Origin: Candidatus Fermentibacteraceae bacterium | Lineage (GTDB): Bacteria; Fermentibacterota; Fermentibacteria; Fermentibacterales; JCC-6 | Length of the DNA stretch: 64,000 nt | NCBI GenBank assembly: GCA_016744855.1 | Contig: JADGDO010000010.1 | Location: forward strand, 1-64,000 | Direction of reading: 5' to 3' | Part shown: piece by piece, positions 1 to 64,000 of the stretch | Numbering within the stretch: the stretch's first letter is position 1 | Layout: every line of letters starts with the position of its first letter | Translations under genes and position numbers: made by a program | The notes under the pieces: model-generated | The model's database searches: none | Told to the model about the DNA's origin: nothing | What the model saw: the letters and a program-made list of their open reading frames with translations, nothing else

Positions 1-200
1 GAGCTACTTCAGTTGAGATCTTCGACCTCTCTGGAAGACTTGTTACATCTCTTGTTGATTCTGAAATGCTTCAGGGGAGTCACAGCGTCCAATGGAACGG
101 CAGCAATAAGAGCGGGGAAAAAGTATCATCAGGACTTTATCTTTGCAGGATAGAGTCATGTGGAGTTGTTGAGACAACAGGGCTATGCCTATTGAATTAG
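1..200 (+). CDS. C-terminal end of a secreted protein with FlgD/type-A sorting-like domain (partial)
   Basis: The reading frame is open from base 3 and stops with TAG at 198-200, giving 65 residues of a protein that begins before the window. The residues include VEIFDLSGRLV, then WNGSNKSGEKVSSGLYLCRI. This is the pattern of the FlgD Ig-like / type-A secretion-sorting C-terminal beta domain carried by exported proteins of FCB-group bacteria. The same layout ends the deiminase at 9137-10783 and the C25 peptidase at 60413-62920. What the rest of the protein does cannot be told from here. Confidence 0.75.
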   Translation, partial: ATSVEIFDLSGRLVTSLVDSEMLQGSHSVQWNGSNKSGEKVSSGLYLCRIESCGVVETTGLCLLN

Positions 201-617
201 AGCCATAACAATCAAATTCAGTAGAACAGTGAGATTCGTTACCAATAAACAGGTTTACACTGTCTACTGATTTGAGGCGTTAAAATATGAAAATACCAAA
301 GCAAATCCGGGCAGATAACACTAACGGAGGATAATTATCAGTGTATGACAGTTATAGCTGTTCAATCAGATAACTAAGCATTTCTCTGAGTGCATCTGTG
401 CTTTGTCTCCTCAAGCTTCTTGCGAAGATGCTCCATTTGTGTGATATTTTTCCCGGCCAATGCATTTTCTCCTTTGGAGTTAGGCGTTTCTTGGTCGTTA
501 CAACAAAATGCATTAGAGCAACGGTTAGAACATGAAGTTGAAACATCTTGCAGTCTGTTGATTGAGCATTACAGTGGAAGTTGCCGAGTAATGCAATTAC
601 TAGAAAAACAGAATGTC
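201..617. other. Gene-poor stretch, no supported gene
   Basis: No open frame here has convincing protein-like composition together with a ribosome binding site. A perfect inverted repeat AATGCATTTT / AAAATGCATT lies at about 463-472 and 505-514. A minus-strand frame ending near 376 is rich in Lys/Glu and helical (MEHLRKKLEETKHR), so it may be another gene remnant like the adjacent VapBC relic, but I could not assign it. Confidence 0.4.
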
Positions 618-920
618 TCAGGAATCAATTCTATTAGTCTCGTGCAGAACGATTGGGAGATACTTCATAAACTGTTGAAAATCCCTATCTGTGGTAAAAA
701 ATAGTCAATTCTCGTCGCACCGCAACAGCACATATCAGAAAATCCATGTTTGATCCCTGAACACCATTTGCACGGCATTGAACAAAGAATTTGGCTGCTG
801 TAACAAGATCAACGGCTTTCAAGTGTTCTTCAAACCTATCGAACTGCTGCTTCTTTTATGATGTCCAATAGCCACTGTTCTGGTTATAAGCTTGTCATCA
901 ATCTGCAGGTTTGTTGCCAT
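618..920 (-). pseudogene. Decayed VapBC toxin-antitoxin module (deleted and frameshifted)
   Basis: On the minus strand an ATG at 920 opens a frame beginning MATNLQIDDKLI and running through VAIGHHKRS. This matches the start of VapB-family antitoxins, but it stops after 33 residues (819-821). Overlapping it in another frame is the C-terminal half of a VapC PIN-domain toxin: FEEHLKAVDLVTAAKFF, then NMDFLICAVAVRREL. After a one-base slip at the A-run 696-701 (T-run on the minus strand) it continues FTTDRDFQQFMKYLPIVLHE, stopping at 618-620. The VapB C-terminus and the VapC N-terminus, with its first acidic catalytic residues, are missing. One internal deletion plus frameshifts explains this. No active product is expected. 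Confidence 0.8.
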
Positions 921-1119
921 GATAGCACCTCTAAGAAGACTTAACACAATGTGATGTGTGGTGCAATGTTTGAGGATCCGGGTAACGGATCTCCATTAGA
1001 ATCCCAACATCCACAGGGATTTGTTTCAGTATTTACTTGGCCTGACGGTTAGAGAGAATCTTCACCGCTACAGCAACTCAGTCATTGTCGAAATGGTCTT
1101 ACTCCGGATGTTTGAAAAG
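921..1119. other. Intergenic, upstream of the VapBC relic
   Basis: This stretch lies between the start of the VapBC relic and the end of the TetR gene. No gene, clear terminator or RNA was recognised. A 22-codon frame starting at ATG 967 has no ribosome binding site and was not called. Confidence 0.4.
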
Positions 1120-1764
1120 TCATGTGTTCCCCTCTGACTCCCCAATCCTACTGACTGCGAGACCCCTGAAGAAAACCTCTATACCTGCTGTGATAACTTT
1201 GAACTGCTCAGGTGAAACTTGTTCTCCCTCGAACAGGGCGTCTGCGAGTAATCCGTTCTGAAGGGAAACAAGAGCAGCTCCAGTAGAGGCGGGTTGGATA
1301 TGACGGGAGACCTCTCCCCTTTCAATACATGCCTGAAGTGCACCTCTGTAGTAAATGGCCATATCCCGGCTCTCTTTGAGAAACTGGTCTCGGAACGGTT
1401 TCAGATCTTCCGTCCATTCCATTCGGAGCAGCACGAGAGCGTAGTATTTACTCAGGAACTGATCGTTCAATGTCTTCTCCAGAAAGCTCATTGTAAGGTG
1501 CTGAAGTTCGGAAAGGGTTGGATAAAGCTCATGGAAACCAGGATAGGAATGATCTTCCAGAGAAACAATCTCGCTGTACAAAGCCTGGAAGAGATCCTTC
1601 TTATTTTTGAAATGCCAGTAGATAGCTCCTTTGGTAAACCCAGTGCGTTTTGCTATCGAGTTCAGTGTTGAGTTGGTGTAACCGCACTCATAAAACTCAT
1701 CTAATGCTGCCTCAAGAATATCGCGTCTGGTCTGTTCTGCTTCTTCTTTTGTTCTTCTTGCCAT
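1120..1764 (-). CDS. TetR/AcrR-family transcriptional regulator
   Basis: The protein has 214 residues, normal for the family. Residues 10-57 form the TetR_N helix-turn-helix: RRDILEAALDEFYECGY, then SIAKRTGFTKGAIYWHFKNK, with the usual YWHF end of the recognition helix. The rest is an all-helical ligand-binding and dimerisation domain of the AcrR type. It is the last gene of a minus-strand operon behind the radical SAM gene (13-base gap) and the SIMPL lipoprotein. The palindrome at 3997-4020, upstream of the operon, closely resembles the AcrR operator. Autoregulation of the operon, probably relieved by a small hydrophobic ligand, is therefore the simplest reading. The ligand is unknown. Confidence 0.9.
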   Translation of the reverse strand: MARRTKEEAEQTRRDILEAALDEFYECGYTNSTLNSIAKRTGFTKGAIYWHFKNKKDLFQALYSEIVSLEDHSYPGFHELYPTLSELQHLTMSFLEKTLNDQFLSKYYALVLLRMEWTEDLKPFRDQFLKESRDMAIYYRGALQACIERGEVSRHIQPASTGAALVSLQNGLLADALFEGEQVSPEQFKVITAGIEVFFRGLAVSRIGESEGNT

Positions 1765-1777
1765 TTTACTACCCTCC

Positions 1778-3268
1778 TTAGTACCACATGAACCAGAAGT
1801 AGTTTGGAAAGATATACATCAGCGACATTACAACCCAAGTGGCGGTCATCAGCCAGAATATCACCGGATGCTCTCTTCGGGCAACATACGTCATTATGCC
1901 CGTGTATCCCGCCCATATTGAGCTTAGGGACCATACCAGGAAAAGAAGTCCCCAAAGCAGCATGCTGTTAATAGCTGCTACGGTGACAATAAGTGCAAGT
2001 TCAAGCAGTGGCATCCAGGGGACTTTGCTCTTCTCCACTGCCTTGTATTTTACTGAAACGGTGGGGTCCGCCTCTGTTCCTACGAAGTTTCTTCCCATCT
2101 TAACTGTCTTTCTGTAAAACCACCAGGTGCCGTTCTCCAGTTGTGAAGGTGTCATCCCAGCTGGACGGTAGACAGCATGCGTCCCGTCATATTTTGACCA
2201 GTCTCTGGTGAGAATCCTCTCTTCCCCATCAAGCTTCTTGAATAACCTGGTTCCAGGAAAAGGAATGAGAATCACCGAATGCATAGAATCCACTCCGGTC
2301 TCCCTGGCGAATTCATAAGTCATGTTGAAGATCTCCGGTGTGTGTTGATCAAAACCGAAAAGGAAAGATGAATCAACAGTAATACCATACCTGTGGAAGG
2401 AAGCGATTTGCTCCTTCACCTTTTCGAGACTCATAAATCCCTTTCCTGCTTCCTTCAAGGCAGCAGCTGAGGGTGTCTCCAACCCTACCAGAAGAAATTC
2501 CAGACCGCTTTCTGAAGCTGCTTTCAGGAGTTCCTCATCATCCGCAAGGCTGATCTCCGTTTCTCCGGACCAGCGTATCCCAAGAGGTTTCAACCGCTTG
2601 AACAGCTCCAGAGCGTACTCCCTGTTGGATGTTAAATTGTCTGCATGTAACTCAATCGTGTCAGCTCCGCAGTTCTTTATCTCCTCAATGACATCATCCA
2701 CCGGTCGGTATCTGTGTGTTTTGAAGAACGGTGGAACCGTGCAATAAGCACAATTGTTCGGGCAGCCTCTTCCCACGATCACAGTCCAGTATCCTCCATA
2801 CCAATCCCTCGTTATAATCTTCGTGGGGAATGGTTTCAAATTAGCTAGATCAAATGGCTTCTTTCTCTGATAGTGTTCCTTCATGCAACCTTTGCTGTAA
2901 TCTTCCAGAAGCTGCTCCCAGATACCCTCACACTCCCCTGTTAGTACAGCATCTCCATGCTGCAGCGCTTCTTCGGGAAGGAAGGTAGGATGGAGACCAC
3001 CGAAAACAACAGTCTTCCCCTTTTTTCTGAATTTATCAGCTATCTCGTATGCCCTGTTAGCGTCAGGAGTGGACATAAAAATTGCGACAATGTCGGCATC
3101 GGTGCCATAGTGGATTTTCATGTCCACTGTTTCGTCTGTCATTTCAATCTCAATGCCTTCGGGGGTGCATGCAGCCGCAGAAAAAATGTTCTGGGACGGT
3201 GAGGCCATGTATCTTTTGTACTCCTTGAATGCACTCTGAGCTGATGCTTTTATCAGATAAACTTTCAT
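1778..3268 (-). CDS. B12-binding-type radical SAM protein with C-terminal membrane segment
   Basis: The start chosen is ATG 3268, which overlaps the SIMPL stop as ATGA; a longer frame to 3331 lies inside that gene. The 496-residue protein has an N-terminal cobalamin-binding-like Rossmann domain (about 1-125, with VVFGGLHPTFLPEEAL). The radical SAM core follows, with the [4Fe-4S] motif C169-x3-C173-x2-C176 in GRGCPNNCAYC and later ELHADNLTSN and FLFGFDQHTPE. The last 85 residues are very hydrophobic and rich in Trp and Tyr, with about three predicted membrane helices ending in FPNYFWFMWY. Relatives modify lipids or small molecules through methyl or radical transfer. The membrane tail suggests a lipid or quinone-like substrate, which is inference. 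It is co-transcribed with a TetR regulator. Confidence 0.85.
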   Translation of the reverse strand: MKVYLIKASAQSAFKEYKRYMASPSQNIFSAAACTPEGIEIEMTDETVDMKIHYGTDADIVAIFMSTPDANRAYEIADKFRKKGKTVVFGGLHPTFLPEEALQHGDAVLTGECEGIWEQLLEDYSKGCMKEHYQRKKPFDLANLKPFPTKIITRDWYGGYWTVIVGRGCPNNCAYCTVPPFFKTHRYRPVDDVIEEIKNCGADTIELHADNLTSNREYALELFKRLKPLGIRWSGETEISLADDEELLKAASESGLEFLLVGLETPSAAALKEAGKGFMSLEKVKEQIASFHRYGITVDSSFLFGFDQHTPEIFNMTYEFARETGVDSMHSVILIPFPGTRLFKKLDGEERILTRDWSKYDGTHAVYRPAGMTPSQLENGTWWFYRKTVKMGRNFVGTEADPTVSVKYKAVEKSKVPWMPLLELALIVTVAAINSMLLWGLLFLVWSLSSIWAGYTGIMTYVARREHPVIFWLMTATWVVMSLMYIFPNYFWFMWY

Positions 3269-3960
3269 AGCTGCTCCGTTTCCGGTTGTGCCAAGGTCCA
3301 GGTTACCTGAACAGCGGTAGTTAAAAGACATTCTTCACGCGACAGAAACAGCTCTTCCGTACCTGTCACAAATGACACGCCCATCTGTTGCATTTCGTCG
3401 AGAACCATTTCTGAACTGGCGGCGAGTAACTGGGCATTTCTTTCAGAGTCCTGCATGGCTCCGTCAATGAGAATCTGCCTTACTGACTGATCTTCCTGTA
3501 CCATATATCCCAAAGGCTGCGCAGAAACTGCTCCTGCTTCGAACATCTCCGGGATCAGTGCATTAAGAGTCTCAAAATCCTCTGCTGAAATAGTCAAGTC
3601 AATAGCTGAATGGTACTCTTCAGGTCCGGTGAAACTGTAGTTGTAGTCGCTCCACGATGCTGCGACTTCTGTATACACTTCTGAACGATTCACGGACATT
3701 CCTGCTCGCAGGCAGATCTCCGACACCGAGTCAGCAAGGGCTCCAACCTCACCAAGAGATCCTTCATAACTCCCAGCGTCTGCAGACACAACAACAGATA
3801 GAAGCATCACATTCGGCTCTATTTGCATACTGTAGTAACCTTCGGCTGTGACTGCCAGGGGATAATCCCACTCATATCCGTACTCGTTACTCGGACCCGG
3901 ACATCCAGCGTTTAGAAGCACCATTGAAGTAACACTCATCGATAGCAAAATCTTTTTCAT
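3265..3960 (-). CDS. SIMPL (DUF541) domain lipoprotein
   Basis: The protein has 231 residues. A lipoprotein signal peptide ends in the lipobox LNAG-C (Cys at about residue 19), so the mature protein is probably anchored in the envelope. The body, from AVTAEGYYSMQIEPNVMLLS onward, fits the SIMPL/DUF541 fold: a beta-rich domain with long amphipathic helices such as DSERNAQLLAASSEMVLDEM. It is the first gene of the operon SIMPL - radical SAM - TetR, and its stop overlaps the next start as ATGA. SIMPL proteins often sit in stress or envelope operons, but their biochemical role is poorly defined. The specific function here is unknown. Confidence 0.8.
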   Translation of the reverse strand: MKKILLSMSVTSMVLLNAGCPGPSNEYGYEWDYPLAVTAEGYYSMQIEPNVMLLSVVVSADAGSYEGSLGEVGALADSVSEICLRAGMSVNRSEVYTEVAASWSDYNYSFTGPEEYHSAIDLTISAEDFETLNALIPEMFEAGAVSAQPLGYMVQEDQSVRQILIDGAMQDSERNAQLLAASSEMVLDEMQQMGVSFVTGTEELFLSREECLLTTAVQVTWTLAQPETEQL

Positions 3961-3996
3961 GCTCGCCCCTTTCGGTAAAATTATGAGATGTATTTA

Positions 3997-4020
3997 TACA
4001 TACCAACCGGTACGTATGTC
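3997..4020 (-). promoter_or_regulatory. Probable AcrR-like TetR operator upstream of the SIMPL/radical SAM/tetR operon
   Basis: The stretch begins TACATAC and ends GTATGTC, with a central ACCGGT palindrome. Within 3998-4019, 9 of 11 base pairs are symmetric. Length and outer half-sites (TACATAC / GTATGT) are nearly those of the Escherichia coli acrR operator as I remember it. It lies 37-60 bases upstream of the SIMPL start, where a repressor would block initiation. The TetR encoded at 1120-1764 is the likely ligand. Confidence 0.7.
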
Positions 4021-4416
4021 AATGATTATACTCACAAACTGCTCTAATGTTGCTGCTTAAGAAGGAGTAGGGGCGGATCCTGATTCGATTTTTGACATGA
4101 TGGCTATCGACTGAGGCATGCATGTAACTCTTGAATTCCGGCTATGCTTCCTTAAATCGCCATTGTCTCACTGTTACAGAAATTCCAAGTTTCCCACTGG
4201 TCAACTGGTTCAGTAGACATTGTATCACCTGAAGTATGGTTGGTTCTAAACACTGATCCAGTCTTGAAACTGCATTTTGATGAACCGCGTATCAACTGAA
4301 TAAACCAACCACAGCATCAGAGTGCGGTTTTCGCGAAAACCCGCGCAGGTTATTCAGGGCGTTGGGAATACAGACAGATTCGTAGAGATTCGGTGTCATT
4401 TCAGGCACAGGCGAAA
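4021..4416. other. Intergenic region with a perfect palindrome
   Basis: No gene is supported in this roughly 400-base stretch. It holds the 16-base perfect palindrome GGTTTTCGCGAAAACC at 4326-4341, extendable with a bulge to GCG / CGC on either side. The palindrome is 75 bases beyond the stop of the minus-strand SDR gene. It could be that gene's transcription end, although no T-run follows, or a protein-binding site. Confidence 0.45.
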
Positions 4417-5364
4417 CTATAAGGTCCAGCTCATACCTGTTTTCTTCTCGGACAGCATCCAGAGTTTAGCTGCCATTTCCTTGTTGAGTGCCACATCATC
4501 TAACTTGCACGCGTCGATTGGGCCGACTGTTTCTGATCGTTTGGTGGGACCGTATAGTTTTGCTGAATCCAATCTCTCTTCCGCTGCGCACATTACTTCT
4601 GGCCAGGAGCCCTTCTCAGCCGATTGTGCGATTATGTGAGAGGTTAAGGACCAGATAATCCTGTTAAAGATACTGGCGGTGTCCTTCAGCAAATTTGTTC
4701 GTGAGGCACCCGGGTGACAAACCTGAACCCCGACGTTCTTATCCGCAACCTTAACGCGGCGCTGCAATTCGTAGGCGAACATCATCTGTGCCAGTTTGCT
4801 CTGAGCGTAGGAGTTCCAAGCGGTGTAGTTCTTGTCGAAGTTGAGATCCTCGAACTGAATTCTCTTCAACCCCATTTTGTATGCACCGCTTCCGACCACC
4901 ACAATACGCCCTTTAGACTCCTCAAGCCGCTGAAAGAGCAATCCGCAGAGGAGAAAATGACCAAGGTGGTTCACACCCAGCTGACTTTCAAAGCCGTCCA
5001 CAGTTATATCCTGTTTAGCCACCTGTGCAATAGCTGCATTGCAAATGAGCGCATCAATTTGGGGAACCTTCTCTATAACCTTAGCAGCTGTCTCCCGTAC
5101 GGAATCCAAAACTGCCAGATCCATACGCACGAAAGACACCTTTGCCTCACCACCAAATTCCTCTTTCAGCCTGGCAACAGCAGCGGTAGATTTTTCGGCA
5201 TTGCGGTTCAACATCACCACTTCCGCACTCTTAGAAAGGAATACACGCGTTGCTTCAAATCCTGCACCGGAGTTAGCGCCGGTGATTAGATATGTCCTGC
5301 CTGCAAGGGAACCGAGACGCTCCGGTGTCCAGCCCTTTGATCCGAATCTTTTTTCAACTGTCAT
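4417..5364 (-). CDS. Short-chain dehydrogenase/reductase (retinol dehydrogenase / protochlorophyllide reductase-like)
   Basis: The protein has 315 residues. The Rossmann cofactor motif TGANSGAG is at 28-35, LNRN (52-55) suggests NADP preference, CNAA (108-111) stands at the usual NNAG position, and the catalytic pair is Y186/K190 in SYAQSK. The overall pattern (VNHLGHFLL, then VCHPGASRTNL) is that of classical-extended SDRs related to retinol dehydrogenases and WW-domain oxidoreductases. The substrate is unknown. A TetR gene lies upstream on the same strand. A motif at 5537-5554, shared with that regulator's own promoter, suggests TetR control of this enzyme. Confidence 0.88.
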   Translation of the reverse strand: MTVEKRFGSKGWTPERLGSLAGRTYLITGANSGAGFEATRVFLSKSAEVVMLNRNAEKSTAAVARLKEEFGGEAKVSFVRMDLAVLDSVRETAAKVIEKVPQIDALICNAAIAQVAKQDITVDGFESQLGVNHLGHFLLCGLLFQRLEESKGRIVVVGSGAYKMGLKRIQFEDLNFDKNYTAWNSYAQSKLAQMMFAYELQRRVKVADKNVGVQVCHPGASRTNLLKDTASIFNRIIWSLTSHIIAQSAEKGSWPEVMCAAEERLDSAKLYGPTKRSETVGPIDACKLDDVALNKEMAAKLWMLSEKKTGMSWTL

Positions 5365-5536
5365 TCTTCAGACTCCCTTCATCAGTCTTGAGAGAATAGA
5401 GTAATACTATCACTTTTCCATTTCAAGCAGGCATCTACCGTTAAATCACCAAATCTCTTCTGTGAATTGTCACAGTAACCGGTAATGCTTATGCGACACA
5501 TTACTGTGTGCTTTTCTTATGGTTTATATTAAACGA

Positions 5537-5554
5537 ACGATCGGTCGATTTTGT
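5537..5554 (-). promoter_or_regulatory. Probable TetR operator upstream of the SDR gene
   Basis: The plus-strand sequence ACGATCGGTCGATTTTGT matches ACGATCAATCGATTATGT at 6221-6238 in 15 of 18 positions. It sits within a larger imperfect palindrome (5531-5550, half-sites AAnCGA / TCGnTT, 8 of 10 pairs). The site is about 175 bases upstream of the SDR start and just beyond the tetR stop, so the SDR appears to have its own regulated promoter. Confidence 0.6.
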
Positions 5555-5634
5555 GCTCAAAAAATCTCTCCTGCTCTTTGGCTGCTTCCCTTTTTTGTCT
5601 TCGATTAACTGATAGAAACTGGAATACAAACATG

Positions 5635-6207
5635 CTATGCCCTGATCGCCTGCCATGCCATCTCGATCGCTTTGTCAACAAGCTGCTCGGTAGCATCAAG
5701 CTCGTTATTGTGATGAGCCTTAACGATAAAGATCAGCGGGGCAAAGGTAAAAGCGACTATCAGCTCTTGAGAGTAATCTTTAATGATCCCCTGACGAATA
5801 CCCCTGTCAAGAAGTTCCGAAAGGGGGGCATAATAGAGTAACGTTTTCTCCCTGGTTTCAGGGCTGATGTTTGGCGAGTTGTAAAACTGCTCCTGAAAGG
5901 AAAACTTGATAGGGAATGATAAGGAGTGGCTTACATATTTACGGAGAAAAAGCTCAAGACTCGCTTTCACTTCAGTACATTCGTTCGCTCCCTGAAACAT
6001 ACTCGCACTTAGTTCTTCCTTAGCCATGAGATACAGCTTATTCAGCATATCCTCCTTGTTTTCGAAATAGACATAAATCGTAGAGGAGGAGACACCAGCG
6101 GCCCTGGCTATCTTAGACATCGATGTATTCGCCAAACCATTGTCTGTGATGACTTCCATGGCAGCATGGTAAATAGCGAAGCGTTTGTTCTCATCTTTTG
6201 TTCTCAT
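5635..6207 (-). CDS. TetR/AcrR-family transcriptional regulator
   Basis: The start is ATG 6207 (MRTKDENKRFAIYHAAMEVI). The longer frame to 6228 would run into the operator. The 190-residue protein has a clear TetR_N domain (SMSKIARAAGVSSSTIYVYFENKED, residues about 33-57) and a helical ligand domain with FSFQEQFYNSP. An operator-like sequence lies immediately upstream (6221-6238), with a near copy before the adjacent SDR gene (5537-5554). The probable role is repression of itself and of the SDR, relieved by an unknown ligand. Confidence 0.9.
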   Translation of the reverse strand: MRTKDENKRFAIYHAAMEVITDNGLANTSMSKIARAAGVSSSTIYVYFENKEDMLNKLYLMAKEELSASMFQGANECTEVKASLELFLRKYVSHSLSFPIKFSFQEQFYNSPNISPETREKTLLYYAPLSELLDRGIRQGIIKDYSQELIVAFTFAPLIFIVKAHHNNELDATEQLVDKAIEMAWQAIRA

Positions 6208-6220
6208 GGCTCTATAATAA

Positions 6221-6238
6221 ACGATCAATCGATTATGT
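6221..6238 (-). promoter_or_regulatory. Probable autoregulatory TetR operator
   Basis: ACGATCAATCGATTATGT lies 14-31 bases upstream of the tetR start. Its half-sites AAACGAT / ATCGATT are partly symmetric, and it is a 15/18 match to the site before the SDR gene. The position is where an autorepressor would bind. Confidence 0.6.
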
Positions 6239-6411
6239 CAAGTCCTTCCGTAATGAAATTGACAACCTGTACTGCGTTCTTCTGCTTAGCGCTTGAAGTC
6301 GCCTGACAGCGATTATCATCGTATTGTCTCTGAACCCTCTGCTCATTATCATCTAATCGCTAGGTGGGTTATTCATCCCGGCAACTCAGCAGAATATGGA
6401 GAGGAAGTTGA

Positions 6412-6984
6412 ATGAATTTCTACGAAAACTCCAAGAATGTAGATAAGTACATCCAAATGTGTAAAGACTACGATGGAAGTAATATCTACGAGATGCTGGA
6501 AAAACACCTAGCTGATGGGAAAACTGTTCTTGAGCTGGGAACTGGTCCGGGTTTTGATATCCCATTCTTGAAAAAGCACTATCAGGTTACCGGTTCAGAT
6601 TTTTCTGAAGAATTTTTAGAACGGTGCAGGATTAAGCATCCAGAAATTAACTTTTTTCGCATTGATGCAAAGAGTATTGATATCAATGAAAAGTTTGACT
6701 GTATCTATTCAAACAAGGTGCTGCATCATTTGACGGAGGATGAGCTTTCATCATCGCTGTTAGCACAAGCAGGTGCGCTATCTCCTGACGGGATTATTGC
6801 TCATTCCTTCTGGATGGGCGAAGAAGACCAGGAAATGGAAGGGCTTCTCTTTACCTATTACCGTAAAGAACGCTTATGGGAAATTCTGTCTGAGAATTAT
6901 GAAATAGTATCGGCTATGAGTTATCAGGAATTCGAAAAAGATGACTCTTTATTTGTGATAGCTCGGTTGAAAGTAATTGCATAA
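6412..6984 (+). CDS. SAM-dependent class I methyltransferase
   Basis: The protein has 190 residues with start ATG 6412 behind GAGAGGAAG. SAM-binding motif I is VLELGTGPG (39-47). The acidic end of strand beta-2 appears as VTGSDFSEEFL, and post-motif CIYSNKVLHHLTEDEL matches the Methyltransf_11/23 families. The target cannot be told. The gene stands alone on the plus strand between two intergenic gaps, with no obvious partner. Codon use looks slightly more A/T-rich than that of its neighbours. Confidence 0.88.
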   Translation: MNFYENSKNVDKYIQMCKDYDGSNIYEMLEKHLADGKTVLELGTGPGFDIPFLKKHYQVTGSDFSEEFLERCRIKHPEINFFRIDAKSIDINEKFDCIYSNKVLHHLTEDELSSSLLAQAGALSPDGIIAHSFWMGEEDQEMEGLLFTYYRKERLWEILSENYEIVSAMSYQEFEKDDSLFVIARLKVIA

Positions 6985-7188
6985 CAACCAGTGCCGCTTT
7001 GGCTTCTGATACGGTGCTTTGCGCATTTTGTAGAAAACAACACTCTTCCGGAATGCAGTTTCACTGAAATCCGTTAGATTACCAGAGCAATATGTGAAAC
7101 TGGAGCGTAGTGAAATTGCTGCATGTACTGCGAGTCTGAACTGCAGCATCTTCATGAACGCTTTTGCAGTAAAGGAAAGGTGGCTCTG

Positions 7189-8262
7189 ATGACTGATGTA
7201 AGATTCCTTCCCATAGAGAAAATGAATTCAGCCGGATTTATCGAACTTCTAGCTCCATATCGATTTGTAGGTGGAGAAAGCAATAAGAACTTGACTGCGG
7301 TTAAAATACATCCCGGTGAAGAGGGAAATTCATCTTACATCCCACCTTCCCTGGTAAAAATGGTAGTTGATTCTCTCGAACTATCTTACCGAAGAACTTT
7401 CCTCACAGACACAACAGTGCTTTATGGTGGCAGAAGAATGACGGCTCCTGATTATGTCTCTCTCGCTTGGGATCATGGATTCAGATTGCCGGACCTTCCC
7501 CCCTTCATTGTCGCTGATGGTCTTGTGGGAGCGGATGAATGTAAAGTTACTCTTCCTGAGCAATGTGAAACAAAAGTTGCAAGACTTGCTGCAGCCCTTG
7601 AGAGAACAGACAATGCCGTAATGATCAGTCACTTCAAGGGTCACCTTTTAGCCGGTTTTGGAGGCTCTATAAAACATCTGGGAATGGGTTGGGCTGCTAA
7701 AGCAGGTAAGCTGTATCAGCATTCTTCAGTAATGCCGTTTGTAAATGAAGACAAATGCACCTTCTGCAAAGCATGTATATCTGTTTGTGGCTCTTCTGCA
7801 ATCGAAACTCTGGAGAACACAGTCAGGATTAACGATCAGCTGTGTACAGGATGCGGTGATTGTATTCAACGATGCCCTGTTGGTGCGATAAGAGTTAGCT
7901 GGAACCAGGAAGCCCATACGTTTATAAGCAGAATGGTAGAGTATGCTTTGGGTGCATCGATGGCAACAACAATTCCTGTCTATGTAAACTTCCTGACTAA
8001 CATCTCCCCTGATTGTGACTGCATGAAAAATGAAGGTCCACCAATGGTGAAAGATATCGGTGTAGTTGCAAGCTCTGATCCAGTGGCAATAGATCAGGCA
8101 TGCCTTGATCTTGTTACTGCGGCAATTCCCCTCGATGACAATGCCGAAGCCGGTTTAGATAAGTTCCTTAAGATCAGACCGGACAGGGATGGACGTGAGC
8201 AGCTTCGAATAGGTGAAGAAATTGGCCTGGGAAGCAGAGAATACCGGCTGGTAAAGATTTGA
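7189..8262 (+). CDS. DUF362 domain 4Fe-4S ferredoxin-type protein
   Basis: The start is ATG 7189 behind AAAGGAAAGGTGG; an in-frame ATG at 7123 would add 22 residues with no ribosome site. The 357-residue protein has a DUF362 domain (about 30-180, with ISHFKGHLLAGFGGSIKHLGMG). Two [4Fe-4S] motifs of bacterial-ferredoxin type follow (C190, C193, C196, C200 and C219, C222, C225, C229), and then the second part of DUF362 (SSDPVAIDQACLDL). Such proteins are common in anaerobes and are thought to handle electrons, but no reaction is settled. The downstream transporter starts on its last bases (TTGA overlap), so the two are probably translated together. Confidence 0.88.
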   Translation: MTDVRFLPIEKMNSAGFIELLAPYRFVGGESNKNLTAVKIHPGEEGNSSYIPPSLVKMVVDSLELSYRRTFLTDTTVLYGGRRMTAPDYVSLAWDHGFRLPDLPPFIVADGLVGADECKVTLPEQCETKVARLAAALERTDNAVMISHFKGHLLAGFGGSIKHLGMGWAAKAGKLYQHSSVMPFVNEDKCTFCKACISVCGSSAIETLENTVRINDQLCTGCGDCIQRCPVGAIRVSWNQEAHTFISRMVEYALGASMATTIPVYVNFLTNISPDCDCMKNEGPPMVKDIGVVASSDPVAIDQACLDLVTAAIPLDDNAEAGLDKFLKIRPDRDGREQLRIGEEIGLGSREYRLVKI

Positions 8263-9101
8263 CGAAAGAAACGAAAGCTGCACTTCTAATGACTGCTGCA
8301 GCATTTTTCCTCTCACTTGTTCCACTTGCTGTAAAACTTGTTCCCGCTGATTCCGGTGTACCAACCAGCGAGAAGCTTGTGGCCAGAGGCTTGGTGGCAG
8401 TGATAGTAACGTTCATTCTTATGAAACGAAAGGGAGAATCTCTGGTATCGGGGAAACCTTCCCTGTTGTTCTTGAGAAGTGCACTCGGAACAATTGGAAT
8501 GATTCTTTACTTTGTAGCCCTAGAAACTCTTCCCCTTGCCGAAACCGTGACAGTAAACAAGTTGAGCCCTTTCTTTGTTCTCCTTTTCTCCTGGATATTC
8601 CTCGGTGAAAAGCTGAAAAAAGTACAGATACTCGCCATCTGCACGGCTTTTGCGGGGGTCGCTCTTGTTGCAAGACCGACAGGAATGACATTTAACAATG
8701 CCATGCTTCTTGCACTTGCTTCTGCAGTTTTTGCAGGAGCAGCCTACACCACCCTGCGGGCTCTCCGTAACTATGACTCACCGCTGCGGGTGGTTTTCTG
8801 GTTCAGCCTTTTCTCCGTGACAGCATTCCTGCCAAAAACGATTGTAGACGGAGTAATGCCCACCAGGGCTACAATTCTTCCGCTGCTGGGAATAGGTGTT
8901 GCAGGTGTTTTGGGACAAGTTTTGATGACAAGCGCTTACAGATATGCAACAGGCGGCAGAGTGGCAATTTACGGTTATCTCAGTGTTGTATTCTCAGTGC
9001 TCTGGCAGATTACTGTATTCAATGATGTTCCAACTGCTCCCGTTCTTGCAGGAGCTGCTCTTGTTATGACGGCGGGTTGGATAAATTACAAACTAGGATG
9101 A
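8259..9101 (+). CDS. EamA/DMT-superfamily transporter (10 TM)
   Basis: The gene begins with TTG at 8259, overlapping the DUF362 stop. The 280-residue product consists almost entirely of two EamA repeats of five membrane helices each. Features include ARGLVAVIVTFILM, LPLAETVTVNKLSPFFVLLFSWIFLGEKL in the first repeat and GVAGVLGQVLMTSAYRYATGG in the second. The family exports metabolites such as amino acids and related compounds; the substrate is not readable. Overlap with the DUF362 gene implies one transcript. A strong hairpin follows the stop codon. Confidence 0.88.
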   Translation: MTKETKAALLMTAAAFFLSLVPLAVKLVPADSGVPTSEKLVARGLVAVIVTFILMKRKGESLVSGKPSLLFLRSALGTIGMILYFVALETLPLAETVTVNKLSPFFVLLFSWIFLGEKLKKVQILAICTAFAGVALVARPTGMTFNNAMLLALASAVFAGAAYTTLRALRNYDSPLRVVFWFSLFSVTAFLPKTIVDGVMPTRATILPLLGIGVAGVLGQVLMTSAYRYATGGRVAIYGYLSVVFSVLWQITVFNDVPTAPVLAGAALVMTAGWINYKLG

Positions 9102-9127
9102 TCCCCTTCCGAAGAGGGGGATCATCC
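9096..9127. terminator. Bidirectional hairpin between convergent genes
   Basis: An 11-base perfect stem, GGATGATCCCC (9096-9106) and GGGGATCATCC (9117-9127), has a 10-base loop. It overlaps the DMT stop and ends 9 bases before the end of the deiminase gene, so it can serve both directions. No long T-run follows. Confidence 0.7.
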
Positions 9128-9136
9128 ATCTTGGTT

Positions 9137-10783
9137 CTATCTCAGTAAAACAGCTCTTGCTGTAGATATTGATCCGTTGTGAAGGAATCTGGCAAAGTAT
9201 ACTCCATCAGCTGATTCATCAGCTGGGTGCCATTCCATCAGACCGGTTTCATCGGCAACTGAATTGTGCACGAGTCTTCCAGATGCATCAAACACAGAGA
9301 ATTCTGTGGAAGGCTGTCCGGAAAATACCAGAGAGCTGCTGAATGGATTGGAGCCGAGCATCATCGGAGAAATAGCAGAAACACCATTAGTCGCTATACC
9401 TGTTGATGAGACTGTGTACTGATTAAACCAGGTTTCAGGTGCATGCTGGGGATGAGAGCTCTCTCTTCCAGAGGAATCTTCTGCCTTTATGTAGTACTCA
9501 ACCAGAGAGCCACCGGGGCTCGAAGGGATAACAGCAGTGTAAACATCAGAATCAGTCTCTGTCATTGATAATTCTGAAAAGCTACCGGAATCAACTCTGT
9601 AGAAAACACTTGCTGAAGTGAGTGTATTCGCAGGGTTCGGCATAATGAATGCTTCGATGGAAACAGGATAACCAGACTGCTCGGTATTCACTGGAGTATG
9701 AAGAAGTTGAAGCATGTATCTGTCCATGACATTTCTGCTTCTGCAGTGAAGCGCATCTGTATTCTGGAAATCAGAATAGTAGAAAGGCTTTACTGTGTAA
9801 CCGGGAAGTGCTGCTTCAAATGCAGCGGCAGCTGGTGTGTCATTACCTGTATTCCAGACGGGCATGTAGTAGGTATCGTTGTGAAGAAGGCCATTAACAT
9901 AGCCCTCTTCCCCAGCGGAATAAACTCTGAACACATTCCAGGGATGTCCGTAGGGTGATGCTGAAGCCGCAATCATGTCGGCAGTAGCTTCAATTGCAGC
10001 GTAATCCTCATGAGAAGGGGGCACCTGAAGTACCATTATTTTGTCGGGGCTTAAAATCTTGCTCCAGCAGTCTATGTGATCGATGTAACTCTGCTGTGGA
10101 TCATCGAAAGTCGTGTACTGAGTAACTCCCAGGTATTCTTCCATCTGTTCATCAACCCATGTGTCGGAATGAGGGTCCTCCACATAAACAAGATCGGTAG
10201 ACATAGCTTCTCCCAAACCACCGGACATGTAATTGCCCCCGGTATGGATGAGATCAGATGCGTAAACGGGGATCCCCCACTGGTCTCCTATCACCTGAGG
10301 GATAAGATCATCCAGAGGTCTTGGTCTGTTGTAGTCGTAATCAAAAATACCCTGTGTTCCATCTGCAAGAACGATAAACCATGGACCGTAATCCCGAACC
10401 CAGATGGAATTAGATCCCCCTGTAATAAATTCTGTATTGCTCATATTAACTCCGGCTGAAGTTAGAGCAGAAGTGGCTGAGGCCTGATTGGAAGATGAAC
10501 ATATAACCCAGAGCTCACTGTTGTTTGAAACATCAACAAGAAAACTGTAAGGAACACCCAAAGGCCATCTGACCATAACACCTGTTGCCGGTTCGAATTC
10601 ACCAGGATTTCTTACACCGGACGGTGGTGGGTCTGTGCTATCCTGATATGATCCAATCTCGGAAACTCTTGTTAGTTCTTCATCTGTAAAGCCGATTGGA
10701 AGAAGCTCCTCCTGACCGCAAACAGACATCTCAGTTGCAAACACCATGGAAACTGCTAAAAAAACGATTACTAATGCCTTCAT
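9137..10783 (-). CDS. Secreted peptidylarginine deiminase (PPAD-like) with C-terminal sorting-like domain
   Basis: The start is ATG 10783 (MKALVIVFLAVSMVFATEMS signal peptide); the frame to 10867 would add an implausible tail overlapping the divergent gene. The 548-residue protein has an agmatine/peptidylarginine deiminase domain: WVRDYGPW (D131), YNRPRP (R153, R155), HTGGNYMSGG, DHIDCW (H236, D238), YVNG (N297) and LHCRSR (C347). The numbering almost equals that of Porphyromonas gingivalis PPAD as I recall it (D130, R152, R154, H236, D238, N297, C351). This includes the two arginines that select C-terminal arginine. An Ig-like module and a FlgD/type-A sorting-like C-terminus (FDASGRLVHN, then DGVYFARFL) follow. 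It probably citrullinates C-terminal arginines of peptides outside the cell, releasing ammonia. Confidence 0.85.
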   Translation of the reverse strand: MKALVIVFLAVSMVFATEMSVCGQEELLPIGFTDEELTRVSEIGSYQDSTDPPPSGVRNPGEFEPATGVMVRWPLGVPYSFLVDVSNNSELWVICSSSNQASATSALTSAGVNMSNTEFITGGSNSIWVRDYGPWFIVLADGTQGIFDYDYNRPRPLDDLIPQVIGDQWGIPVYASDLIHTGGNYMSGGLGEAMSTDLVYVEDPHSDTWVDEQMEEYLGVTQYTTFDDPQQSYIDHIDCWSKILSPDKIMVLQVPPSHEDYAAIEATADMIAASASPYGHPWNVFRVYSAGEEGYVNGLLHNDTYYMPVWNTGNDTPAAAAFEAALPGYTVKPFYYSDFQNTDALHCRSRNVMDRYMLQLLHTPVNTEQSGYPVSIEAFIMPNPANTLTSASVFYRVDSGSFSELSMTETDSDVYTAVIPSSPGGSLVEYYIKAEDSSGRESSHPQHAPETWFNQYTVSSTGIATNGVSAISPMMLGSNPFSSSLVFSGQPSTEFSVFDASGRLVHNSVADETGLMEWHPADESADGVYFARFLHNGSISTARAVLLR

Positions 10784-10855
10784 AAAAACCCTTCTTAACT
10801 GCGCGCGGGGAATTATATTATCGACCGGTAGCTTTGAAATCTTGAACGGAGGCGT

Positions 10856-11269
10856 ATGCAGAAACATATCATGTACAGCCTCGGAGCAACAGTGCTCTGG
10901 GGAGTCTGGGCAATACTGGTTAAAATTTCTTCAACAAGAATGGGGCATTGGCAATCCATCCTTATCTATACAGTCTTTTCTGTAGCTTGTGTATCAATTC
11001 TCTTTCTCGTCCAAGGGCAGAGCCTCAAAGAGGTTGACTTACCTGGAGTACTTATAGCCGGAACAGCAGGGATACTTGGAGGGCTGGCATTGATCCTTTT
11101 TCAAAAGGCTGTTTCATGCGGTCCGGTAAGTACATCAACTGCATTAACAGCCCTCTACCCTGTTTTTGCAATTGCTTTCGGAGTGTTCTTCCTGAAAGAA
11201 AATCTCTCATCTTTAAACATTATTGGTGTAATTCTGGCAGTTGCTGCAGGGGTTCTTATCTCTATTTGA
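10856..11269 (+). CDS. Single-repeat EamA-family membrane protein
   Basis: The protein has 137 residues with a start behind CGGAGG. It is about five hydrophobic helices, equal to one EamA repeat (LGATVLWGVWAILVKISS, then ALTALYPVFAIAFGVFFLKENLS, then ILAVAAGVLI). Such half-size proteins act as homodimers in the DMT superfamily. It is divergent from the deiminase gene, with only 72 bases between starts, so promoters must be back-to-back in 10784-10855. The substrate is unknown. Confidence 0.85.
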   Translation: MQKHIMYSLGATVLWGVWAILVKISSTRMGHWQSILIYTVFSVACVSILFLVQGQSLKEVDLPGVLIAGTAGILGGLALILFQKAVSCGPVSTSTALTALYPVFAIAFGVFFLKENLSSLNIIGVILAVAAGVLISI

Positions 11270-11351
11270 AAAAGAATCGTAAGATTGTATTATACATTGA
11301 TGATATATAGATTTAAAAATACCAAAGAAAACAACGAAAGGTTGAGCAAAA

Positions 11352-12500
11352 ATGGCAGTACCATTTCTTGATTTAAAAGCACAATATCTTCAGATAAAAG
11401 ATGAAGTAAAACCGGAAATAGATGATGTATTGGAAACCTGTTACTATGTTCTCGGCCCCAAAGTCAAGAATTTTGAAGAAAAATTCGCCGCCCTCTGCGG
11501 AGTAAAACACTGCGTTGCTCTTTCCAGTGGAACCGCCGCTGTTCATGGAATGATCTGGGCTGCTGATATACCTGCAGGAAGCGGCATGATAACCCCTCCC
11601 AACACTTTTACAGCAACAGCTGAAGGTATCGTTTTTGCCGGCCATGTTCCTGTTTTTGTTGATGCTGATCCTGTTACCTGGAACCTCTCTCCTGCTAAAA
11701 CAGAAGAGTTCCTTGCAGGGTGCTCATCAACCGGAAAGCCAATTGATCCCAAAACAGGTGTTGAAATTAAAGGAATAGTTGGTGTCGATCTGTACGGCCA
11801 GCCGGCAGACTACAAAGCACTACAGATAATTGCAGACAAGTACGGCCTTCATCTATTTGAAGACGCGGCCCAGTCGCATGATGGTTCCAGATTCGGTCAG
11901 AAAACCGGAAGTTTCGGGAATGCAGCAAGCTTTAGCTTTTACCCCGGAAAGAATATGGGAGCTTACGGCGAGGGTGGAGCAATAACAACAGACAGTGACG
12001 AGATTGCAGCAAGAATGAGAACTCTCCGCGACCATGGTTCAGAAGAGAAATACTACTACAACTTCATTGGTCACAACTACAGAATGAGTGCTTTCCAGGG
12101 TGGTGTACTTGGAGTAAAGACAAAGTACATTCACGAGTGGAATAACAACAGAATCGCTGCTGCTGCAAGATACGATTCACTTCTTGCAGGTCTTCCTGTA
12201 GAACTGCCGAAAGTCGCAGACGATACTCGTCATGTTTTCCACCTCTATGCTCTTCACACACCTGTTAGAGATAAACTGAGGGAATTCCTTGCCAGCAAAC
12301 AGATTGGTGCAGGTCTCCACTATCCGGAACCCCTTCATACTCAGAAAGCATATGCATACCTCGGATACTCAAAGGGAGATTTCCCTGTCTGTGAAAAAAA
12401 TGCCTATGAGAATATGACCCTACCCATGTTCCCGGAACTGGTAGAGGAACAGCAGGTTGAAGTAGCAGAAGCAATAAAGGTATTTTTCGAGAAGGGCTGA
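11352..12500 (+). CDS. DegT/DnrJ/EryC1/StrS-family sugar aminotransferase
   Basis: The protein has 382 residues, typical length. PLP-enzyme features include ALSSGTAAVHGMIWA, the aspartate in FEDAAQSHDGS (D171), and the Schiff-base lysine K200 in SFYPGKNMGAYGEGG. The family transaminates nucleotide keto-sugars used for surface polysaccharides and glycans. The gene directly precedes a polyprenyl glycosyl-1-phosphate transferase (2-base gap), which fits making an aminosugar and then loading it on a lipid carrier. PdxS/PdxT, which make its PLP cofactor, are encoded about 2 kb downstream. Confidence 0.9.
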   Translation: MAVPFLDLKAQYLQIKDEVKPEIDDVLETCYYVLGPKVKNFEEKFAALCGVKHCVALSSGTAAVHGMIWAADIPAGSGMITPPNTFTATAEGIVFAGHVPVFVDADPVTWNLSPAKTEEFLAGCSSTGKPIDPKTGVEIKGIVGVDLYGQPADYKALQIIADKYGLHLFEDAAQSHDGSRFGQKTGSFGNAASFSFYPGKNMGAYGEGGAITTDSDEIAARMRTLRDHGSEEKYYYNFIGHNYRMSAFQGGVLGVKTKYIHEWNNNRIAAAARYDSLLAGLPVELPKVADDTRHVFHLYALHTPVRDKLREFLASKQIGAGLHYPEPLHTQKAYAYLGYSKGDFPVCEKNAYENMTLPMFPELVEEQQVEVAEAIKVFFEKG

Positions 12501-12502
12501 GG

Positions 12503-13942
12503 GTGCTTTCAACAAAAAAACTTTCTCTCAATAGCAGATACTATGTGGCTGCAGTAATTGCGGATGCATTTACTGTGGCCATTGCTCTTTCTCTGGCTGT
12601 TCTTGTAAGATTTGGTCAGATCTCTGCTTTCCAGATCACGGAATACATTGGAACAGCTGCATTTTTCATGCTTGGCTATTACATTGTTTCTGTTATGGAA
12701 AATCTGTATTCTGTTAGAACTACTCTTAACAGACCTATGCTGCTGTATAGAACCATGAGAATGACTTTCATCGTAACCGGTGCCTTCATGCTTATGATTT
12801 TCATTTTCAAAGAATCGAAAGTTGTTTTCATAGACAGCAGGTTTGTTATTGTGTTTAACATGCTTGGGTGGCTGATTTTAACCCTTGCTAACAAACTAGT
12901 AATTCTTCCCGTTGTTTTCAAAAAACTGTACAGTGGAAAACGAAGCAGCAGATCGAATCTGCTTATCGCAGGTAATCCTACAAGAAATAAAAACATTGCC
13001 TCATTGCTTCGTCGCTCTACTATATACGCAGCAAATCAGAGGGTTTTACAATATCAGGAGGTTCTGCCTACTGAACCTGATGAAATCACTGAAACTGTAA
13101 TCAAACAGATAGAAGCACTCGGGTGCAGTGGAGTGGTGATTCTTTTTGATGAGAGACATGACATCAATTGCATCGCAGAGAGCTGCATTATTCTTAATGA
13201 TACCGGGATTCCATTTGTTATCTATGCCCCCCGTGTTCTTGACCTGGGGTATTTTGATCCCTGGTTCAGCCTAAGCGATTACGGAGCATTAACTTTTCTT
13301 ATAAAAAGAAAAGGCAATATAGAACTTTCGATCAGAAGATTCAGTGACGTGCTGCTTTCTTCACTTGGGTTAGTTATTCTTTCTCCTATTTTTATGGCTT
13401 CAGCACTGGCTGTGAAATTTTCCAGCAGGGGAACCGTTCTATTCAAGCAGGATAGGGTTGGTAGAAACCTGAAAAAGTTCGGCTTCTTGAAATTTCGTTC
13501 AATGAAAGCTGGTAACGAAAACGCAGATGACCATAAAAAATACTTCAAGGATTACGCTAAAGGTAAAACTGCGCAGGGCACTGGAAATACATTCAAATTG
13601 GATCAGACTCAAAGAGTTACAGGAGTCGGTCGAATCATTAGAAAAACTTCTATCGATGAACTTCCACAGCTTGTTAACGTTCTCAAGGGAGACATGTCCA
13701 TCGTCGGGCCAAGACCCTGTATCCCATATGAACTCGAGCATTACAACGGCTGGCAAAGAAGAAGATTCACTATCAAGCCGGGACTAACCGGAATATGGCA
13801 GGTATATGGTAGAAGCAGGCTTCCGTTTGATGAAGCTCAATTTCTGGATTTCCTGTACACCATAGACTCTGCACACTCACTCGATTTCAGATTGATTATG
13901 AAAACTATTCCTGTGGTTTTATTTGGAAAGGGTGGGCTGTAA
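12503..13942 (+). CDS. Polyprenyl glycosylphosphotransferase (WbaP/exopolysaccharide initiating sugar transferase)
   Basis: The start is GTG 12503, 2 bases after the aminotransferase stop, with GAGGGCTGAGG as a possible ribosome site. The 479-residue protein has four or so N-terminal membrane helices (13-120) and a CoA-binding-like middle domain. The catalytic bacterial sugar transferase domain comes last (about 275-479), with FKQDRVGRN, KFRSMKAG, TSIDELPQL, GDMSIVGPRP and KPGLTGIWQVYGRS. It transfers a sugar-1-phosphate to a polyprenyl phosphate in the inner membrane and so starts a surface glycan. No other glycosyltransferases follow, so the rest of that pathway lies elsewhere. Confidence 0.9.
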   Translation: MLSTKKLSLNSRYYVAAVIADAFTVAIALSLAVLVRFGQISAFQITEYIGTAAFFMLGYYIVSVMENLYSVRTTLNRPMLLYRTMRMTFIVTGAFMLMIFIFKESKVVFIDSRFVIVFNMLGWLILTLANKLVILPVVFKKLYSGKRSSRSNLLIAGNPTRNKNIASLLRRSTIYAANQRVLQYQEVLPTEPDEITETVIKQIEALGCSGVVILFDERHDINCIAESCIILNDTGIPFVIYAPRVLDLGYFDPWFSLSDYGALTFLIKRKGNIELSIRRFSDVLLSSLGLVILSPIFMASALAVKFSSRGTVLFKQDRVGRNLKKFGFLKFRSMKAGNENADDHKKYFKDYAKGKTAQGTGNTFKLDQTQRVTGVGRIIRKTSIDELPQLVNVLKGDMSIVGPRPCIPYELEHYNGWQRRRFTIKPGLTGIWQVYGRSRLPFDEAQFLDFLYTIDSAHSLDFRLIMKTIPVVLFGKGGL

Positions 13943-13956
13943 CAGCAGAAGGTTAT

Positions 13957-14328
13957 TTAGTTTCTTGTAACCCATGTGTGTTCAAGAATCCAACCTGCTA
14001 GAACCTCTTCAGAAAGCCCCTGCTGCATCCGCTCGACAGCACTGAAAACGTCATCTCTGAAAAGAATCAGCGAAGCTCCGGGTATATCAACCTGTAGCCC
14101 GGCAACAGGCCAACCGGCAGAAATGCTGTCTGCAAGTATAAAAAAGACTCCACCGTAATGTTTCAGCAATGAATCACCTTCTGCAAGGCTTCCTTCCATC
14201 TCTACTGTAAACAGATCCTCGCTTAGGACTGCCGAAGAAACGGGAAGTCCTTTGCTTAAACAGTCTTCAATAATGCCGCAAAAGGCTGTAGAAGTTATTG
14301 ATAATGCAAGAAGTATAACTATCTTCAA
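13957..14328 (-). CDS. Small exported protein of unknown function
   Basis: The start is TTG 14328, because GGAGG lies 6 bases before it and the product then begins with a good signal peptide (LKIVILLALSITSTAFCG). The longer frame to 14370 would place a hydrophilic stretch before it. The 123-residue protein has an acidic, Ser/Val-rich body (GVFFILADSISAGWPVAGLQV). No family was recognised. It is convergent with the sugar transferase gene and has no operon partner. Confidence 0.6.
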   Translation of the reverse strand: MKIVILLALSITSTAFCGIIEDCLSKGLPVSSAVLSEDLFTVEMEGSLAEGDSLLKHYGGVFFILADSISAGWPVAGLQVDIPGASLILFRDDVFSAVERMQQGLSEEVLAGWILEHTWVTRN

Positions 14329-14436
14329 GAATCCTCCATTGCTGAACAGGCTGACACATGGACTCCACATAATACAACACTTAAAGCAAAGTGTAAACGC
14401 CTTCCGGCAGGTTGAAATCTGTTGTATGTTACCGTC

Positions 14437-14853
14437 ATGATGAAACAGCTGTTAATACTTGTTTTTTGCGCATTGCCGGTACTGTCCCTGCCTTTGAGTG
14501 TTGAAACTTTTACAACCCTCGACAGGGAAATTGCTGGTCTAATGGATGCATGGGTAAATCTGACTGAGGGTTCCAGCAATGAGTCTGCCGGTTTGTTTAT
14601 GGCTGGAACCGCCATTTTGCGAGCTGAAGCAGCATTAGATGTTGCTGTAGCAAACAGCAGTGAGGCTCTTCCTTCAGAGGTATCTGTCTCATGGATATCT
14701 TACCTGAAGTCTTCAGCTGACTGCATCATTTTTTTCCAGGAAGCAGTGGGAAGGCCCTACAGTGTAGAACTGGAAGAAGTTCTTTTAGCATCTTTCGCCA
14801 GATGGGAAACCAGCGGCGAAGAATTTCTTGAGTCCGTTCAATCTACGAGGTAA
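14437..14853 (+). CDS. Small exported protein upstream of pdxS, unknown function
   Basis: I take ATG 14437 (or 14440) as start so that the product begins [20 protein letters not shown], a signal peptide. An in-frame ATG at 14422 is also possible. No strong ribosome site is visible. The 138-residue protein is mostly helical and Ala/Ser/Glu-rich ([19 protein letters not shown], then [25 protein letters not shown]). The family is unknown. It stops 4 bases before pdxS and so is probably in the same transcript. Confidence 0.6.
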
Positions 14854-14857
14854 TATT

Positions 14858-15751
14858 ATGAGTTTTATTCGCGATGATGGCACTTGGAAAGTAAAAACAG
14901 GACACGCCCGTATGCTTAAGGGCGGAGTTATCATGGATGTTGTTAATGCAGAGCAGGCAAAAATTGCTGAGGAAGCTGGAGCTGTTGCAGTGATGGCCCT
15001 TGAAAGAGTCCCCGCAGACATTAGAGTACAGGGTGGCGTTGCCAGGATGTCTGACCCGGATATGATCAAGGGTATTCAGGCTGCAGTGACCATTCCAGTT
15101 ATGGCGAAGTGCCGTATCGGTCATTTTGCTGAAGCTCAGGTCCTTCAGGCACTAGAAATTGATTTCATTGACGAATCTGAAGTTCTTACTCCAGCTGATG
15201 AAGCCAACCATGTCAATAAGTGGGATTACAAAGTTCCATTTGTATGTGGGGCAACAGTACTTGAAGAAGCTCTCAGAAGAATTGCCGAAGGCGCTGCTAT
15301 GATCCGCACAAAGGGTGAAGCAGGAACAGGTAACGTTGTTGAAGCTGTCCGTCATGCCAGATCAGTTCTTGGTGAGATTAGAAAGCTTCAGGCAACTCCT
15401 TTTGAGGAACTTATGTCTTGCGCAAAGGTAATGGGTGCTCCTTATGAACTCGTTAAGTATGTACATGAAAACGGCAAGCTTCCTGTTGTAAACTTCGCTG
15501 CGGGTGGAATAGCAACTCCAGCAGATGCCTCTCTCATGATGCAGCTAGGACTTGACGGTGTTTTCGTAGGCAGCGGTATTTTCAAAAGTGGAAATCCTGC
15601 AGTAAGAGCAAAAGCAATTGTTGAAGCTGTCAGCCAGTTTGATAAGCCAGAGGTTATTGCCAGAGTCAGCGCGGGGCTTGGAGAAGCTATGGTTGGAATA
15701 AATATTTCTGATATTCCAGCAAATGAGAAGATGGCAAACAGGGGCTGGTAA
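14858..15751 (+). CDS. pdxS: Pyridoxal 5'-phosphate synthase lyase subunit PdxS
   Basis: The start is ATG 14858 behind ACGAGG. At 297 residues it has the normal length. PdxS hallmarks are [13 protein letters not shown] (D27), [27 protein letters not shown] with the Schiff-base lysine K84, [18 protein letters not shown] and [12 protein letters not shown]. With PdxT it joins ribose-5-phosphate, glyceraldehyde-3-phosphate and glutamine-derived ammonia into PLP (DXP-independent route), as a dodecamer. pdxT follows after 6 bases. Confidence 0.98.
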
Positions 15752-15757
15752 CGGAAG

Positions 15758-16348
15758 ATGAAACCATATATTGGGGTTCTTGCCCTTCAAGGCGGAGTTT
15801 CAGAACATGTAGACATGCTAAAGGCTGTTGGTTGTGATACTGTTGAGGTAAGACGTCCTGAGGACCTCAACGGCATTGCCGGTCTTGTTATGCCAGGTGG
15901 TGAATCTACAGCATTAATTAAGTTACTGGTAAGATGGAACCTCGTCGCACCAATCAGAACTCTTGCCGGCACAGGAATTCCCATTTGGGGAACCTGTGCC
16001 GGTTCTATTCTTCTTTCAAGCGAAATTTCAGAACGGGAACACAGAGTAGATCAACCAAGCCTGGAGCTGGCCCCTGTCAGAGCTGATAGAAACAGTTTTG
16101 GAAGACAGGTCGCAAGTTTTCAGGAAGACCTGATAATCAAGGGTCTTGAAGAACCTTTCCCCGGTGTTTTTATCCGGGCACCTCTGCTATTTCCCCTTTC
16201 GAACAGTTCAGAAATCCTATCTTCTGTTAGCGAGGGAGTGGTTTTTGTCAAATGCGGTAACATCTGGTTGAGCAGTTTCCATCCTGAACTTACAGATGAC
16301 ACGAGGGTCCACGCAATGTTTATAAGAGATGCTGTAATTGGCTCTTAG
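15758..16348 (+). CDS. pdxT: Pyridoxal 5'-phosphate synthase glutaminase subunit PdxT
   Basis: The protein has 196 residues. Class I glutaminase features of PdxT are LALQGGVSEH, MPGGEST, the nucleophile C80 in GTCAGSILL, and the H175/E177 pair in FHPELTDD. It hydrolyses glutamine and passes ammonia to PdxS. The order pdxS-pdxT with a 6-base gap is the usual one. The next gene starts 11 bases before its stop. Confidence 0.97.
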   Translation: MKPYIGVLALQGGVSEHVDMLKAVGCDTVEVRRPEDLNGIAGLVMPGGESTALIKLLVRWNLVAPIRTLAGTGIPIWGTCAGSILLSSEISEREHRVDQPSLELAPVRADRNSFGRQVASFQEDLIIKGLEEPFPGVFIRAPLLFPLSNSSEILSSVSEGVVFVKCGNIWLSSFHPELTDDTRVHAMFIRDAVIGS

Positions 16349-17216
16349 CCCTGACAAAGAATGCTTCGACTGCTTCAAAAGGGGGTTCGAAGATTTTGTA
16401 TCGAGGGCAGGTCTTTCAAGCAAAGAATTCAACAAACTCTTTAGCATTGTTGAAGTAAATTTGAAAGAAGGAATTACCCCTCCCCTGGCTGGTTCAGAAC
16501 CCTGGTACCTGCTGAGAAATGCATCTACCCAGGGAGATGATATTTTTCTGAGTGAAAAAAAATACTTCACAAATCAGATGCTTCTTCATTACAGTGAGTT
16601 GAAAGAGGTTTTTTTAACCGAAGAGTCTCCTGAAAGCGCTGCTCTTTCTGCGTCAACATGGTGCAACCTGATTGATGTCGGACAGGGTACCCCGCTCCCT
16701 GAAACAGAAGCACTTCTCAACATTCTGGCTTCCCCGCTCGCCCTCGATGAAAGAACTGATTTTGTAAATTCCCTGCAGAGTGCAGAAACTCTGCTTGTTC
16801 TCGGAGATAACGCTGGAGAAACAGTAATGGACAAGATGTTTCTTGATCTCACCTCTTTCACCGGGAAAAAGTATTACATGACTCGGGAACTTCCTGTAAT
16901 GAATGATGCCCTTCTGACTGATGCTGAAATGGCTGGGCTTCACGAAGTAGCAGAATTGATTTCAAGCGGTATTGATGTTCCCGCAGTGATTCCTGCGATG
17001 CTGAATGGGCATGCACTCGAGATATTCAACTCTGCTGATGTTATTCTGGCAAAAGGCCAGGGTAATTTTGAGGGTCTCTTCGGATTGAACGACCCGAGGA
17101 TCTTCCATTCATTCGTTGTAAAATGCCCAGTTGTCTCAAGAGCAACTGGAATGATTATTGGTGCAGGGGTTTTCAGCCGGTTTACCAACACAGGAGGCAA
17201 TAATGCCGATCTATGA
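16338..17216 (+). CDS. DUF89/ARMT1-like damage-control phosphatase family protein
   Basis: The start is TTG 16338, inside the end of pdxT. The 292-residue protein has an N-terminal CxxC (C9, C12), seen in the prokaryotic subgroup of DUF89. Metal-binding LLVLGDNAGETVMDK (D157, N158) and LAKGQGNFEGL match the family's conserved motifs. Family members remove phosphate from damaged or reactive sugar and cofactor phosphates with a divalent metal. Position behind pdxST hints at clearing reactive sugar-phosphate or PLP-pathway side products, which is inference. It is translationally coupled to pdxT. Confidence 0.85.
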   Translation: MALSPDKECFDCFKRGFEDFVSRAGLSSKEFNKLFSIVEVNLKEGITPPLAGSEPWYLLRNASTQGDDIFLSEKKYFTNQMLLHYSELKEVFLTEESPESAALSASTWCNLIDVGQGTPLPETEALLNILASPLALDERTDFVNSLQSAETLLVLGDNAGETVMDKMFLDLTSFTGKKYYMTRELPVMNDALLTDAEMAGLHEVAELISSGIDVPAVIPAMLNGHALEIFNSADVILAKGQGNFEGLFGLNDPRIFHSFVVKCPVVSRATGMIIGAGVFSRFTNTGGNNADL

Positions 17217-17616
17217 ATATTACTGCGATACATGTAACACCATATACCAGTTTCTTATCCGCGGGGCGAGAAAAACTGATGATCTTCAATGTCCTAAATG
17301 CAAAAAAACTGACATGAAGAGAGTAATGAGCGGATTCTCAACAACTTCTTCAAAATCCGCTTCTGATGATGACATGGCTGCCATGGCAAATATTGACGAA
17401 AACGACCCTAGATCAATGGCAAAAGCTGTTCGCAAAATGGCAGATGAAATGGGTGAAGATCTTGGACCCGAAATAGAACACGCTCTCGGAAGACTTGAGT
17501 CTGGAGAAGATCCAGAAAAGATTGAACAGGAGCTGGAAGAAATGGGATTCGGCAATGAGGACGGTCGGGGCGGAACCGGAGCCCCTTCTCCCAATCGGGA
17601 TCCAGGGCTCTACTAG
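17203..17616 (+). CDS. FmdB-family zinc ribbon protein
   Basis: The start is ATG 17203 behind AGGAGG. The 137-residue product opens MPIYEYYCDTCNTIYQFL and has the second CxxC in LQCPKCKKTDMKRVMSGF, the FmdB/CxxC_CxxC_SSSS zinc ribbon. The extra C-terminal part is acidic, with the helical stretches SMAKAVRKMADEMGEDLG and EHALGRLESGEDPEKIEQEL. The function of the family is unsettled (regulatory or chaperone-like). It overlaps the ARMT1-like gene by 14 bases and ends the pdx operon. Confidence 0.9.
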   Translation: MPIYEYYCDTCNTIYQFLIRGARKTDDLQCPKCKKTDMKRVMSGFSTTSSKSASDDDMAAMANIDENDPRSMAKAVRKMADEMGEDLGPEIEHALGRLESGEDPEKIEQELEEMGFGNEDGRGGTGAPSPNRDPGLY

Positions 17617-17622
17617 TAACGT

Positions 17623-18399
17623 TTAGTTTTTGTCTATCCTCTGTATCATTTGCCCTGCTACCTTCGACCCGGACAAAAGCATGCCTCCGAAAACGGGACC
17701 CATTCTGTACCCTCCGTTTACTGCGCAGGCACTCATTCCGCTGACAAAGAGTCCGGGGTAAACTTCACCTGTATATTCAACTGTATTTTTCTCTCCCAGT
17801 TCAACATTTAGGCTTCTTTCTCCTGCAACATCACCTGAGACTGTAGATAACCTGACACCATTTTTGTGAGTAAGCTGTTCGCATATTTCAGCGGGATGGC
17901 CGGTAGCATCAAGCACTGCTTTCGCTCCTGTCATCAGTGGGTCAACCATCATCCTCCGCTGTAAAACCGGTGACCAGTTAATAACAACACCATTAACTTC
18001 CTCATTGTTGTTAAAAGTAAGATCCTCAACAGAAACGCAATTGAAGATTCTTGCTCCAGAACGACATGCTCTGTTGATAAGGGCAGCAGTAGCCTGTACA
18101 GAATCAACAAGATAGTATCCCTCATCTCCTGGAGTAAGCACTATTCCCGACTCTTCAGCAATCGAAGCTGCACTTTCTTCTATAAGAATAGTGTTGAACA
18201 TCATTGCTCCACCCCACATGCCACCACCGGGTGCAAGGTTTTTTTCATAAACATTGACCGAGTAGCCTCTCTCTGCTATAAGAGCGGCGGCCAGCAAACC
18301 TGAAGGTCCACCACCGACAACGGCAGCATCAGCCTTCAGACTGCAATCAAGTTTGTCAAAATATGATTTAATAATTCCAGAGCTTACAACAGATTCCAT
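17623..18399 (-). CDS. thi4: Thiazole biosynthesis protein Thi4 (non-Cys, archaeal-type)
   Basis: The protein has 258 residues. The FAD/NAD-binding Rossmann motif VVGGGPSGLLAA starts at 27, and it has the Thi4 signature LAPGGGMWGGAMMFN (55-69), MVDPLMTGAKAVLDATGHPA and NGGYRMGPVFGGMLLSG. It makes the thiazole half of thiamine from NAD, glycine and sulfur. In yeast Thi4 a Cys donates the sulfur, and in archaeal sulfide-using enzymes that position is His in LHVDP. Here the aligned residue is Met151 (MMVDP), so the suicide mechanism is excluded and the usual His is also missing. A TPP riboswitch precedes it. Confidence 0.93.
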   Translation of the reverse strand: MESVVSSGIIKSYFDKLDCSLKADAAVVGGGPSGLLAAALIAERGYSVNVYEKNLAPGGGMWGGAMMFNTILIEESAASIAEESGIVLTPGDEGYYLVDSVQATAALINRACRSGARIFNCVSVEDLTFNNNEEVNGVVINWSPVLQRRMMVDPLMTGAKAVLDATGHPAEICEQLTHKNGVRLSTVSGDVAGERSLNVELGEKNTVEYTGEVYPGLFVSGMSACAVNGGYRMGPVFGGMLLSGSKVAGQMIQRIDKN

Positions 18400-18452
18400 G
18401 TTTTCTCCAAGTATTATGATCCGTATGCAGACTGGAATGGATGATTTTCATA

Positions 18453-18533
18453 CATTTCCCTTCGCCGGCATTATCCGGATCAGGTTCTACGGGTATACTC
18501 TCAGCCGCCACAGGAGGCAGCACCCCGATGTTA
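18453..18533 (-). ncRNA. TPP (THI-element) riboswitch
   Basis: Read on the minus strand it shows the conserved blocks in order: GGGGTGC, CTGAGA, ACCCGTAGAACCTGATC and CCGGCGAAGGGAA. These are the pyrimidine-sensing and diphosphate-sensing arms of the THI element. It ends about 54 bases before the thi4 start and begins about 25 bases after the hutH stop. No T-run terminator follows, so control of thi4 translation by TPP is more likely than termination. Confidence 0.96.
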
Positions 18534-18556
18534 TTTATAGCGTCTTCAGTTTATCT

Positions 18557-20053
18557 TCAGCCAATAATTCCTTCTCTTATCAGGCAGGCAACAGCTTCGA
18601 TGTCTGAAACAAACTGTCTATCTCTGTCCAGAGGAGGAAATACAGAAGAAACTGTGTCAAATGTCTCTCTTGTACCTGCACCCATTTTGCCCCGATCCAG
18701 GAATCTGTGCGCCTGAACTGCAGCTACAAGTTCGGTAGCGAGAACATGGCAGCTGTTGCGAACAATTTCCACTGCCTGTCTGGCTCCTGTAGTGCCCATA
18801 CTTACATGGTCTTCCTGACAACCGCTTACAGAGATACTGTCTACACTTGCCGGGTGGGCAAGAACCTTGTTCTCACTGACGAGAGAAGCAGAAGTATACT
18901 GGGCAATCATTAATCCTGAATTTGTTCCGGGAGAAGGTGAAAGAAATGCCGGGAGACCGCTAAGGTCTGGATTGAGTAATCTTTCAGTTCTTCTCTCAGA
19001 AATATTAGCAAGTTCTGCTACTGCAATTTTCAGGTGATCTGCGGCCAAAGCGACAGGCTGCCCGTGAAAGTTTCCACCACTGACAGCTCGTCCGTCTTCC
19101 ATAAGAAGTGGATTGTCTGTAACGGCTCTCAACTCTCTTTCAATAGTCGTTTCTATGTACTTCAGAGCATCTCTTGAAGCTCCGTGGACCTGAGGTGTGC
19201 ACCTGAGAGAATAGGCATCTTGAACCTTACCGCAGGAAGGATGACTGTGGAGAATCTCTGAGCCCTCCAAATGTTCTCTTATCAACTCGGAAGACTCAAG
19301 CGCACCGGGGTGAGGTCTCAGACCGATTAACTCGGGATCAAGAGCAGAGGCAGTACCAAGAAGAGCCTCTAAAGTTATTGCAGCAGTTGCATCAGCCGCA
19401 TTCATCAATCTCTGCGAATCAAGAAGAGCGGAACACATAAGTGCAGTCATTGCTTGTGTTCCGTTTATGAGAGCAAGACCCTCTTTTGCACAAAGCTCTA
19501 TGGGTTCCATGCCAATTTGCTCAAGAGCTTCTTCGCCGGAAACGACAATGCCATCCTCATCAATGCATTCACCCTCACCAAGTATTGGAAGGCACATATG
19601 CGAAAGAGGTGCAAGATCACCCGAAGCACCAAGAGAACCTTGAGAAGGAACTAGAGGAGTGTAGGGACTGTTTCCGAGCTTCACCAGAGCATTTACCGTT
19701 TCAAGTCTGATACCGCTTCTTCCCCTGGAAAGGGAAGCAACTCTGAGAAAGATCATTACCTTAACAATAGTTGAAGAAAATACTGTTCCTGTGCTGCAGG
19801 CGTGGCTGAGAAGAAGGTTTCTCTGCAAGAGACCGAGCTCATCATCAGGAACAACTGTACTGGCTAATCTGCCGAATCCTGTATTAACACCGTATATCGG
19901 CTTTCCGGAATCGAGAAGAGATTCAATTTTTTCGCGTGCACTGTTAATTGCATCTATTGAATCCTGCCCAAGCTCGTATGATGCGCCCTCTACTATCTTT
20001 CTAACCTGATCTAAAGAAGTACCTGAGCTGTTAATAATTACTTTTGAGGACAT
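18557..20053 (-). CDS. hutH: Histidine ammonia-lyase (HAL/PAL family)
   Basis: The start is ATG 20053 (MSSKVIINSSG), 5 bases behind GGAGG; a GTG two codons upstream is less likely. At 498 residues it is full length. The MIO-forming triad ASG is at 143-145 in GSLGASGDLAPLSHM. Also present are YGVNTGFGRLAS, INGTQAM, QDAYSLRCTPQVHGA and VSGGNFHGQP. It removes ammonia from histidine to give urocanate. No hutU or hutI is adjacent. FtcD at 37638 could finish a glutamate-forming route. A second family member is at the right edge of the window. Confidence 0.92.
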   Translation of the reverse strand: MSSKVIINSSGTSLDQVRKIVEGASYELGQDSIDAINSAREKIESLLDSGKPIYGVNTGFGRLASTVVPDDELGLLQRNLLLSHACSTGTVFSSTIVKVMIFLRVASLSRGRSGIRLETVNALVKLGNSPYTPLVPSQGSLGASGDLAPLSHMCLPILGEGECIDEDGIVVSGEEALEQIGMEPIELCAKEGLALINGTQAMTALMCSALLDSQRLMNAADATAAITLEALLGTASALDPELIGLRPHPGALESSELIREHLEGSEILHSHPSCGKVQDAYSLRCTPQVHGASRDALKYIETTIERELRAVTDNPLLMEDGRAVSGGNFHGQPVALAADHLKIAVAELANISERRTERLLNPDLSGLPAFLSPSPGTNSGLMIAQYTSASLVSENKVLAHPASVDSISVSGCQEDHVSMGTTGARQAVEIVRNSCHVLATELVAAVQAHRFLDRGKMGAGTRETFDTVSSVFPPLDRDRQFVSDIEAVACLIREGIIG

Positions 20054-20059
20054 TATCAC

Positions 20060-20366
20060 CTCCGTGTTTTGTATGCGAAATTCTTAACTAATTTTTGCTG
20101 ACAGGGGAATATATGAAAGTCTTAAACCACAATGACAATTTCTATGTGCCAAACTGGCACATACACCGAATTATGACCTTTCCCCTACTTCATCGAGAGT
20201 AGAGAGGTGCACCATTTGTAATTGCACTGCAACATAATGGAAGCTATGATTAAAATCCGGTTTTCTCTGGCACATTTTTTGCTTTTGTATACAGAAGCGA
20301 TTTGCAGGTTAAGTATAATTAGATATCATTATGCCAGACATTTCTCTTTGAAAGGAGATCAAAAAA
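20060..20366. other. Divergent intergenic region between hutH and groES
   Basis: The region holds start signals for both directions. No CIRCE element (TTAGCACTC-N9-GAGTGCTAA) was seen, so HrcA control of groESL is not supported. It contains the perfect inverted repeat at 20143-20163, listed separately, and a TATAAT at 20314-20319 that could be the groES -10 box, though no good -35 stands at 17 bases. Another TGGCACA half-site lies near 20269. No gene is supported. Confidence 0.6.
20143..20163. promoter_or_regulatory. Perfect inverted repeat, likely operator between hutH and groES
   Basis: TATGTGCCA (20143-20151), a 3-base spacer AAC, then TGGCACATA (20155-20163) form a perfect 9+9 repeat. 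It lies 90 bases upstream of hutH and about 200 bases upstream of groES. The form is that of a dimeric repressor or activator site; the protein is unknown. Confidence 0.6.
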
Positions 20367-22314
<1,948 letters not shown>

Positions 22315-22337
22315 TCCGGTTCCTTTCAATAGATCCA

Positions 22338-22370
22338 GGGGCTGCAGATTATTCTGTAGCCCCTTTTCTT
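22338..22370 (+). terminator. Rho-independent terminator after groEL
   Basis: The stem GGGGCTGCAG (22338-22347) and CTGTAGCCCC (22354-22363), with one G-T pair and the six-base loop ATTATT, is followed by TTTTCTTTT. It starts 23 bases after the groEL stop. Confidence 0.9.
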
Positions 22371-22383
22371 TTATTTACATATT

Positions 22384-22414
22384 AAAAAAACGGGAGGAGC
22401 AGATGCTCCCCCCG
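22384..22414 (-). terminator. Rho-independent terminator of the minus-strand Tol/Exb-type operon
   Basis: The plus strand shows AAAAAAA, then CGGGAGGAGC AGAT GCTCCCCCCG. Read on the minus strand this is a GC-rich hairpin followed by seven T, 26 bases past the stop of the FHA-like/TonB-C gene. Confidence 0.8.
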
Positions 22415-22439
22415 AATATCTAAGACTCTACCCTACCCT

Positions 22440-24293
22440 CTACTGTGGTGGAACCAAACTAAATGGTACTGTCACAGGAAGGTTTCCGGTTTGCTCTGGA
22501 GCAGGACCGAAGTTGAGAGAACTAACAGCAGAAGTAACAGTTCCCTGCAAGCTTGAAAGAGAGCCTGGACAACTCACAGATACGCCTGTAACTGACCCGC
22601 CTGGAGCAATAGAGAAACTGATGGTAATAGTACCACTAGCTCCGGGATTGCTTCTGAGTAAACTCTCATAGGCTGTTTGTACACGCATCTTTATGATGTT
22701 AATTTTACGTCTTATATCGCTCATGTTTCTGTATCCCAGGTCGATTGCTTCGCCAGATGCACTCGCACTGAAAGTAACTTGTGCTGCCTGGTGAGCTGCC
22801 TGCATATCACTGGCACTGACTGTACCTGCACTCGCAGCAACTCCACCGCCTCCGCCAGCAAGCCCAGCAATTCCACCCGAACCGCCACCACCTGCTCCTG
22901 CGATCAGATTCTGACCGCTCTGCCCGGAAGCAAGACCTGTACCGGATGCGGCCGCAGACTGCAGATCACCGATAAAACCAGCTCCACCACCAGCTGAACC
23001 TGTGCCGTAAGCAGCAAATCCAATACTGCTGAGAACATCACTGGCAGCGTCAGCTCCTTCAGCTGCTCCTCCTCCGGCAGGTGCATCAGAACCGCCTGCT
23101 CCTCCGCCGGAAGTTGCAACTTCAGCAACTGGCATGTCACTGATGATTTCTTCACCCATACCGGCTTCGGCTGCGGGTGGAGTTTCAGCAAGTTGAACAG
23201 CTCTGGCACTTGGTGCATTTCTGAGCATCTGAGTTTTTGACTCTTTAACCACAACAATGAGTCTGTCTGTCACTGCACCCATAAGAAGAGCAGCGGCAAG
23301 ACCAATACCAAGAAGTATTTTGAATCTGTTATCTTCCTTTTTTTCCTCATGGAAGGAAACAATTTCATGCGGTCTTGAGGCAAAGCGATTCCAATTGTAA
23401 ACACTTGGCTTACGCTTTGGTTTAACAACTACAGGCTTTGGCTTCGGCTTTGCGACTTCCACGGGAGGAATAGCAAAACTAAAGAAAACCTCAGTATTAC
23501 CCACAGTGAAAACACCCGAAACATTTCTATCAAAAACCCAGACAAAAGGTTCGCCCGGTTTTTCCTGTTTTAGAAGGTTTCGCTCTATCAGAGTCGAGAA
23601 AGGAATAACACTGCCCTTAACCTCAACTCCTCCCTTTATCTCCGGAAGAAGACGAAGGATGTACTTGTTTCCCTGTTCGGGTTCAAGAAGAGTATGAATT
23701 CTGGGAAGATTTCCAGTTTGGACGGATATAGTATTGTAATCGGCTTTACCGATTGTCATAATTCCGGCGTTGGGAAAAAGCTCACGTCTACCAGAGTTAT
23801 CCTCAATATTGAGCTTTAACATCCTCTTATCAGCAACAAATGGAGCCGGCTTAGTTTCCTTGGGAACAACCTTTTTCTTGGGTTGTACTTTCTTCTCGGC
23901 GACCTTGGGAGGATCAATGAAACCAAAGTGAATTACAAATGAGCCAGCGTTGACAACACCTTGATCACCGTAATTTACCTTCAGCAGATAATGACCATTC
24001 TCATCAGTATTGAAAATACCCAGACCTTTAAGATCGCTGAACTTCAGCTTTGATCCGTTTGCAGAAGTAATCTGAGCGTCCATCGCATCAGAAAGTCTGA
24101 GATCCCATGTCTCCCTGTCATCCCCTTTTTTGATAAGTACAATAGTCTCGGGAATTCCAGGGGCTTCTACAGCAATATTATTGTTGTAACCCGATCCGAG
24201 AGTAATTTCCTTTTCTCCGGGGAGCAGTTTTGTAATTACCTTACCATCACGCATTGCTGCAATTGCAAGAATCTTGTTTTTCAAATCTGCCAT
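22440..24293 (-). CDS. FHA-like / TonB C-terminal (AgmX/GltJ-GltG-like) trans-envelope protein
   Basis: The protein has 617 residues. Two beta-rich, FHA-like repeats lie in the cytoplasmic part (about 5-130, with EKEITLGSGYNNNIAVEAPG, and 155-280, with GIMTIGKADYNTISVQTGNLPR), joined by Lys/Pro linkers. One membrane helix is at about 325-349. A long Gly/Ala/Ser-rich periplasmic spacer (385-495) follows, then a TonB_C-like domain (about 520-617, with GASGTITISFSIAPGGSVTGVSV). This order is that of Myxococcus GltG/GltJ (PglI/AgmX), which connect an AglRQS proton channel to the cell envelope. It is the last gene of the operon and abuts TolR-2 by one base. Confidence 0.75.
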   Translation of the reverse strand: MADLKNKILAIAAMRDGKVITKLLPGEKEITLGSGYNNNIAVEAPGIPETIVLIKKGDDRETWDLRLSDAMDAQITSANGSKLKFSDLKGLGIFNTDENGHYLLKVNYGDQGVVNAGSFVIHFGFIDPPKVAEKKVQPKKKVVPKETKPAPFVADKRMLKLNIEDNSGRRELFPNAGIMTIGKADYNTISVQTGNLPRIHTLLEPEQGNKYILRLLPEIKGGVEVKGSVIPFSTLIERNLLKQEKPGEPFVWVFDRNVSGVFTVGNTEVFFSFAIPPVEVAKPKPKPVVVKPKRKPSVYNWNRFASRPHEIVSFHEEKKEDNRFKILLGIGLAAALLMGAVTDRLIVVVKESKTQMLRNAPSARAVQLAETPPAAEAGMGEEIISDMPVAEVATSGGGAGGSDAPAGGGAAEGADAASDVLSSIGFAAYGTGSAGGGAGFIGDLQSAAASGTGLASGQSGQNLIAGAGGGGSGGIAGLAGGGGGVAASAGTVSASDMQAAHQAAQVTFSASASGEAIDLGYRNMSDIRRKINIIKMRVQTAYESLLRSNPGASGTITISFSIAPGGSVTGVSVSCPGSLSSLQGTVTSAVSSLNFGPAPEQTGNLPVTVPFSLVPPQ

Positions 24294-24835
24294 TAGCTGC
24301 CACCACCTTCACTGGAAACAACCTTGATCACAGCCAGATTCTGCCCGGAATATCCAGCTTCAGAACAGCTTGCCATTACACGCTGTAGAAGTATTGCCGG
24401 AATCCCCACATCTCCCTGGATGTTGACCTTCAAATCGTCTTCAGTAAGTGTACCTCTGGACTGTCTAGAATATTCCAAATGATCTCTGAGCCTGGTGACA
24501 AGCACAGGAATTGAATTCCCTGAGTTGAGAAGCTCCGGAGTAACTGTAATAAGTGGATCACCATCAACCACAATTACAGAATTGTTAACCTGAATATCCA
24601 ACTTGAGTTCAATCTTCTCTTCAATTCTTGCCTTTGGGAGAATAAGCTGATCACTTACAGTGACCAACTGGCCATCAGCAGAATAGCTCTTGAGAAGGAA
24701 AACAAGAAGGATAGTAAACATATCAATCATCGAGGTCAGGTTAAGGCTGACCTTCTTATCTCCACCACGGCTCATTGCAACAGATTTACCCGATCCAAGA
24801 AGCAGTGGAACATGTCTTTTAGAGGGGGAGCTCAT
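24293..24835 (-). CDS. ExbD/TolR-family proton channel subunit (canonical Asp)
   Basis: The protein has 180 residues. A short cytoplasmic N-terminus leads to one membrane helix, SLNLTSMIDMFTILLVFLL, that keeps the conserved proton-carrying Asp (SMID). The periplasmic domain is ExbD-like (DPLITVTPELL, then VNIQGDVGIPAILLQRVMASCSEAGY). It pairs with the TolQ-like protein at 25395-26264. Genes in this operon are joined by TAATG overlaps, implying translational coupling. Confidence 0.88.
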   Translation of the reverse strand: MSSPSKRHVPLLLGSGKSVAMSRGGDKKVSLNLTSMIDMFTILLVFLLKSYSADGQLVTVSDQLILPKARIEEKIELKLDIQVNNSVIVVDGDPLITVTPELLNSGNSIPVLVTRLRDHLEYSRQSRGTLTEDDLKVNIQGDVGIPAILLQRVMASCSEAGYSGQNLAVIKVVSSEGGGS

Positions 24836-25395
24836 TAGCGGTCACCCCCACCCATAGCAGAATTCACAGATGCAGAAGGTGCAACTTGAAGTCCTGGTTG
24901 GTCGAAACCGATAGCGTTAGCAAGATCTATTGCAGTGATAATGTTATCGTATCTGGTTTCTTCCACAGTAAGTATCGTGATTTTCCTAAAATCAATCTGT
25001 GGGTAAGCCTCGGTCAGAAGTTCATGTACCTCAGTGAGCTTTGTTTCAAGAGAATCCCAGGGGAAGGTAGTAATGGTTTCCCCATTCAGATCAGTCTCAA
25101 AAGCATAACATACGTGAGCAGATCCACTGGCTGTGCCAATAAACAACTCCTGCTCAGTAATTATAATCTTCGGCTGGAGCCTGTCTTCCTCGGAGCGCAT
25201 CAGGTTTGCTGTAGCTCCAGCTCCACTGTTGCTAATTCCTTCTGTGGCTGCCATTTCAATAACTACAACTTCAAGAAATGTTGCACTGAACAGCAGGAAT
25301 GGAATAATACAACAGAAGAGATTCATAACAGGTAGAAGATCAATCTCAGGTGAGTGTTTTCCTGTTCTACTTCTCCCCGAAGCAGCCTTTGCCAT
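24835..25395 (-). CDS. ExbD/TolR-family protein with Asn in place of the channel Asp
   Basis: The protein has 186 residues. The N-terminus GKHSPEIDLLPVMNLFCCIIPFLLF aligns with ExbD EINVTPLVDVxLVLLIIF. The conserved Asp after the P-x-x motif is Asn here (PVMN). The rest is an ExbD-like periplasmic domain (LSTVEE-type end FRKITILTVEETRYDNIITAIDLAN). With the second, Asp-containing copy next to it, this gives an asymmetric TolR pair. The Myxococcus AglQ/AglS pair is the nearest known arrangement, but an Asn copy would be inactive in proton transfer. Confidence 0.82.
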   Translation of the reverse strand: MAKAASGRSRTGKHSPEIDLLPVMNLFCCIIPFLLFSATFLEVVVIEMAATEGISNSGAGATANLMRSEEDRLQPKIIITEQELFIGTASGSAHVCYAFETDLNGETITTFPWDSLETKLTEVHELLTEAYPQIDFRKITILTVEETRYDNIITAIDLANAIGFDQPGLQVAPSASVNSAMGGGDR

Positions 25396-26264
25396 TAGGC
25401 TTCCCTTCTCGCCTGGGCCAGCATATTCATGACCATAACACTGTAACGATCAATATCATCAACAAGACTGTCTGCTTTAGCAGTAAGAATAGAATGTGCT
25501 ACAAGCATAGGAATAGCAGCGATCAAACCGAAAGCTGTGGTATTCATTGCCTGAGAGATACCGTTGGCAAGAAGAACACCCTTCTGCTCTGGATCAGCCG
25601 CAGCAACTGCTGCGAAAGCTGCAATAAGACCAAAGATCGTTCCGAGAAGTCCAACCATTGTTGAAACGTTAGCAAGCATTCCAAGATAACCAATTCTTGA
25701 ATTGATTCTTGGAAGTTCAGCGAGTGCCATTTCATCAACAGAATTCTGGATATCGCGCTCGGTACCTTTATAGTTTCTTAGAGCTGCTTCTATAATCTTG
25801 GACAGAGGTGATTTTTCTTCACTGGTAGCCGCAATTGCACCCTCAATGCTACCCTTGCGAACGAGAGAAGCAATCTTAGCCATAAGAGCTTCGGGCTTTG
25901 CACTTGCAGTTCCGAAAAGGAAAATAACTCTCTCAATGAAAATTACTGTTCCCACACCAAAGAAAAACAGAATTGCCCACATAGCAGGTCCACCCTGTCT
26001 GAAGAACTGTGCGAACTGACTGAACAAATCGCCTTTTTCTTCTTCTACTTCTTCTTCTACAGCTTCATCTACAGCTGCAGTATCTGCGGGAGCGACTTCT
26101 ACTTCTTCTACAACTTCAACAGCAGTGGAATCCGTAACAGTAGAATCTCCCTCCGCAACTGTTGCGGAATCGACCGGTGTCGCTTCCTCAACCTGTGCAA
26201 AAACTGCACAAGGTAAGACCATAACAACAAGAGCTATCAGCAGGAGAAACAAGTTTCCACGCAT
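25395..26264 (-). CDS. MotA/TolQ/ExbB-family proton channel protein
   Basis: The protein has 289 residues. An N-terminal signal peptide (MRGNLFLLLIALVVMVLPCAVFA) and a strongly acidic Glu/Val/Ala linker (about 24-78) precede the usual three-helix TolQ body. That body shows AMWAILFFFGVGTVIFIERVIFLFG, then GMLANVSTMVGLLGTIFGLIAAF and GISQAMNTTAFGLIAAIPMLVAHSIL. The extra N-terminal helix plus acidic region is typical of ExbB proteins in TPR/TonB-type operons of FCB bacteria. It forms the proton channel with the two TolR-like proteins downstream. Confidence 0.92.
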   Translation of the reverse strand: MRGNLFLLLIALVVMVLPCAVFAQVEEATPVDSATVAEGDSTVTDSTAVEVVEEVEVAPADTAAVDEAVEEEVEEEKGDLFSQFAQFFRQGGPAMWAILFFFGVGTVIFIERVIFLFGTASAKPEALMAKIASLVRKGSIEGAIAATSEEKSPLSKIIEAALRNYKGTERDIQNSVDEMALAELPRINSRIGYLGMLANVSTMVGLLGTIFGLIAAFAAVAAADPEQKGVLLANGISQAMNTTAFGLIAAIPMLVAHSILTAKADSLVDDIDRYSVMVMNMLAQARREA

Positions 26265-26299
26265 TAAGGGACTCCTCTCTTTAACCTTTTTCGTTAAAT

Positions 26300-26737
26300 C
26301 TATTGACCTATGAAGTCATACAGTAAGTTACCAACTAAATCAAGACCAGCCATAATTCCAAATGTCATTCCTGTTTTACCATCTCCGTCAACGTATTTCC
26401 ATGCGCTCAAACCACCTAGAATTGCCACTGTGCCATAGCGTACATATATCGGCATGGCATTCGATTCTCTTGCCGATATGGAAAAGCTAGTTTCAGAAGC
26501 GAAAGCACCGGGATAAATGGGTCTGACTACATCCTCAAGAAAACTTCTCTCCAAAAGAACATTACTCAGGTTCGGAGTGCTTTTCAGCATAAGAAACAAA
26601 GCCTGAGGTGTACGCAACTCACCTTGAATTGTGATCTCTTCAAGAATAAGTCTTCCACCCTCCATAGTGGCTCCGCTCTGACCATACACTGCGGTGCAGG
26701 TGAGCACAAGCAATATAACAGAAAAAAAGCGTGTCAC
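26300..26737 (-). CDS. Small exported/membrane protein of the Tol/Exb-type operon
   Basis: The protein has 145 residues. The signal peptide MTRFFSVILLVLTCTAVYG is followed by a conserved-looking core, LILEEITIQGELRTPQALFLMLK and ERSFLEDVVRPIYPG. Two hydrophobic stretches come last (YVRYGTVAILGGLSAW, then MTFGIMAGLDLVGNLLYDFI). I recognise no family. The start overlaps the stop of the TPR gene, and the gene sits between that protein and TolQ, so it is very probably a component of the same complex. Confidence 0.7.
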   Translation of the reverse strand: MTRFFSVILLVLTCTAVYGQSGATMEGGRLILEEITIQGELRTPQALFLMLKSTPNLSNVLLERSFLEDVVRPIYPGAFASETSFSISARESNAMPIYVRYGTVAILGGLSAWKYVDGDGKTGMTFGIMAGLDLVGNLLYDFIGQ

Positions 26738-29700
26738 TGACCAGCCCCCTCTCCTGATACGGATTCACCGGATTGGTCCACTGGGTCCCCTTCGACTGTC
26801 ACAGCAGGGTCAACAGGTTCAGGGACAAATACCTCCAGCTCATATCCGGGAAGACCAAGTGATGATACAGTTCCGGGAGCAAGAAGTTCAAGATTTTCTG
26901 CGGCCTGATCGACCCATTCATTTGCCACTCCGGCAGACACTGCTTTTTCAACAGCTGTTACATAAATGTTAATCGCCTTCTGTACTTCTGGCTCATAAAA
27001 TTGAATGTAGAGCTGGTTGTAAAATTCGTCAATTGCCTCGTCCGGCAATCCGGCTGGAGGATCCATAAATGCTACCGAATTTGCGAAATCCTCATAAAGC
27101 TCGCCGGCTCTGACACAGGAAGCCATGAACCAGGTGTCAACATTGTAGGTAAGAGACTTTCCATACCAATTCTCTACTTCTCCCTTGAGCTGAGCTTTCT
27201 GTTGAACATTCTCAGGAGTTACAATCATCGCGTCATAGTTCATTCTGATGATCTCACCAACACGGAAAGCAGCCCTTGCGGCATCACTAGCAGGCCCTTC
27301 GCGGTAAGTATCATAAGTTTCAACACATGCGAGATACTTCTCGCGCGCTCCCATATAATCATGGGCATCAAAAAGGTAGTCTCCGGTTTTACCCAAGGCA
27401 ATAACCATTGTTACAGGGGAAGCTGCCTGTTCATCAATAATCCTGTTGTATACGGAAATAGCAAGCCCTTCAGCTCCTCCATTTTCATAGGCGACAGCAG
27501 CACTGTAGAGAGCTGTGTTCATTCCTTCAGCCATGGGGAAACGATTAAATGCTTCAATATACGTGTCTCCTGCAAGGATAAACATTTCCACTTCCATTGC
27601 CAGGAACGCTGCTCGCATCATTCCTTCTGGTGCCTGCGGTGTTTCAGGATAAGTGTTCGCAAGTGTTGTAAACACCCGTATTGCACTTGTGATGTCACCG
27701 GCTTTACCATAAGTTTCTCCAGCGTCGTAAAGAGCAACAGGAGCAACATCGGTGCCAGGGTGAGCAAGCGCTGATTCCTCATACCTTGCCGCAGCTATAA
27801 GAAGCGATTCCGTGTCTTCGGACTGAGCAAGAGATTCTGCATCTCTGTATGACACTGCTGCTGCGAGTGCGGCAACATCTGCGCCAAGATCCTCACCGGT
27901 GATGGAAGCTGCATCAGCAGCTCTGCCATACCAAAGCTCAGCATCAGAATACATCTGCTCAGCCTCAAAAGCTGATGCCAGGAACCTGGCTGATCTTGCT
28001 GTGTATTCCGAACTTGGGTACTCGTTAAATATTCTCATGTATGACTCGCGAGCAGTTGGGAAATCACCGGCATTGTAATGGCTACCCGCAACATTGTACA
28101 AGAACTGAGCAGCGTACTCACCTGCAGGATAATTGTCTGCATAATAATTACCGATCTCATGCATTTTTTCTCTGAGGAAAAGGCTATCAGCTCCGGGTTG
28201 ATCGTATGCCTGACCGAAAGCACTGAAAGCATTAACTGCTGCATTCTCTCGCTGCGTTGTGGAAGTACTGTCATAAACAACCTGCAGGTACACATCTCCG
28301 GCTCTTGCAAGATTACCAGTATTGTAATAAGAATCACCAAGAAGGAATTTGAAATCATACGCCTGTCTTGAATTACCGTAGTCTATAAGATAAAGCTCGA
28401 TTTTGTCTATAAGATTGGTGTAGTTCATAGCCATCAACTGGGAATCTCCTTCAGCCTCTGCAACCTGCTGAGCATGGTACTGAATTGAATTCTCAAGAGC
28501 TGAAGCTCTCAAAGAATCCACTTCCGCAAACACTGAGGAATCTCCCGACATGGTTGCCCATTCACTCTGAAGGCCGTAGTTAGAAACAATCTGCTCTCTG
28601 GCAAGGGCGGCATTCGCATAATCCCCGGCCCCTTCATATGCAACAGCAATTCTGGAATGAATAAATGGAGCTTCGGGACTGTATGGATCTCTTTCAAGAA
28701 GAGACTGATATGATTCTATTGATTCCAGCCAGAAGCCCTGCTCCATGTAGAAATCACCCATCTGAGTGAGAACATCTACTGTAACCTGATCATCTCCGAA
28801 TGAATCCAGGAAATTTGTGGCCAAGAGTACCGGTGGTCCGGATTTCTGTTCCATGAAGTCATGGGCTAAATACTCGATAGCCTCGCTTACCATATCTGCA
28901 CGTCGCTCGAGTCCCAGGTCATCCATTCTGTGACTATCCCTGATTAGATAACCGAAGAGAGCAATTGAGTGTTCATATTCATTCAGCAGATAGGCTGTCC
29001 AGCCAAGCTTGTAAATACCGAACTGATAGATAGTGGAAGAGGCATCAGGGTAATTGAGAATCTGATTGTAGAAAGTGTATGCACTGTCGAAATCAAAGGA
29101 GTCGAAGAAGAAATCTCCTGCACGAAGAAACGTTTCCGGTGCGAGGGGACTATCAGGGAAATCTGCAAGAAGGCGTCTGTAGCTTGCAACAGAACCAACA
29201 GGATCACCCATTTCACTAAGGGCATAGCCAAGAGAATAGAGAGCAATGTCCTCTACTTCACTGTCAGGATACTGATTTAGAACCCGTTGATATAGATCAA
29301 TAGTTCTGGAGTAGTCAGCCGGGATGAAATCTCCACCGGCCAAAGCAGTTCTGTCAAGATAACTGTTCTTGTCTATTTCATAGTACAACTGAGCAAGGCG
29401 CACATAGATATCAGCTGTAAATCTACTCTCCGGATAGTGAGCAAGGTATTCCTCGAAGTAACTGGCACATTCGATTCCTGACTCATCAATTCTACCCTGA
29501 AGAGAAATTGTCTCTGAACGCCTCTGTTCGCTGAGTGCTTCAGCCCTAAGGCTGTCTCCCTCTGCGTAGCTTTCTGCGATTCTTGCATTGTAATGAGCAC
29601 CAAGATAGTTAAGGGAATCACGCTTAAGCTCTCTATCAATGAAGGTAGCAATAGCAATACCGTACTGTGTTTCCTGCATCCAGTCGTGATCAGCAGCCAT

Positions 29701-31137
29701 TCCGGAATCCATCTTGCTTGCTAGATCCTGCAGGGCGAGTCTAATTCTGGAAACCTCTTCTTCAAGTTGAAGTAGCTCCTGCCTGTCTGCTTCGCTTCCT
29801 TCATACTCGGCAATGTTCTGTGTATTTTCTATCTCAAGTGCAAGTCTCTCTGAGCTTGCCCTCGAGGAAGCGATCAATCTATTCATTTCCTGAAGCATAG
29901 TTTCTGAATCCATACCAACAGGCATAGACAAAGAAGCCTCAAATCCTGATATATCAACAAAAAGGGCTCTGAGAGAAGCTTCTTCCTCTTCAATGAGAGC
30001 AACGAGCTCCATATCTCCCTGCATGTAAGCTTCTTCTTTGAGCTCAGTAAGCCCGAGACGAATTCTGTCGAGTCGCTCACGTTCGGAGTCGTACTGATCA
30101 GTTACATCCTGTCCCGAAGCGAATGTATCGTAGAAATCACTGCTGGATCCGTAATCTTCCATGAGCTGTCTGTACATAGAGATAGCAATATCAATATCCT
30201 GCGCACCCAGTGCACAGTTGGCCATAGCAAGTTCGAATTCACTGAAAAGCTCAGTTCCCGGCATCTCTTCAATAACGCGTTCAGCAAGGTTGTATGCGTC
30301 CTGGTACTCTTCCTGGCGCATGTATGTCCAGGTAAGACCAAGCATTGCAACATCATAATAAGCGCTGAAAGGTGAAACCTTTCTGTACTCCTCGGAAGCC
30401 AACTCCAACTGCCCCTGATCAACATAGATTTGGGCAATAGCAATTCTTGCCCTGTCGGCAATGCCGGTTTCGCCTCTGTTTGCATTGTCTATTACCAGCT
30501 GAAGTTCTGCAATAGCGGCATCATTATCTCCTTCAGCTACATAGGTTACTGCTATTAGATAAGCTGCAAGAGATGATTGCTCTCCCCCGATAGCGATTTG
30601 CTGCAGCGTTAACCGTGCATCTGCAAAATCACCCATATGATACTTGGCTAACCCACCAACAATCACCGCGATATCCGCGTATTCAAAACCGGGAGAAAAA
30701 GCAGAGAGTGTCTCGTAGTATTGAACTGCACCTTCGTAGTCCTGTAGCTCAAAACAAATAAGCTCAAGCCTGAACAAAGCTGCATCATAATAATCTGAAT
30801 CAGGAAAATTCTCTACGACTGAAACAAAGGCATCGCGTGACCAGACAATAGATCCGGTTGTGTAAAGCTCCTCACCCAACTCGAAAGCAGATTGTGCACT
30901 GAAAAGAATTGATCGCTGTCTTCGAAGCTGAATCAGCTCAGCCTCTATCCTTGCAAGCCTCTCCTCTTCGCGCATGATCTGACTCTCAAGATTCTCAAGT
31001 TCTTCCTGAGCTCTTCTGAGGACGATGTTGATTTCATCATCAACAGCCGGATCAGCAGCAGGTGCTTGCCCGAGGGCAGAGGCACACACTGCGAATATCA
31101 GAAATAGAATGGTTAAGCTTCTGAAATGAAAAACCAT
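26734..31137 (-). CDS. Very large exported tetratricopeptide-repeat protein
   Basis: The protein has 1467 residues with a signal peptide (RSLTILFLIFAVCASALGQ). A coiled coil follows (about 35-85, RRAQEELENLESQIMREEER). Then come tens of TPR units along the whole length, of the YbgF/BamD/outer-membrane TPR type (SDYYDAALFRLELICFEL, YPDSEVEDIALYSLGYAL, FPDSPLAPETFLRAGDFFF). A second coiled coil lies near 370-480. It is exported and probably spans the periplasm as a scaffold, like GltD/GltE TPR proteins of the gliding machine. It is the second gene of the operon, overlapping the next by 4 bases. Confidence 0.85.
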   Translation of the reverse strand: MVFHFRSLTILFLIFAVCASALGQAPAADPAVDDEINIVLRRAQEELENLESQIMREEERLARIEAELIQLRRQRSILFSAQSAFELGEELYTTGSIVWSRDAFVSVVENFPDSDYYDAALFRLELICFELQDYEGAVQYYETLSAFSPGFEYADIAVIVGGLAKYHMGDFADARLTLQQIAIGGEQSSLAAYLIAVTYVAEGDNDAAIAELQLVIDNANRGETGIADRARIAIAQIYVDQGQLELASEEYRKVSPFSAYYDVAMLGLTWTYMRQEEYQDAYNLAERVIEEMPGTELFSEFELAMANCALGAQDIDIAISMYRQLMEDYGSSSDFYDTFASGQDVTDQYDSERERLDRIRLGLTELKEEAYMQGDMELVALIEEEEASLRALFVDISGFEASLSMPVGMDSETMLQEMNRLIASSRASSERLALEIENTQNIAEYEGSEADRQELLQLEEEVSRIRLALQDLASKMDSGMAADHDWMQETQYGIAIATFIDRELKRDSLNYLGAHYNARIAESYAEGDSLRAEALSEQRRSETISLQGRIDESGIECASYFEEYLAHYPESRFTADIYVRLAQLYYEIDKNSYLDRTALAGGDFIPADYSRTIDLYQRVLNQYPDSEVEDIALYSLGYALSEMGDPVGSVASYRRLLADFPDSPLAPETFLRAGDFFFDSFDFDSAYTFYNQILNYPDASSTIYQFGIYKLGWTAYLLNEYEHSIALFGYLIRDSHRMDDLGLERRADMVSEAIEYLAHDFMEQKSGPPVLLATNFLDSFGDDQVTVDVLTQMGDFYMEQGFWLESIESYQSLLERDPYSPEAPFIHSRIAVAYEGAGDYANAALAREQIVSNYGLQSEWATMSGDSSVFAEVDSLRASALENSIQYHAQQVAEAEGDSQLMAMNYTNLIDKIELYLIDYGNSRQAYDFKFLLGDSYYNTGNLARAGDVYLQVVYDSTSTTQRENAAVNAFSAFGQAYDQPGADSLFLREKMHEIGNYYADNYPAGEYAAQFLYNVAGSHYNAGDFPTARESYMRIFNEYPSSEYTARSARFLASAFEAEQMYSDAELWYGRAADAASITGEDLGADVAALAAAVSYRDAESLAQSEDTESLLIAAARYEESALAHPGTDVAPVALYDAGETYGKAGDITSAIRVFTTLANTYPETPQAPEGMMRAAFLAMEVEMFILAGDTYIEAFNRFPMAEGMNTALYSAAVAYENGGAEGLAISVYNRIIDEQAASPVTMVIALGKTGDYLFDAHDYMGAREKYLACVETYDTYREGPASDAARAAFRVGEIIRMNYDAMIVTPENVQQKAQLKGEVENWYGKSLTYNVDTWFMASCVRAGELYEDFANSVAFMDPPAGLPDEAIDEFYNQLYIQFYEPEVQKAINIYVTAVEKAVSAGVANEWVDQAAENLELLAPGTVSSLGLPGYELEVFVPEPVDPAVTVEGDPVDQSGESVSGEGAGQ

Positions 31138-31145
31138 AGCTGAAC

Positions 31146-32126
31146 CTACCTGGGCTCGTCTAGGAGATCACGAAGCCTCTGAAGCTCGGATTCTGCAGCT
31201 CTTCTTCGAGCCTCAAGCTCATCAAGCCTGGTCCTGGCCCTCTCTATACGCTGCTGTTCTCTTTCCAGCTCAAGACGGCCAGCACCGAACAGTGGCCCGA
31301 ATCTGGAAGAAACTGCAATAGTTACCTTTGCATTCTGCATTACATCCTGTTTGTTCTGGCCTTCAGGTGCGAAAAGCATCTGTTCGAATTCAGCCCATGC
31401 AAGATGAAGGTTCACATGGTCTCCGACAGCGTATGTCATACCCATGTTAAAATCACGACCGTCCATCTCAAGAGCAAGAGAGAATTCCTCACCCGGCTTC
31501 CAGACGAGTGAACCGAACAAGCCGTTGGCTATAGCACTACCTACTCCCAAGGCTCCGCCTTCACCGACAACTCCCACAAACCGGCCAATACCGATTCCCA
31601 GGTTAAGTGTTACAGGAATTCCCATAAGGTAGCGCATATCCTTCGAAGCGACACCGTAAACAGACCAGTTCTGAGCATGATCGTAGTTGTACATACCATC
31701 TAAGTCCCAGAGAGTAGTAGAAGAACCAGTAGAGTCGGCAGTGCCCGGCGGGCCTGAAAAACAGTCTACATGCTCTCCGCCGATACCGTTCTGAACTCCG
31801 AGAGCAAAGGCTGGAACTGCGATACCTTCTTTAAGAATGGCGACTTTTGCGTTAAGAACAAGACCACCGTCGGCAAGATAAGACATGCCGATCTGACCGT
31901 AGCTCAGTATTCCCAATCTTAGATATCCTGTAAGTTTTACATCACTGGCGGAAGCTCCAACAGAGTCTTCAAAAGAAAAGGCACTGGCGGCAACGCCGAC
32001 CTCAACCTCTGTATGTTCCAGTATATAGGCGTCTGGGGCATTGACAACACCACCATATGCATACGGTAGTGAACCGGCAAATGCAATCGCCGTGTACAAT
32101 AATAAAAATACACCTACTAGGCGCAT
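31146..32126 (-). CDS. Outer-membrane barrel-like protein with C-terminal coiled coil
   Basis: The protein has 326 residues with a signal peptide (MRLVGVFLLLYTAIAFAGS). The body is rich in Gly and aromatic residues with alternating pattern (SYGQIGMSYLADGGLVLNAK, then HVNLHLAWAEFEQMLF), as in outer-membrane beta-barrels. The last about 50 residues are a charged coiled coil (EREQQRIERARTRLDELEAR). First gene of the operon, 8 bases before the TPR gene. It may give the complex its outer-membrane anchor, with the coiled coil reaching toward the TPR protein's own N-terminal coiled coil; that is inference. Confidence 0.7.
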   Translation of the reverse strand: MRLVGVFLLLYTAIAFAGSLPYAYGGVVNAPDAYILEHTEVEVGVAASAFSFEDSVGASASDVKLTGYLRLGILSYGQIGMSYLADGGLVLNAKVAILKEGIAVPAFALGVQNGIGGEHVDCFSGPPGTADSTGSSTTLWDLDGMYNYDHAQNWSVYGVASKDMRYLMGIPVTLNLGIGIGRFVGVVGEGGALGVGSAIANGLFGSLVWKPGEEFSLALEMDGRDFNMGMTYAVGDHVNLHLAWAEFEQMLFAPEGQNKQDVMQNAKVTIAVSSRFGPLFGAGRLELEREQQRIERARTRLDELEARRRAAESELQRLRDLLDEPR

Positions 32127-32265
32127 ACGACTCCTCTCAATCCCCCCGGATTCCTGAATTATTAACCACGATCCCCTATGTTATAAGACTTAATATCGCA
32201 CATCAACAAAGCACAGTCAAGCTGGAAAGCTTGGTATATAGATATGAAATTTACTTGAAATGTAG

Positions 32266-32294
32266 TTGACCTTAAAGAGGTATAGAGCTATTTT
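32266..32294 (+). promoter_or_regulatory. Likely promoter of the propeller protein gene
   Basis: TTGACC (32266-32271), a 17-base gap and TATTTT (32289-32294) give a good sigma-70-type match, 47 bases before the TTG start at 32341. The rest of 32127-32340 must also carry the divergent promoter of the Tol/Exb-type operon, but no clear boxes were found for it. Confidence 0.5.
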
Positions 32295-32340
32295 TGATAT
32301 AACTTAGTTTTATTTCTATCACTCACCGGAGGTTAGCCAA

Positions 32341-35175
32341 TTGAATGCCATTGCAATATTATTGTTGACTGTATCCGGCATTCTGCCAATTTGGGAGATA
32401 CATCTTGATGCAACACCAAGGGGCGAAGCTCAACTGATATCAAGAGGGGTAGCAGAACAAGTTCTATTTATTCCCATGGGCAATGCCGGTCTGGGTGCCT
32501 GGGGTCCGGGAGGAACACAACTGCCTGGCTTCCCTGTATCAAACGGAGTGGGTGTGATTTGGCGACCTGCAGCTGTACCCGGTTCGACTGGCGAAACTCT
32601 GATTGCATACGCCGACAATGACGGCTTCACCCACCTGATTGACTTCAATGGTAATGAGGCTTACGGCTGGCCGGTTAACAACAACTGCAATGTAATAACA
32701 GGTATAACGACAGTCGACCTGAATGATGACGGAGACTTCGAAATAACCTATGGAACCAGTAATGGAATGGTTCATCTCCTGAACCTTCGTGGACAAAGCG
32801 TTCAGGGCTTCCCAGTTGATCTGCAATCACAACTTCAACACCAACCAACTCAGATCAGTCTCGGTGGAGGTTTTCATGATGGAATTATCTGCGCAACAAA
32901 CAACAGCCGCATAACAATTCTTGGTTCGGATGGTATTGAACTGCCCGGCTGGCCGAAGCTGACAGGTTATCCTACCGGTACTACACCGGTTTCAGGTGAT
33001 GTAAACGGAGACGGTCAGGCAGATATTGTTTTTGCCAGCCAGGACGGAAAAGTTCACCTTTACAACCTCTTGGGGGAAGAGCAGGAAGGGTGGCCTTTTT
33101 ACATGGACGAGCGTCCCGTCCCTGGAGCAACCTCAATCGGTCTCATAGATACAGAACTTGCGCTACCACAGATAGCAGTTTCCTCAATCGACAGTACTGT
33201 GTACTTGTTAAACGGTGATGGTTCCATTGCTGGTGACTGGCGCTGGCCTAACAGAACAGATTCACGACCCTATCAGCCGATTCTTGCCAACACAGAAGCT
33301 GGCCCCTCGGTTATAACCACCTCAAATAATGGTAGCATCTATGCATGGAGTCCGAACGGTAGAAGAGTCAGCGGCTATCCTATTGAACATCCCGGTGGTA
33401 TTACTTATCCTCCTGTTGTTGGAGACATGAACAAAGATGGAGAAATGGAGCTTATTGTAGTTGGGGTGGGAGGAACCGTTTCTGCATATCCTGTCGCCTC
33501 TTATGTTTCTTCAAAATGTATGTGGCCCCTGCCCCTTGGTGACCAGTACAATTCAGGTTCCTACGGCACAGATTTTCTTCCGGCAGCGGAAGTTGAGCAA
33601 CTCACCGGTGAATTCAGCGGACCCGTATCTGTCGCCTACTCGATAACCTGTTCTGAATGGACAGGCATCTCTGTCAGTTACTCTACAGATGCAGGTTACA
33701 CGTGGAATGAAACGCGCAACTACACAGAACGCCCCGGAACAATAACTTGGAATTCAGATCAGGACCTACCGAGTGAAGATCAGCGAAGATGTCTTATCAG
33801 AATCACTCCATACTCTACTTTCGGACCTGGCGAGAGCGGCACATCTGGACTCCTTCATATCGACAATAACAGACCGCCTGAGATTCTCATGGAATCTCCG
33901 ATTAAAATTGATGATTCAAGATTCAGCCTCGGTTACGCTGTAGAAGACAACGAGGGCGATATTATTCAGCTCCAGGCACAGTACTCCACTGACGGTGGCA
34001 GCAGCTGGGAAACAATGCACCTCAGCGGCAGCAGCATTGAAATCGAGCCCTGGTTCTACGGGGAACCGGTCACTTGGAATGCTGTTGCTGACATAGGTCA
34101 TATAGATACCGACAACATAAAAATTAGAATAAGAGCAGCAGACGCAGATCCAGGTTCATGGTTCTTCATCGACGGTCTTCATATCGATACCGACAGATTA
34201 CCGAGTGCACAGATTATAGCTCCGGGCACAGAGGTTTATGGTCAGGTATCTCTTGGTGTTCGGCTAAGCGATCCTGAACAGAACATGCTTGATATTGCAT
34301 ACCAGTACAGTACGGATGGCGGATACAACTGGCTTCCAGCTACAGTTATTGAGGCAGAGCAGGCTGGAGTGGGCAGATATGATTTTGAAATAGTCTGGGA
34401 GTCCCAAAGGGATCTACCTGGATTTGACGGGTATCAGGTTAGGCTTCAGGCTCTTCCATCAGACATGAACACAGGAATAGCTGTTCCTTCAGCACCGTTC
34501 CACCTGGACAACAACTCCCAACCCACAGCTAGGATCACTTCTCCCTCCGTGTACGATGTTTTCCGGGGAAGCGTTCCTGTAAATTTCTCAGTAACAGATA
34601 TAGAGAGCGATGACATTACTATAAACCTCGAGTACAGACTTCACGGTGTTGAGGAGACATGGCACCTTGCTGATGGTCTTGTAAGCAAGGGACCTTTTGG
34701 ATTGTCAAGGTACAACACAATGCTTAACTGGAACAGTTCTGTGGACCTTCCAGAAGTTTCTATGCTTGATGTTGATATAAGACTGATTGCAATAGATGGT
34801 GATTCTGTGCGATCAGAAGTTATTGGACCAATCACCCTCGACAATACCGACATTCCGGAGCTGATTAGAGCAACACTATCCAATATGGACACACAGAGAG
34901 AACAGGCAGATGTCTCTTTCGAACTGGGAGATGAAGACGGTAGAACCATTGATCTCGCCATAGCCTATAGCTCGGATGGTGGAGAAAGCTGGAGACAGGC
35001 CACGGTCTCCGGAAATGCTCTCGGTCTTAATCCGCATTCATACAGCAATACTTTTACATGGCACTACGGAACAGATATCATGGGAACAAGAGGAACAGTC
35101 CTGCTTCGCATCACACCTACCTGGCAGGGAAGTAAACTGGGTAGACCTCGCTTTATAGAGCAGGCTTTCCGGTAA
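32341..35175 (+). CDS. Large secreted beta-propeller (FG-GAP/PQQ-like) and Ig-like repeat protein
   Basis: The start is TTG 32341 behind CCGGAGG; the product opens with a signal peptide (MNAIAILLLTVSGILP). In the 944 residues, 30-400 form a propeller with FG-GAP-like Ca-binding turns (DLNDDGDFEITYGTSNG, DVNGDGQADIVFASQDG, DMNKDGEMELIVVGVGG). Residues about 415-944 are four to five repeats. Each has an Asp-box-like turn (YSTDAGYTWNET, YSTDGGSSWET, YSTDGGYNWLP, YSSDGGESWR) and most a LDNN/HIDNNRPP linker. There is no C-terminal sorting domain. It is probably a cell-surface or outer-leaflet binding protein. It overlaps the end of thyX by 23 bases, tail to tail. Confidence 0.85.
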   Translation: MNAIAILLLTVSGILPIWEIHLDATPRGEAQLISRGVAEQVLFIPMGNAGLGAWGPGGTQLPGFPVSNGVGVIWRPAAVPGSTGETLIAYADNDGFTHLIDFNGNEAYGWPVNNNCNVITGITTVDLNDDGDFEITYGTSNGMVHLLNLRGQSVQGFPVDLQSQLQHQPTQISLGGGFHDGIICATNNSRITILGSDGIELPGWPKLTGYPTGTTPVSGDVNGDGQADIVFASQDGKVHLYNLLGEEQEGWPFYMDERPVPGATSIGLIDTELALPQIAVSSIDSTVYLLNGDGSIAGDWRWPNRTDSRPYQPILANTEAGPSVITTSNNGSIYAWSPNGRRVSGYPIEHPGGITYPPVVGDMNKDGEMELIVVGVGGTVSAYPVASYVSSKCMWPLPLGDQYNSGSYGTDFLPAAEVEQLTGEFSGPVSVAYSITCSEWTGISVSYSTDAGYTWNETRNYTERPGTITWNSDQDLPSEDQRRCLIRITPYSTFGPGESGTSGLLHIDNNRPPEILMESPIKIDDSRFSLGYAVEDNEGDIIQLQAQYSTDGGSSWETMHLSGSSIEIEPWFYGEPVTWNAVADIGHIDTDNIKIRIRAADADPGSWFFIDGLHIDTDRLPSAQIIAPGTEVYGQVSLGVRLSDPEQNMLDIAYQYSTDGGYNWLPATVIEAEQAGVGRYDFEIVWESQRDLPGFDGYQVRLQALPSDMNTGIAVPSAPFHLDNNSQPTARITSPSVYDVFRGSVPVNFSVTDIESDDITINLEYRLHGVEETWHLADGLVSKGPFGLSRYNTMLNWNSSVDLPEVSMLDVDIRLIAIDGDSVRSEVIGPITLDNTDIPELIRATLSNMDTQREQADVSFELGDEDGRTIDLAIAYSSDGGESWRQATVSGNALGLNPHSYSNTFTWHYGTDIMGTRGTVLLRITPTWQGSKLGRPRFIEQAFR

Positions 35176-36403
35176 CTTCCTCCCAACGGGATTTACCGCA
35201 AGTCATTTTCACAGTCTCCGGAGCTTTTTCTCTGATTTTGAGAATCATTTCGGAGGCTGTTCTTCTTATATCCCACTGGGCATGTGCATCATCTCTGAGT
35301 CTAATGAAATGATTGAATTCTCTGCCGTTGATACAAAGCCTGACCTGACGGCGATGAGCATTTGTCAGAAGCAATTCTCCTGCTCTGCCCAACCCCGAAG
35401 CAGCGTCAGCTGCCTTGGAGCATTCACGTCTGAACAGATCTCCTAGCCCTGCGTTTTCAATACTCGGTGGAACTGTTACTCCAAGTGCCGGATCATAAGC
35501 GGAGACAAGCTGCGTACTCATTCTGTGCCTTTTCAGCTGTGCGTATGCTGTAGCGGAGAGGGTAATTTTGAAATCAGCCCTGAATAACTCCCAAAACCTT
35601 GGCAATGCATCATGAATACCGAGATGATCGTAGATTCTGTCGAACGTCGGTTCTCCAAAAAGTTCAGTAAGCCAGTCTGCGATTCTCTTATCGGAATCAC
35701 AACTTAGGAGCTCAGTGTTACAGTCGGTTTTTACTGGTGCCGGTTGTCTATGGGCTATTCTATCCATTTCAGTTGGTTCGGTGAAGAGCATAAGAGAAGA
35801 AGCAACAGGAAGAACAGCATCGTAAAGAGCGCAGGCAAGATCCTGAACTTCTCTTATTGGATGGGCCTTCATCCTTCTGATCATATGTTCAAGCTCTCGC
35901 GCATTTACTGTCATACCCATCTGGCTCGTTGTTGCAAGAGGGAGAATGTATCTAGCATCTTCTCTGGCTTCGGTCTTTGAAAGGCCGGATTTCAGCAGGG
36001 TTGCCAGTATCTCCTCATAGCACTCGAACAAATCGGTCAGGACAGTTGAGTACTCTTTCATCTCTTCTGGAAGAACCCAATCTTCCCCTATCCGGATGTA
36101 CCTCTGCGATTTCTCGGTAAAACTGATAAGCCTGAATGACTGAATAGCCTCTGCAGCCAGTCTTGAAATGCCGAGGATATCGAAATTGAAAACTGCATGC
36201 TCTGCTATTGAACCATGACCGTATTTGTAAACAATGGTTCTGTTTGACTTGCGTGCAAAATCTACTTCACTGGCGGATTTTGCTCTCAGCTCGGTAATAG
36301 GCGCCGGATCACGACTGATTCTGGCGTATGCCGCGGAAATTGTTTCAGGGGTTTCGGAACCGTTTTCGGTATCGGTGTTGTATCCGGCCAGAATAACCTT
36401 CAC
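35153..36403 (-). CDS. thyX: Double-length FAD-dependent thymidylate synthase ThyX with split motifs
   Basis: The start is GTG 36403 behind GAGGAG. The 416-residue protein is nearly twice the usual ThyX length and consists of two ThyX-like halves. Half 1 (1-220) has GHGSIAEHAVFNFDI, SFTEKSQRYI (94-103) and TVNARELEHMI, but its RHR site has decayed to SFR. Half 2 (225-416) has LKRHRMSTQLVSAY with RHR at 292-294 and CINGREFNHFIRLRDDAHAQWDIR, but lacks the SQRY part. It would convert dUMP to dTMP using FAD, NADPH and methylene-THF, perhaps with each active site built from both halves. It follows the GH84 gene by 10 bases. Confidence 0.85.
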   Translation of the reverse strand: MKVILAGYNTDTENGSETPETISAAYARISRDPAPITELRAKSASEVDFARKSNRTIVYKYGHGSIAEHAVFNFDILGISRLAAEAIQSFRLISFTEKSQRYIRIGEDWVLPEEMKEYSTVLTDLFECYEEILATLLKSGLSKTEAREDARYILPLATTSQMGMTVNARELEHMIRRMKAHPIREVQDLACALYDAVLPVASSLMLFTEPTEMDRIAHRQPAPVKTDCNTELLSCDSDKRIADWLTELFGEPTFDRIYDHLGIHDALPRFWELFRADFKITLSATAYAQLKRHRMSTQLVSAYDPALGVTVPPSIENAGLGDLFRRECSKAADAASGLGRAGELLLTNAHRRQVRLCINGREFNHFIRLRDDAHAQWDIRRTASEMILKIREKAPETVKMTCGKSRWEEVTGKPAL

Positions 36404-36413
36404 TTTTATCTCC

Positions 36414-37553
36414 TCAGTGTTTTCTTGCGGCAAGAGCAGCAACGGAGTTCTCATACGGTAATCTTGTATGCATAAAATAATGCAGAGAACCGGCCGGGTC
36501 ATCGGTTGACAATGCGCGGCGAATAATTGACAGTGACCTATAGAGGTCACGCGCAACCGGTAACAGCTCCCAACCCCCTTCAATTCCCGGAACAGATTCA
36601 ACGAAAGCAGTCATTTCGGGTACTGCTTCATTGAGCCAGGCAAGCGCATCATCAACAGCGATACCACGAATTGCATTCGAGAGTCTGGCAAGTATTTCCG
36701 ATCCGGTATCTCCATCTCTCCAGGGCAGGTAGTGAAACTCCTGCAAAAGCTCCCAGCCTCTGCTGTGTTTCCCCAGGGCTCCGGGCCACTCTCTTGGCAA
36801 GCCCAGAGCAGCCTTCATCTCCATGACTCCATGAAGAGCTGCAGGGAATATTTCAGAGGGGTTAACAAACCATGAATAGTCATTAGAAATTCTTCCGCTT
36901 AAACCTGCAAGGTAAATCCGGCGAAGACAGTAATCGGTTGCAAGAATGTTGTCCCAGATAACCGGTTTTCCTCCAAGAAGTTCTTCAGCAAGCTTCAGAT
37001 CTGACAATTCCTCTGAGACAACCATAGGACCAGTCCAGAAAGAGCCCCATCCGGAAGGGATCTTTTCGCGCCAGACTTTTAGATACTCATCAGCCTCGGG
37101 AAACCTCTCCAGGAATTCTCCACAGTATACTGATGGGCAAAGAATCACAGGCAGGTCGATTCCCTCAAGAGCTCGAACGGCAAAATCCAGTTGTCGTTCA
37201 GCAAGCTTGCCGGCTGATTTATCGGGGACGTCATCAAAAAGTATGGAAAGCCCTGCTGCTCCTGAATCTACAGCTCTGAGTAGTTTTTCCCGAGCAAGAT
37301 TCCATTCGGAGTCCTTGAACTTCCACGGGCTAATGGAAAAGAAAAAAGATGTGTCCTCTTTTATAGCATTGCTGAGAGGCAACCACTCCTTGTTTGGATA
37401 GGTTTCACGCCACTTAAGGCGGTGTTGGGGATCATCTTTGGGCGCATAGAAGTAAGCCGGGTTCTCCATAGATGACAGCTCATCAAGAATTATCTTTCTC
37501 TGCTTCTCGCTAAAAGGTTTGCCATAATAACCTTCCACTATTCCATGGTACAC
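36414..37553 (-). CDS. GH84 family beta-N-acetylglucosaminidase (O-GlcNAcase-like), no signal peptide
   Basis: The protein has 379 residues. It starts YHGIVEGYYGKPFSEKQR, the family's first conserved strand. AYFYAPKDDPQHR and the catalytic aspartate pair D107-D108 in LSILFDDVPD follow, then WDNILATDYCLRRIYLAGL. These are GH84 hallmarks of substrate-assisted hexosaminidases. No signal peptide is seen, so it acts in the cytoplasm, perhaps on imported GlcNAc compounds or glycosylated proteins. It is the first gene of a two-gene unit with thyX, an unusual pairing. Confidence 0.88.
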   Translation of the reverse strand: MYHGIVEGYYGKPFSEKQRKIILDELSSMENPAYFYAPKDDPQHRLKWRETYPNKEWLPLSNAIKEDTSFFFSISPWKFKDSEWNLAREKLLRAVDSGAAGLSILFDDVPDKSAGKLAERQLDFAVRALEGIDLPVILCPSVYCGEFLERFPEADEYLKVWREKIPSGWGSFWTGPMVVSEELSDLKLAEELLGGKPVIWDNILATDYCLRRIYLAGLSGRISNDYSWFVNPSEIFPAALHGVMEMKAALGLPREWPGALGKHSRGWELLQEFHYLPWRDGDTGSEILARLSNAIRGIAVDDALAWLNEAVPEMTAFVESVPGIEGGWELLPVARDLYRSLSIIRRALSTDDPAGSLHYFMHTRLPYENSVAALAARKH

Positions 37554-37637
37554 TTTTGCCCCCTGCCTGTTATGTTACCAGCACTGTTTAGCTGATTTAC
37601 GATTACTCAAGAATACAAAAATAACGGGAGTGTTCAA

Positions 37638-39329
37638 ATGGCAAAACGTATAGTCGAATGTGTTCCTAATATTTCTGATGGCAGGAACCCGGAAGTTATT
37701 GATGCAGTCGTAAAAGCGGCTTCTTGTGTGAGTGGAGCATCGGTTCTTGATGTCGACCCGGGAGCAGCAACAAACAGAACTGTTATCACTATTGCCGGAG
37801 AACCTGAAGCAGTTCTTCAGGCCGCATTCAATGTTATCGAGAGCGCTGGTAAGCTTATTGATATGAGAAAACAGACAGGTAGTCACCCCCGCCACGGTGC
37901 TACTGATGTTTGTCCTTTTGTTCCGGTAAGCGGAATCACAATGGAAGAATGTGCTGAGCTCGCAAGAAGATTGGGTAAAAGAGTTGGAGAAGAACTGAAA
38001 ATTCCTGTCTACCTTTACGAATACGCTGCATCAAAACCTGAATGGGTAAAATTACCAAATATTCGTGAGGGAGAATACGAAGCCCTTCAGAACAAGCTTG
38101 GAAAACCTGAATGGAAACCGGATTTCGGACCCAACGAATGGAATGATTCCTCAGCAAAAACTGGCGTATGCACCATCGGTGCAAGAAACTTCCTTATTGC
38201 ATACAATGTTAATCTCAATACAACTGACACTTCAATGGCCAAAGAGATTGCATTAAACATAAGAGATACCGGAAGAACAAAAAGAACAAATCAGTGGAAA
38301 TTTGCCAGAGACGAGAATGGCAAGAAAGTCACGCAGGAAGGCAGGCTCAAAAACTGCAAGGCTTTCGGCTGGTTTATTGAAGAATACAATACTGCCCAGG
38401 TAACTATGAATCTCACAGACATTGCAGTTACCCCTCTTCACATCGGGTTCGATGTAACAAAAGAAGAAGCTGAGAAACTAGGTCTCATGGTAACCGGAAG
38501 CGAAGTCGTGGGACTGGTTCCTCTCAGCTCTATGGTAGATGCCGGAAAGTACTATCTCGAAAAACAGAACCGTGCTCTTCTCAACATCGGAAAGCAGGCG
38601 AAATCTGTCGGGGCTCCCGAAAGAGACCTCGTAGATATCGCTATTCGCTCGATGGGCCTCAGTGATGTTGCAGAATTTGATCCCGACAAAAAAATAGTTG
38701 AATACATCATTGCAGATAAATCAGTCAATCTCTCAGGTATGACCTGCAAAGCATTCTGCGACGAGCTCTCGATTGACAGCCCTGCCCCTGGAGGCGGAAG
38801 TGCCGCAGCACTAATAGGCGCAGTAGGCGCCGGCCTGGACAGCATGGTTGCAAACCTCACTGTGAAGAACAGGAAATTCAAATCCAGCTGGGAAGAAATG
38901 CTTGAACTGGCACCAGAAGCTCAGGATATCAAAGAATTCCTTGTGAATGCAATTGATGATGATACCCGTTCATTCAATATCTGGATGGATACTATCAGGG
39001 CCAAGGGTGACGTGCAGACAGCAATCAAGGGTGCTATTGAAGTTCCTCTTAGCGTTCTTGCAAAATCGCCGAGAATTGCTGAAATGGGACTTGCTCTGAT
39101 TGAAAGAGGAATGCAGTCAAGCCTCTCTGACGCAGGAGTAGCTGCCGCTGCAGCAAGGGCCTGTGCTACTGGAGCATACTACAATGTTCTTATTAATCTT
39201 CCTGAAATTGAAGATACAGAGTATAAAAATAGAATACTGGTTGAAGCAGACAGACTTCTCGCAGAAACTGAAGATTGCGCTTCGAAAGTACAGAAACTGG
39301 TAATAGAAAAACTGAAAAATAAGGGATGA
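37638..39329 (+). CDS. ftcD: Fused glutamate formimidoyltransferase / formimidoyl-THF cyclodeaminase
   Basis: The protein has 563 residues. N-terminal transferase domain (about 1-330): RIVECVPNISDGRNPEVIDAV, DPGAATNRTVITIAGEP, GSHPRHGATDVCPFVPV. C-terminal cyclodeaminase domain (about 355-563): FCDELSIDSPAPGGGSAAALIG and SDAGVAAAAARACATGAYYN. It moves the formimino group of formiminoglutamate to tetrahydrofolate and then releases ammonia to give methenyl-THF, the last step of histidine degradation. The folate product could feed ThyX, encoded next to it. The transketolase gene follows with an overlap or a 5-base gap. Confidence 0.95.
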   Translation: MAKRIVECVPNISDGRNPEVIDAVVKAASCVSGASVLDVDPGAATNRTVITIAGEPEAVLQAAFNVIESAGKLIDMRKQTGSHPRHGATDVCPFVPVSGITMEECAELARRLGKRVGEELKIPVYLYEYAASKPEWVKLPNIREGEYEALQNKLGKPEWKPDFGPNEWNDSSAKTGVCTIGARNFLIAYNVNLNTTDTSMAKEIALNIRDTGRTKRTNQWKFARDENGKKVTQEGRLKNCKAFGWFIEEYNTAQVTMNLTDIAVTPLHIGFDVTKEEAEKLGLMVTGSEVVGLVPLSSMVDAGKYYLEKQNRALLNIGKQAKSVGAPERDLVDIAIRSMGLSDVAEFDPDKKIVEYIIADKSVNLSGMTCKAFCDELSIDSPAPGGGSAAALIGAVGAGLDSMVANLTVKNRKFKSSWEEMLELAPEAQDIKEFLVNAIDDDTRSFNIWMDTIRAKGDVQTAIKGAIEVPLSVLAKSPRIAEMGLALIERGMQSSLSDAGVAAAAARACATGAYYNVLINLPEIEDTEYKNRILVEADRLLAETEDCASKVQKLVIEKLKNKG

Positions 39330-39334
39330 TAAAA

Positions 39335-41251
39335 ATGGACAGAACGAACTTCATTCCTCAGTCTCTTCCGGCAGATACGACAGAGCAACTGGAAAAACTC
39401 TGTCACGGGGCTCGTGGAGATATTCTGAAAATGACAAGTCTCGCCGCAAGCGGCCACCCGGGCGGCTCAATGAGCAGTCTCGAGATATTTGCTTTGCTTT
39501 GGAGCCAGGCCAATGTTGACCCAGCTAAACCACTCAAAAGCGGACGCGACAGAATCATAGTAAGTCACGGACATACATCACCCGGTGTTTACAGTGTTCT
39601 TGGAGCCCTCAACTTCTTCAACCTCCATGAGGCTGTAGTTTCCTTCAGGCTTGCAGGCAGCGACTTTGAAGGACACATAGAAAGACATCTTCCCGGGATC
39701 GAGCTCACAAGCGGTAATCTGGGACAGGGCTTGAGTGCTGCCGTTGGAATGGCTCTTGCAGACCGAAGCAACGGAATTAAAAACCATATCTGGGTTGTTG
39801 CCGGAGACGGAGAAAATCAGAAGGGTCAGATTTCTGAAGCCAGAAGATTTGCCAATAAGTACCTGCTGAATAACCTGACCTACATCATCGATCTCAACCA
39901 TTTGCAGATTTCGGGAGACACGGCTGATGTTATGCCTGTTAACCTCAAAGCAGAGTTTGAAGCGTCAGGCTGGGATGTTGTTGAAACAGATGGTCATGAT
40001 TTGAACAGTCTCTACTCTGCCATCAGACCGGAGGGTCAGAAGAAGCCAAGGCTTGTACTTGCCCGAACAGTAATGGGCAAGGGTGTTTCCTTTATGGAGA
40101 ACAAGGCTGATTATCATGGTATGGCATTGAAGAAAGATCAACTTGAAGCCGCTCTGAAAGAACTTCAAATAGAAAACAATTTTGAAGAACTTTCTGAGGA
40201 GAGAAAAATCTTCATGAGCAGCAAGCCGGAAAGCTGTCGCGAAGAGCCTCATTATCACTTGCTACAGAACAGAGGCAAATCAATCACCTACGGTCCTGAG
40301 CACCGTGGAGACAACAGAAGTGCTTGGGGAAAAGCTCTTGTAAGCCTTGCTGAGGCCAACGAGAACAACCTTCCATTGGTTTTCGACTGTGATCTGGCAG
40401 GCAGTGTAAAAACTGCTGAATTTGCCGCAAAATACCCGGGCCACTTCTTCCAGACAGGAATAATGGAGCACCACACAGCAACTATGGCCGGATGTGCATC
40501 AATCGCTGACAGGGTGGTATTCTGGAGTGATTTCGGAGTATTTGCCATTGATGAAACCTTCAATCAGCACAGACTCAATGATATTAATCAGACAAATCTT
40601 AAGGTTGTTGCCACCCACTGCGGGCTTGATGTTGGACCGGACGGCAAGACACATCACTGTATTAAATATGTCGGGCTTCTTAGAGCTCTCCCGAACTACC
40701 GTACAATCGTTCCAGCCGACCCGAATCAGACAGACAGAGCTGTTCGCCATGCAGCTGCAAATCCGGGCAACTATTTCATAGCGATGGGCCGTTCCAAACT
40801 CGCCGTAATACTCAAAGAAGACGGAACACCATTCTTTGACGAGAACTACGAGTTCAACTACGGTGAAGCAGACCGTTTCAGAAATGGTACAGATGTTGCC
40901 ATCCTTGCCATGGGACCTGCATGCGGGAATGCACTTAAGGCCGCACAGATTCTTGAGGTCGGAGGCATTTCAACTGCTGTTTACGGAGTAAGCTGCCCGA
41001 CTGAATTGTCAGAGGAACTCATAAGCAGTCTTCTGAACTTCAAACACATTATTACTGTAGAGGACCATGATACAGAAACAGGTCTTGGTGCAGGATTAGC
41101 ACTGAAGCTTTCAGAGCTGGGCAATACTCCCCCACTGACCAGAATCGGTGTAACTCACTACGGAATGAGCGGAGAAGCTGATGAACTCTACACCCTTCAA
41201 GGACTCCAACCGGAGCAGATTGCTGAAGAAGTAATTCAGAAACTAGGTTAG
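39335..41251 (+). CDS. tkt: Transketolase (full-length)
   Basis: The start is ATG 39335 behind AGGGATGAT; an in-frame ATG at 39326 overlaps the ftcD stop and is the alternative. The product is about 638 residues. Thiamine diphosphate motif: VVAGDGENQKGQISEARRFANKYLLNNLTYIIDLNHLQ. Also KMTSLAASGHPGGSMSSLEIF, the pyrimidine-domain FFQTGIMEHHTATMAGCASIA and a C-terminal domain (VYGVSCPTELSEELI). It links to the TPP supply (thi4) and supplies ribose-5-phosphate, a PdxS substrate. The missing N-terminal conserved residues of some TKs suggest the divergent bacterial subgroup. Confidence 0.92.
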   Translation: MDRTNFIPQSLPADTTEQLEKLCHGARGDILKMTSLAASGHPGGSMSSLEIFALLWSQANVDPAKPLKSGRDRIIVSHGHTSPGVYSVLGALNFFNLHEAVVSFRLAGSDFEGHIERHLPGIELTSGNLGQGLSAAVGMALADRSNGIKNHIWVVAGDGENQKGQISEARRFANKYLLNNLTYIIDLNHLQISGDTADVMPVNLKAEFEASGWDVVETDGHDLNSLYSAIRPEGQKKPRLVLARTVMGKGVSFMENKADYHGMALKKDQLEAALKELQIENNFEELSEERKIFMSSKPESCREEPHYHLLQNRGKSITYGPEHRGDNRSAWGKALVSLAEANENNLPLVFDCDLAGSVKTAEFAAKYPGHFFQTGIMEHHTATMAGCASIADRVVFWSDFGVFAIDETFNQHRLNDINQTNLKVVATHCGLDVGPDGKTHHCIKYVGLLRALPNYRTIVPADPNQTDRAVRHAAANPGNYFIAMGRSKLAVILKEDGTPFFDENYEFNYGEADRFRNGTDVAILAMGPACGNALKAAQILEVGGISTAVYGVSCPTELSEELISSLLNFKHIITVEDHDTETGLGAGLALKLSELGNTPPLTRIGVTHYGMSGEADELYTLQGLQPEQIAEEVIQKLG

Positions 41252-41263
41252 TGTCATTAAGTT

Positions 41264-41287
41264 ATGGGGCCATGAAAATGGCCCCAT
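41264..41287 (+). terminator. Hairpin after transketolase
   Basis: ATGGGGCCA (41264-41272) and TGGCCCCAT (41279-41287) form a perfect 9-base stem with a 6-base loop, 12 bases past the stop. There is no T-run, so its strength as a terminator is uncertain. Confidence 0.6.
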
Positions 41288-41572
41288 ACTATAAATCCCG
41301 AATCTAATCTCCCCTGTGATTTGTCCTTCATCAGAGCCTAGCTGTTCCCTATCAGATGAGTTTTACCAGTGCAAAGCGATGATTCCTGGAAACATCATTT
41401 ATCAATACCACCTAAGGAATGAATACATACTTCTTAACTTATAACTCGCTGAAGCTTATCGTATATGTACTAGGAAGAAGTGCATTGGTAAGATAGTTGA
41501 TATAGGCTGCTGCAATGACAAGCACCCCTGGAAGTGCTAGATTTCTTTCTTACTGCAAAGAAAGGATTTTTG
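41288..41572. other. Intergenic, no gene seen
   Basis: About 285 bases with low gene-likeness; the upstream ATG at 41534 in the next frame lacks a ribosome site. No riboswitch or repeat was recognised. Confidence 0.4.
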
Positions 41573-42559
41573 ATGAAAGCCTCGGCCTTATCCTCCCTCT
41601 ACTACCGATTTATTTCTCTGGCTGTAAAGATGGCTGTGTCCGGCAGCAGAGTCGAGCGGATATCCAACTTTGTTTCAGCTCTTCGCGGCAGAGTTTCATC
41701 ATCAAGAAACAACCTGTATATCGATCATCTCAAGCGCATTTTCCCTCATAAGGATAAGGCCTGGAGAAACAGTATTTTGTCGGGCTACTGGAGGGTTCAT
41801 GAGAGAAACCTTTTTGCGCTTTTCTTTCTGAAAAGAAAAATATATTCTGATATTGCAGATTCCGTTACGTGGACCGGCAGGGAACATCTTGACTTGGCAC
41901 TGGCGGCTGGGAAGGGTGTACTTCTGCTTGTGCCCCACTTCGGGGACGAAAGAAGTCTTCATGTAATACTGGGAATGGAGGGGTATCCGGTTGATGTCAT
42001 AACCAGCAAATACACCGATATGCCTAAGTATGCCCGGGAATGCAGGCTGGGTATCGGAGAGAAGTGGAACAATCTTCATTTCCCGAATGAAAACCCCAGA
42101 TGGATGTACAGAACACTTCAGGGCGGTAGAATCATTCACTATGCCTCAACCGCTTATGGAGGTCCCGGGGGAACCTGGATAGACAATTTCGGGGTGCCGG
42201 TTCTTGTACCTTCCGCACCATGGAAGCTCTGGAAGCGAACAGGATGCGCCGTACTTCTTGTCTCCTGCGAGCAGACTCCAGGAATGGGTTTCAGTTTAAG
42301 ATTTAAATCCATCAACCCACCCGAGGATCAGACTGAATTTGCAGCTGTAATAGCCTCTGCTACAGAGAAACTCGCGATAGATTATCCATCACAGTACGAG
42401 TGGAAAAATCTTCTTATAAGACACAGAGAATCAAACACAATAGCAAGAATTGGTAAAATACCGACTGATGAACACGAGTTGGAAAAACTTGCTGAGTACG
42501 CAGACGCAGACCCCTCCAGAGTGTTGACTCTGGAGGGGATTATAGATTCGATCAGTTAG
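41573..42559 (+). CDS. Lysophospholipid/lipid A acyltransferase (LpxL/HtrB family)
   Basis: The start is ATG 41573 behind AAAGGATTTTTG; an in-frame ATG at 41534 is unlikely. The 328-residue protein has the catalytic HxxxxD-type motif as HFGDERS in LLLVPHFGDERSLHVIL, then DVITSKYTDMPKY, GGRIIHYASTAYGGPGGTWIDNFGVPV and VPSAPWKLWKRTGCAVLLV. It is an inner-membrane acyltransferase that adds acyl chains to lipid A precursors or similar lipids, which fits a diderm. Its last codons contain a perfect hairpin (42511-42538). Its end overlaps the tldE end by 4 bases. Confidence 0.85.
   Translation: MKASALSSLYYRFISLAVKMAVSGSRVERISNFVSALRGRVSSSRNNLYIDHLKRIFPHKDKAWRNSILSGYWRVHERNLFALFFLKRKIYSDIADSVTWTGREHLDLALAAGKGVLLLVPHFGDERSLHVILGMEGYPVDVITSKYTDMPKYARECRLGIGEKWNNLHFPNENPRWMYRTLQGGRIIHYASTAYGGPGGTWIDNFGVPVLVPSAPWKLWKRTGCAVLLVSCEQTPGMGFSLRFKSINPPEDQTEFAAVIASATEKLAIDYPSQYEWKNLLIRHRESNTIARIGKIPTDEHELEKLAEYADADPSRVLTLEGIIDSIS
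42511..42538. terminator. Perfect 11-base hairpin inside the 3' end of the acyltransferase gene
   Basis: CCCCTCCAGAG (42511-42521), loop TGTTGA, CTCTGGAGGGG (42528-42538). It lies in the coding sequence, 21 bases before the stop, at a convergent junction with tldE, and could end both transcripts. There is no T-run. Confidence 0.55.
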
Positions 42560-43920
42560 AAACTGTCGGCACAGTCTGTTATTTTCACGTCATCAACAAG
42601 CATCCATGTTGGAACAGAAACAGCACTAGGGGCTCTTCTGCCGTAGGTGTTGGATGTGTTCACGCTGATTGTTTCAGATGAAATGGCAAGAACATTACCG
42701 AAAATATTCTCAAACTGGTCTGTGACTCTGCTGGAGAATATCGGGCTTACAATCTTACCGTCTTCGATAAGTACTGCACTGAAACGGCTACTACCTGTGA
42801 AAATGCCTTTGCTCATATTTGGCATATTCATGTAATGAATTGCAGGAATGTAAAGTACTCTTCCCTCTCCTTTAACAGCTTCAAGGAAATCAGCAAGACC
42901 TTCTCCCGGCTGCATTGCAAGGCAACCAGCGTTTGGAGTGGCTTCTTTCTTGTACTTTGACGCAGTGTTGCGGTCATAAAGAAGTCCGGCAAACTTGCCC
43001 TTGTCTATCATTGGAAGAGTCTTTGTAAGCATTCCGGAGTCACTGAGAGGCTCTGAGAATATGTTCTCATTGGAAGGATCATCAAGAACAGTTACAGAAG
43101 GGTGAAGAACGTCGTCTCCGATACTCTTCTCTGATGTCCATCCCATTTTCATCTCGTAGGTGCGACCGGCACAACCGGTCCAGACTGTCATACCTACAAG
43201 GTCTCCGAGAGACTGGGAGCCAAGGAGAACCTTGTAGTTGCCCGGTTCAACCTTGAAACCATCCTGATTTTCATAAACAGGAAGTATGTTCTTAAATTCT
43301 TCGATTGTAGCTTCAGCTTTAACATCGCCGGCTTTCCAGCCAGTCTGCCAGCTGGCAAGCTCCCACATTTTTTCCGGATGCTTAAGAACACACATGAACT
43401 GCTGGTCAGTAAGTCTGTGCCATACGGAATTGTCATTAGCTGTGGTGACGGAAAAGGTCTCCGTACCACCGCTGGACCAAGAGCCTGAATAGTTGTAATC
43501 TTCGCCTACATTTCTGAAAATAGCACTGTAAACCTGCTCTTTTACAGAAGGGTCAAGATTATCAAGTGCAGCATCATACTGTGTTTCCAGCTCAATACTC
43601 TTCTCAATAACAGTAAGAACCGGCTCAAAATCCATCTCTGCTGATTTTGAAGCCTTCTCGGAAACAGTAAGGATCATCTTGAAAAGCTCTTCCGCAGATG
43701 CTAACTCACCAAGATGTGTGTGTGTTCCCTTTTTTCTCTCCTGAATCACTTCGATATCAATTCTTGTAAGCTCTTCACTTGTGTTAAGGCTGACTGAATT
43801 GTTACCAATTCTCATGAGATGGCTGTTCTCATGATGCATGTGAATAGATGCTTTAATTCCCTTTGATCTGGCCATATCTCTGGCTTCTGTAATCATTTTT
43901 TTGATTGATTCGTTCATCAT
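42556..43920 (-). CDS. TldE/PmbA-type peptidase subunit
   Basis: The start is ATG 43920, one base after the tldD stop, behind AAAGGAAG; a second ATG follows at 43917. The product is about 454 residues and has the PmbA/TldE fold (KASIHMHHENSHLMRIGNNS, ETFSVTTANDNSVWHRLTDQQ, LLYDRNTASKYKKEATPNAGCL, MPNMSKGIFTGSSRFSAVLIEDGKIVSPIFSSRV). It lacks the HExxxH metal motif, as TldE does, and partners TldD in a heterodimeric protease. Known targets are unfolded peptides, CcdA and microcin/RiPP precursors. Confidence 0.9.
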   Translation of the reverse strand: MMNESIKKMITEARDMARSKGIKASIHMHHENSHLMRIGNNSVSLNTSEELTRIDIEVIQERKKGTHTHLGELASAEELFKMILTVSEKASKSAEMDFEPVLTVIEKSIELETQYDAALDNLDPSVKEQVYSAIFRNVGEDYNYSGSWSSGGTETFSVTTANDNSVWHRLTDQQFMCVLKHPEKMWELASWQTGWKAGDVKAEATIEEFKNILPVYENQDGFKVEPGNYKVLLGSQSLGDLVGMTVWTGCAGRTYEMKMGWTSEKSIGDDVLHPSVTVLDDPSNENIFSEPLSDSGMLTKTLPMIDKGKFAGLLYDRNTASKYKKEATPNAGCLAMQPGEGLADFLEAVKGEGRVLYIPAIHYMNMPNMSKGIFTGSSRFSAVLIEDGKIVSPIFSSRVTDQFENIFGNVLAISSETISVNTSNTYGRRAPSAVSVPTWMLVDDVKITDCADSF

Positions 43921-43921
43921 G

Positions 43922-45406
43922 CTACTTCCTTTCTCCGGAAATGACATCGTCGAACTTCACCACTGGAACGCCGTGACCAAGTTCCATAACCTGATTTGGC
44001 TCTCCCTTGCCGCAGTTCTCCACCTGCTCAACTACCCAGGTGGACTCGTCACCGACAGCTGAAAGATTGTTGTAGAATTCCACTGTATGTCCCTGGTAAG
44101 ATGGGTTTCTGAGAACTCTTGTAATCTCACCGTTCTTAACTTCCCATCCAATCTCGCATCCGAAGTGGAAGTGCTCACGGTTTGAACCGATCGACCAGCT
44201 GGTGGGATTGTCTACAATTATGCCATCTTCAGTAGTGGCAATAATGTCTTTAAGGGTTCCATCATTACCTGGAAGAATGTTAACATTAGTCATTCTGTCG
44301 ATAGGAGCACGGTAGAATGCTGTTGATCTACTGGCTCCCCCACTCTCGGTGAAGACCTTACGTCCGGCTCTCTGATTTGCTTCACTGATCATTGCTCGGG
44401 AAGTAAGGCAGTTAACGAGAATACCCTTATCAATAAGCAGGTAATCTCTCTCTGGTGTTCCCTCTGCATCAAAGCCGAATGTTCCGGGGCTGTTGATGAT
44501 AGAACCGTATGCACTTACATTAAGCTTATCTGATCCGTACTGAAGTTTTCCGAAAGAATCCAGATTAACAAAACTGCCACCGGCGTAGGAAAGCTCATAT
44601 CCAAGAATTCTATCGAGCTCTAGAGGGTGTCCGATTGTCTCGTGAACCTGAAGATGGCCCTGGCCCGGAAGAAGAATAACAGATCTCTTGCCGAAATCAA
44701 CTTCAGGGGCTGCAAGAACTTCTTTCAATTCAGTCTTTACTCTGTCAGCATGACCGCTCCAGAGTGCAGGATTTGTCAGCATCTCCCAGCCTCTGGTACC
44801 ACCGGTCTCGCAGTAGAGAGACTTGGAGCGTCTCTGCATCTGATGATCGGTATCGAGTGCCATTGCTGTCATGTGGGCAAAGGTATTGATGAGCTTCTTC
44901 TGTGTGTATGTACCCTCACTGCTCCAGAAATGGATGATCATTCTTTGGATCTGAACACGAAGCATTCTGCGAAGAATCCAGTCTTCTGTTAACGATTCAT
45001 CAACACCTCTAAGGAAATCAACCTTCTCTGAAAGACTGACATCAATAGGGTCAACATCGAATGGTGAAGTGTAGCTGCCTGTGTGTCCTTCCTTCGAACC
45101 CATATCAAGCTTAACTTTAACGAGCATTGAGGCGGAAATTGCATTTGCGAGTGCTTTGTCAAAACACAAATCAACATTGCCGGTCTGGCTGGTTGCTGCA
45201 AATCCCCAGGCCCCGCCGTAAAGAACACGAACGCCGAGTCCGCTTTCTACAGTGGTGTCGTTCCCCTCAAGATTACCGTCAAGCAGAACGAGCATCTCGG
45301 AACTGTCATCTTCGTACCAACGGGCATCTGAGTACTGAGCACCCGTTTCCATCACCCTTCCTATGTTTCTGGTGATGGCTTCCTTCAAATCGTTGAATAC
45401 CGACAT
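43922..45406 (-). CDS. tldD: Metallopeptidase TldD
   Basis: The start is ATG 45406 behind GAAGG (MSVFNDLKEAITRNIG); a start at 45421 is the alternative. The protein has 494 residues. The zinc motif HExxxH is at 255-259 as HETIGH in GHLQVHETIGHPLELDRILGYE. Also YAGGSFVNLDSFGKLQYGSDK, EGTPERDYLLIDKGILVNCLTSRAM and GREDY-type endings (ELGHGVPVVKFDDVISGERK). Pairs with TldE downstream. No RiPP precursor gene was found nearby, so general peptide turnover is the safer reading. Confidence 0.93.
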   Translation of the reverse strand: MSVFNDLKEAITRNIGRVMETGAQYSDARWYEDDSSEMLVLLDGNLEGNDTTVESGLGVRVLYGGAWGFAATSQTGNVDLCFDKALANAISASMLVKVKLDMGSKEGHTGSYTSPFDVDPIDVSLSEKVDFLRGVDESLTEDWILRRMLRVQIQRMIIHFWSSEGTYTQKKLINTFAHMTAMALDTDHQMQRRSKSLYCETGGTRGWEMLTNPALWSGHADRVKTELKEVLAAPEVDFGKRSVILLPGQGHLQVHETIGHPLELDRILGYELSYAGGSFVNLDSFGKLQYGSDKLNVSAYGSIINSPGTFGFDAEGTPERDYLLIDKGILVNCLTSRAMISEANQRAGRKVFTESGGASRSTAFYRAPIDRMTNVNILPGNDGTLKDIIATTEDGIIVDNPTSWSIGSNREHFHFGCEIGWEVKNGEITRVLRNPSYQGHTVEFYNNLSAVGDESTWVVEQVENCGKGEPNQVMELGHGVPVVKFDDVISGERK

Positions 45407-45432
45407 GGAACCTTCTTTCAATTTACAGGGTG

Positions 45433-45885
45433 TTATTCTGTTTCCGTAAGCTCAAGTATATCACCCCTGTGCAAATGTCCAGGGGAAATCACTCGACAGA
45501 AAACTCCCCTTTTCGGCATGATGCACTTACCAACCTTCTGGTATATTGTGCAATCATCACCGTGACACTCTTTTCCAACCTGTGTAACTTCGAGTCTCAG
45601 GCCATCCGGACCCGATATCAGCAGACCAGGAAGCAATATTGTAATATCGATTCCCTCAGTAGTAATGTTTTCTCCAAAATCTCCAGGCTTGATGGCAATT
45701 CCGCTTCTCTCGGCAAATTCGACAACACTCTCCTGATCCAAAAGGCTTATCTGTCTGTGCCAGTTGCCGGAGTGTGCATCATCTTTAAAACCCGCAGAAG
45801 AAACTTCTACAGATTCAACTGGAACCTTCTCGGTTCCTTTTTCAGGCGAGATATTCAGGGAAAACACTTTAAATTTTTTGCTCAT
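45433..45885 (-). CDS. MOSC domain protein
   Basis: The start is ATG 45885 behind GGAAG (MSKKFKVFSLNISPEKG); a start at 45921 is the alternative. The 150-residue protein has the MOSC core: GFKDDAHSGNWHRQISLLDQES, GIAIKPGDFGENITTEGI, LRLEVTQVGKECHGDDC with the conserved Cys, and GVFCRVISPGHLHRGDILEL. Stand-alone MOSC proteins carry molybdenum-sulfur chemistry or sulfur transfer. No molybdoenzyme is adjacent. It follows the PrsW-like gene by 13 bases. Confidence 0.9.
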   Translation of the reverse strand: MSKKFKVFSLNISPEKGTEKVPVESVEVSSAGFKDDAHSGNWHRQISLLDQESVVEFAERSGIAIKPGDFGENITTEGIDITILLPGLLISGPDGLRLEVTQVGKECHGDDCTIYQKVGKCIMPKRGVFCRVISPGHLHRGDILELTETE

Positions 45886-45898
45886 ACTATCTTCCAGT

Positions 45899-46582
45899 CT
45901 ATCTTTTAAAAGGTGAAGCATTCAATGCGGGAATGAGAAGCTTCAGGTAAACAACACGCCATAAAAGAGCCATGAAAACGATGAAAGCTAACCCTCCGAA
46001 GAGGTTTTCCATACTGAGCCAGTTGAAGAGTCCGTGAGCAAGCATGGAAAGAAGAAGTCCGGCTATTACAACAAGTACAGGCTTCCAGCCCTTTCGACCC
46101 CATGCATAACCCAATGCTGCTCCGAAGAACGCAGAGAAAAGTGCATGACCCGGCACACTAAAAACTGATCTGGCTAAAAGAGTAAAAATACCCATTTGCG
46201 GGCTGCCTCCGTGCCAGCTTGAGAACACATAAAAAGCATTCTCGCATGCAGCGAAGCCAAGTGCAGCAGAAGCCGCGTAGACGATACCGTCAACCGGTTC
46301 ATTGAAATTCTTGTTCCTGAATATTGTCCAGAATACGATAAGGAATTTTGCCGACTCTTCAATCAGGGGTGCCCAGATAACAGCTGAATACCTCGCAGGT
46401 CCCCAGGGAAACGGTAACCCTTCATAAGATGTTCCCAATGCAATTGCTACGAAAACCCCAAGAAGAAATGTTCTGAGAACAAGCTTTTTGGGTTCAGGCT
46501 CATACTTATCAGTTTTATAAAAGAACCACAACCAGCCGAAGCCGGGGAGCACAGAAACAAGAACTATTATCAGGTATTGCAT
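45899..46582 (-). CDS. PrsW-family intramembrane metalloprotease
   Basis: The start is ATG 46582 behind GGGGAG; a GTG two codons upstream is the alternative. The 227-residue protein has about eight membrane helices and the conserved EE pair (E75-E76 in APLIEESAKFLIV), ENAFYVF, then SVPGHALFSAFFGAALGYAW. PrsW-type enzymes cut membrane anti-sigma factors and related proteins. No anti-sigma gene is seen here. It is in line with MOSC, TldD and TldE on the same strand. Confidence 0.85.
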   Translation of the reverse strand: MQYLIIVLVSVLPGFGWLWFFYKTDKYEPEPKKLVLRTFLLGVFVAIALGTSYEGLPFPWGPARYSAVIWAPLIEESAKFLIVFWTIFRNKNFNEPVDGIVYAASAALGFAACENAFYVFSSWHGGSPQMGIFTLLARSVFSVPGHALFSAFFGAALGYAWGRKGWKPVLVVIAGLLLSMLAHGLFNWLSMENLFGGLAFIVFMALLWRVVYLKLLIPALNASPFKR

Positions 46583-46601
46583 ATGCACTCCCCGGAAAAA
46601 G

Positions 46602-48458
46602 CTAACCCATCAAATCCGCTACAAACCTGCCGAAGCGGGAGGGATCATCAGGTCTTGAGCCGGAGAGAACTTTTGCAAGCTCAAGTAACATCTCCGCTCT
46701 TGTGTTAAATTCATCTTTTGACTCTTCTTTGCCGTCAAGTAACTCAAGTGAGGATATGACAGGATGAGCAGGATTCAGCTCAAGTATCTTTTTCGTTTCA
46801 GGCGCATCCTGGTTCATAGCCCTCATCATCATCTTCATCATTTCACCCGGGTCGTCCTGAGCTGCAACAAGTATGCAGGGGGTTTCTCGGAGCCTTGGAG
46901 AGAATCTGACTCCTGCTACCTTATCGCCAAGAGCATCCTTAATAGACTGGATAAGATTCGAATGTTCTTTTTCTGCTTTATCACGAACATCTTTATCTTC
47001 TTTTGACATATCTTTCTCACTGGCTTCACTGGCGAGGTTAGTAAACTTCCTGCCCTTGAATTCTACCAGAGATTCCACAGCAAGAAGATCAACCGGTCCG
47101 TGAAGAAGAAGAACATCACTGTCTCCTGCTGCTTCAAGGTGAGGAGAGCGCTTGAGTTCCTCAAGAGAAGCACCTCCCAGGTAGAATATTGATCCTTCTT
47201 CGGGAAGACTTTCAACAATGTCAGTAAGGGCAAGGGCTTTATCTGACTTGGAGGTATCAAAGAGAAGTAGAGAGGCAAGTTCTTCTTTTCGCTCGTAATC
47301 GGAGTAAACACCCTCTTTGAGGAAGTCTCCGTAAAGGGCGAAAAACTTATCATATTTCTCGCGCTCTTTCTCGAGCATTTCACTGAAATGATCCAGTATT
47401 TTTCTTGTGAGAACCTTATTTACAGTTTTCAGTACTCTGTCCTGCTGAAGCAATTCTCTGGAAACATTGAGAGAAACATCTGGACTTTCAACCACACCGC
47501 GGAGGAAATGCAGATAGGGTGGAAGAATATTCTCAGCCCTCTCCATTATCATCACCTTGCGGGCATAAAGGCTCAGACCGGGTCTCCTATCGGGAATCAT
47601 GAGGTCCATACCCCTCGAACCCGGTACAAAAACAAGAGAATAGAATTCGGTTATTCCCTCACCATGGTACCAAAATCTGTCCAGAGGTTCAGCGTGGTCG
47701 TGAGTAAGATGAGAGTAGAAGCTGGTGTACTCAGAATCATCAACGTCTGAGGGAGATCTAAGCCATACAGGTGTTCCTGTATTGATCTGGCTCTTCTTCT
47801 CTTCCTTTTTGCCATCTTCGTCGGTTTCTTCCTTGATGAGAAAAACAGGATTACTCACAAAATCAGAGTAATGCTTGACAAGGGATTCAATCTTCCACGT
47901 ATCAAGGTATTCTCCGGCTTCTTCCTTCAATTCCAGCTCTATTGAGGTACCGACCTGAAGATTCTCAGCAGACTCTATGGTATAACCATCGGTGTCGCCA
48001 CTTCGCCAGATCCATCCCGTTTCCTCTCCTGCCTTGCGGGTGCTCACAGTAACAGTATCTGCAACCATGAAAGCAGAATAGAAACCTACTCCGAACTGTC
48101 CAATAAGCTCAGGACGTGCTGCGTTGGCAGCTGCATCCTCCAGAAATTTAAGGGTTCCCGATGAGGCGACTGTTCCGAGATTGTTCTCAAGATCTTCAGC
48201 ATTCATACCAATGCCATTATCGGTGATGGTAAGCTTTTTTGCTTCCTTGTCTGCGCTGATTACTATCTCCGGAGAGTAGTCTTCCCCGAGGAGATCGGAG
48301 TCATCAAGAGCAAGGTATCTTAATCTGTCAATTGCATCCGAAGAGTTAGAGACTAACTCGCGCAGAAATATATCTTTGTTTGAGTATAGACTGTGGATGA
48401 CAAGATCAAGAACTTTTCTTGTTTCAGCCTTGAATTTCATTGATTTCTGTTCTGACAT
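46602..48458 (-). CDS. htpG: Chaperone HtpG (Hsp90)
   Basis: The protein has 618 residues. GHKL ATPase motifs: LVSNSSDAIDRLRYLAL, ITDNGIGMNAEDLENNLG, SGTLKFLEDAAA (GTxxF-like), GQFGVGFYSAFMVAD. The middle domain has GIDL-type LVFVPGSRGMDLM, GVVESPDVSLNVSRELLQQ. The C-terminal dimerisation region is complete. Cytosolic folding chaperone. It begins 10 bases after the sulfatase-like gene, so it may share its transcript. Confidence 0.98.
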   Translation of the reverse strand: MSEQKSMKFKAETRKVLDLVIHSLYSNKDIFLRELVSNSSDAIDRLRYLALDDSDLLGEDYSPEIVISADKEAKKLTITDNGIGMNAEDLENNLGTVASSGTLKFLEDAAANAARPELIGQFGVGFYSAFMVADTVTVSTRKAGEETGWIWRSGDTDGYTIESAENLQVGTSIELELKEEAGEYLDTWKIESLVKHYSDFVSNPVFLIKEETDEDGKKEEKKSQINTGTPVWLRSPSDVDDSEYTSFYSHLTHDHAEPLDRFWYHGEGITEFYSLVFVPGSRGMDLMIPDRRPGLSLYARKVMIMERAENILPPYLHFLRGVVESPDVSLNVSRELLQQDRVLKTVNKVLTRKILDHFSEMLEKEREKYDKFFALYGDFLKEGVYSDYERKEELASLLLFDTSKSDKALALTDIVESLPEEGSIFYLGGASLEELKRSPHLEAAGDSDVLLLHGPVDLLAVESLVEFKGRKFTNLASEASEKDMSKEDKDVRDKAEKEHSNLIQSIKDALGDKVAGVRFSPRLRETPCILVAAQDDPGEMMKMMMRAMNQDAPETKKILELNPAHPVISSLELLDGKEESKDEFNTRAEMLLELAKVLSGSRPDDPSRFGRFVADLMG

Positions 48459-48467
48459 TTTACTCCT

Positions 48468-49382
48468 TTAACGTATTTTTCCTTCCAGGAATGGAACCTG
48501 AAATACTTTTTCTGAAAAAATGGGTCCGTGTCCAAAGTACCCCTCTTCGCCAAAAAGTTCCCCATGATCAGCTGTAACAGTTATCCATGTATTTTCAGGA
48601 ACAATATCGAAGAGTCTTTCAAAGACAGTATCAAGATACTTAACAGTATCAATCTGTCTGGCTTTGAGCATATCCATTTCCTTCTGATCAAAAAACTGTT
48701 TTGAACCAGTTGTGCTCTCTTCAATGCAACCGTCTACAACAAGATCATCCAGGTGTTTGAAAACACCGTGAACTCCACTGATTCGAGGCCAGTCATTCTG
48801 CGCCTCGGTCGGTCTTGCGTAGGGATAGTGAGTTTCTCCGACATTCAGCATGTAAAAGCTGGGCCGGTCAGAAGGGAATGTCATCAGGTCTAGCATGGCA
48901 TTCATATCATTGTGTTTATCCATCAGTCTGAATGAATCGAATCCTCTGTTAACAGGAGTCATACTGTTCAGAACTGGGAGGGAAACCATAGCATGAGTTC
49001 TGTACCCCATCGTTCTCTGAAGAAAATCAGGAAGCCAGAGTCGGGGAACCAGACTTTTGAATTCAATATTACGAGCACCAAGTCTATCGTTGTATTTCAG
49101 GAAATCATGCTTGTAGTATTCGCTTGCAAATACACCCTTGGGGCTGGTATGCGGCATCAGGCCCATAAGAAGATTGTAATGTGAAGGAGCTGTCCAGGTG
49201 GCATAACTGTACCTGTCCTCCGGAGTACCCAGCTTAAAAATGTTGGATGGTGCTGCCTCCATGAAGGAATCGTAGCGACAACTGTCGAGAACTATAAGAA
49301 TAAAGTTATTCATGTTGTCAAAAGGCACAGCGGTTCTCGCCGGGCGCTTGGCAACTGCTTTTTTTCTACTGAAGAGACCCAA
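48468..49382 (-). CDS. Alkaline phosphatase-superfamily (sulfatase-like) hydrolase
   Basis: The start is TTG 49382 behind ATAGGAG. The product has 304 residues, short for the family. N-terminal metal Asp in NFILIVLDSCRYDSF (D33), the nucleophile region TWTAPSHYNLLMG, and the metal motif VTADHGELFGEEGYFGHGP. The nucleophile position carries T64 in TAPSH, not the C/SxPSR that becomes formylglycine, so it is more like the phosphoglycerol/phosphoethanolamine transferase or phosphodiesterase branch than a true sulfatase. It has no signal peptide. It follows the Mla lipoprotein gene by 8 bases. Confidence 0.8.
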   Translation of the reverse strand: MGLFSRKKAVAKRPARTAVPFDNMNNFILIVLDSCRYDSFMEAAPSNIFKLGTPEDRYSYATWTAPSHYNLLMGLMPHTSPKGVFASEYYKHDFLKYNDRLGARNIEFKSLVPRLWLPDFLQRTMGYRTHAMVSLPVLNSMTPVNRGFDSFRLMDKHNDMNAMLDLMTFPSDRPSFYMLNVGETHYPYARPTEAQNDWPRISGVHGVFKHLDDLVVDGCIEESTTGSKQFFDQKEMDMLKARQIDTVKYLDTVFERLFDIVPENTWITVTADHGELFGEEGYFGHGPIFSEKVFQVPFLEGKIR

Positions 49383-49390
49383 TTCAACTC

Positions 49391-50014
49391 CTATCTATGC
49401 ATTAAAACTGCTGATATATCACTCATTACGGCTTCAGACCATAGTGCTCCCAGAACAGACATCGTATCTGCCAGGGGCTTGAAGCCCGGTTCTGACATTC
49501 TTCTTTCATACCTGTAGTTTTCCTGTAAAAGCACAACTGCCCCTCTGTCACCGAGAAGAGTAACATCAACATCGAGAACAGCTATCCAGGTCAAACTATC
49601 TACCCGCGTGGCCCCAAATTCTCTGACGTATCCCTCAACTGTCACGAGATTGCTTACACTCGCCGCTGTTCTGAAAACTGCCGGATAGTTTCCACTTATA
49701 AGCATATCACGAGAAAGCATTTCACTAAGCATTGCTCCAGGTCTTGCAGCCCAGCGATTTGTGGAACTCTCGGTAACTGTACCGTCATCCTGCTTTACGA
49801 CCATCCCGGACAACTGATAGCTTCCAGCTGCATCCAGATCTTTAATTCTCATGGGATTTGAAAAGATAAGATCACCGGATTCACGTGAGGCATCCCAGCG
49901 TAACTCCCATTGGTAGGACGGTGCAGTTTCTCCTCCCCCCAGGGGAACATTTACGGTAATACAACCGGTAAAAACAAGCAACAAAGACAGTAATAGGGTT
50001 ACTCTATATTTCAT
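49391..50014 (-). CDS. ABC-type transport auxiliary lipoprotein (PqiC/MlaB-partner-like)
   Basis: The protein has 207 residues. Signal peptide and lipobox: LLVFTGCITV. The body fits the ABC_trans_aux (DUF330) fold that partners MCE systems: RLLSEMLSRDMLISGNYPAVFRTAASVSN. It overlaps the MlaD-like gene by 4 bases and is probably the outer-membrane lipoprotein of the Mla/Mce complex. Confidence 0.82.
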   Translation of the reverse strand: MKYRVTLLLSLLLVFTGCITVNVPLGGGETAPSYQWELRWDASRESGDLIFSNPMRIKDLDAAGSYQLSGMVVKQDDGTVTESSTNRWAARPGAMLSEMLSRDMLISGNYPAVFRTAASVSNLVTVEGYVREFGATRVDSLTWIAVLDVDVTLLGDRGAVVLLQENYRYERRMSEPGFKPLADTMSVLGALWSEAVMSDISAVLMHR

Positions 50015-50892
50015 CTCCAGATATCCTCTCGAGCGGGGCCGGAAGTAAATCCTTCCAGCAAACCGTTTATAGTTGGAAGCATTATGCTTATCTCATGCAG
50101 GATTAAATCGGTATCGTCAAAGGTGTTTTCCATATCATCAGCTATATAGGTTATTGTTCCACTCAGCACGCTGAGTTCATCCATGAATGACTGTATCTCA
50201 TCAAAAACAGGTGTGATGTCTCCTCTCATATCCTCAACAGTCGCAGAGAGTTCAATACCCAGGTTATTATAGGTAATCAATACCTGATCGACTCGATTCA
50301 GTGTTGTCGAAATTCTTGTTCCGAGAGAATCACACTCAAGGTCTTCCAGAATACAGTTTATCCTTGTAAGAGCAAGTATCGCCTGGTTGTTGAGTTCCTT
50401 AGCGTCTATGCTCTCCATGATATCGAAGAGGCGGGTTATCCCTGTAGTTACTGACTGTACGGTGCCTGACCGAACAGGAATAACTGCAAAATTTGATTCG
50501 AATGAGAGCTGTTGCGGGGTATTGAGTCTGCTAACAGAGTCTGGAAGACTTTCAAGATTGACATTTCGTAAGCCAGTTATACCGGTAACATAAAGAGAGG
50601 CTACGATAGTATTATCAACCAGAAACTTATCGTCTGCTATCTGAAGAAGAACCTCAACCAGTCGACCGTCCGGGGCGATCTCAATGGAAACCACAGACCC
50701 AACCGGCACACCGTTGTAGTTAACAGAGCTACCAACATTCAAACCGCTGACGCTCCAGTCATAATAGCATGCGTACTTTGTGCTTGCATCCTTTGAAAAG
50801 CCACCCACAAGCCAGAAAATTGCAACCACAAAAAGGACCATAACAATTACAAAAAACACACCAAGTCGTAGTTTATTGGCCTTTAATGCCAT
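50011..50892 (-). CDS. MlaD/MCE-domain periplasmic lipid-transfer protein
   Basis: The protein has 293 residues. One N-terminal membrane helix (LGVFFVIVMVLFVVAIFWLVGGF) then the MCE domain (YDWSVSGLNVGSSVNYNGVPVGSVVSIEI, residues about 43-115) and a helical extension. MCE hexamers carry lipids across the periplasm. It follows the ATPase gene by 2 bases. Confidence 0.92.
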   Translation of the reverse strand: MALKANKLRLGVFFVIVMVLFVVAIFWLVGGFSKDASTKYACYYDWSVSGLNVGSSVNYNGVPVGSVVSIEIAPDGRLVEVLLQIADDKFLVDNTIVASLYVTGITGLRNVNLESLPDSVSRLNTPQQLSFESNFAVIPVRSGTVQSVTTGITRLFDIMESIDAKELNNQAILALTRINCILEDLECDSLGTRISTTLNRVDQVLITYNNLGIELSATVEDMRGDITPVFDEIQSFMDELSVLSGTITYIADDMENTFDDTDLILHEISIMLPTINGLLEGFTSGPAREDIWR

Positions 50893-50894
50893 AG

Positions 50895-51644
50895 CTACTC
50901 TCCATTCTTTCGCTTGAAAAAGGCACTGACCCGGGGATCATCCGAATTGTCTGCCAGATTGCGTGCGGTTCCTGTAGCGATTATTCCATGTTCAACAGGA
51001 TCAAGCATAACTACTCTGTCTGATATAGCAAAAATACTGGCTAATTCATGTGTTACAATTATCAGCGTAGTACCGAGTGATCTGTTGACAGACAGTATCG
51101 TATCATCAAGTTCGGCCGAAGTTACCGGATCGAGACCAGCTGAGGGCTCATCAAAAAACAGAACCTCCGGATCAAGAACCATTGCTCTGGCAAGACCTGC
51201 TCTTTTCTGCATACCACCGGATATCTCCAGTGGGTTCTCGTAAGCAGCGTGTTCCATTCCAACCATCTCAAGCTTGCTTAGAGCTACATCTATCATCTCA
51301 GCCTTGCTCAGGCTGGTAAATTCTGCAAGCGGCATCATAACGTTTTCAAGAACCGAATAGTTTCCAAGAAGTGCGCCTGACTGAAAGAGAACTCCCCAGC
51401 GCTTCCTCGATGAATTCAACGCCTCCGGACTGCTCCAGATATCAGTGCCGTCAAAGAGTATTCTGCCGGAATAAGGTTTCTGCAATCCGAGAAGATAGCG
51501 GGTTATTGTTGATTTACCGCATCCACTTTTTCCCACAATTACAAGCACCTCTCCCTTGAAAACATCCATAGAAACATCTTTCAGAACAACACTGCCGTCG
51601 TATCCTCCTGTAAGTGATTCAACCTGAATAATTTTTTCCTTCAC
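50895..51644 (-). CDS. ABC transporter ATPase, MlaF-like
   Basis: The protein has 249 residues. Walker A VGKSGCGKSTI, signature LEISGGMQKRAGLARAM, Walker B VLFFDEPSAGLDPV. It is the ATPase of the Mla/Mce importer and overlaps the permease gene by 4 bases. Confidence 0.94.
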   Translation of the reverse strand: MKEKIIQVESLTGGYDGSVVLKDVSMDVFKGEVLVIVGKSGCGKSTITRYLLGLQKPYSGRILFDGTDIWSSPEALNSSRKRWGVLFQSGALLGNYSVLENVMMPLAEFTSLSKAEMIDVALSKLEMVGMEHAAYENPLEISGGMQKRAGLARAMVLDPEVLFFDEPSAGLDPVTSAELDDTILSVNRSLGTTLIIVTHELASIFAISDRVVMLDPVEHGIIATGTARNLADNSDDPRVSAFFKRKNGE

Positions 51645-52738
51645 AATGACAGCCCCGGTCTGAGGTGAATGAAAATAAGAGACATCAATGCATCAACAAG
51701 AATAACAAGAAATATGCTTACAACAACAGCAGATGTTGTCGCCTTTCCAACAGAAGCCGGCCCACCCCGGACCTTCATTCCCATATATGAACCAGTTACC
51801 GATATGATTGTCGAATAGAATAGTCCCTTTATGAGACCCCAGTATAGATCAAATGGGATAAGTGCTTTTCTTACTTCTGCGATATAAACAACTGCCGGCA
51901 TTTTAAGGAAGATTCCGCCAGCAGCAAGACCACCAGCCATACCTGCAAAGTTTGCCACAGTAATCAGCAAGGGCATTACGACAAACAGTGCTATCATTTT
52001 AGGGGTTACAATATAACCGTACAGATTAAAACCCATAACTTCCAGAGCATCAATTTCCTGACGGACTTTCATGGTACCTATCTCTGCTGCAAAAGCAGAC
52101 CCTGATCTTCCAGCAACAAGAACAGCTGTCATCATGGGGGCAATTTCCCAGCATATGCTGTACGCAAGAAGGGCAGGCATAAAGAGCTCACCACCGAACT
52201 GACTCATCTGATAGCCAGCCTGATAACCGAGAACAACACCCATGAGCCAGTTAAGAGTAACAACAATAGGTACAGCCATTACTCCGGATTGCTCCATGTA
52301 GTATGCAGTAATAGATCCTCTGACTTTGCCGGAAAAAAGAGCTTTAAAAGACTGGCCTGTAAATGAGATCAGCCCTGAAAGTGATTCCCAGGTTGCCTGA
52401 ACCTTGTCTCCAATATCCTCAAAATTATATCTGATGGTATGCGGGGGGGCAGGTGGAACAGGTTTGTCATCCAGTGCACTGAAGCGTTTGAAGAGTGCTT
52501 CAATGTCGGGAGTCATTCCCTGAAAATCAAGAGAAGCACCTTTTGCGATTCTATCCTCGGCAATAGACCACATTCTTGCTGCAATACAGGTGTCAATGCT
52601 CTTACAGTCGCTAAGATCCACTGTTACCCGCTCCGAAGATTCACTCTCAAGTGCGGATGATACATAATCAAGATCTTTGACTGTAAATCTACCAGAAATT
52701 TTGATGTTCCCGTCACCGTGAACAATTTCTCCCCTCAA
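51641..52738 (-). CDS. MlaE-type permease with N-terminal STAS-like domain
   Basis: The protein has 365 residues. The N-terminal 95 residues are a STAS/MlaB-like domain (VTVDLSDCKSIDTCIAARMWSIAE), fused to a MlaE permease (VLVAGRSGSAFAAEIGTMKVRQEIDALEVMGFNLYGYIVTPKMIALFVVMPL and GSYMGMKVRGGPASVGKATTSAVVVSIFLV). In E. coli MlaB and MlaE are separate; here they are one protein. First gene of the operon, moving phospholipid between inner membrane and MCE protein. Confidence 0.93.
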   Translation of the reverse strand: MRGEIVHGDGNIKISGRFTVKDLDYVSSALESESSERVTVDLSDCKSIDTCIAARMWSIAEDRIAKGASLDFQGMTPDIEALFKRFSALDDKPVPPAPPHTIRYNFEDIGDKVQATWESLSGLISFTGQSFKALFSGKVRGSITAYYMEQSGVMAVPIVVTLNWLMGVVLGYQAGYQMSQFGGELFMPALLAYSICWEIAPMMTAVLVAGRSGSAFAAEIGTMKVRQEIDALEVMGFNLYGYIVTPKMIALFVVMPLLITVANFAGMAGGLAAGGIFLKMPAVVYIAEVRKALIPFDLYWGLIKGLFYSTIISVTGSYMGMKVRGGPASVGKATTSAVVVSIFLVILVDALMSLIFIHLRPGLSL

Positions 52739-52854
52739 AGAAAATCACCCTCTTTCAAAAGCAGCCGGTTGCCTGTCTGAAAATTGAATGTTAATATACA
52801 TACATGGAGGGAATTTAGGTATTCAGCTTACGAACTTATTGAAGGAGGTCAATT

Positions 52855-52995
52855 TTGGGTACTTTAGTGTTCATCATTTTGCGATTTGTCTTTGGAATTA
52901 ACAACTATGGCGATGGCCAGACACTTGCAACTCTTGTATCACTTGACACTATTGCGCTTGTTCTCTACCTCAATCTCAGGAAGACGAAGAAGTAG
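52855..52995 (+). CDS. Small membrane protein (46 residues), TTG start
   Basis: TTG at 52855 stands 8 bases behind GAAGGAGG. The frame reads LGTLVFIILRFVFGINNYGDG, then a second hydrophobic stretch LATLVSLDTIALVLYLNL, ending RKTKK. Predicted: two short membrane helices with a positive tail. It is divergent from the Mla permease and its end overlaps the ABC ATPase gene by 20 bases, tail to tail. No family was recognised. Confidence 0.6.
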   Translation: MGTLVFIILRFVFGINNYGDGQTLATLVSLDTIALVLYLNLRKTKK

Positions 52996-53728
52996 AGGGG
53001 TCGACCAGCTCTTCAAATGTCCTTCTGAATGAAAGAAGAACCTCCGTAAATTCGTTTGACAGACGATCTCTGGGCCATTTCAGATCTAGAGATTCGTTCC
53101 TGACGATTCTGCCCGGTCTGTGTCCCATCACTATTATTCTGTCGGCAAGATAAACCGCTTCTTCGATGTTATGGGTAACGAAAATAACAGTCGTGGACAG
53201 TCTGCCACAAAGATTCCGTAGCATTTCCTGCAAATTGATGCCTGTTCTTGCATCAAGCGATGCAAAGGGTTCGTCAAGCAGAAGAAGCTCCGGCTCGGTA
53301 ACAAGCCCTCTTGCAAGAGCTGTACGCTGCTGCATACCTCCAGAAAGCTCGTGAGGAAAACTCTTTCTGAACTCATAAAGACCAACCATTTTGAGTATTC
53401 TTTCAGCTTTTACTCGGCATTCACTTCCGTGCATTCCAATAGCCTTAAGGGGAAACATTACATTGGATTCAACATTCATCCAGGGAAAGAGGGCCCCCTG
53501 TTGAAATACATAGCCGAATCTTCCTGCACCCCGGCCGATTTCTCCCCTGTCTGATTTCTCTAATCCTGAAAGGATTCTGAGAAGTGTTGTTTTGCCACAT
53601 CCCGTCGGACCAAGCAGACAGATAAACTCACCTGTTTCAACCTTCAGATCAATTGGACCCAATACTTGAAATTTCGATCCTGAAGAGTCCAGGTAGGATT
53701 TTTGAACATCACTGAGCTCCAGAAACAT
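52976..53728 (-). CDS. ABC transporter ATPase, NitT/TauT/SsuB type
   Basis: The protein has 250 residues. Walker A LLGPTGCGKTTL, signature HELSGGMQQRTALARGL, Walker B LLLLDEPFASLDARTG, then VTHNIEEAVYLADRIIVMGHRPG, typical of nitrate/sulfonate/taurine-type importers. One base after the permease. Energises the importer. Confidence 0.94.
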   Translation of the reverse strand: MFLELSDVQKSYLDSSGSKFQVLGPIDLKVETGEFICLLGPTGCGKTTLLRILSGLEKSDRGEIGRGAGRFGYVFQQGALFPWMNVESNVMFPLKAIGMHGSECRVKAERILKMVGLYEFRKSFPHELSGGMQQRTALARGLVTEPELLLLDEPFASLDARTGINLQEMLRNLCGRLSTTVIFVTHNIEEAVYLADRIIVMGHRPGRIVRNESLDLKWPRDRLSNEFTEVLLSFRRTFEELVDPSTSSSS

Positions 53729-54574
53729 CTATCGCTCCCTTGCACGGAGAAGAAGCCACTTCTCTCCTATAAATTCCAGACCGCGCGAAAAAACAAGACC
53801 AATCAGCGCAATGATGAATATGCAGGCCAGCATAATGTCCAATCTGGAGAGCTGATATGAGTATCGAAGCAGGTAACCTATGCCTGAGTTGGTCCCGGGA
53901 AGCATTTCTGCAGCAATAATCACCATCCAGCACCTGCCAACAGCCATCCTGTAACCGGCAAAAATATCTGGCAGGGATGCCGGAAGCAATACATTCTTGA
54001 AAATAAATAACTTGCTGGCCCCTAAAACTCTGGCTGCTTCAATGTATACTTTTCTTACACCTCTGACCCCATGCATTGTCTCTAGAATAACTGGGAATAC
54101 CCCACCCCACGCAAGGATGAAAACCATTCCGATCTGGAGTTCATTGAAAAGGTGTCTGCTGTACTTCAAGTGATTCAATCCGAGAACTTCTGTGAATGAA
54201 GTATCCTTGAAAATGATGATTGAAAGAGGAAGCAGAGCAATGGGCGACAATGGTCTGGCAAGTTCGGTAATAAGATTTGTATATCGTCTATATCGCTCAC
54301 TGGCTCCCATAAGAAAACCAAAAGGTGTTCCCAGAAGGATAGCAATAAACAAGCCGAGAAGAACTCTTACAAGACTAACACCTGTGTTCCAGAAAAGAGA
54401 TCCGCAGCTCAGAAGGTCAGCAGATGGATGTGAAAGGATGTCTATAACAAGCTTTGGAGCTGGTAGAAGTGTATTTTCTGAGAACAAACTCCAGAGTGTG
54501 ATTATGACTACAGGAATAATAAGTCCCGGCAGAAGATTCGAAATCTTCCGCCAGGCTGTCTTTATGATTGTCAT
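53729..54574 (-). CDS. ABC transporter permease, NitT/TauT/SsuB type
   Basis: The protein has 281 residues and about six membrane helices. The BPD_transp_1 domain has the coupling-helix motif EAARVLGASKLFIFKNVLLPASLPDIFAGYRMAVGRCWMVIIAAEML. Its partners are the ATPase downstream and the solute-binding lipoprotein upstream. Confidence 0.92.
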   Translation of the reverse strand: MTIIKTAWRKISNLLPGLIIPVVIITLWSLFSENTLLPAPKLVIDILSHPSADLLSCGSLFWNTGVSLVRVLLGLFIAILLGTPFGFLMGASERYRRYTNLITELARPLSPIALLPLSIIIFKDTSFTEVLGLNHLKYSRHLFNELQIGMVFILAWGGVFPVILETMHGVRGVRKVYIEAARVLGASKLFIFKNVLLPASLPDIFAGYRMAVGRCWMVIIAAEMLPGTNSGIGYLLRYSYQLSRLDIMLACIFIIALIGLVFSRGLEFIGEKWLLLRARER

Positions 54575-54603
54575 GATTGAGACCGGATTACTAATAAACA
54601 GGT

Positions 54604-55812
54604 CTATCTGTATTCTTCAGGAAGAAGCGTGAAGTCGGTAATGATTTCAATACCGGCAATATCATCAACTTCTACTAGTGGTCCTGAGAATACATTCAAA
54701 CTGCGCATATGATCCATTATTGCATTCATGTTACCTGTCCAGCCGTCTGTAACAGAAACGTCATACAGACTAGTAGCCATGGAAACAAGCTCAACCTCGT
54801 ATGGTGTACCAATCCATTCTGACGCAGCCGCTGCTGCTTCCTCAGGATTCTCATTGATAAATTCTGTCGCGTATGCAAATAATTCAAGAGCGACTGCGAC
54901 TTCGTGAGGTTTTGCTTGCATGACGTGTTCTGTTGCTGCAATAGCACAGCAGGGATGATTTTCAAAGTCACCTGGAGGAAGCATAGAAAGCTCAGCTACG
55001 CATTTGCCGATACCGTTATGCTCAGCCATGGCACAGGCGGGATTGTTGGATACGTAAGCATCGATCATGCCTTCCTGAAGTGCAGGATTAAGATTAGGCT
55101 GTCCCTGGGCATTGTAAAGAATAACAGAAGCATCTGCAGCATCACCGCCGGACATAGTAAAAGTTACACCAGCTTCGGTAAGAGCACTCTGGAAAATTAT
55201 TAGGGCAACAGCCTTAGGACTCTTGAAGCCGACAGTAACAGGCTCTTCGGATGCATTCACCCATGCAATAAATGAATCCCAGTCAGAAACACTTTCGTTC
55301 CCGGCAGGAACTACCAGCATGTCTCCACGCTGATGAAGAGGGCTTATTATTTGAATAGGATTGCCCTGATCTATACTTGCAACGAATGGAACAACTCCAC
55401 CGAATCCTAGTTCAAAGAGGCCAGCCTGCATATTATTTGGCACATTTATAGCACCTTGTGACTGAATAAATTCGATTTCTGCGACCTGTTCGTTATCTTT
55501 AATAAGAGCGTAGAAATTCTCACCGAGAGGAATAAGATAAACAGGATAATCAGCATGCATCATTTCGTTTCTAAGAGCAGCAACGAAAACAGCAGAGTGA
55601 TGGTCCTGCTTTACAAATCCAATTTTCAAAGGAACAGCATCTGTATTCATAGCAACGTCCTCAATAGGAATGTTGCATGAGATAGCATCTTCAACAGCTG
55701 GTGTTTCTTCAGTTGGCAAATCAGCAGCAGGCTGAGGTGCTTCTTCACCACAACCAGCAATAAGGAAAGCAAAAGCAGTAAGTAGGATAATAAAGAACAT
55801 AGACTTTTTCAT
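54604..55812 (-). CDS. ABC transporter solute-binding lipoprotein (TauA/NMT1-like)
   Basis: The start is ATG 55812 behind GGGGG (MKKSMFFIILLTAFAFLIAGCGEE); a start at 55830 is the alternative. The 402-residue protein is a lipoprotein with lipobox LIAG-C. It has an acidic Pro/Glu linker and then a two-lobed periplasmic-binding-type-2 fold (LKIGFVKQDHHSAVFVAAL, WDSFIAWVNASEEPVTVGFKSP, DAYVSNNPACAMAEH). It resembles TauA/SsuA proteins. A HPCCAIAATEH motif with paired Cys is unusual. The substrate is unknown. A structured leader precedes it. Confidence 0.85.
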   Translation of the reverse strand: MKKSMFFIILLTAFAFLIAGCGEEAPQPAADLPTEETPAVEDAISCNIPIEDVAMNTDAVPLKIGFVKQDHHSAVFVAALRNEMMHADYPVYLIPLGENFYALIKDNEQVAEIEFIQSQGAINVPNNMQAGLFELGFGGVVPFVASIDQGNPIQIISPLHQRGDMLVVPAGNESVSDWDSFIAWVNASEEPVTVGFKSPKAVALIIFQSALTEAGVTFTMSGGDAADASVILYNAQGQPNLNPALQEGMIDAYVSNNPACAMAEHNGIGKCVAELSMLPPGDFENHPCCAIAATEHVMQAKPHEVAVALELFAYATEFINENPEEAAAAASEWIGTPYEVELVSMATSLYDVSVTDGWTGNMNAIMDHMRSLNVFSGPLVEVDDIAGIEIITDFTLLPEEYR

Positions 55813-55840
55813 TTCAACCCCCTGGTACATCTTGTAATGT

Positions 55841-55913
55841 TTCTAGACAGATCTAGAACTTCTGTCCGATTGTGTCAGGTCACAAACTGGCGGAAAGCTA
55901 GAACCTACCCGCC
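55841..55913 (-). promoter_or_regulatory. Structured leader of the ABC operon
   Basis: Three stems lie in the leader: TTCTAGA-CAGA-TCTAGAA at 55841-55858 (perfect 7+7), TGTG/CACA at 55871-55884, and GGCGG/CCGCC at 55889-55893 and 55909-55913. The outermost is 29 bases before the start. The arrangement suggests a regulatory RNA or operator; no known riboswitch motif was recognised. Confidence 0.4.
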
Positions 55914-56319
55914 GCGACAAAACTAAAGCGTTTCATGAACCTCGTCAACAGCGTTTGATTTTACTATAATATAGGCATCAATCTATGAAGTTCATAATTT
56001 CATGTTTACGCAACTTCATATCTTATGAGTTTACAAACTAAACTGCTGTTCGGAAAATTCTGCATTCTATCCTATCGCTCTTTCCTGCTAGCTCTTACAG
56101 AGTTTTCATTAACTTTTTTCTCAAACATCATTTTTTGCGCTTGAAAATCTGTTAACTCCTTCAATTTCATGCTTCTATCTACATACTGGTTATGCATTTA
56201 AACTATGTCATGTAATGCTACTTTTTGATTCTGATACTTCTCTGGCTTAAATCTTGTTTACTCACCCTTCTAATTGGGATTCTATACCTGCTACTTCAAG
56301 AGTGTGTTATATTCGGTTC
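55914..56319. other. AT-rich divergent intergenic region
   Basis: About 400 bases with no supported gene. It contains the inverted repeat ATGAAGTT (55985-55992) / AACTTCAT (56012-56019) and an AT-rich tract suited to promoters for the ABC operon (minus) and the HAD gene (plus). A TATTAT box on the minus strand near 55970 is a weak candidate. Confidence 0.4.
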
Positions 56320-57036
56320 ATGAATACAAAGAAAAACAAAATCAGGAATGCAAAGCTCTGGATTTTTGATGCAGATGATACTCTCTGGGAGAGTGGTCTT
56401 TATTTTAGACGAGCAGAAGAAGACTTCATCTCTTTGATGCAGAGTCTGGATTTCGACTCGGATGATCTCCGATCGGAAATTCACAGAAGGGATATCGAAA
56501 GATTGTCCCATACAGGATATGGTGCGAGACCATACATGCAGACCCTGAAACTTATTCTTGAAGAAAGAGTTGCAGTAGTTACTCCCTATATGCTTGACAG
56601 TCTTGCGTATATATCCAACTGCCTTCTTAATCATCCTCTTGTTCTTCTTCCCGGTGTACTTGCTTCTCTAGAGAAGTTTTTTAGTGCCAACCGTCGTATG
56701 ATTGTTTACACAATGGGTGAAGAAGATCACCAGATGGACAAGTTCAAACGTTCAGGAATATCAAGATACTTTGATCACTGCACGATCGTACCAATGAAAA
56801 CAAAAGAAACAATGATCGAATTGCTTGCTTCTGCCGGAATCGCTCCGGACGAGGCATGCATGATAGGAAACAGCCCGAGGTCCGACATAAATCCTGCCAT
56901 TGCATGCGGTGTTAACGCAATCTTTTTAGAGCGTCCTTTCGCCTGGCAGGCAGAACAAATTGAGTTTGCCGAACCCGGACTTGTTACAACCGTTACTGAT
57001 TTACTCGAAATAGTCTCTCTTACGGGACTGTGGTAG
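56320..57036 (+). CDS. HAD-superfamily hydrolase
   Basis: The start is ATG 56320 (MNTKKNKIRNAKLWIF); the frame to 56254 is an unlikely extension. The 238-residue protein has motif I FDADDTLWESG (nucleophile D17, acid D19), motif II in MIVYTMGE, K at FKRSG, and motif IV GNSPRSDINPAIACGVNAIFL. It is a phosphatase of the haloacid dehalogenase family with a helical cap. The substrate is unknown. It lies 52 bases upstream of the EIIA-like gene. Confidence 0.88.
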   Translation: MNTKKNKIRNAKLWIFDADDTLWESGLYFRRAEEDFISLMQSLDFDSDDLRSEIHRRDIERLSHTGYGARPYMQTLKLILEERVAVVTPYMLDSLAYISNCLLNHPLVLLPGVLASLEKFFSANRRMIVYTMGEEDHQMDKFKRSGISRYFDHCTIVPMKTKETMIELLASAGIAPDEACMIGNSPRSDINPAIACGVNAIFLERPFAWQAEQIEFAEPGLVTTVTDLLEIVSLTGLW

Positions 57037-57088
57037 AGCAGTAGCAGCACCTTCTAAAAGGGTGCGTTGACAATTCTGGAGGAAATTT

Positions 57089-57913
57089 ATGGGTCTGATT
57101 GATGTTCTTAGAAAAGACGATATCAAAGTAAATGTTGATGTCAAAAACAAAAAACAGCTAATTCATGAAATTGCACAAATTGCCTATTCGAATCCGGGAC
57201 TTTCCAACAGTGTCTCACTGCAGGATATAGAAAAAGCCCTCGAGCAAAGGGAAGAGCTTGCTTCTACAGGTCTGGGGAGTGGAGTAGCTGTACCCCATTG
57301 CCGTCTTAAAGGTATAAAAGACTTTGTTGTTGGTGTAGTCACCACTAAAAAGAGTATTGATTTTGATGCAATTGACAATGCAAAGGTCAATGTTTTTCCA
57401 TTTGTCATAGGTCCCGATGAAAGCCCCAAAGAACACCTTAAGATTTTGTCCGGAATGGCTCGTCTTCTAAGAAATCCGGACACAAGAGCACAAGTTAGGG
57501 AATCTAAGTCTTCAGATGAGCTTTTCACATTCCTGAAAAGCCTTCTGAAAGATGTCTCCCCTGCAACTCCACAACAGCAGTTATGCACTCTAAAGATGCT
57601 GCATGTTTTCATTAGTAGTGAAGAACTTTTCAATGATGTGCTTCAGGTTTTTGCTTCCGGTGACCAAACAGGAGCAATGGTGCTGGAAGCCCACGAATCT
57701 ACCGAGTATATGTCTAGTATGCCTGTATTTGCAGGTTTTTGGAACAATGATCTCAACACATTCAATCGGATAATTTTAGCAGTTGTACAAGATTCTCTTC
57801 TAAATCAAACCCTGCGTAGCATTGAGTATGTCTGTGGTGATCTCAGGAAACAAACTGATGTCATGGTCACAGTCACAGATTTGCACCACGCTCTTGGCTC
57901 ACTCGATTTTTAG
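57089..57913 (+). CDS. PTS EIIA-like domain protein with C-terminal PII-like domain
   Basis: The protein has 274 residues behind GGAGG. Residues 1-150 form a type-2 EIIA domain: STGLGSGVAVPHCRLKG with the phospho-acceptor H70. The C-terminal 120 residues (KMLHVFISSEELFNDVLQVF, then MPVFAGFWN) look like a ferredoxin/PII-like fold. No PTS permease is near. It is followed by two antiporter genes (9 bases), so it probably regulates ion transport by phosphorylation or ligand. Confidence 0.85.
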   Translation: MGLIDVLRKDDIKVNVDVKNKKQLIHEIAQIAYSNPGLSNSVSLQDIEKALEQREELASTGLGSGVAVPHCRLKGIKDFVVGVVTTKKSIDFDAIDNAKVNVFPFVIGPDESPKEHLKILSGMARLLRNPDTRAQVRESKSSDELFTFLKSLLKDVSPATPQQQLCTLKMLHVFISSEELFNDVLQVFASGDQTGAMVLEAHESTEYMSSMPVFAGFWNNDLNTFNRIILAVVQDSLLNQTLRSIEYVCGDLRKQTDVMVTVTDLHHALGSLDF

Positions 57914-57922
57914 GGGTTTATC

Positions 57923-59137
57923 ATGTCAACACTACCACTAATTGCCCTATTGGGTATTGCTACGGTTTTATCCCTTTATATGGGCAGACTTGCAAAGAAA
58001 ATAAGTCTCCCCTCTCTTGTGGGGTACATGATTCTTGGTGCTCTCATGGGAGGATCAGTTTTCGGTGTTCTTTCAGACGAGAATGTTCATGACCTTGGTT
58101 TTCTTACCGATGTTGCACTCGGATTTGTCGCATTCACAATAGGCAGTGAACTGAACCTTCGGGAACTGAAAAAACTCGGACGAGGTATTATCTATATCAT
58201 TCTTGCAGAATCTTTTGCAGCCTTCCTCTTAGTAACTACTGCAGTGTGGCTCTTAACAAAAAACCTACCAATGGCACTCATTTTCGGCTCACTAGCACCT
58301 GCAAGTGCCCCGGCCGGTACAGTAGCTGTTATCCAGGAATACAAAGCGAAGGGTTCATTAACCAAAGCACTCTATGCTGTAGTTGGCTTTGATGACGGAC
58401 TTGCTATCGTGATCTTTGGTTTCGCAAGCGCTGCAGCACGCAATATGCTTGATCCTAATAGTTCAATGTCCTTGATACAGGGGATTTTACAACCAACAGG
58501 TGAAATCTTTTTCAGCTTACTTATAGGAGGTGCGCTAGGCTACCTCTTCACAGTGCTGATAAGAATACTGAAGCCTCTGACAGATGTTCCATCATTGATT
58601 TTCGGTTTTATCGCGATATCGATAGGGCTATCTCAATGGCTTCACCTTTCGCTGATTCTTACCAACATGATGCTGGGGTTTGTTTTAACTAATGCAGTGC
58701 CCTCTTCTCTAAACAAAGCCTTAATAGGACAGCTTAAAACCTGGATGCCATTTCTTTTCATCCCGTTCTTCTTCCTGGCTGGAGCCCACCTTCAAGTGGG
58801 AGCTTTGCCCTCCCTAGGACTGCTGGGTATTGTTTACATTTTCTCACGAACCTCAGGTTTGATGGGTGGGGCATGGCTGGGTGCCAAAGTGGGAAAATCT
58901 GAAACAAAAATCAAGAAGTACCTCGGTTTTGGTATTCTCTCTCAAGCTGGAGTTGCAATTGGCCTCTCTATGCTTGTCTTAAAAGATTTCACCGAACTGG
59001 GCACACCGGAAGCTTCCTTAATCGCCACAACAGTTATTACAACCATCACAGCAACTTGCATTGTTTTTGAAATTGTAGGACCCATTGGGGCCAAATTTGC
59101 ATTGACAAAAGCTGGAGAGATAGGAAAAACCAAATGA
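57923..59137 (+). CDS. CPA2-family cation:proton antiporter (first copy)
   Basis: The protein has 404 residues and about 12 helices. LGFVAFTIGSELNLREL and FGSLAPASAPAGTVAVIQEYKAKGS, then the Asp pair VVGFDDGLAIVIFGF (DD), HLSLILTNMMLGFVLTNAVP, then GILSQAGVAIGLSMLVL. This is the KefB/NhaA-like sodium or potassium/proton antiporter pattern. The stop overlaps the next gene's start by 4 bases. Confidence 0.9.
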   Translation: MSTLPLIALLGIATVLSLYMGRLAKKISLPSLVGYMILGALMGGSVFGVLSDENVHDLGFLTDVALGFVAFTIGSELNLRELKKLGRGIIYIILAESFAAFLLVTTAVWLLTKNLPMALIFGSLAPASAPAGTVAVIQEYKAKGSLTKALYAVVGFDDGLAIVIFGFASAAARNMLDPNSSMSLIQGILQPTGEIFFSLLIGGALGYLFTVLIRILKPLTDVPSLIFGFIAISIGLSQWLHLSLILTNMMLGFVLTNAVPSSLNKALIGQLKTWMPFLFIPFFFLAGAHLQVGALPSLGLLGIVYIFSRTSGLMGGAWLGAKVGKSETKIKKYLGFGILSQAGVAIGLSMLVLKDFTELGTPEASLIATTVITTITATCIVFEIVGPIGAKFALTKAGEIGKTK

Positions 59138-60360
59138 ACTTTGAGTTTACACTTCTTGCAATGGTCGGTGTTGCAGTAACTCTTGGTCTTTTTGCCGGAC
59201 GACTGGTAAAAAAATTGGGGCTTCCTTCTATCATCGGATACATGCTCCTGGGAACAGTGATGGGTGTCTCCATGTTGAAAATGTTTCATCACACTCATCT
59301 GCAAGAGCTTGCGTTCATAACAGACATTGCCCTTGGATTTGTAGCCTTCAGCATTGGAAATGAGCTAAAACTTACAACCTTGAAGTCTCTTGGCAAATCG
59401 ATTGGAATGATAATCGTGCTGGAGTCTTTTTCCGCCTTGATTCTTGTCACCACTCTGGTGTATTTAGTTACCGGTGACTTGGTTACAGCACTGATTTTCG
59501 GCTCTCTTGCACCAGCAACTGCACCAGCAGGTACAGTCGCAGTTATTCGTGAATACCGAGCAAAAGGCAAACTTTCTTCATCCCTGTATGCTGTAGCCGG
59601 TTTTGATGATGGTGTTGCAATCCTTCTCTTCGGTTTCACCGCTGCTGTTGCAAAACAGATTCTTCTTTCAAATGCAGGCATAAGCCAGGGCAGTCTTGCC
59701 GCCGGTTTAATCAAACCGGCTGTTGAAATAGTGTTAAGCCTTGTCCTCGGAGGCGCTCTTGGTTTCCTCTACTCCTATCTTGTACGCAAGCTGGAGTCTA
59801 GAAACAATATACCTGCATTAACATTCGGGTTTATACTGATGGGAGCAGGTCTGGCTTCAATGTTTCACCTCTCACTCATTCTGGTGAATATGGGTATAGG
59901 CTTTGTGCTGGCAAATACTGCCAAGAAAAGCACTATTATGAATGTCAACGAACAACTGAGATCACTAATGCCGTTGCTTTTTATCTTGTTTTTCTTCCTC
60001 GCCGGGGCACACCTTAACCTTGCAACTCTACCCTCTCTGGGCTTGATAGGTATCGCCTATATCATTGGTAGAACTACAGGTAAGATTGGTGGAGCATGGC
60101 TTGGAGCATACATAGGTGGGGCAAATAAAACAATAAGAAACAACCTTGGCCTGGGTCTTCTTTCGCAAGCAGGGGTTGCAATAGGTCTTTCTTTACTTGT
60201 TTCTCAGGAGTTCGCCAGCATCGACAGTCCTCAGGCTCAACTAATAGCTGCATCTGTCGTTACAACAATAACCGCAACATGTATAATTTTTGAAATAATC
60301 GGTCCGATAACAGCAAGAATAGCATTGAAGAATGCTGGTGAAATTCCTGATGCTGACTAG
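59134..60360 (+). CDS. CPA2-family cation:proton antiporter (second copy)
   Basis: The protein has 408 residues and is a close paralog of the previous gene (LGFVAFSIGNELKLTTL, FGSLAPATAPAGTVAVIREYRAKGK, AGFDDGVAILLFGF, HLSLILVNMGIGFVLANTA, LLSQAGVAIGLSLLV). Both keep the DD pair. Adjacent, overlapping paralogs suggest a heterodimer. A strong terminator follows. Confidence 0.9.
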   Translation: MNFEFTLLAMVGVAVTLGLFAGRLVKKLGLPSIIGYMLLGTVMGVSMLKMFHHTHLQELAFITDIALGFVAFSIGNELKLTTLKSLGKSIGMIIVLESFSALILVTTLVYLVTGDLVTALIFGSLAPATAPAGTVAVIREYRAKGKLSSSLYAVAGFDDGVAILLFGFTAAVAKQILLSNAGISQGSLAAGLIKPAVEIVLSLVLGGALGFLYSYLVRKLESRNNIPALTFGFILMGAGLASMFHLSLILVNMGIGFVLANTAKKSTIMNVNEQLRSLMPLLFILFFFLAGAHLNLATLPSLGLIGIAYIIGRTTGKIGGAWLGAYIGGANKTIRNNLGLGLLSQAGVAIGLSLLVSQEFASIDSPQAQLIAASVVTTITATCIIFEIIGPITARIALKNAGEIPDAD

Positions 60361-60376
60361 AGGTCTGACGTGGGAT

Positions 60377-60407
60377 AAAGGGGAGGCAGCAACCTCCCCT
60401 TTTTTTA
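60377..60407. terminator. Bidirectional terminator
   Basis: AAAGGGGAGG (60377-60386), loop CAGCAA, CCTCCCCTTT (60393-60402), then more T on the plus strand and AAA/TTT on the minus. It stands between the second antiporter (+) and the C25 peptidase (-). Confidence 0.9.
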
Positions 60408-60412
60408 TAGAA

Positions 60413-62920
60413 TTACTTAACTAGAACCAGCTTCATATCGCTAGTTGAGGTACCGCTAGTAAGTCGAACCATATAAATTCCTGATGGCTGATCGATGCAA
60501 TTCCATCTGTAATCTCCGGACAATACTCTGTTTGTGTGTATTGTTCGCCCGGTCATATCATATATGGATAGAAGTGCTTCACCAGGAGATGTAACAGAAA
60601 ACACAGCTATCGACCGAGCAGGATTTGCCCCCCCGTTTGTAACTGAGAAAGCCAAGTTTTCATTGCTTTCATTGATACCGGAAGGATCAGGGGTTGATGC
60701 ACGCAGATCCCACTGAAGATCATCACCTCGCGCGCCGTAAACAAGCCAGCGCTCACCGGTGGAAACGTATCCTATTTTACCATCGTCAACTGCATCGGAA
60801 GAAGCAGCAGAATAAACCCCGGACCAGGATGTTCCATTCCACTCGTTACAGCGGATGGAATTCATTCCCGCTGTCCAGGAAACAATCACAATCCCGGACT
60901 CATCCAGAACAACAGATGGGCGGACCCCGTAATCAGCCTCTGAAACTATCTCAGGATTGCTCCATTCGCTACCATTGTATCCTGAGTACATAATTTTTCC
61001 ACTCTGGCACTGCCAAACCACAGCAAATCCCTCCGAAGTTCCTGCTATACAAGGATATCTGCTCTCATCCATAATCGATGAAATTACAGTTTCAGAGCTA
61101 AAAGGACCGCTGTCTGGAGCGTCTCTGAAACCAATAGCCCATCCAGCATCTGTTTTGCGGTGATACACCAGTCCATATCCTGAACCATTCCAGGCAACAT
61201 CAGGATAACGCTCCGGAGAGTCAGAATCAGCAATCGGTTCTTCTGTTGTCCAGGTGGAGCCGGTCCAGAATCTGCCCACAATGTCTGGATCTCCGGAATC
61301 CCATTTTTGCCATACAAGCCAGGTATGTCCATCGCCACCGGAGAGTGAAGGTTCAACATCAAAGGGATCACCGGTTGTCATAACAGTGGCAGATTGCCAG
61401 GAAGAACCATTCCAGAGCGATGTGTATATATCATAGCCCTCATGATTATCTCTCATTGACTGCCATGCAGTCCAAACATTTCCCTGACCGTCACCGCCAA
61501 CTGTCGGATGCCAGTCCCAGTATTCGTGCTGACACACAATCACCGGCTCTGCCCATGAATCTCCATCAGTGCATGTTGCGAGGATGTTTGCTCTAACAGG
61601 ATCAGATGAACCGGATACAGCGAAAAGCATACCTGAGGAAGGGTCAGAGTACATATCGACTCTTCCCTGAGTATGAAGGCCATCTGTAAGTGGGTAATCA
61701 AGCCAACCTTCAACAAGAGGAGTCCCCGAATTACCGGAAACAGAAGTGAAACCTGCGTCGCCTGTTCGGGGTTTCAGTGTTGGATCTCCAAAGAGAACTG
61801 CACCGTCTTCATTCCCCATGTTGCTACCCAGCCACACCCTGTAAGCGTCACCGAGGTTAGACCCTGATGCAAGCTGAGAATAGTATTCAGTAAAGTAATT
61901 TGTGTAGTCAACTTTTGCCTGAGCGAGAACTGCAAGACCATATGAATCGGTCCATATGTAGCTGTTTGCGAGGTTGTCTATCTCGGTCCATCTGCCGTTA
62001 CTGCAGCAGTTACAGACGTAAAATAGAGCATGTGGGTCAAGAGGTGGAACCTCGAAATTGTTAAGTGTTCCTGCTCCGGATGAGGGGGCTCCTGTATGAA
62101 AACTACTTCCCCACGGGCTGGAGTGAGAGATCAAATGCACCCATTCATATCCATAAAGCAACTCTTCCTTGAAATCATCAGCATTGGTTCCAACGGGATC
62201 ATCTTTCCGGGTAACATCATCATACAGATTATCGAGAGCACCAGTTAATCCGCTGAAAGCTTCTTCGTAAGCAAGTGCTCGGTCAGGCAGAGAAAGTGCT
62301 CCGATTCTGTACGCATGATTCTTCGCAAAATAGTTATTGAGAAGTTCAACTGAAGAGCCGAAGGAAAGGTAGGTAGGCGTAAGCCTTCCCAACCAGATTT
62401 CTGGTTCTCCACTGCTGTACGAATTGAAAAGACCGTCACTGTCCGGGTCACTCCAAGTTCCGTTCATATCCATTAGATACATGTCTATAGGATACTCTCC
62501 ATATCCGTTTTCTATCCAACCAGTAGGAATGTCTCCAATGGCAATGGCTCCTGCGAGACCAGTGGATGAGTATTCAGCTTGAAGGTCTGCCCTGATATCA
62601 GAAGCGGTTCCTCCCTCAATCTGCCAAACAATAACGGTGTATCCCTCTGCTTCAAGATCACTCTGAAAAGTGGTAAGGGAAGAAGAGATTCCAGTGTAAA
62701 CCGCATTATCCACAAGTAGAACAACCCTATCTCCATCAGTACTCGGTGCAATTGGTGCATAAGCAACATTCATCGAATATGATCCTCTGTCTCTCTCGAC
62801 TGAAATTCTGGAGGAGGATGGTTGCCTATCCCGGCTGTCCATGTATTGAATTGGAATACCTTCAGGTACTGCAAGTGCAGCAGAGGCAGCAAATATCGCA
62901 AACAGAAACCCGATTCTCAT
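60413..62920 (-). CDS. Secreted C25 (gingipain-like) cysteine peptidase with C-terminal sorting-like domain
   Basis: The protein has 835 residues with a signal peptide (MRIGFLFAIFAASAALA). The peptidase C25 domain (about 60-385) has GAIAIGDIPTGWI, EIWLGRLT, the catalytic His H266 in VHLISHSSPWG, and the Cys region YVCNCCSNGRW (C305 or C306). A sialidase-like propeller follows (395-745: WHPTVGGDGQGNVWTAWQS, HTWLVWQKWDSGDPDI, YPDVAWNGSGYGLVY). The final 75 residues are the FlgD/type-A sorting-like domain (LLSIYDMTGRTIHTNR, then PSGIYMVRL). Probably an exported protease used in protein feeding. Starts 2 bases after the ammonia-lyase stop. Confidence 0.88.
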   Translation of the reverse strand: MRIGFLFAIFAASAALAVPEGIPIQYMDSRDRQPSSSRISVERDRGSYSMNVAYAPIAPSTDGDRVVLLVDNAVYTGISSSLTTFQSDLEAEGYTVIVWQIEGGTASDIRADLQAEYSSTGLAGAIAIGDIPTGWIENGYGEYPIDMYLMDMNGTWSDPDSDGLFNSYSSGEPEIWLGRLTPTYLSFGSSVELLNNYFAKNHAYRIGALSLPDRALAYEEAFSGLTGALDNLYDDVTRKDDPVGTNADDFKEELLYGYEWVHLISHSSPWGSSFHTGAPSSGAGTLNNFEVPPLDPHALFYVCNCCSNGRWTEIDNLANSYIWTDSYGLAVLAQAKVDYTNYFTEYYSQLASGSNLGDAYRVWLGSNMGNEDGAVLFGDPTLKPRTGDAGFTSVSGNSGTPLVEGWLDYPLTDGLHTQGRVDMYSDPSSGMLFAVSGSSDPVRANILATCTDGDSWAEPVIVCQHEYWDWHPTVGGDGQGNVWTAWQSMRDNHEGYDIYTSLWNGSSWQSATVMTTGDPFDVEPSLSGGDGHTWLVWQKWDSGDPDIVGRFWTGSTWTTEEPIADSDSPERYPDVAWNGSGYGLVYHRKTDAGWAIGFRDAPDSGPFSSETVISSIMDESRYPCIAGTSEGFAVVWQCQSGKIMYSGYNGSEWSNPEIVSEADYGVRPSVVLDESGIVIVSWTAGMNSIRCNEWNGTSWSGVYSAASSDAVDDGKIGYVSTGERWLVYGARGDDLQWDLRASTPDPSGINESNENLAFSVTNGGANPARSIAVFSVTSPGEALLSIYDMTGRTIHTNRVLSGDYRWNCIDQPSGIYMVRLTSGTSTSDMKLVLVK

Positions 62921-62922
62921 TG

Positions 62923-64000
62923 CTATTCACTTCCTTCAAGAGATCCGACTATCTCTTCTACAGCATCCAGGAGTTCACCAGTTCTCACAACTTCGCTCAT
63001 CTCATTGTGATCAGGGTAGAGAGGGCGATCTTCTCCAAGGTGATCAACATGCTTTCTTATCACGTCACGGGCTGCCTGAACTCCGGTTCCGCACTTGTGG
63101 TTTCTGAAATCAAGAGCCTGAGCAGCTGCTATCATTTCGATCCCTAAAACACCGCAGGCATTTTCAAGAATCTGACAGTTTTTCAGGGATGTATTCATAC
63201 CCATACTAACAAAATCTTCCTGATCAGCAGCTGCAGGAATAGAAGCTACCGCCGCTGGTGTACAAAGAATTCTCTGCTCTGCAATGAGCATTCCAGCTGT
63301 GTACTGGCTGAGCATGTGTCCGCTGTACAAACCTGGTTTCTCTGCAAGGAACGGAGGCAGACCAACAGATAATGCCGGATTAAGAAGTCTGTTAAGTCGT
63401 CTCTCACTGAGAACGGACACCATTGTTATTGAAGTTCCAGCCATTTCCATCGGGAGAGAAACAGGTGTGCCCTGGAAATTTGCTCCTGTAAGCACCTTGT
63501 CTTCCTCGGGGAAGAAAAGCGGATTGTCTCCCACACCATTCAACTCTATTTCAACCTGGCTCCTGGCATATGCAATTGCATCATGAGCCGCCCCGATAAC
63601 CTGGGGAGTAGAGCGCATGGAATAGGCATCCTGTACTTTTTGAGGTGTTTTGCCAGTGCTGAGATCGCTTCCTGCAATACACTTCCTGATTGCTCGTGCG
63701 CTTCTGAGTGAACCGGAGAATCCCCTGACCTTGTGAACATCGTCCTCGTAGGGGGTCAAATTTGCATAAAGGGCTTCAAGACTCATAGCGGCTGTAATCT
63801 CTGCCTGCTTAAGCCATCTGTTCATATCGTAAATATTGAGCGCTGAAATAGCAGTAAGCAGATTTGAGCCATTTATAAGGGCCAGACCATCGCGTGCCTG
63901 AAGCTCCAGCGGCTTGAGCCCGGCAAGAGCAAGAGCCTCAGTTCCGGGGTATCTCTCGCCTTTGTAGAAGGCTTCGCCCTCTCCCATAACCACGAGCGCT
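62923..64000 (-). CDS. HAL/PAL-family aromatic amino acid ammonia-lyase (partial, N-terminus beyond window)
   Basis: The frame is open to the right edge. It contains the second half of the family: MGEGEAFYKGERYPGTEALALAG, GLALINGSNLLTAIS, QDAYSMRSTPQVIGAAHDAI, GANFQGTPVSLPMEMAG and QEDFVSMGMN. The MIO loop (ASG) lies before the window. It is a second family member besides hutH at 18557-20053 and differs enough to be a paralog, perhaps using another amino acid. In the same transcript as the C25 peptidase (2-base gap), so amino acids freed outside could be deaminated inside. Confidence 0.88.
   Translation of the reverse strand, partial: ALVVMGEGEAFYKGERYPGTEALALAGLKPLELQARDGLALINGSNLLTAISALNIYDMNRWLKQAEITAAMSLEALYANLTPYEDDVHKVRGFSGSLRSARAIRKCIAGSDLSTGKTPQKVQDAYSMRSTPQVIGAAHDAIAYARSQVEIELNGVGDNPLFFPEEDKVLTGANFQGTPVSLPMEMAGTSITMVSVLSERRLNRLLNPALSVGLPPFLAEKPGLYSGHMLSQYTAGMLIAEQRILCTPAAVASIPAAADQEDFVSMGMNTSLKNCQILENACGVLGIEMIAAAQALDFRNHKCGTGVQAARDVIRKHVDHLGEDRPLYPDHNEMSEVVRTGELLDAVEEIVGSLEGSE

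Follow-up and report, generated by a model that had tools for sequence, protein, structure and literature searches.

The window analysed here is a stretch of 64,000 nucleotides from Candidatus Fermentibacteraceae bacterium (contig JADGDO010000010.1). A gene on its minus strand (35153..36403, with a GTG start and the stop codon at 35153-35155) encodes a double ThyX protein of 416 amino acids, and the start of the open reading frame (36403..35153) is supported by homologues that begin with the identical sequence MKVILAG. About 10 bases upstream, on the same strand, lies a gene for a GH84-type beta-N-acetylglucosaminidase (NAGidase; PF07555, 36414-37553, minus strand), from which a formiminotransferase-cyclodeaminase (FTCD) gene (37638-39329, plus strand) is divergent. 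The placement of FTCD with thyX recurs in nearly all Fermentibacterota loci, and the NAGidase gene is present in many of them. In the assembly of Candidatus Sabulitectum silens (L047 / G011:C4), the double ThyX gene is interrupted by a frame change.

A Pfam search identifies two Thy1 domains (PF02511) in the reading frame, at 35807-36355 (1.2e-35) and 35216-35638 (2.2e-18), both above the curated cut-off; the profile score over these two stretches is 187.7 bits against a cut-off of 24.8. The protein also scores 118.6 bits with TIGR02170, the NCBIfam ThyX equivalog profile, for which the cut-off is 87.9 bits. Half 1 (residues 1-215, 35759..36403, minus strand) is the ThyX domain with the substrate-side residues, and half 2 (residues 222-416, 35156..35740, minus strand) is the ThyX domain with RHR and R370. 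The two halves are homologous to each other, as detected by blastp within the protein (4.4e-4) and by hhalign comparison of the half profiles (1.6e-13). The predicted structure of the full-length protein has a mean pLDDT of 93.8 and a pTM of 0.90, and fold searches against ThyX crystal chains give Z scores of up to 16.9 for half 1 and up to 16.8 for half 2 folded alone, so that both models display the ThyX fold. The possibility that only one half is a ThyX domain was discarded because it is contradicted by the Pfam matches and fold searches of both halves. The initial annotation, made from the sequence of the window, had described two ThyX-like halves with complementary motifs and had named an unrelated half as the observation that would speak against its reading; the description is confirmed, and both halves reach Z scores of about 16-17.

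Ordinary ThyX is a D2 homotetramer with four sites. In the M. tuberculosis enzyme, subunit A contributes Arg95-His96-Arg97 and Arg199 to one site, subunit B contributes Ser71, which acts on the FAD phosphate, and Arg190, and subunit C contributes Arg87, Ser105, Arg107 and the lid residue Tyr108 (crystal-structure review PMC6514825). When the window protein is aligned to this enzyme, half 1 is found to hold the B residues, namely S65 (= Ser71; 36209..36211) and R169 (= Arg190; 35897..35905 for N167-A-R169), and the C residues, namely R81 (= Arg87, dUMP; 36161..36163) and S99, R101 and Y102 of the S99-Q100-R101-Y102 motif (= Ser105, Arg107 and Tyr108; 36098..36109); these and all residues listed below are encoded on the minus strand. 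At the A positions of half 1, however, S89-F90-R91 (36131..36139) is present in place of RHR, and M178 (35870..35872) occupies the position of Arg199. Conversely, half 2 holds the A residues, R292-H293-R294 (35522..35530), which would contact FAD and dUMP, and R370 (= Arg199, dUMP; 35294..35296); it lacks the SxRY motif, has A284 at the Arg87 position and carries N359-G-R361 (35321..35329) at the Arg190 position. R151 (35951..35953), the equivalent of T. maritima Arg147, a dUMP-side residue, is confined to half 1. The full set of active-site role residues is thus present, each once per chain. The motifs that had been read from the sequence at the outset (SQRY and NAR with SFR for RHR in half 1; RHR and NGR without SQRY in half 2) are confirmed, with the difference that the SxxxxSQRY block of half 1 spans residues 94-102 and not 94-103. 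The contiguous RHR-x(4-9)-SxRY motif that characterizes canonical ThyX within a single domain is found in neither half; since its parts are present but divided, the protein is classed as a ThyX variant, distinct from the canonical kind.

To assess the conservation of this pattern, double ThyX proteins were collected from a genome-contig scan (the best 80 of 488 relatives, from more than 10 phyla), a viral-contig scan and genome searches. The resulting 121 full doubles, from more than 10 phyla and from phages, comprise 114 of the main type (type I), six of type II and one of type III. The equivalents of Ser105, Arg107, Tyr108 and Arg147 in half 1, along with RHR and Arg199 in half 2, are each present in 121/121 doubles, where the SxRY motif is conditioned in the 77 rows of the genome-contig set, fetched in part with an SxRY-containing pattern, and is free of such conditioning in the 19 phage rows and the genome-search rows. 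None of the 121 doubles has arginine at the Arg199 position of half 1 or at the Arg87 position of half 2. A complete motif occurs in neither half of any double (0/121), so that the homologue with one complete half, named in the initial annotation as counter-evidence, was not encountered among them, and both patterns that it asked to see conserved are found in all 121. By comparison, RHR and SxRY occur together in 30/30 single ThyX loci from other genomes; given this difference, the split is not due to chance. An insertion-bearing single ThyX (L213, from G158) was omitted from the tally: in this canonical protein, RHR and SQQSQRY are separated by an intein-like insert that is several hundred residues long.

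Among the 114 type I doubles, with identity down to about 18%, 21 columns are conserved at 98% or more, and these include S65, S99, R101, Y102, R151, R169, R292, H293, R294 and R370. Serine at the position of S65 is found in 114/114 type I proteins, and arginine at the positions of R81 and R169 in 97/114 and 113/114, respectively; the latter is present in 0/6 type II proteins. In the broken motif of half 1, the first arginine is retained in 7/114 and the histidine in 5/114 type I proteins, whereas the third arginine (Arg97 position) is kept in 95/114, so that half 1 is not wholly stripped of the A role. The arginine at the position of R361 in half 2 is found in 98/114 type I proteins; many of the phage proteins have W, A or K there. 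Given that these proteins retain the Arg190 equivalent in half 1, half 1 is the most likely B donor. The complementary split is thus the rule throughout a widespread group of double ThyX proteins and not a peculiarity of the window genome. The double form accounts for 52 of the 247 sampled ThyX-bearing genomes outside the phylum of the window, about a fifth. Full-length phage doubles, including that of Microcystis phage Ma-LMM01, were obtained from the viral-contig scan and the fold search; in a search of phage records with the window protein, the matches cover only about half of the query.

A looser form of complementarity could be envisaged, in which catalysis is confined to one half while the other persists as a relic with a structural or regulatory function, and the faster divergence of half 2 of the window protein (terminal tree branch of 0.87, against 0.28 for half 1) is compatible with such a scenario. 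The A-role residues, however, are invariant in half 2 (121/121) and absent from half 1, SxRY and R151 show the reverse distribution, and a relic would not be expected to have retained RHR and R370 where identity falls to about 18%; we therefore regard this explanation as very unlikely.

Chlamydia ThyX appears to belong to the double group. In a genome of 1.0 Mb (G319), the thyX gene, coding for 529 amino acids, adjoins hemB, nqrA, a GreA-like gene and ChxR, presumably the Chlamydia gene order. The G319 protein contains two Thy1 domains and is split in the same manner as the window protein, with EKSSRY in half 1 and QRHR plus the Arg199-position arginine in half 2, and represents a diverged type I branch in which GDDS replaces GHxS. 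Purified ThyX of C. trachomatis has been assayed and is active (PMC3498832). Provided that the C. trachomatis enzyme resembles the G319 protein, the split-site architecture would work as an enzyme. The duplication, fusion and division of labour put forward in the initial annotation thus gain support from three sides: the lost residues are those of different crystal subunits, the pattern is shared by 121 homologues, and an active Chlamydia-type enzyme appears to be alike. Throughout the Chlamydia-type branch (L202-L205 and L207), aspartate occupies the position of T. maritima His53, so that GDxS replaces GHxS; a structure of the T. maritima H53D mutant is available (4kas).

The genome of the window protein itself (94.85% complete) encodes no other Thy1 protein, ThyA, thymidine kinase or DHFR_1, and these searches show the window gene to encode the only recognisable, predicted thymidylate synthase of this genome. 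More generally, a second Thy1 protein is absent from 25/25 double-bearing genomes from many phyla, and ThyA from 24/25. The predicted reaction of double ThyX is dUMP + CH2H4folate + NADPH -> dTMP, with FAD as the flavin. The structures 4p5a and 4p5b of the UMP/dUMP methylase PolB are likewise among the matches to the model, with lower Z scores, and one could suppose that the protein is a flavoenzyme with another reaction, such as nucleotide methylation. This is highly improbable, considering that the doubles are the sole Thy1-family proteins in genomes without ThyA, that the window genome lacks thymidine kinase and DHFR, that every dTMP-synthase residue is present and the score exceeds the NCBIfam ThyX equivalog cut-off, and that C. 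trachomatis ThyX is active on dUMP. Taken together, these observations are best compatible with the proposal that the flavin-dependent thymidylate synthase of this cell consists of two fused, diverged ThyX domains and that a dimer of such chains forms a pseudo-tetramer with two complete sites; we consider this likely.

The fusion of the domains in one chain excludes a homotetramer of identical single domains. In the proposed assembly, half 2 would fill only role A, and half 1 would fill roles B and C. Because the B and C residues reside in the same half but come from different subunits in the crystal structures, a complete site would require two copies of half 1 and one of half 2, and hence at least two fused chains. 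Two chains would form a pseudo-tetramer in which two sites are complete, with role A provided by half 2 and roles B and C by the two copies of half 1, and two are dead. If the copies of half 2 lie on a diagonal of the D2 arrangement, exactly two sites would be complete and the other two would lack everything; the other two D2 pairings would yield no complete site or would require residues that half 2 has lost. We infer two working sites per chain dimer. Alternatively, a single fused chain might be monomeric and form one composite site in cis, as could be surmised from the presence of every role residue once per chain. Known structures, however, draw the B and C residues, both located here in half 1, from two subunits, so that a single chain cannot build the site without an altered architecture, and this arrangement appears quite unlikely. 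For the same reason, the earlier suggestion that the homotetramer was replaced by a fused heterodimer is not supported in that wording: with B and C residues in half 1, at least two fused chains would be needed, and the assembly is probably better described as two fused chains that dimerize. In such a dimer, the fusion would have rendered the second pair of sites unnecessary, which would explain why the reciprocal losses became fixed.

Canonical homotetrameric ThyX/FDTS (T. maritima TM0449 and the M. tuberculosis enzyme) and the window protein are alike in fold, site residue set and expected reaction, but the window protein has two fused domains per chain, neither of which is complete, and at most two of the four sites of double ThyX are predicted to work. 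Herpesvirus dUTPase offers a parallel: it is related to a homo-oligomeric enzyme, arose by duplication and fusion, and has its site motifs divided over the two halves, but it has an unrelated fold and is a monomer with one site. Duplication of the ThyX domain in Chloroflexi was noted by Valas and Bourne in 2009 and left uncharacterised (PMC3224940); as in the window protein, there are two Thy1 domains per chain, but split motifs are not mentioned in that paper, and the sequences are not identified. Among the openly accessible papers searched, this is the only one to mention the duplication, and no description of complementary residue loss was found in them. Double ThyX would represent a clear example, provided by nature, of complementary degeneration within one enzyme, in which the halves of the site can be mutated separately; the halves can also be separated for expression, which raises the question of whether the fusion is still needed. 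For double enzymes, inhibitor design and structural models that assume a ThyX homotetramer and four equal sites would be wrong, and chlamydiae appear to use the double form.

In a tree of the halves and single ThyX proteins, the 34 half 1 rows and the 34 half 2 rows of type I each form a single group with full support, and the branching order within the two groups is similar. This parallelism suggests that type I most likely derives from one old duplication. A branch with a support of 62 sets all half 1 rows apart on one side, and a branch with a support of 85 does so for all half 2 rows; holding the type II halves together improves the likelihood by 15.03 (p-AU 0.817), on branches that are very long. 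Tentatively, and with considerable doubt, ThyX might have been duplicated and fused at least twice (in type I and in type II, L214-L219), with complementary residues lost both times with one polarity. The aligned residues indicate that this polarity is common to type I and type II, with the substrate side in half 1 and the RHR side in half 2. If two independent fusions did occur, the fusion of a symmetric oligomer would lead repeatably to reciprocal site loss. In type II doubles, the equivalents of Ser71 and Arg190 are gone from both halves, so that the FAD phosphate must be held otherwise and the B role is not universal among doubles. The single type III double (L206, from G217) has a half 2 close to ordinary ThyX, and yet shows the identical split.
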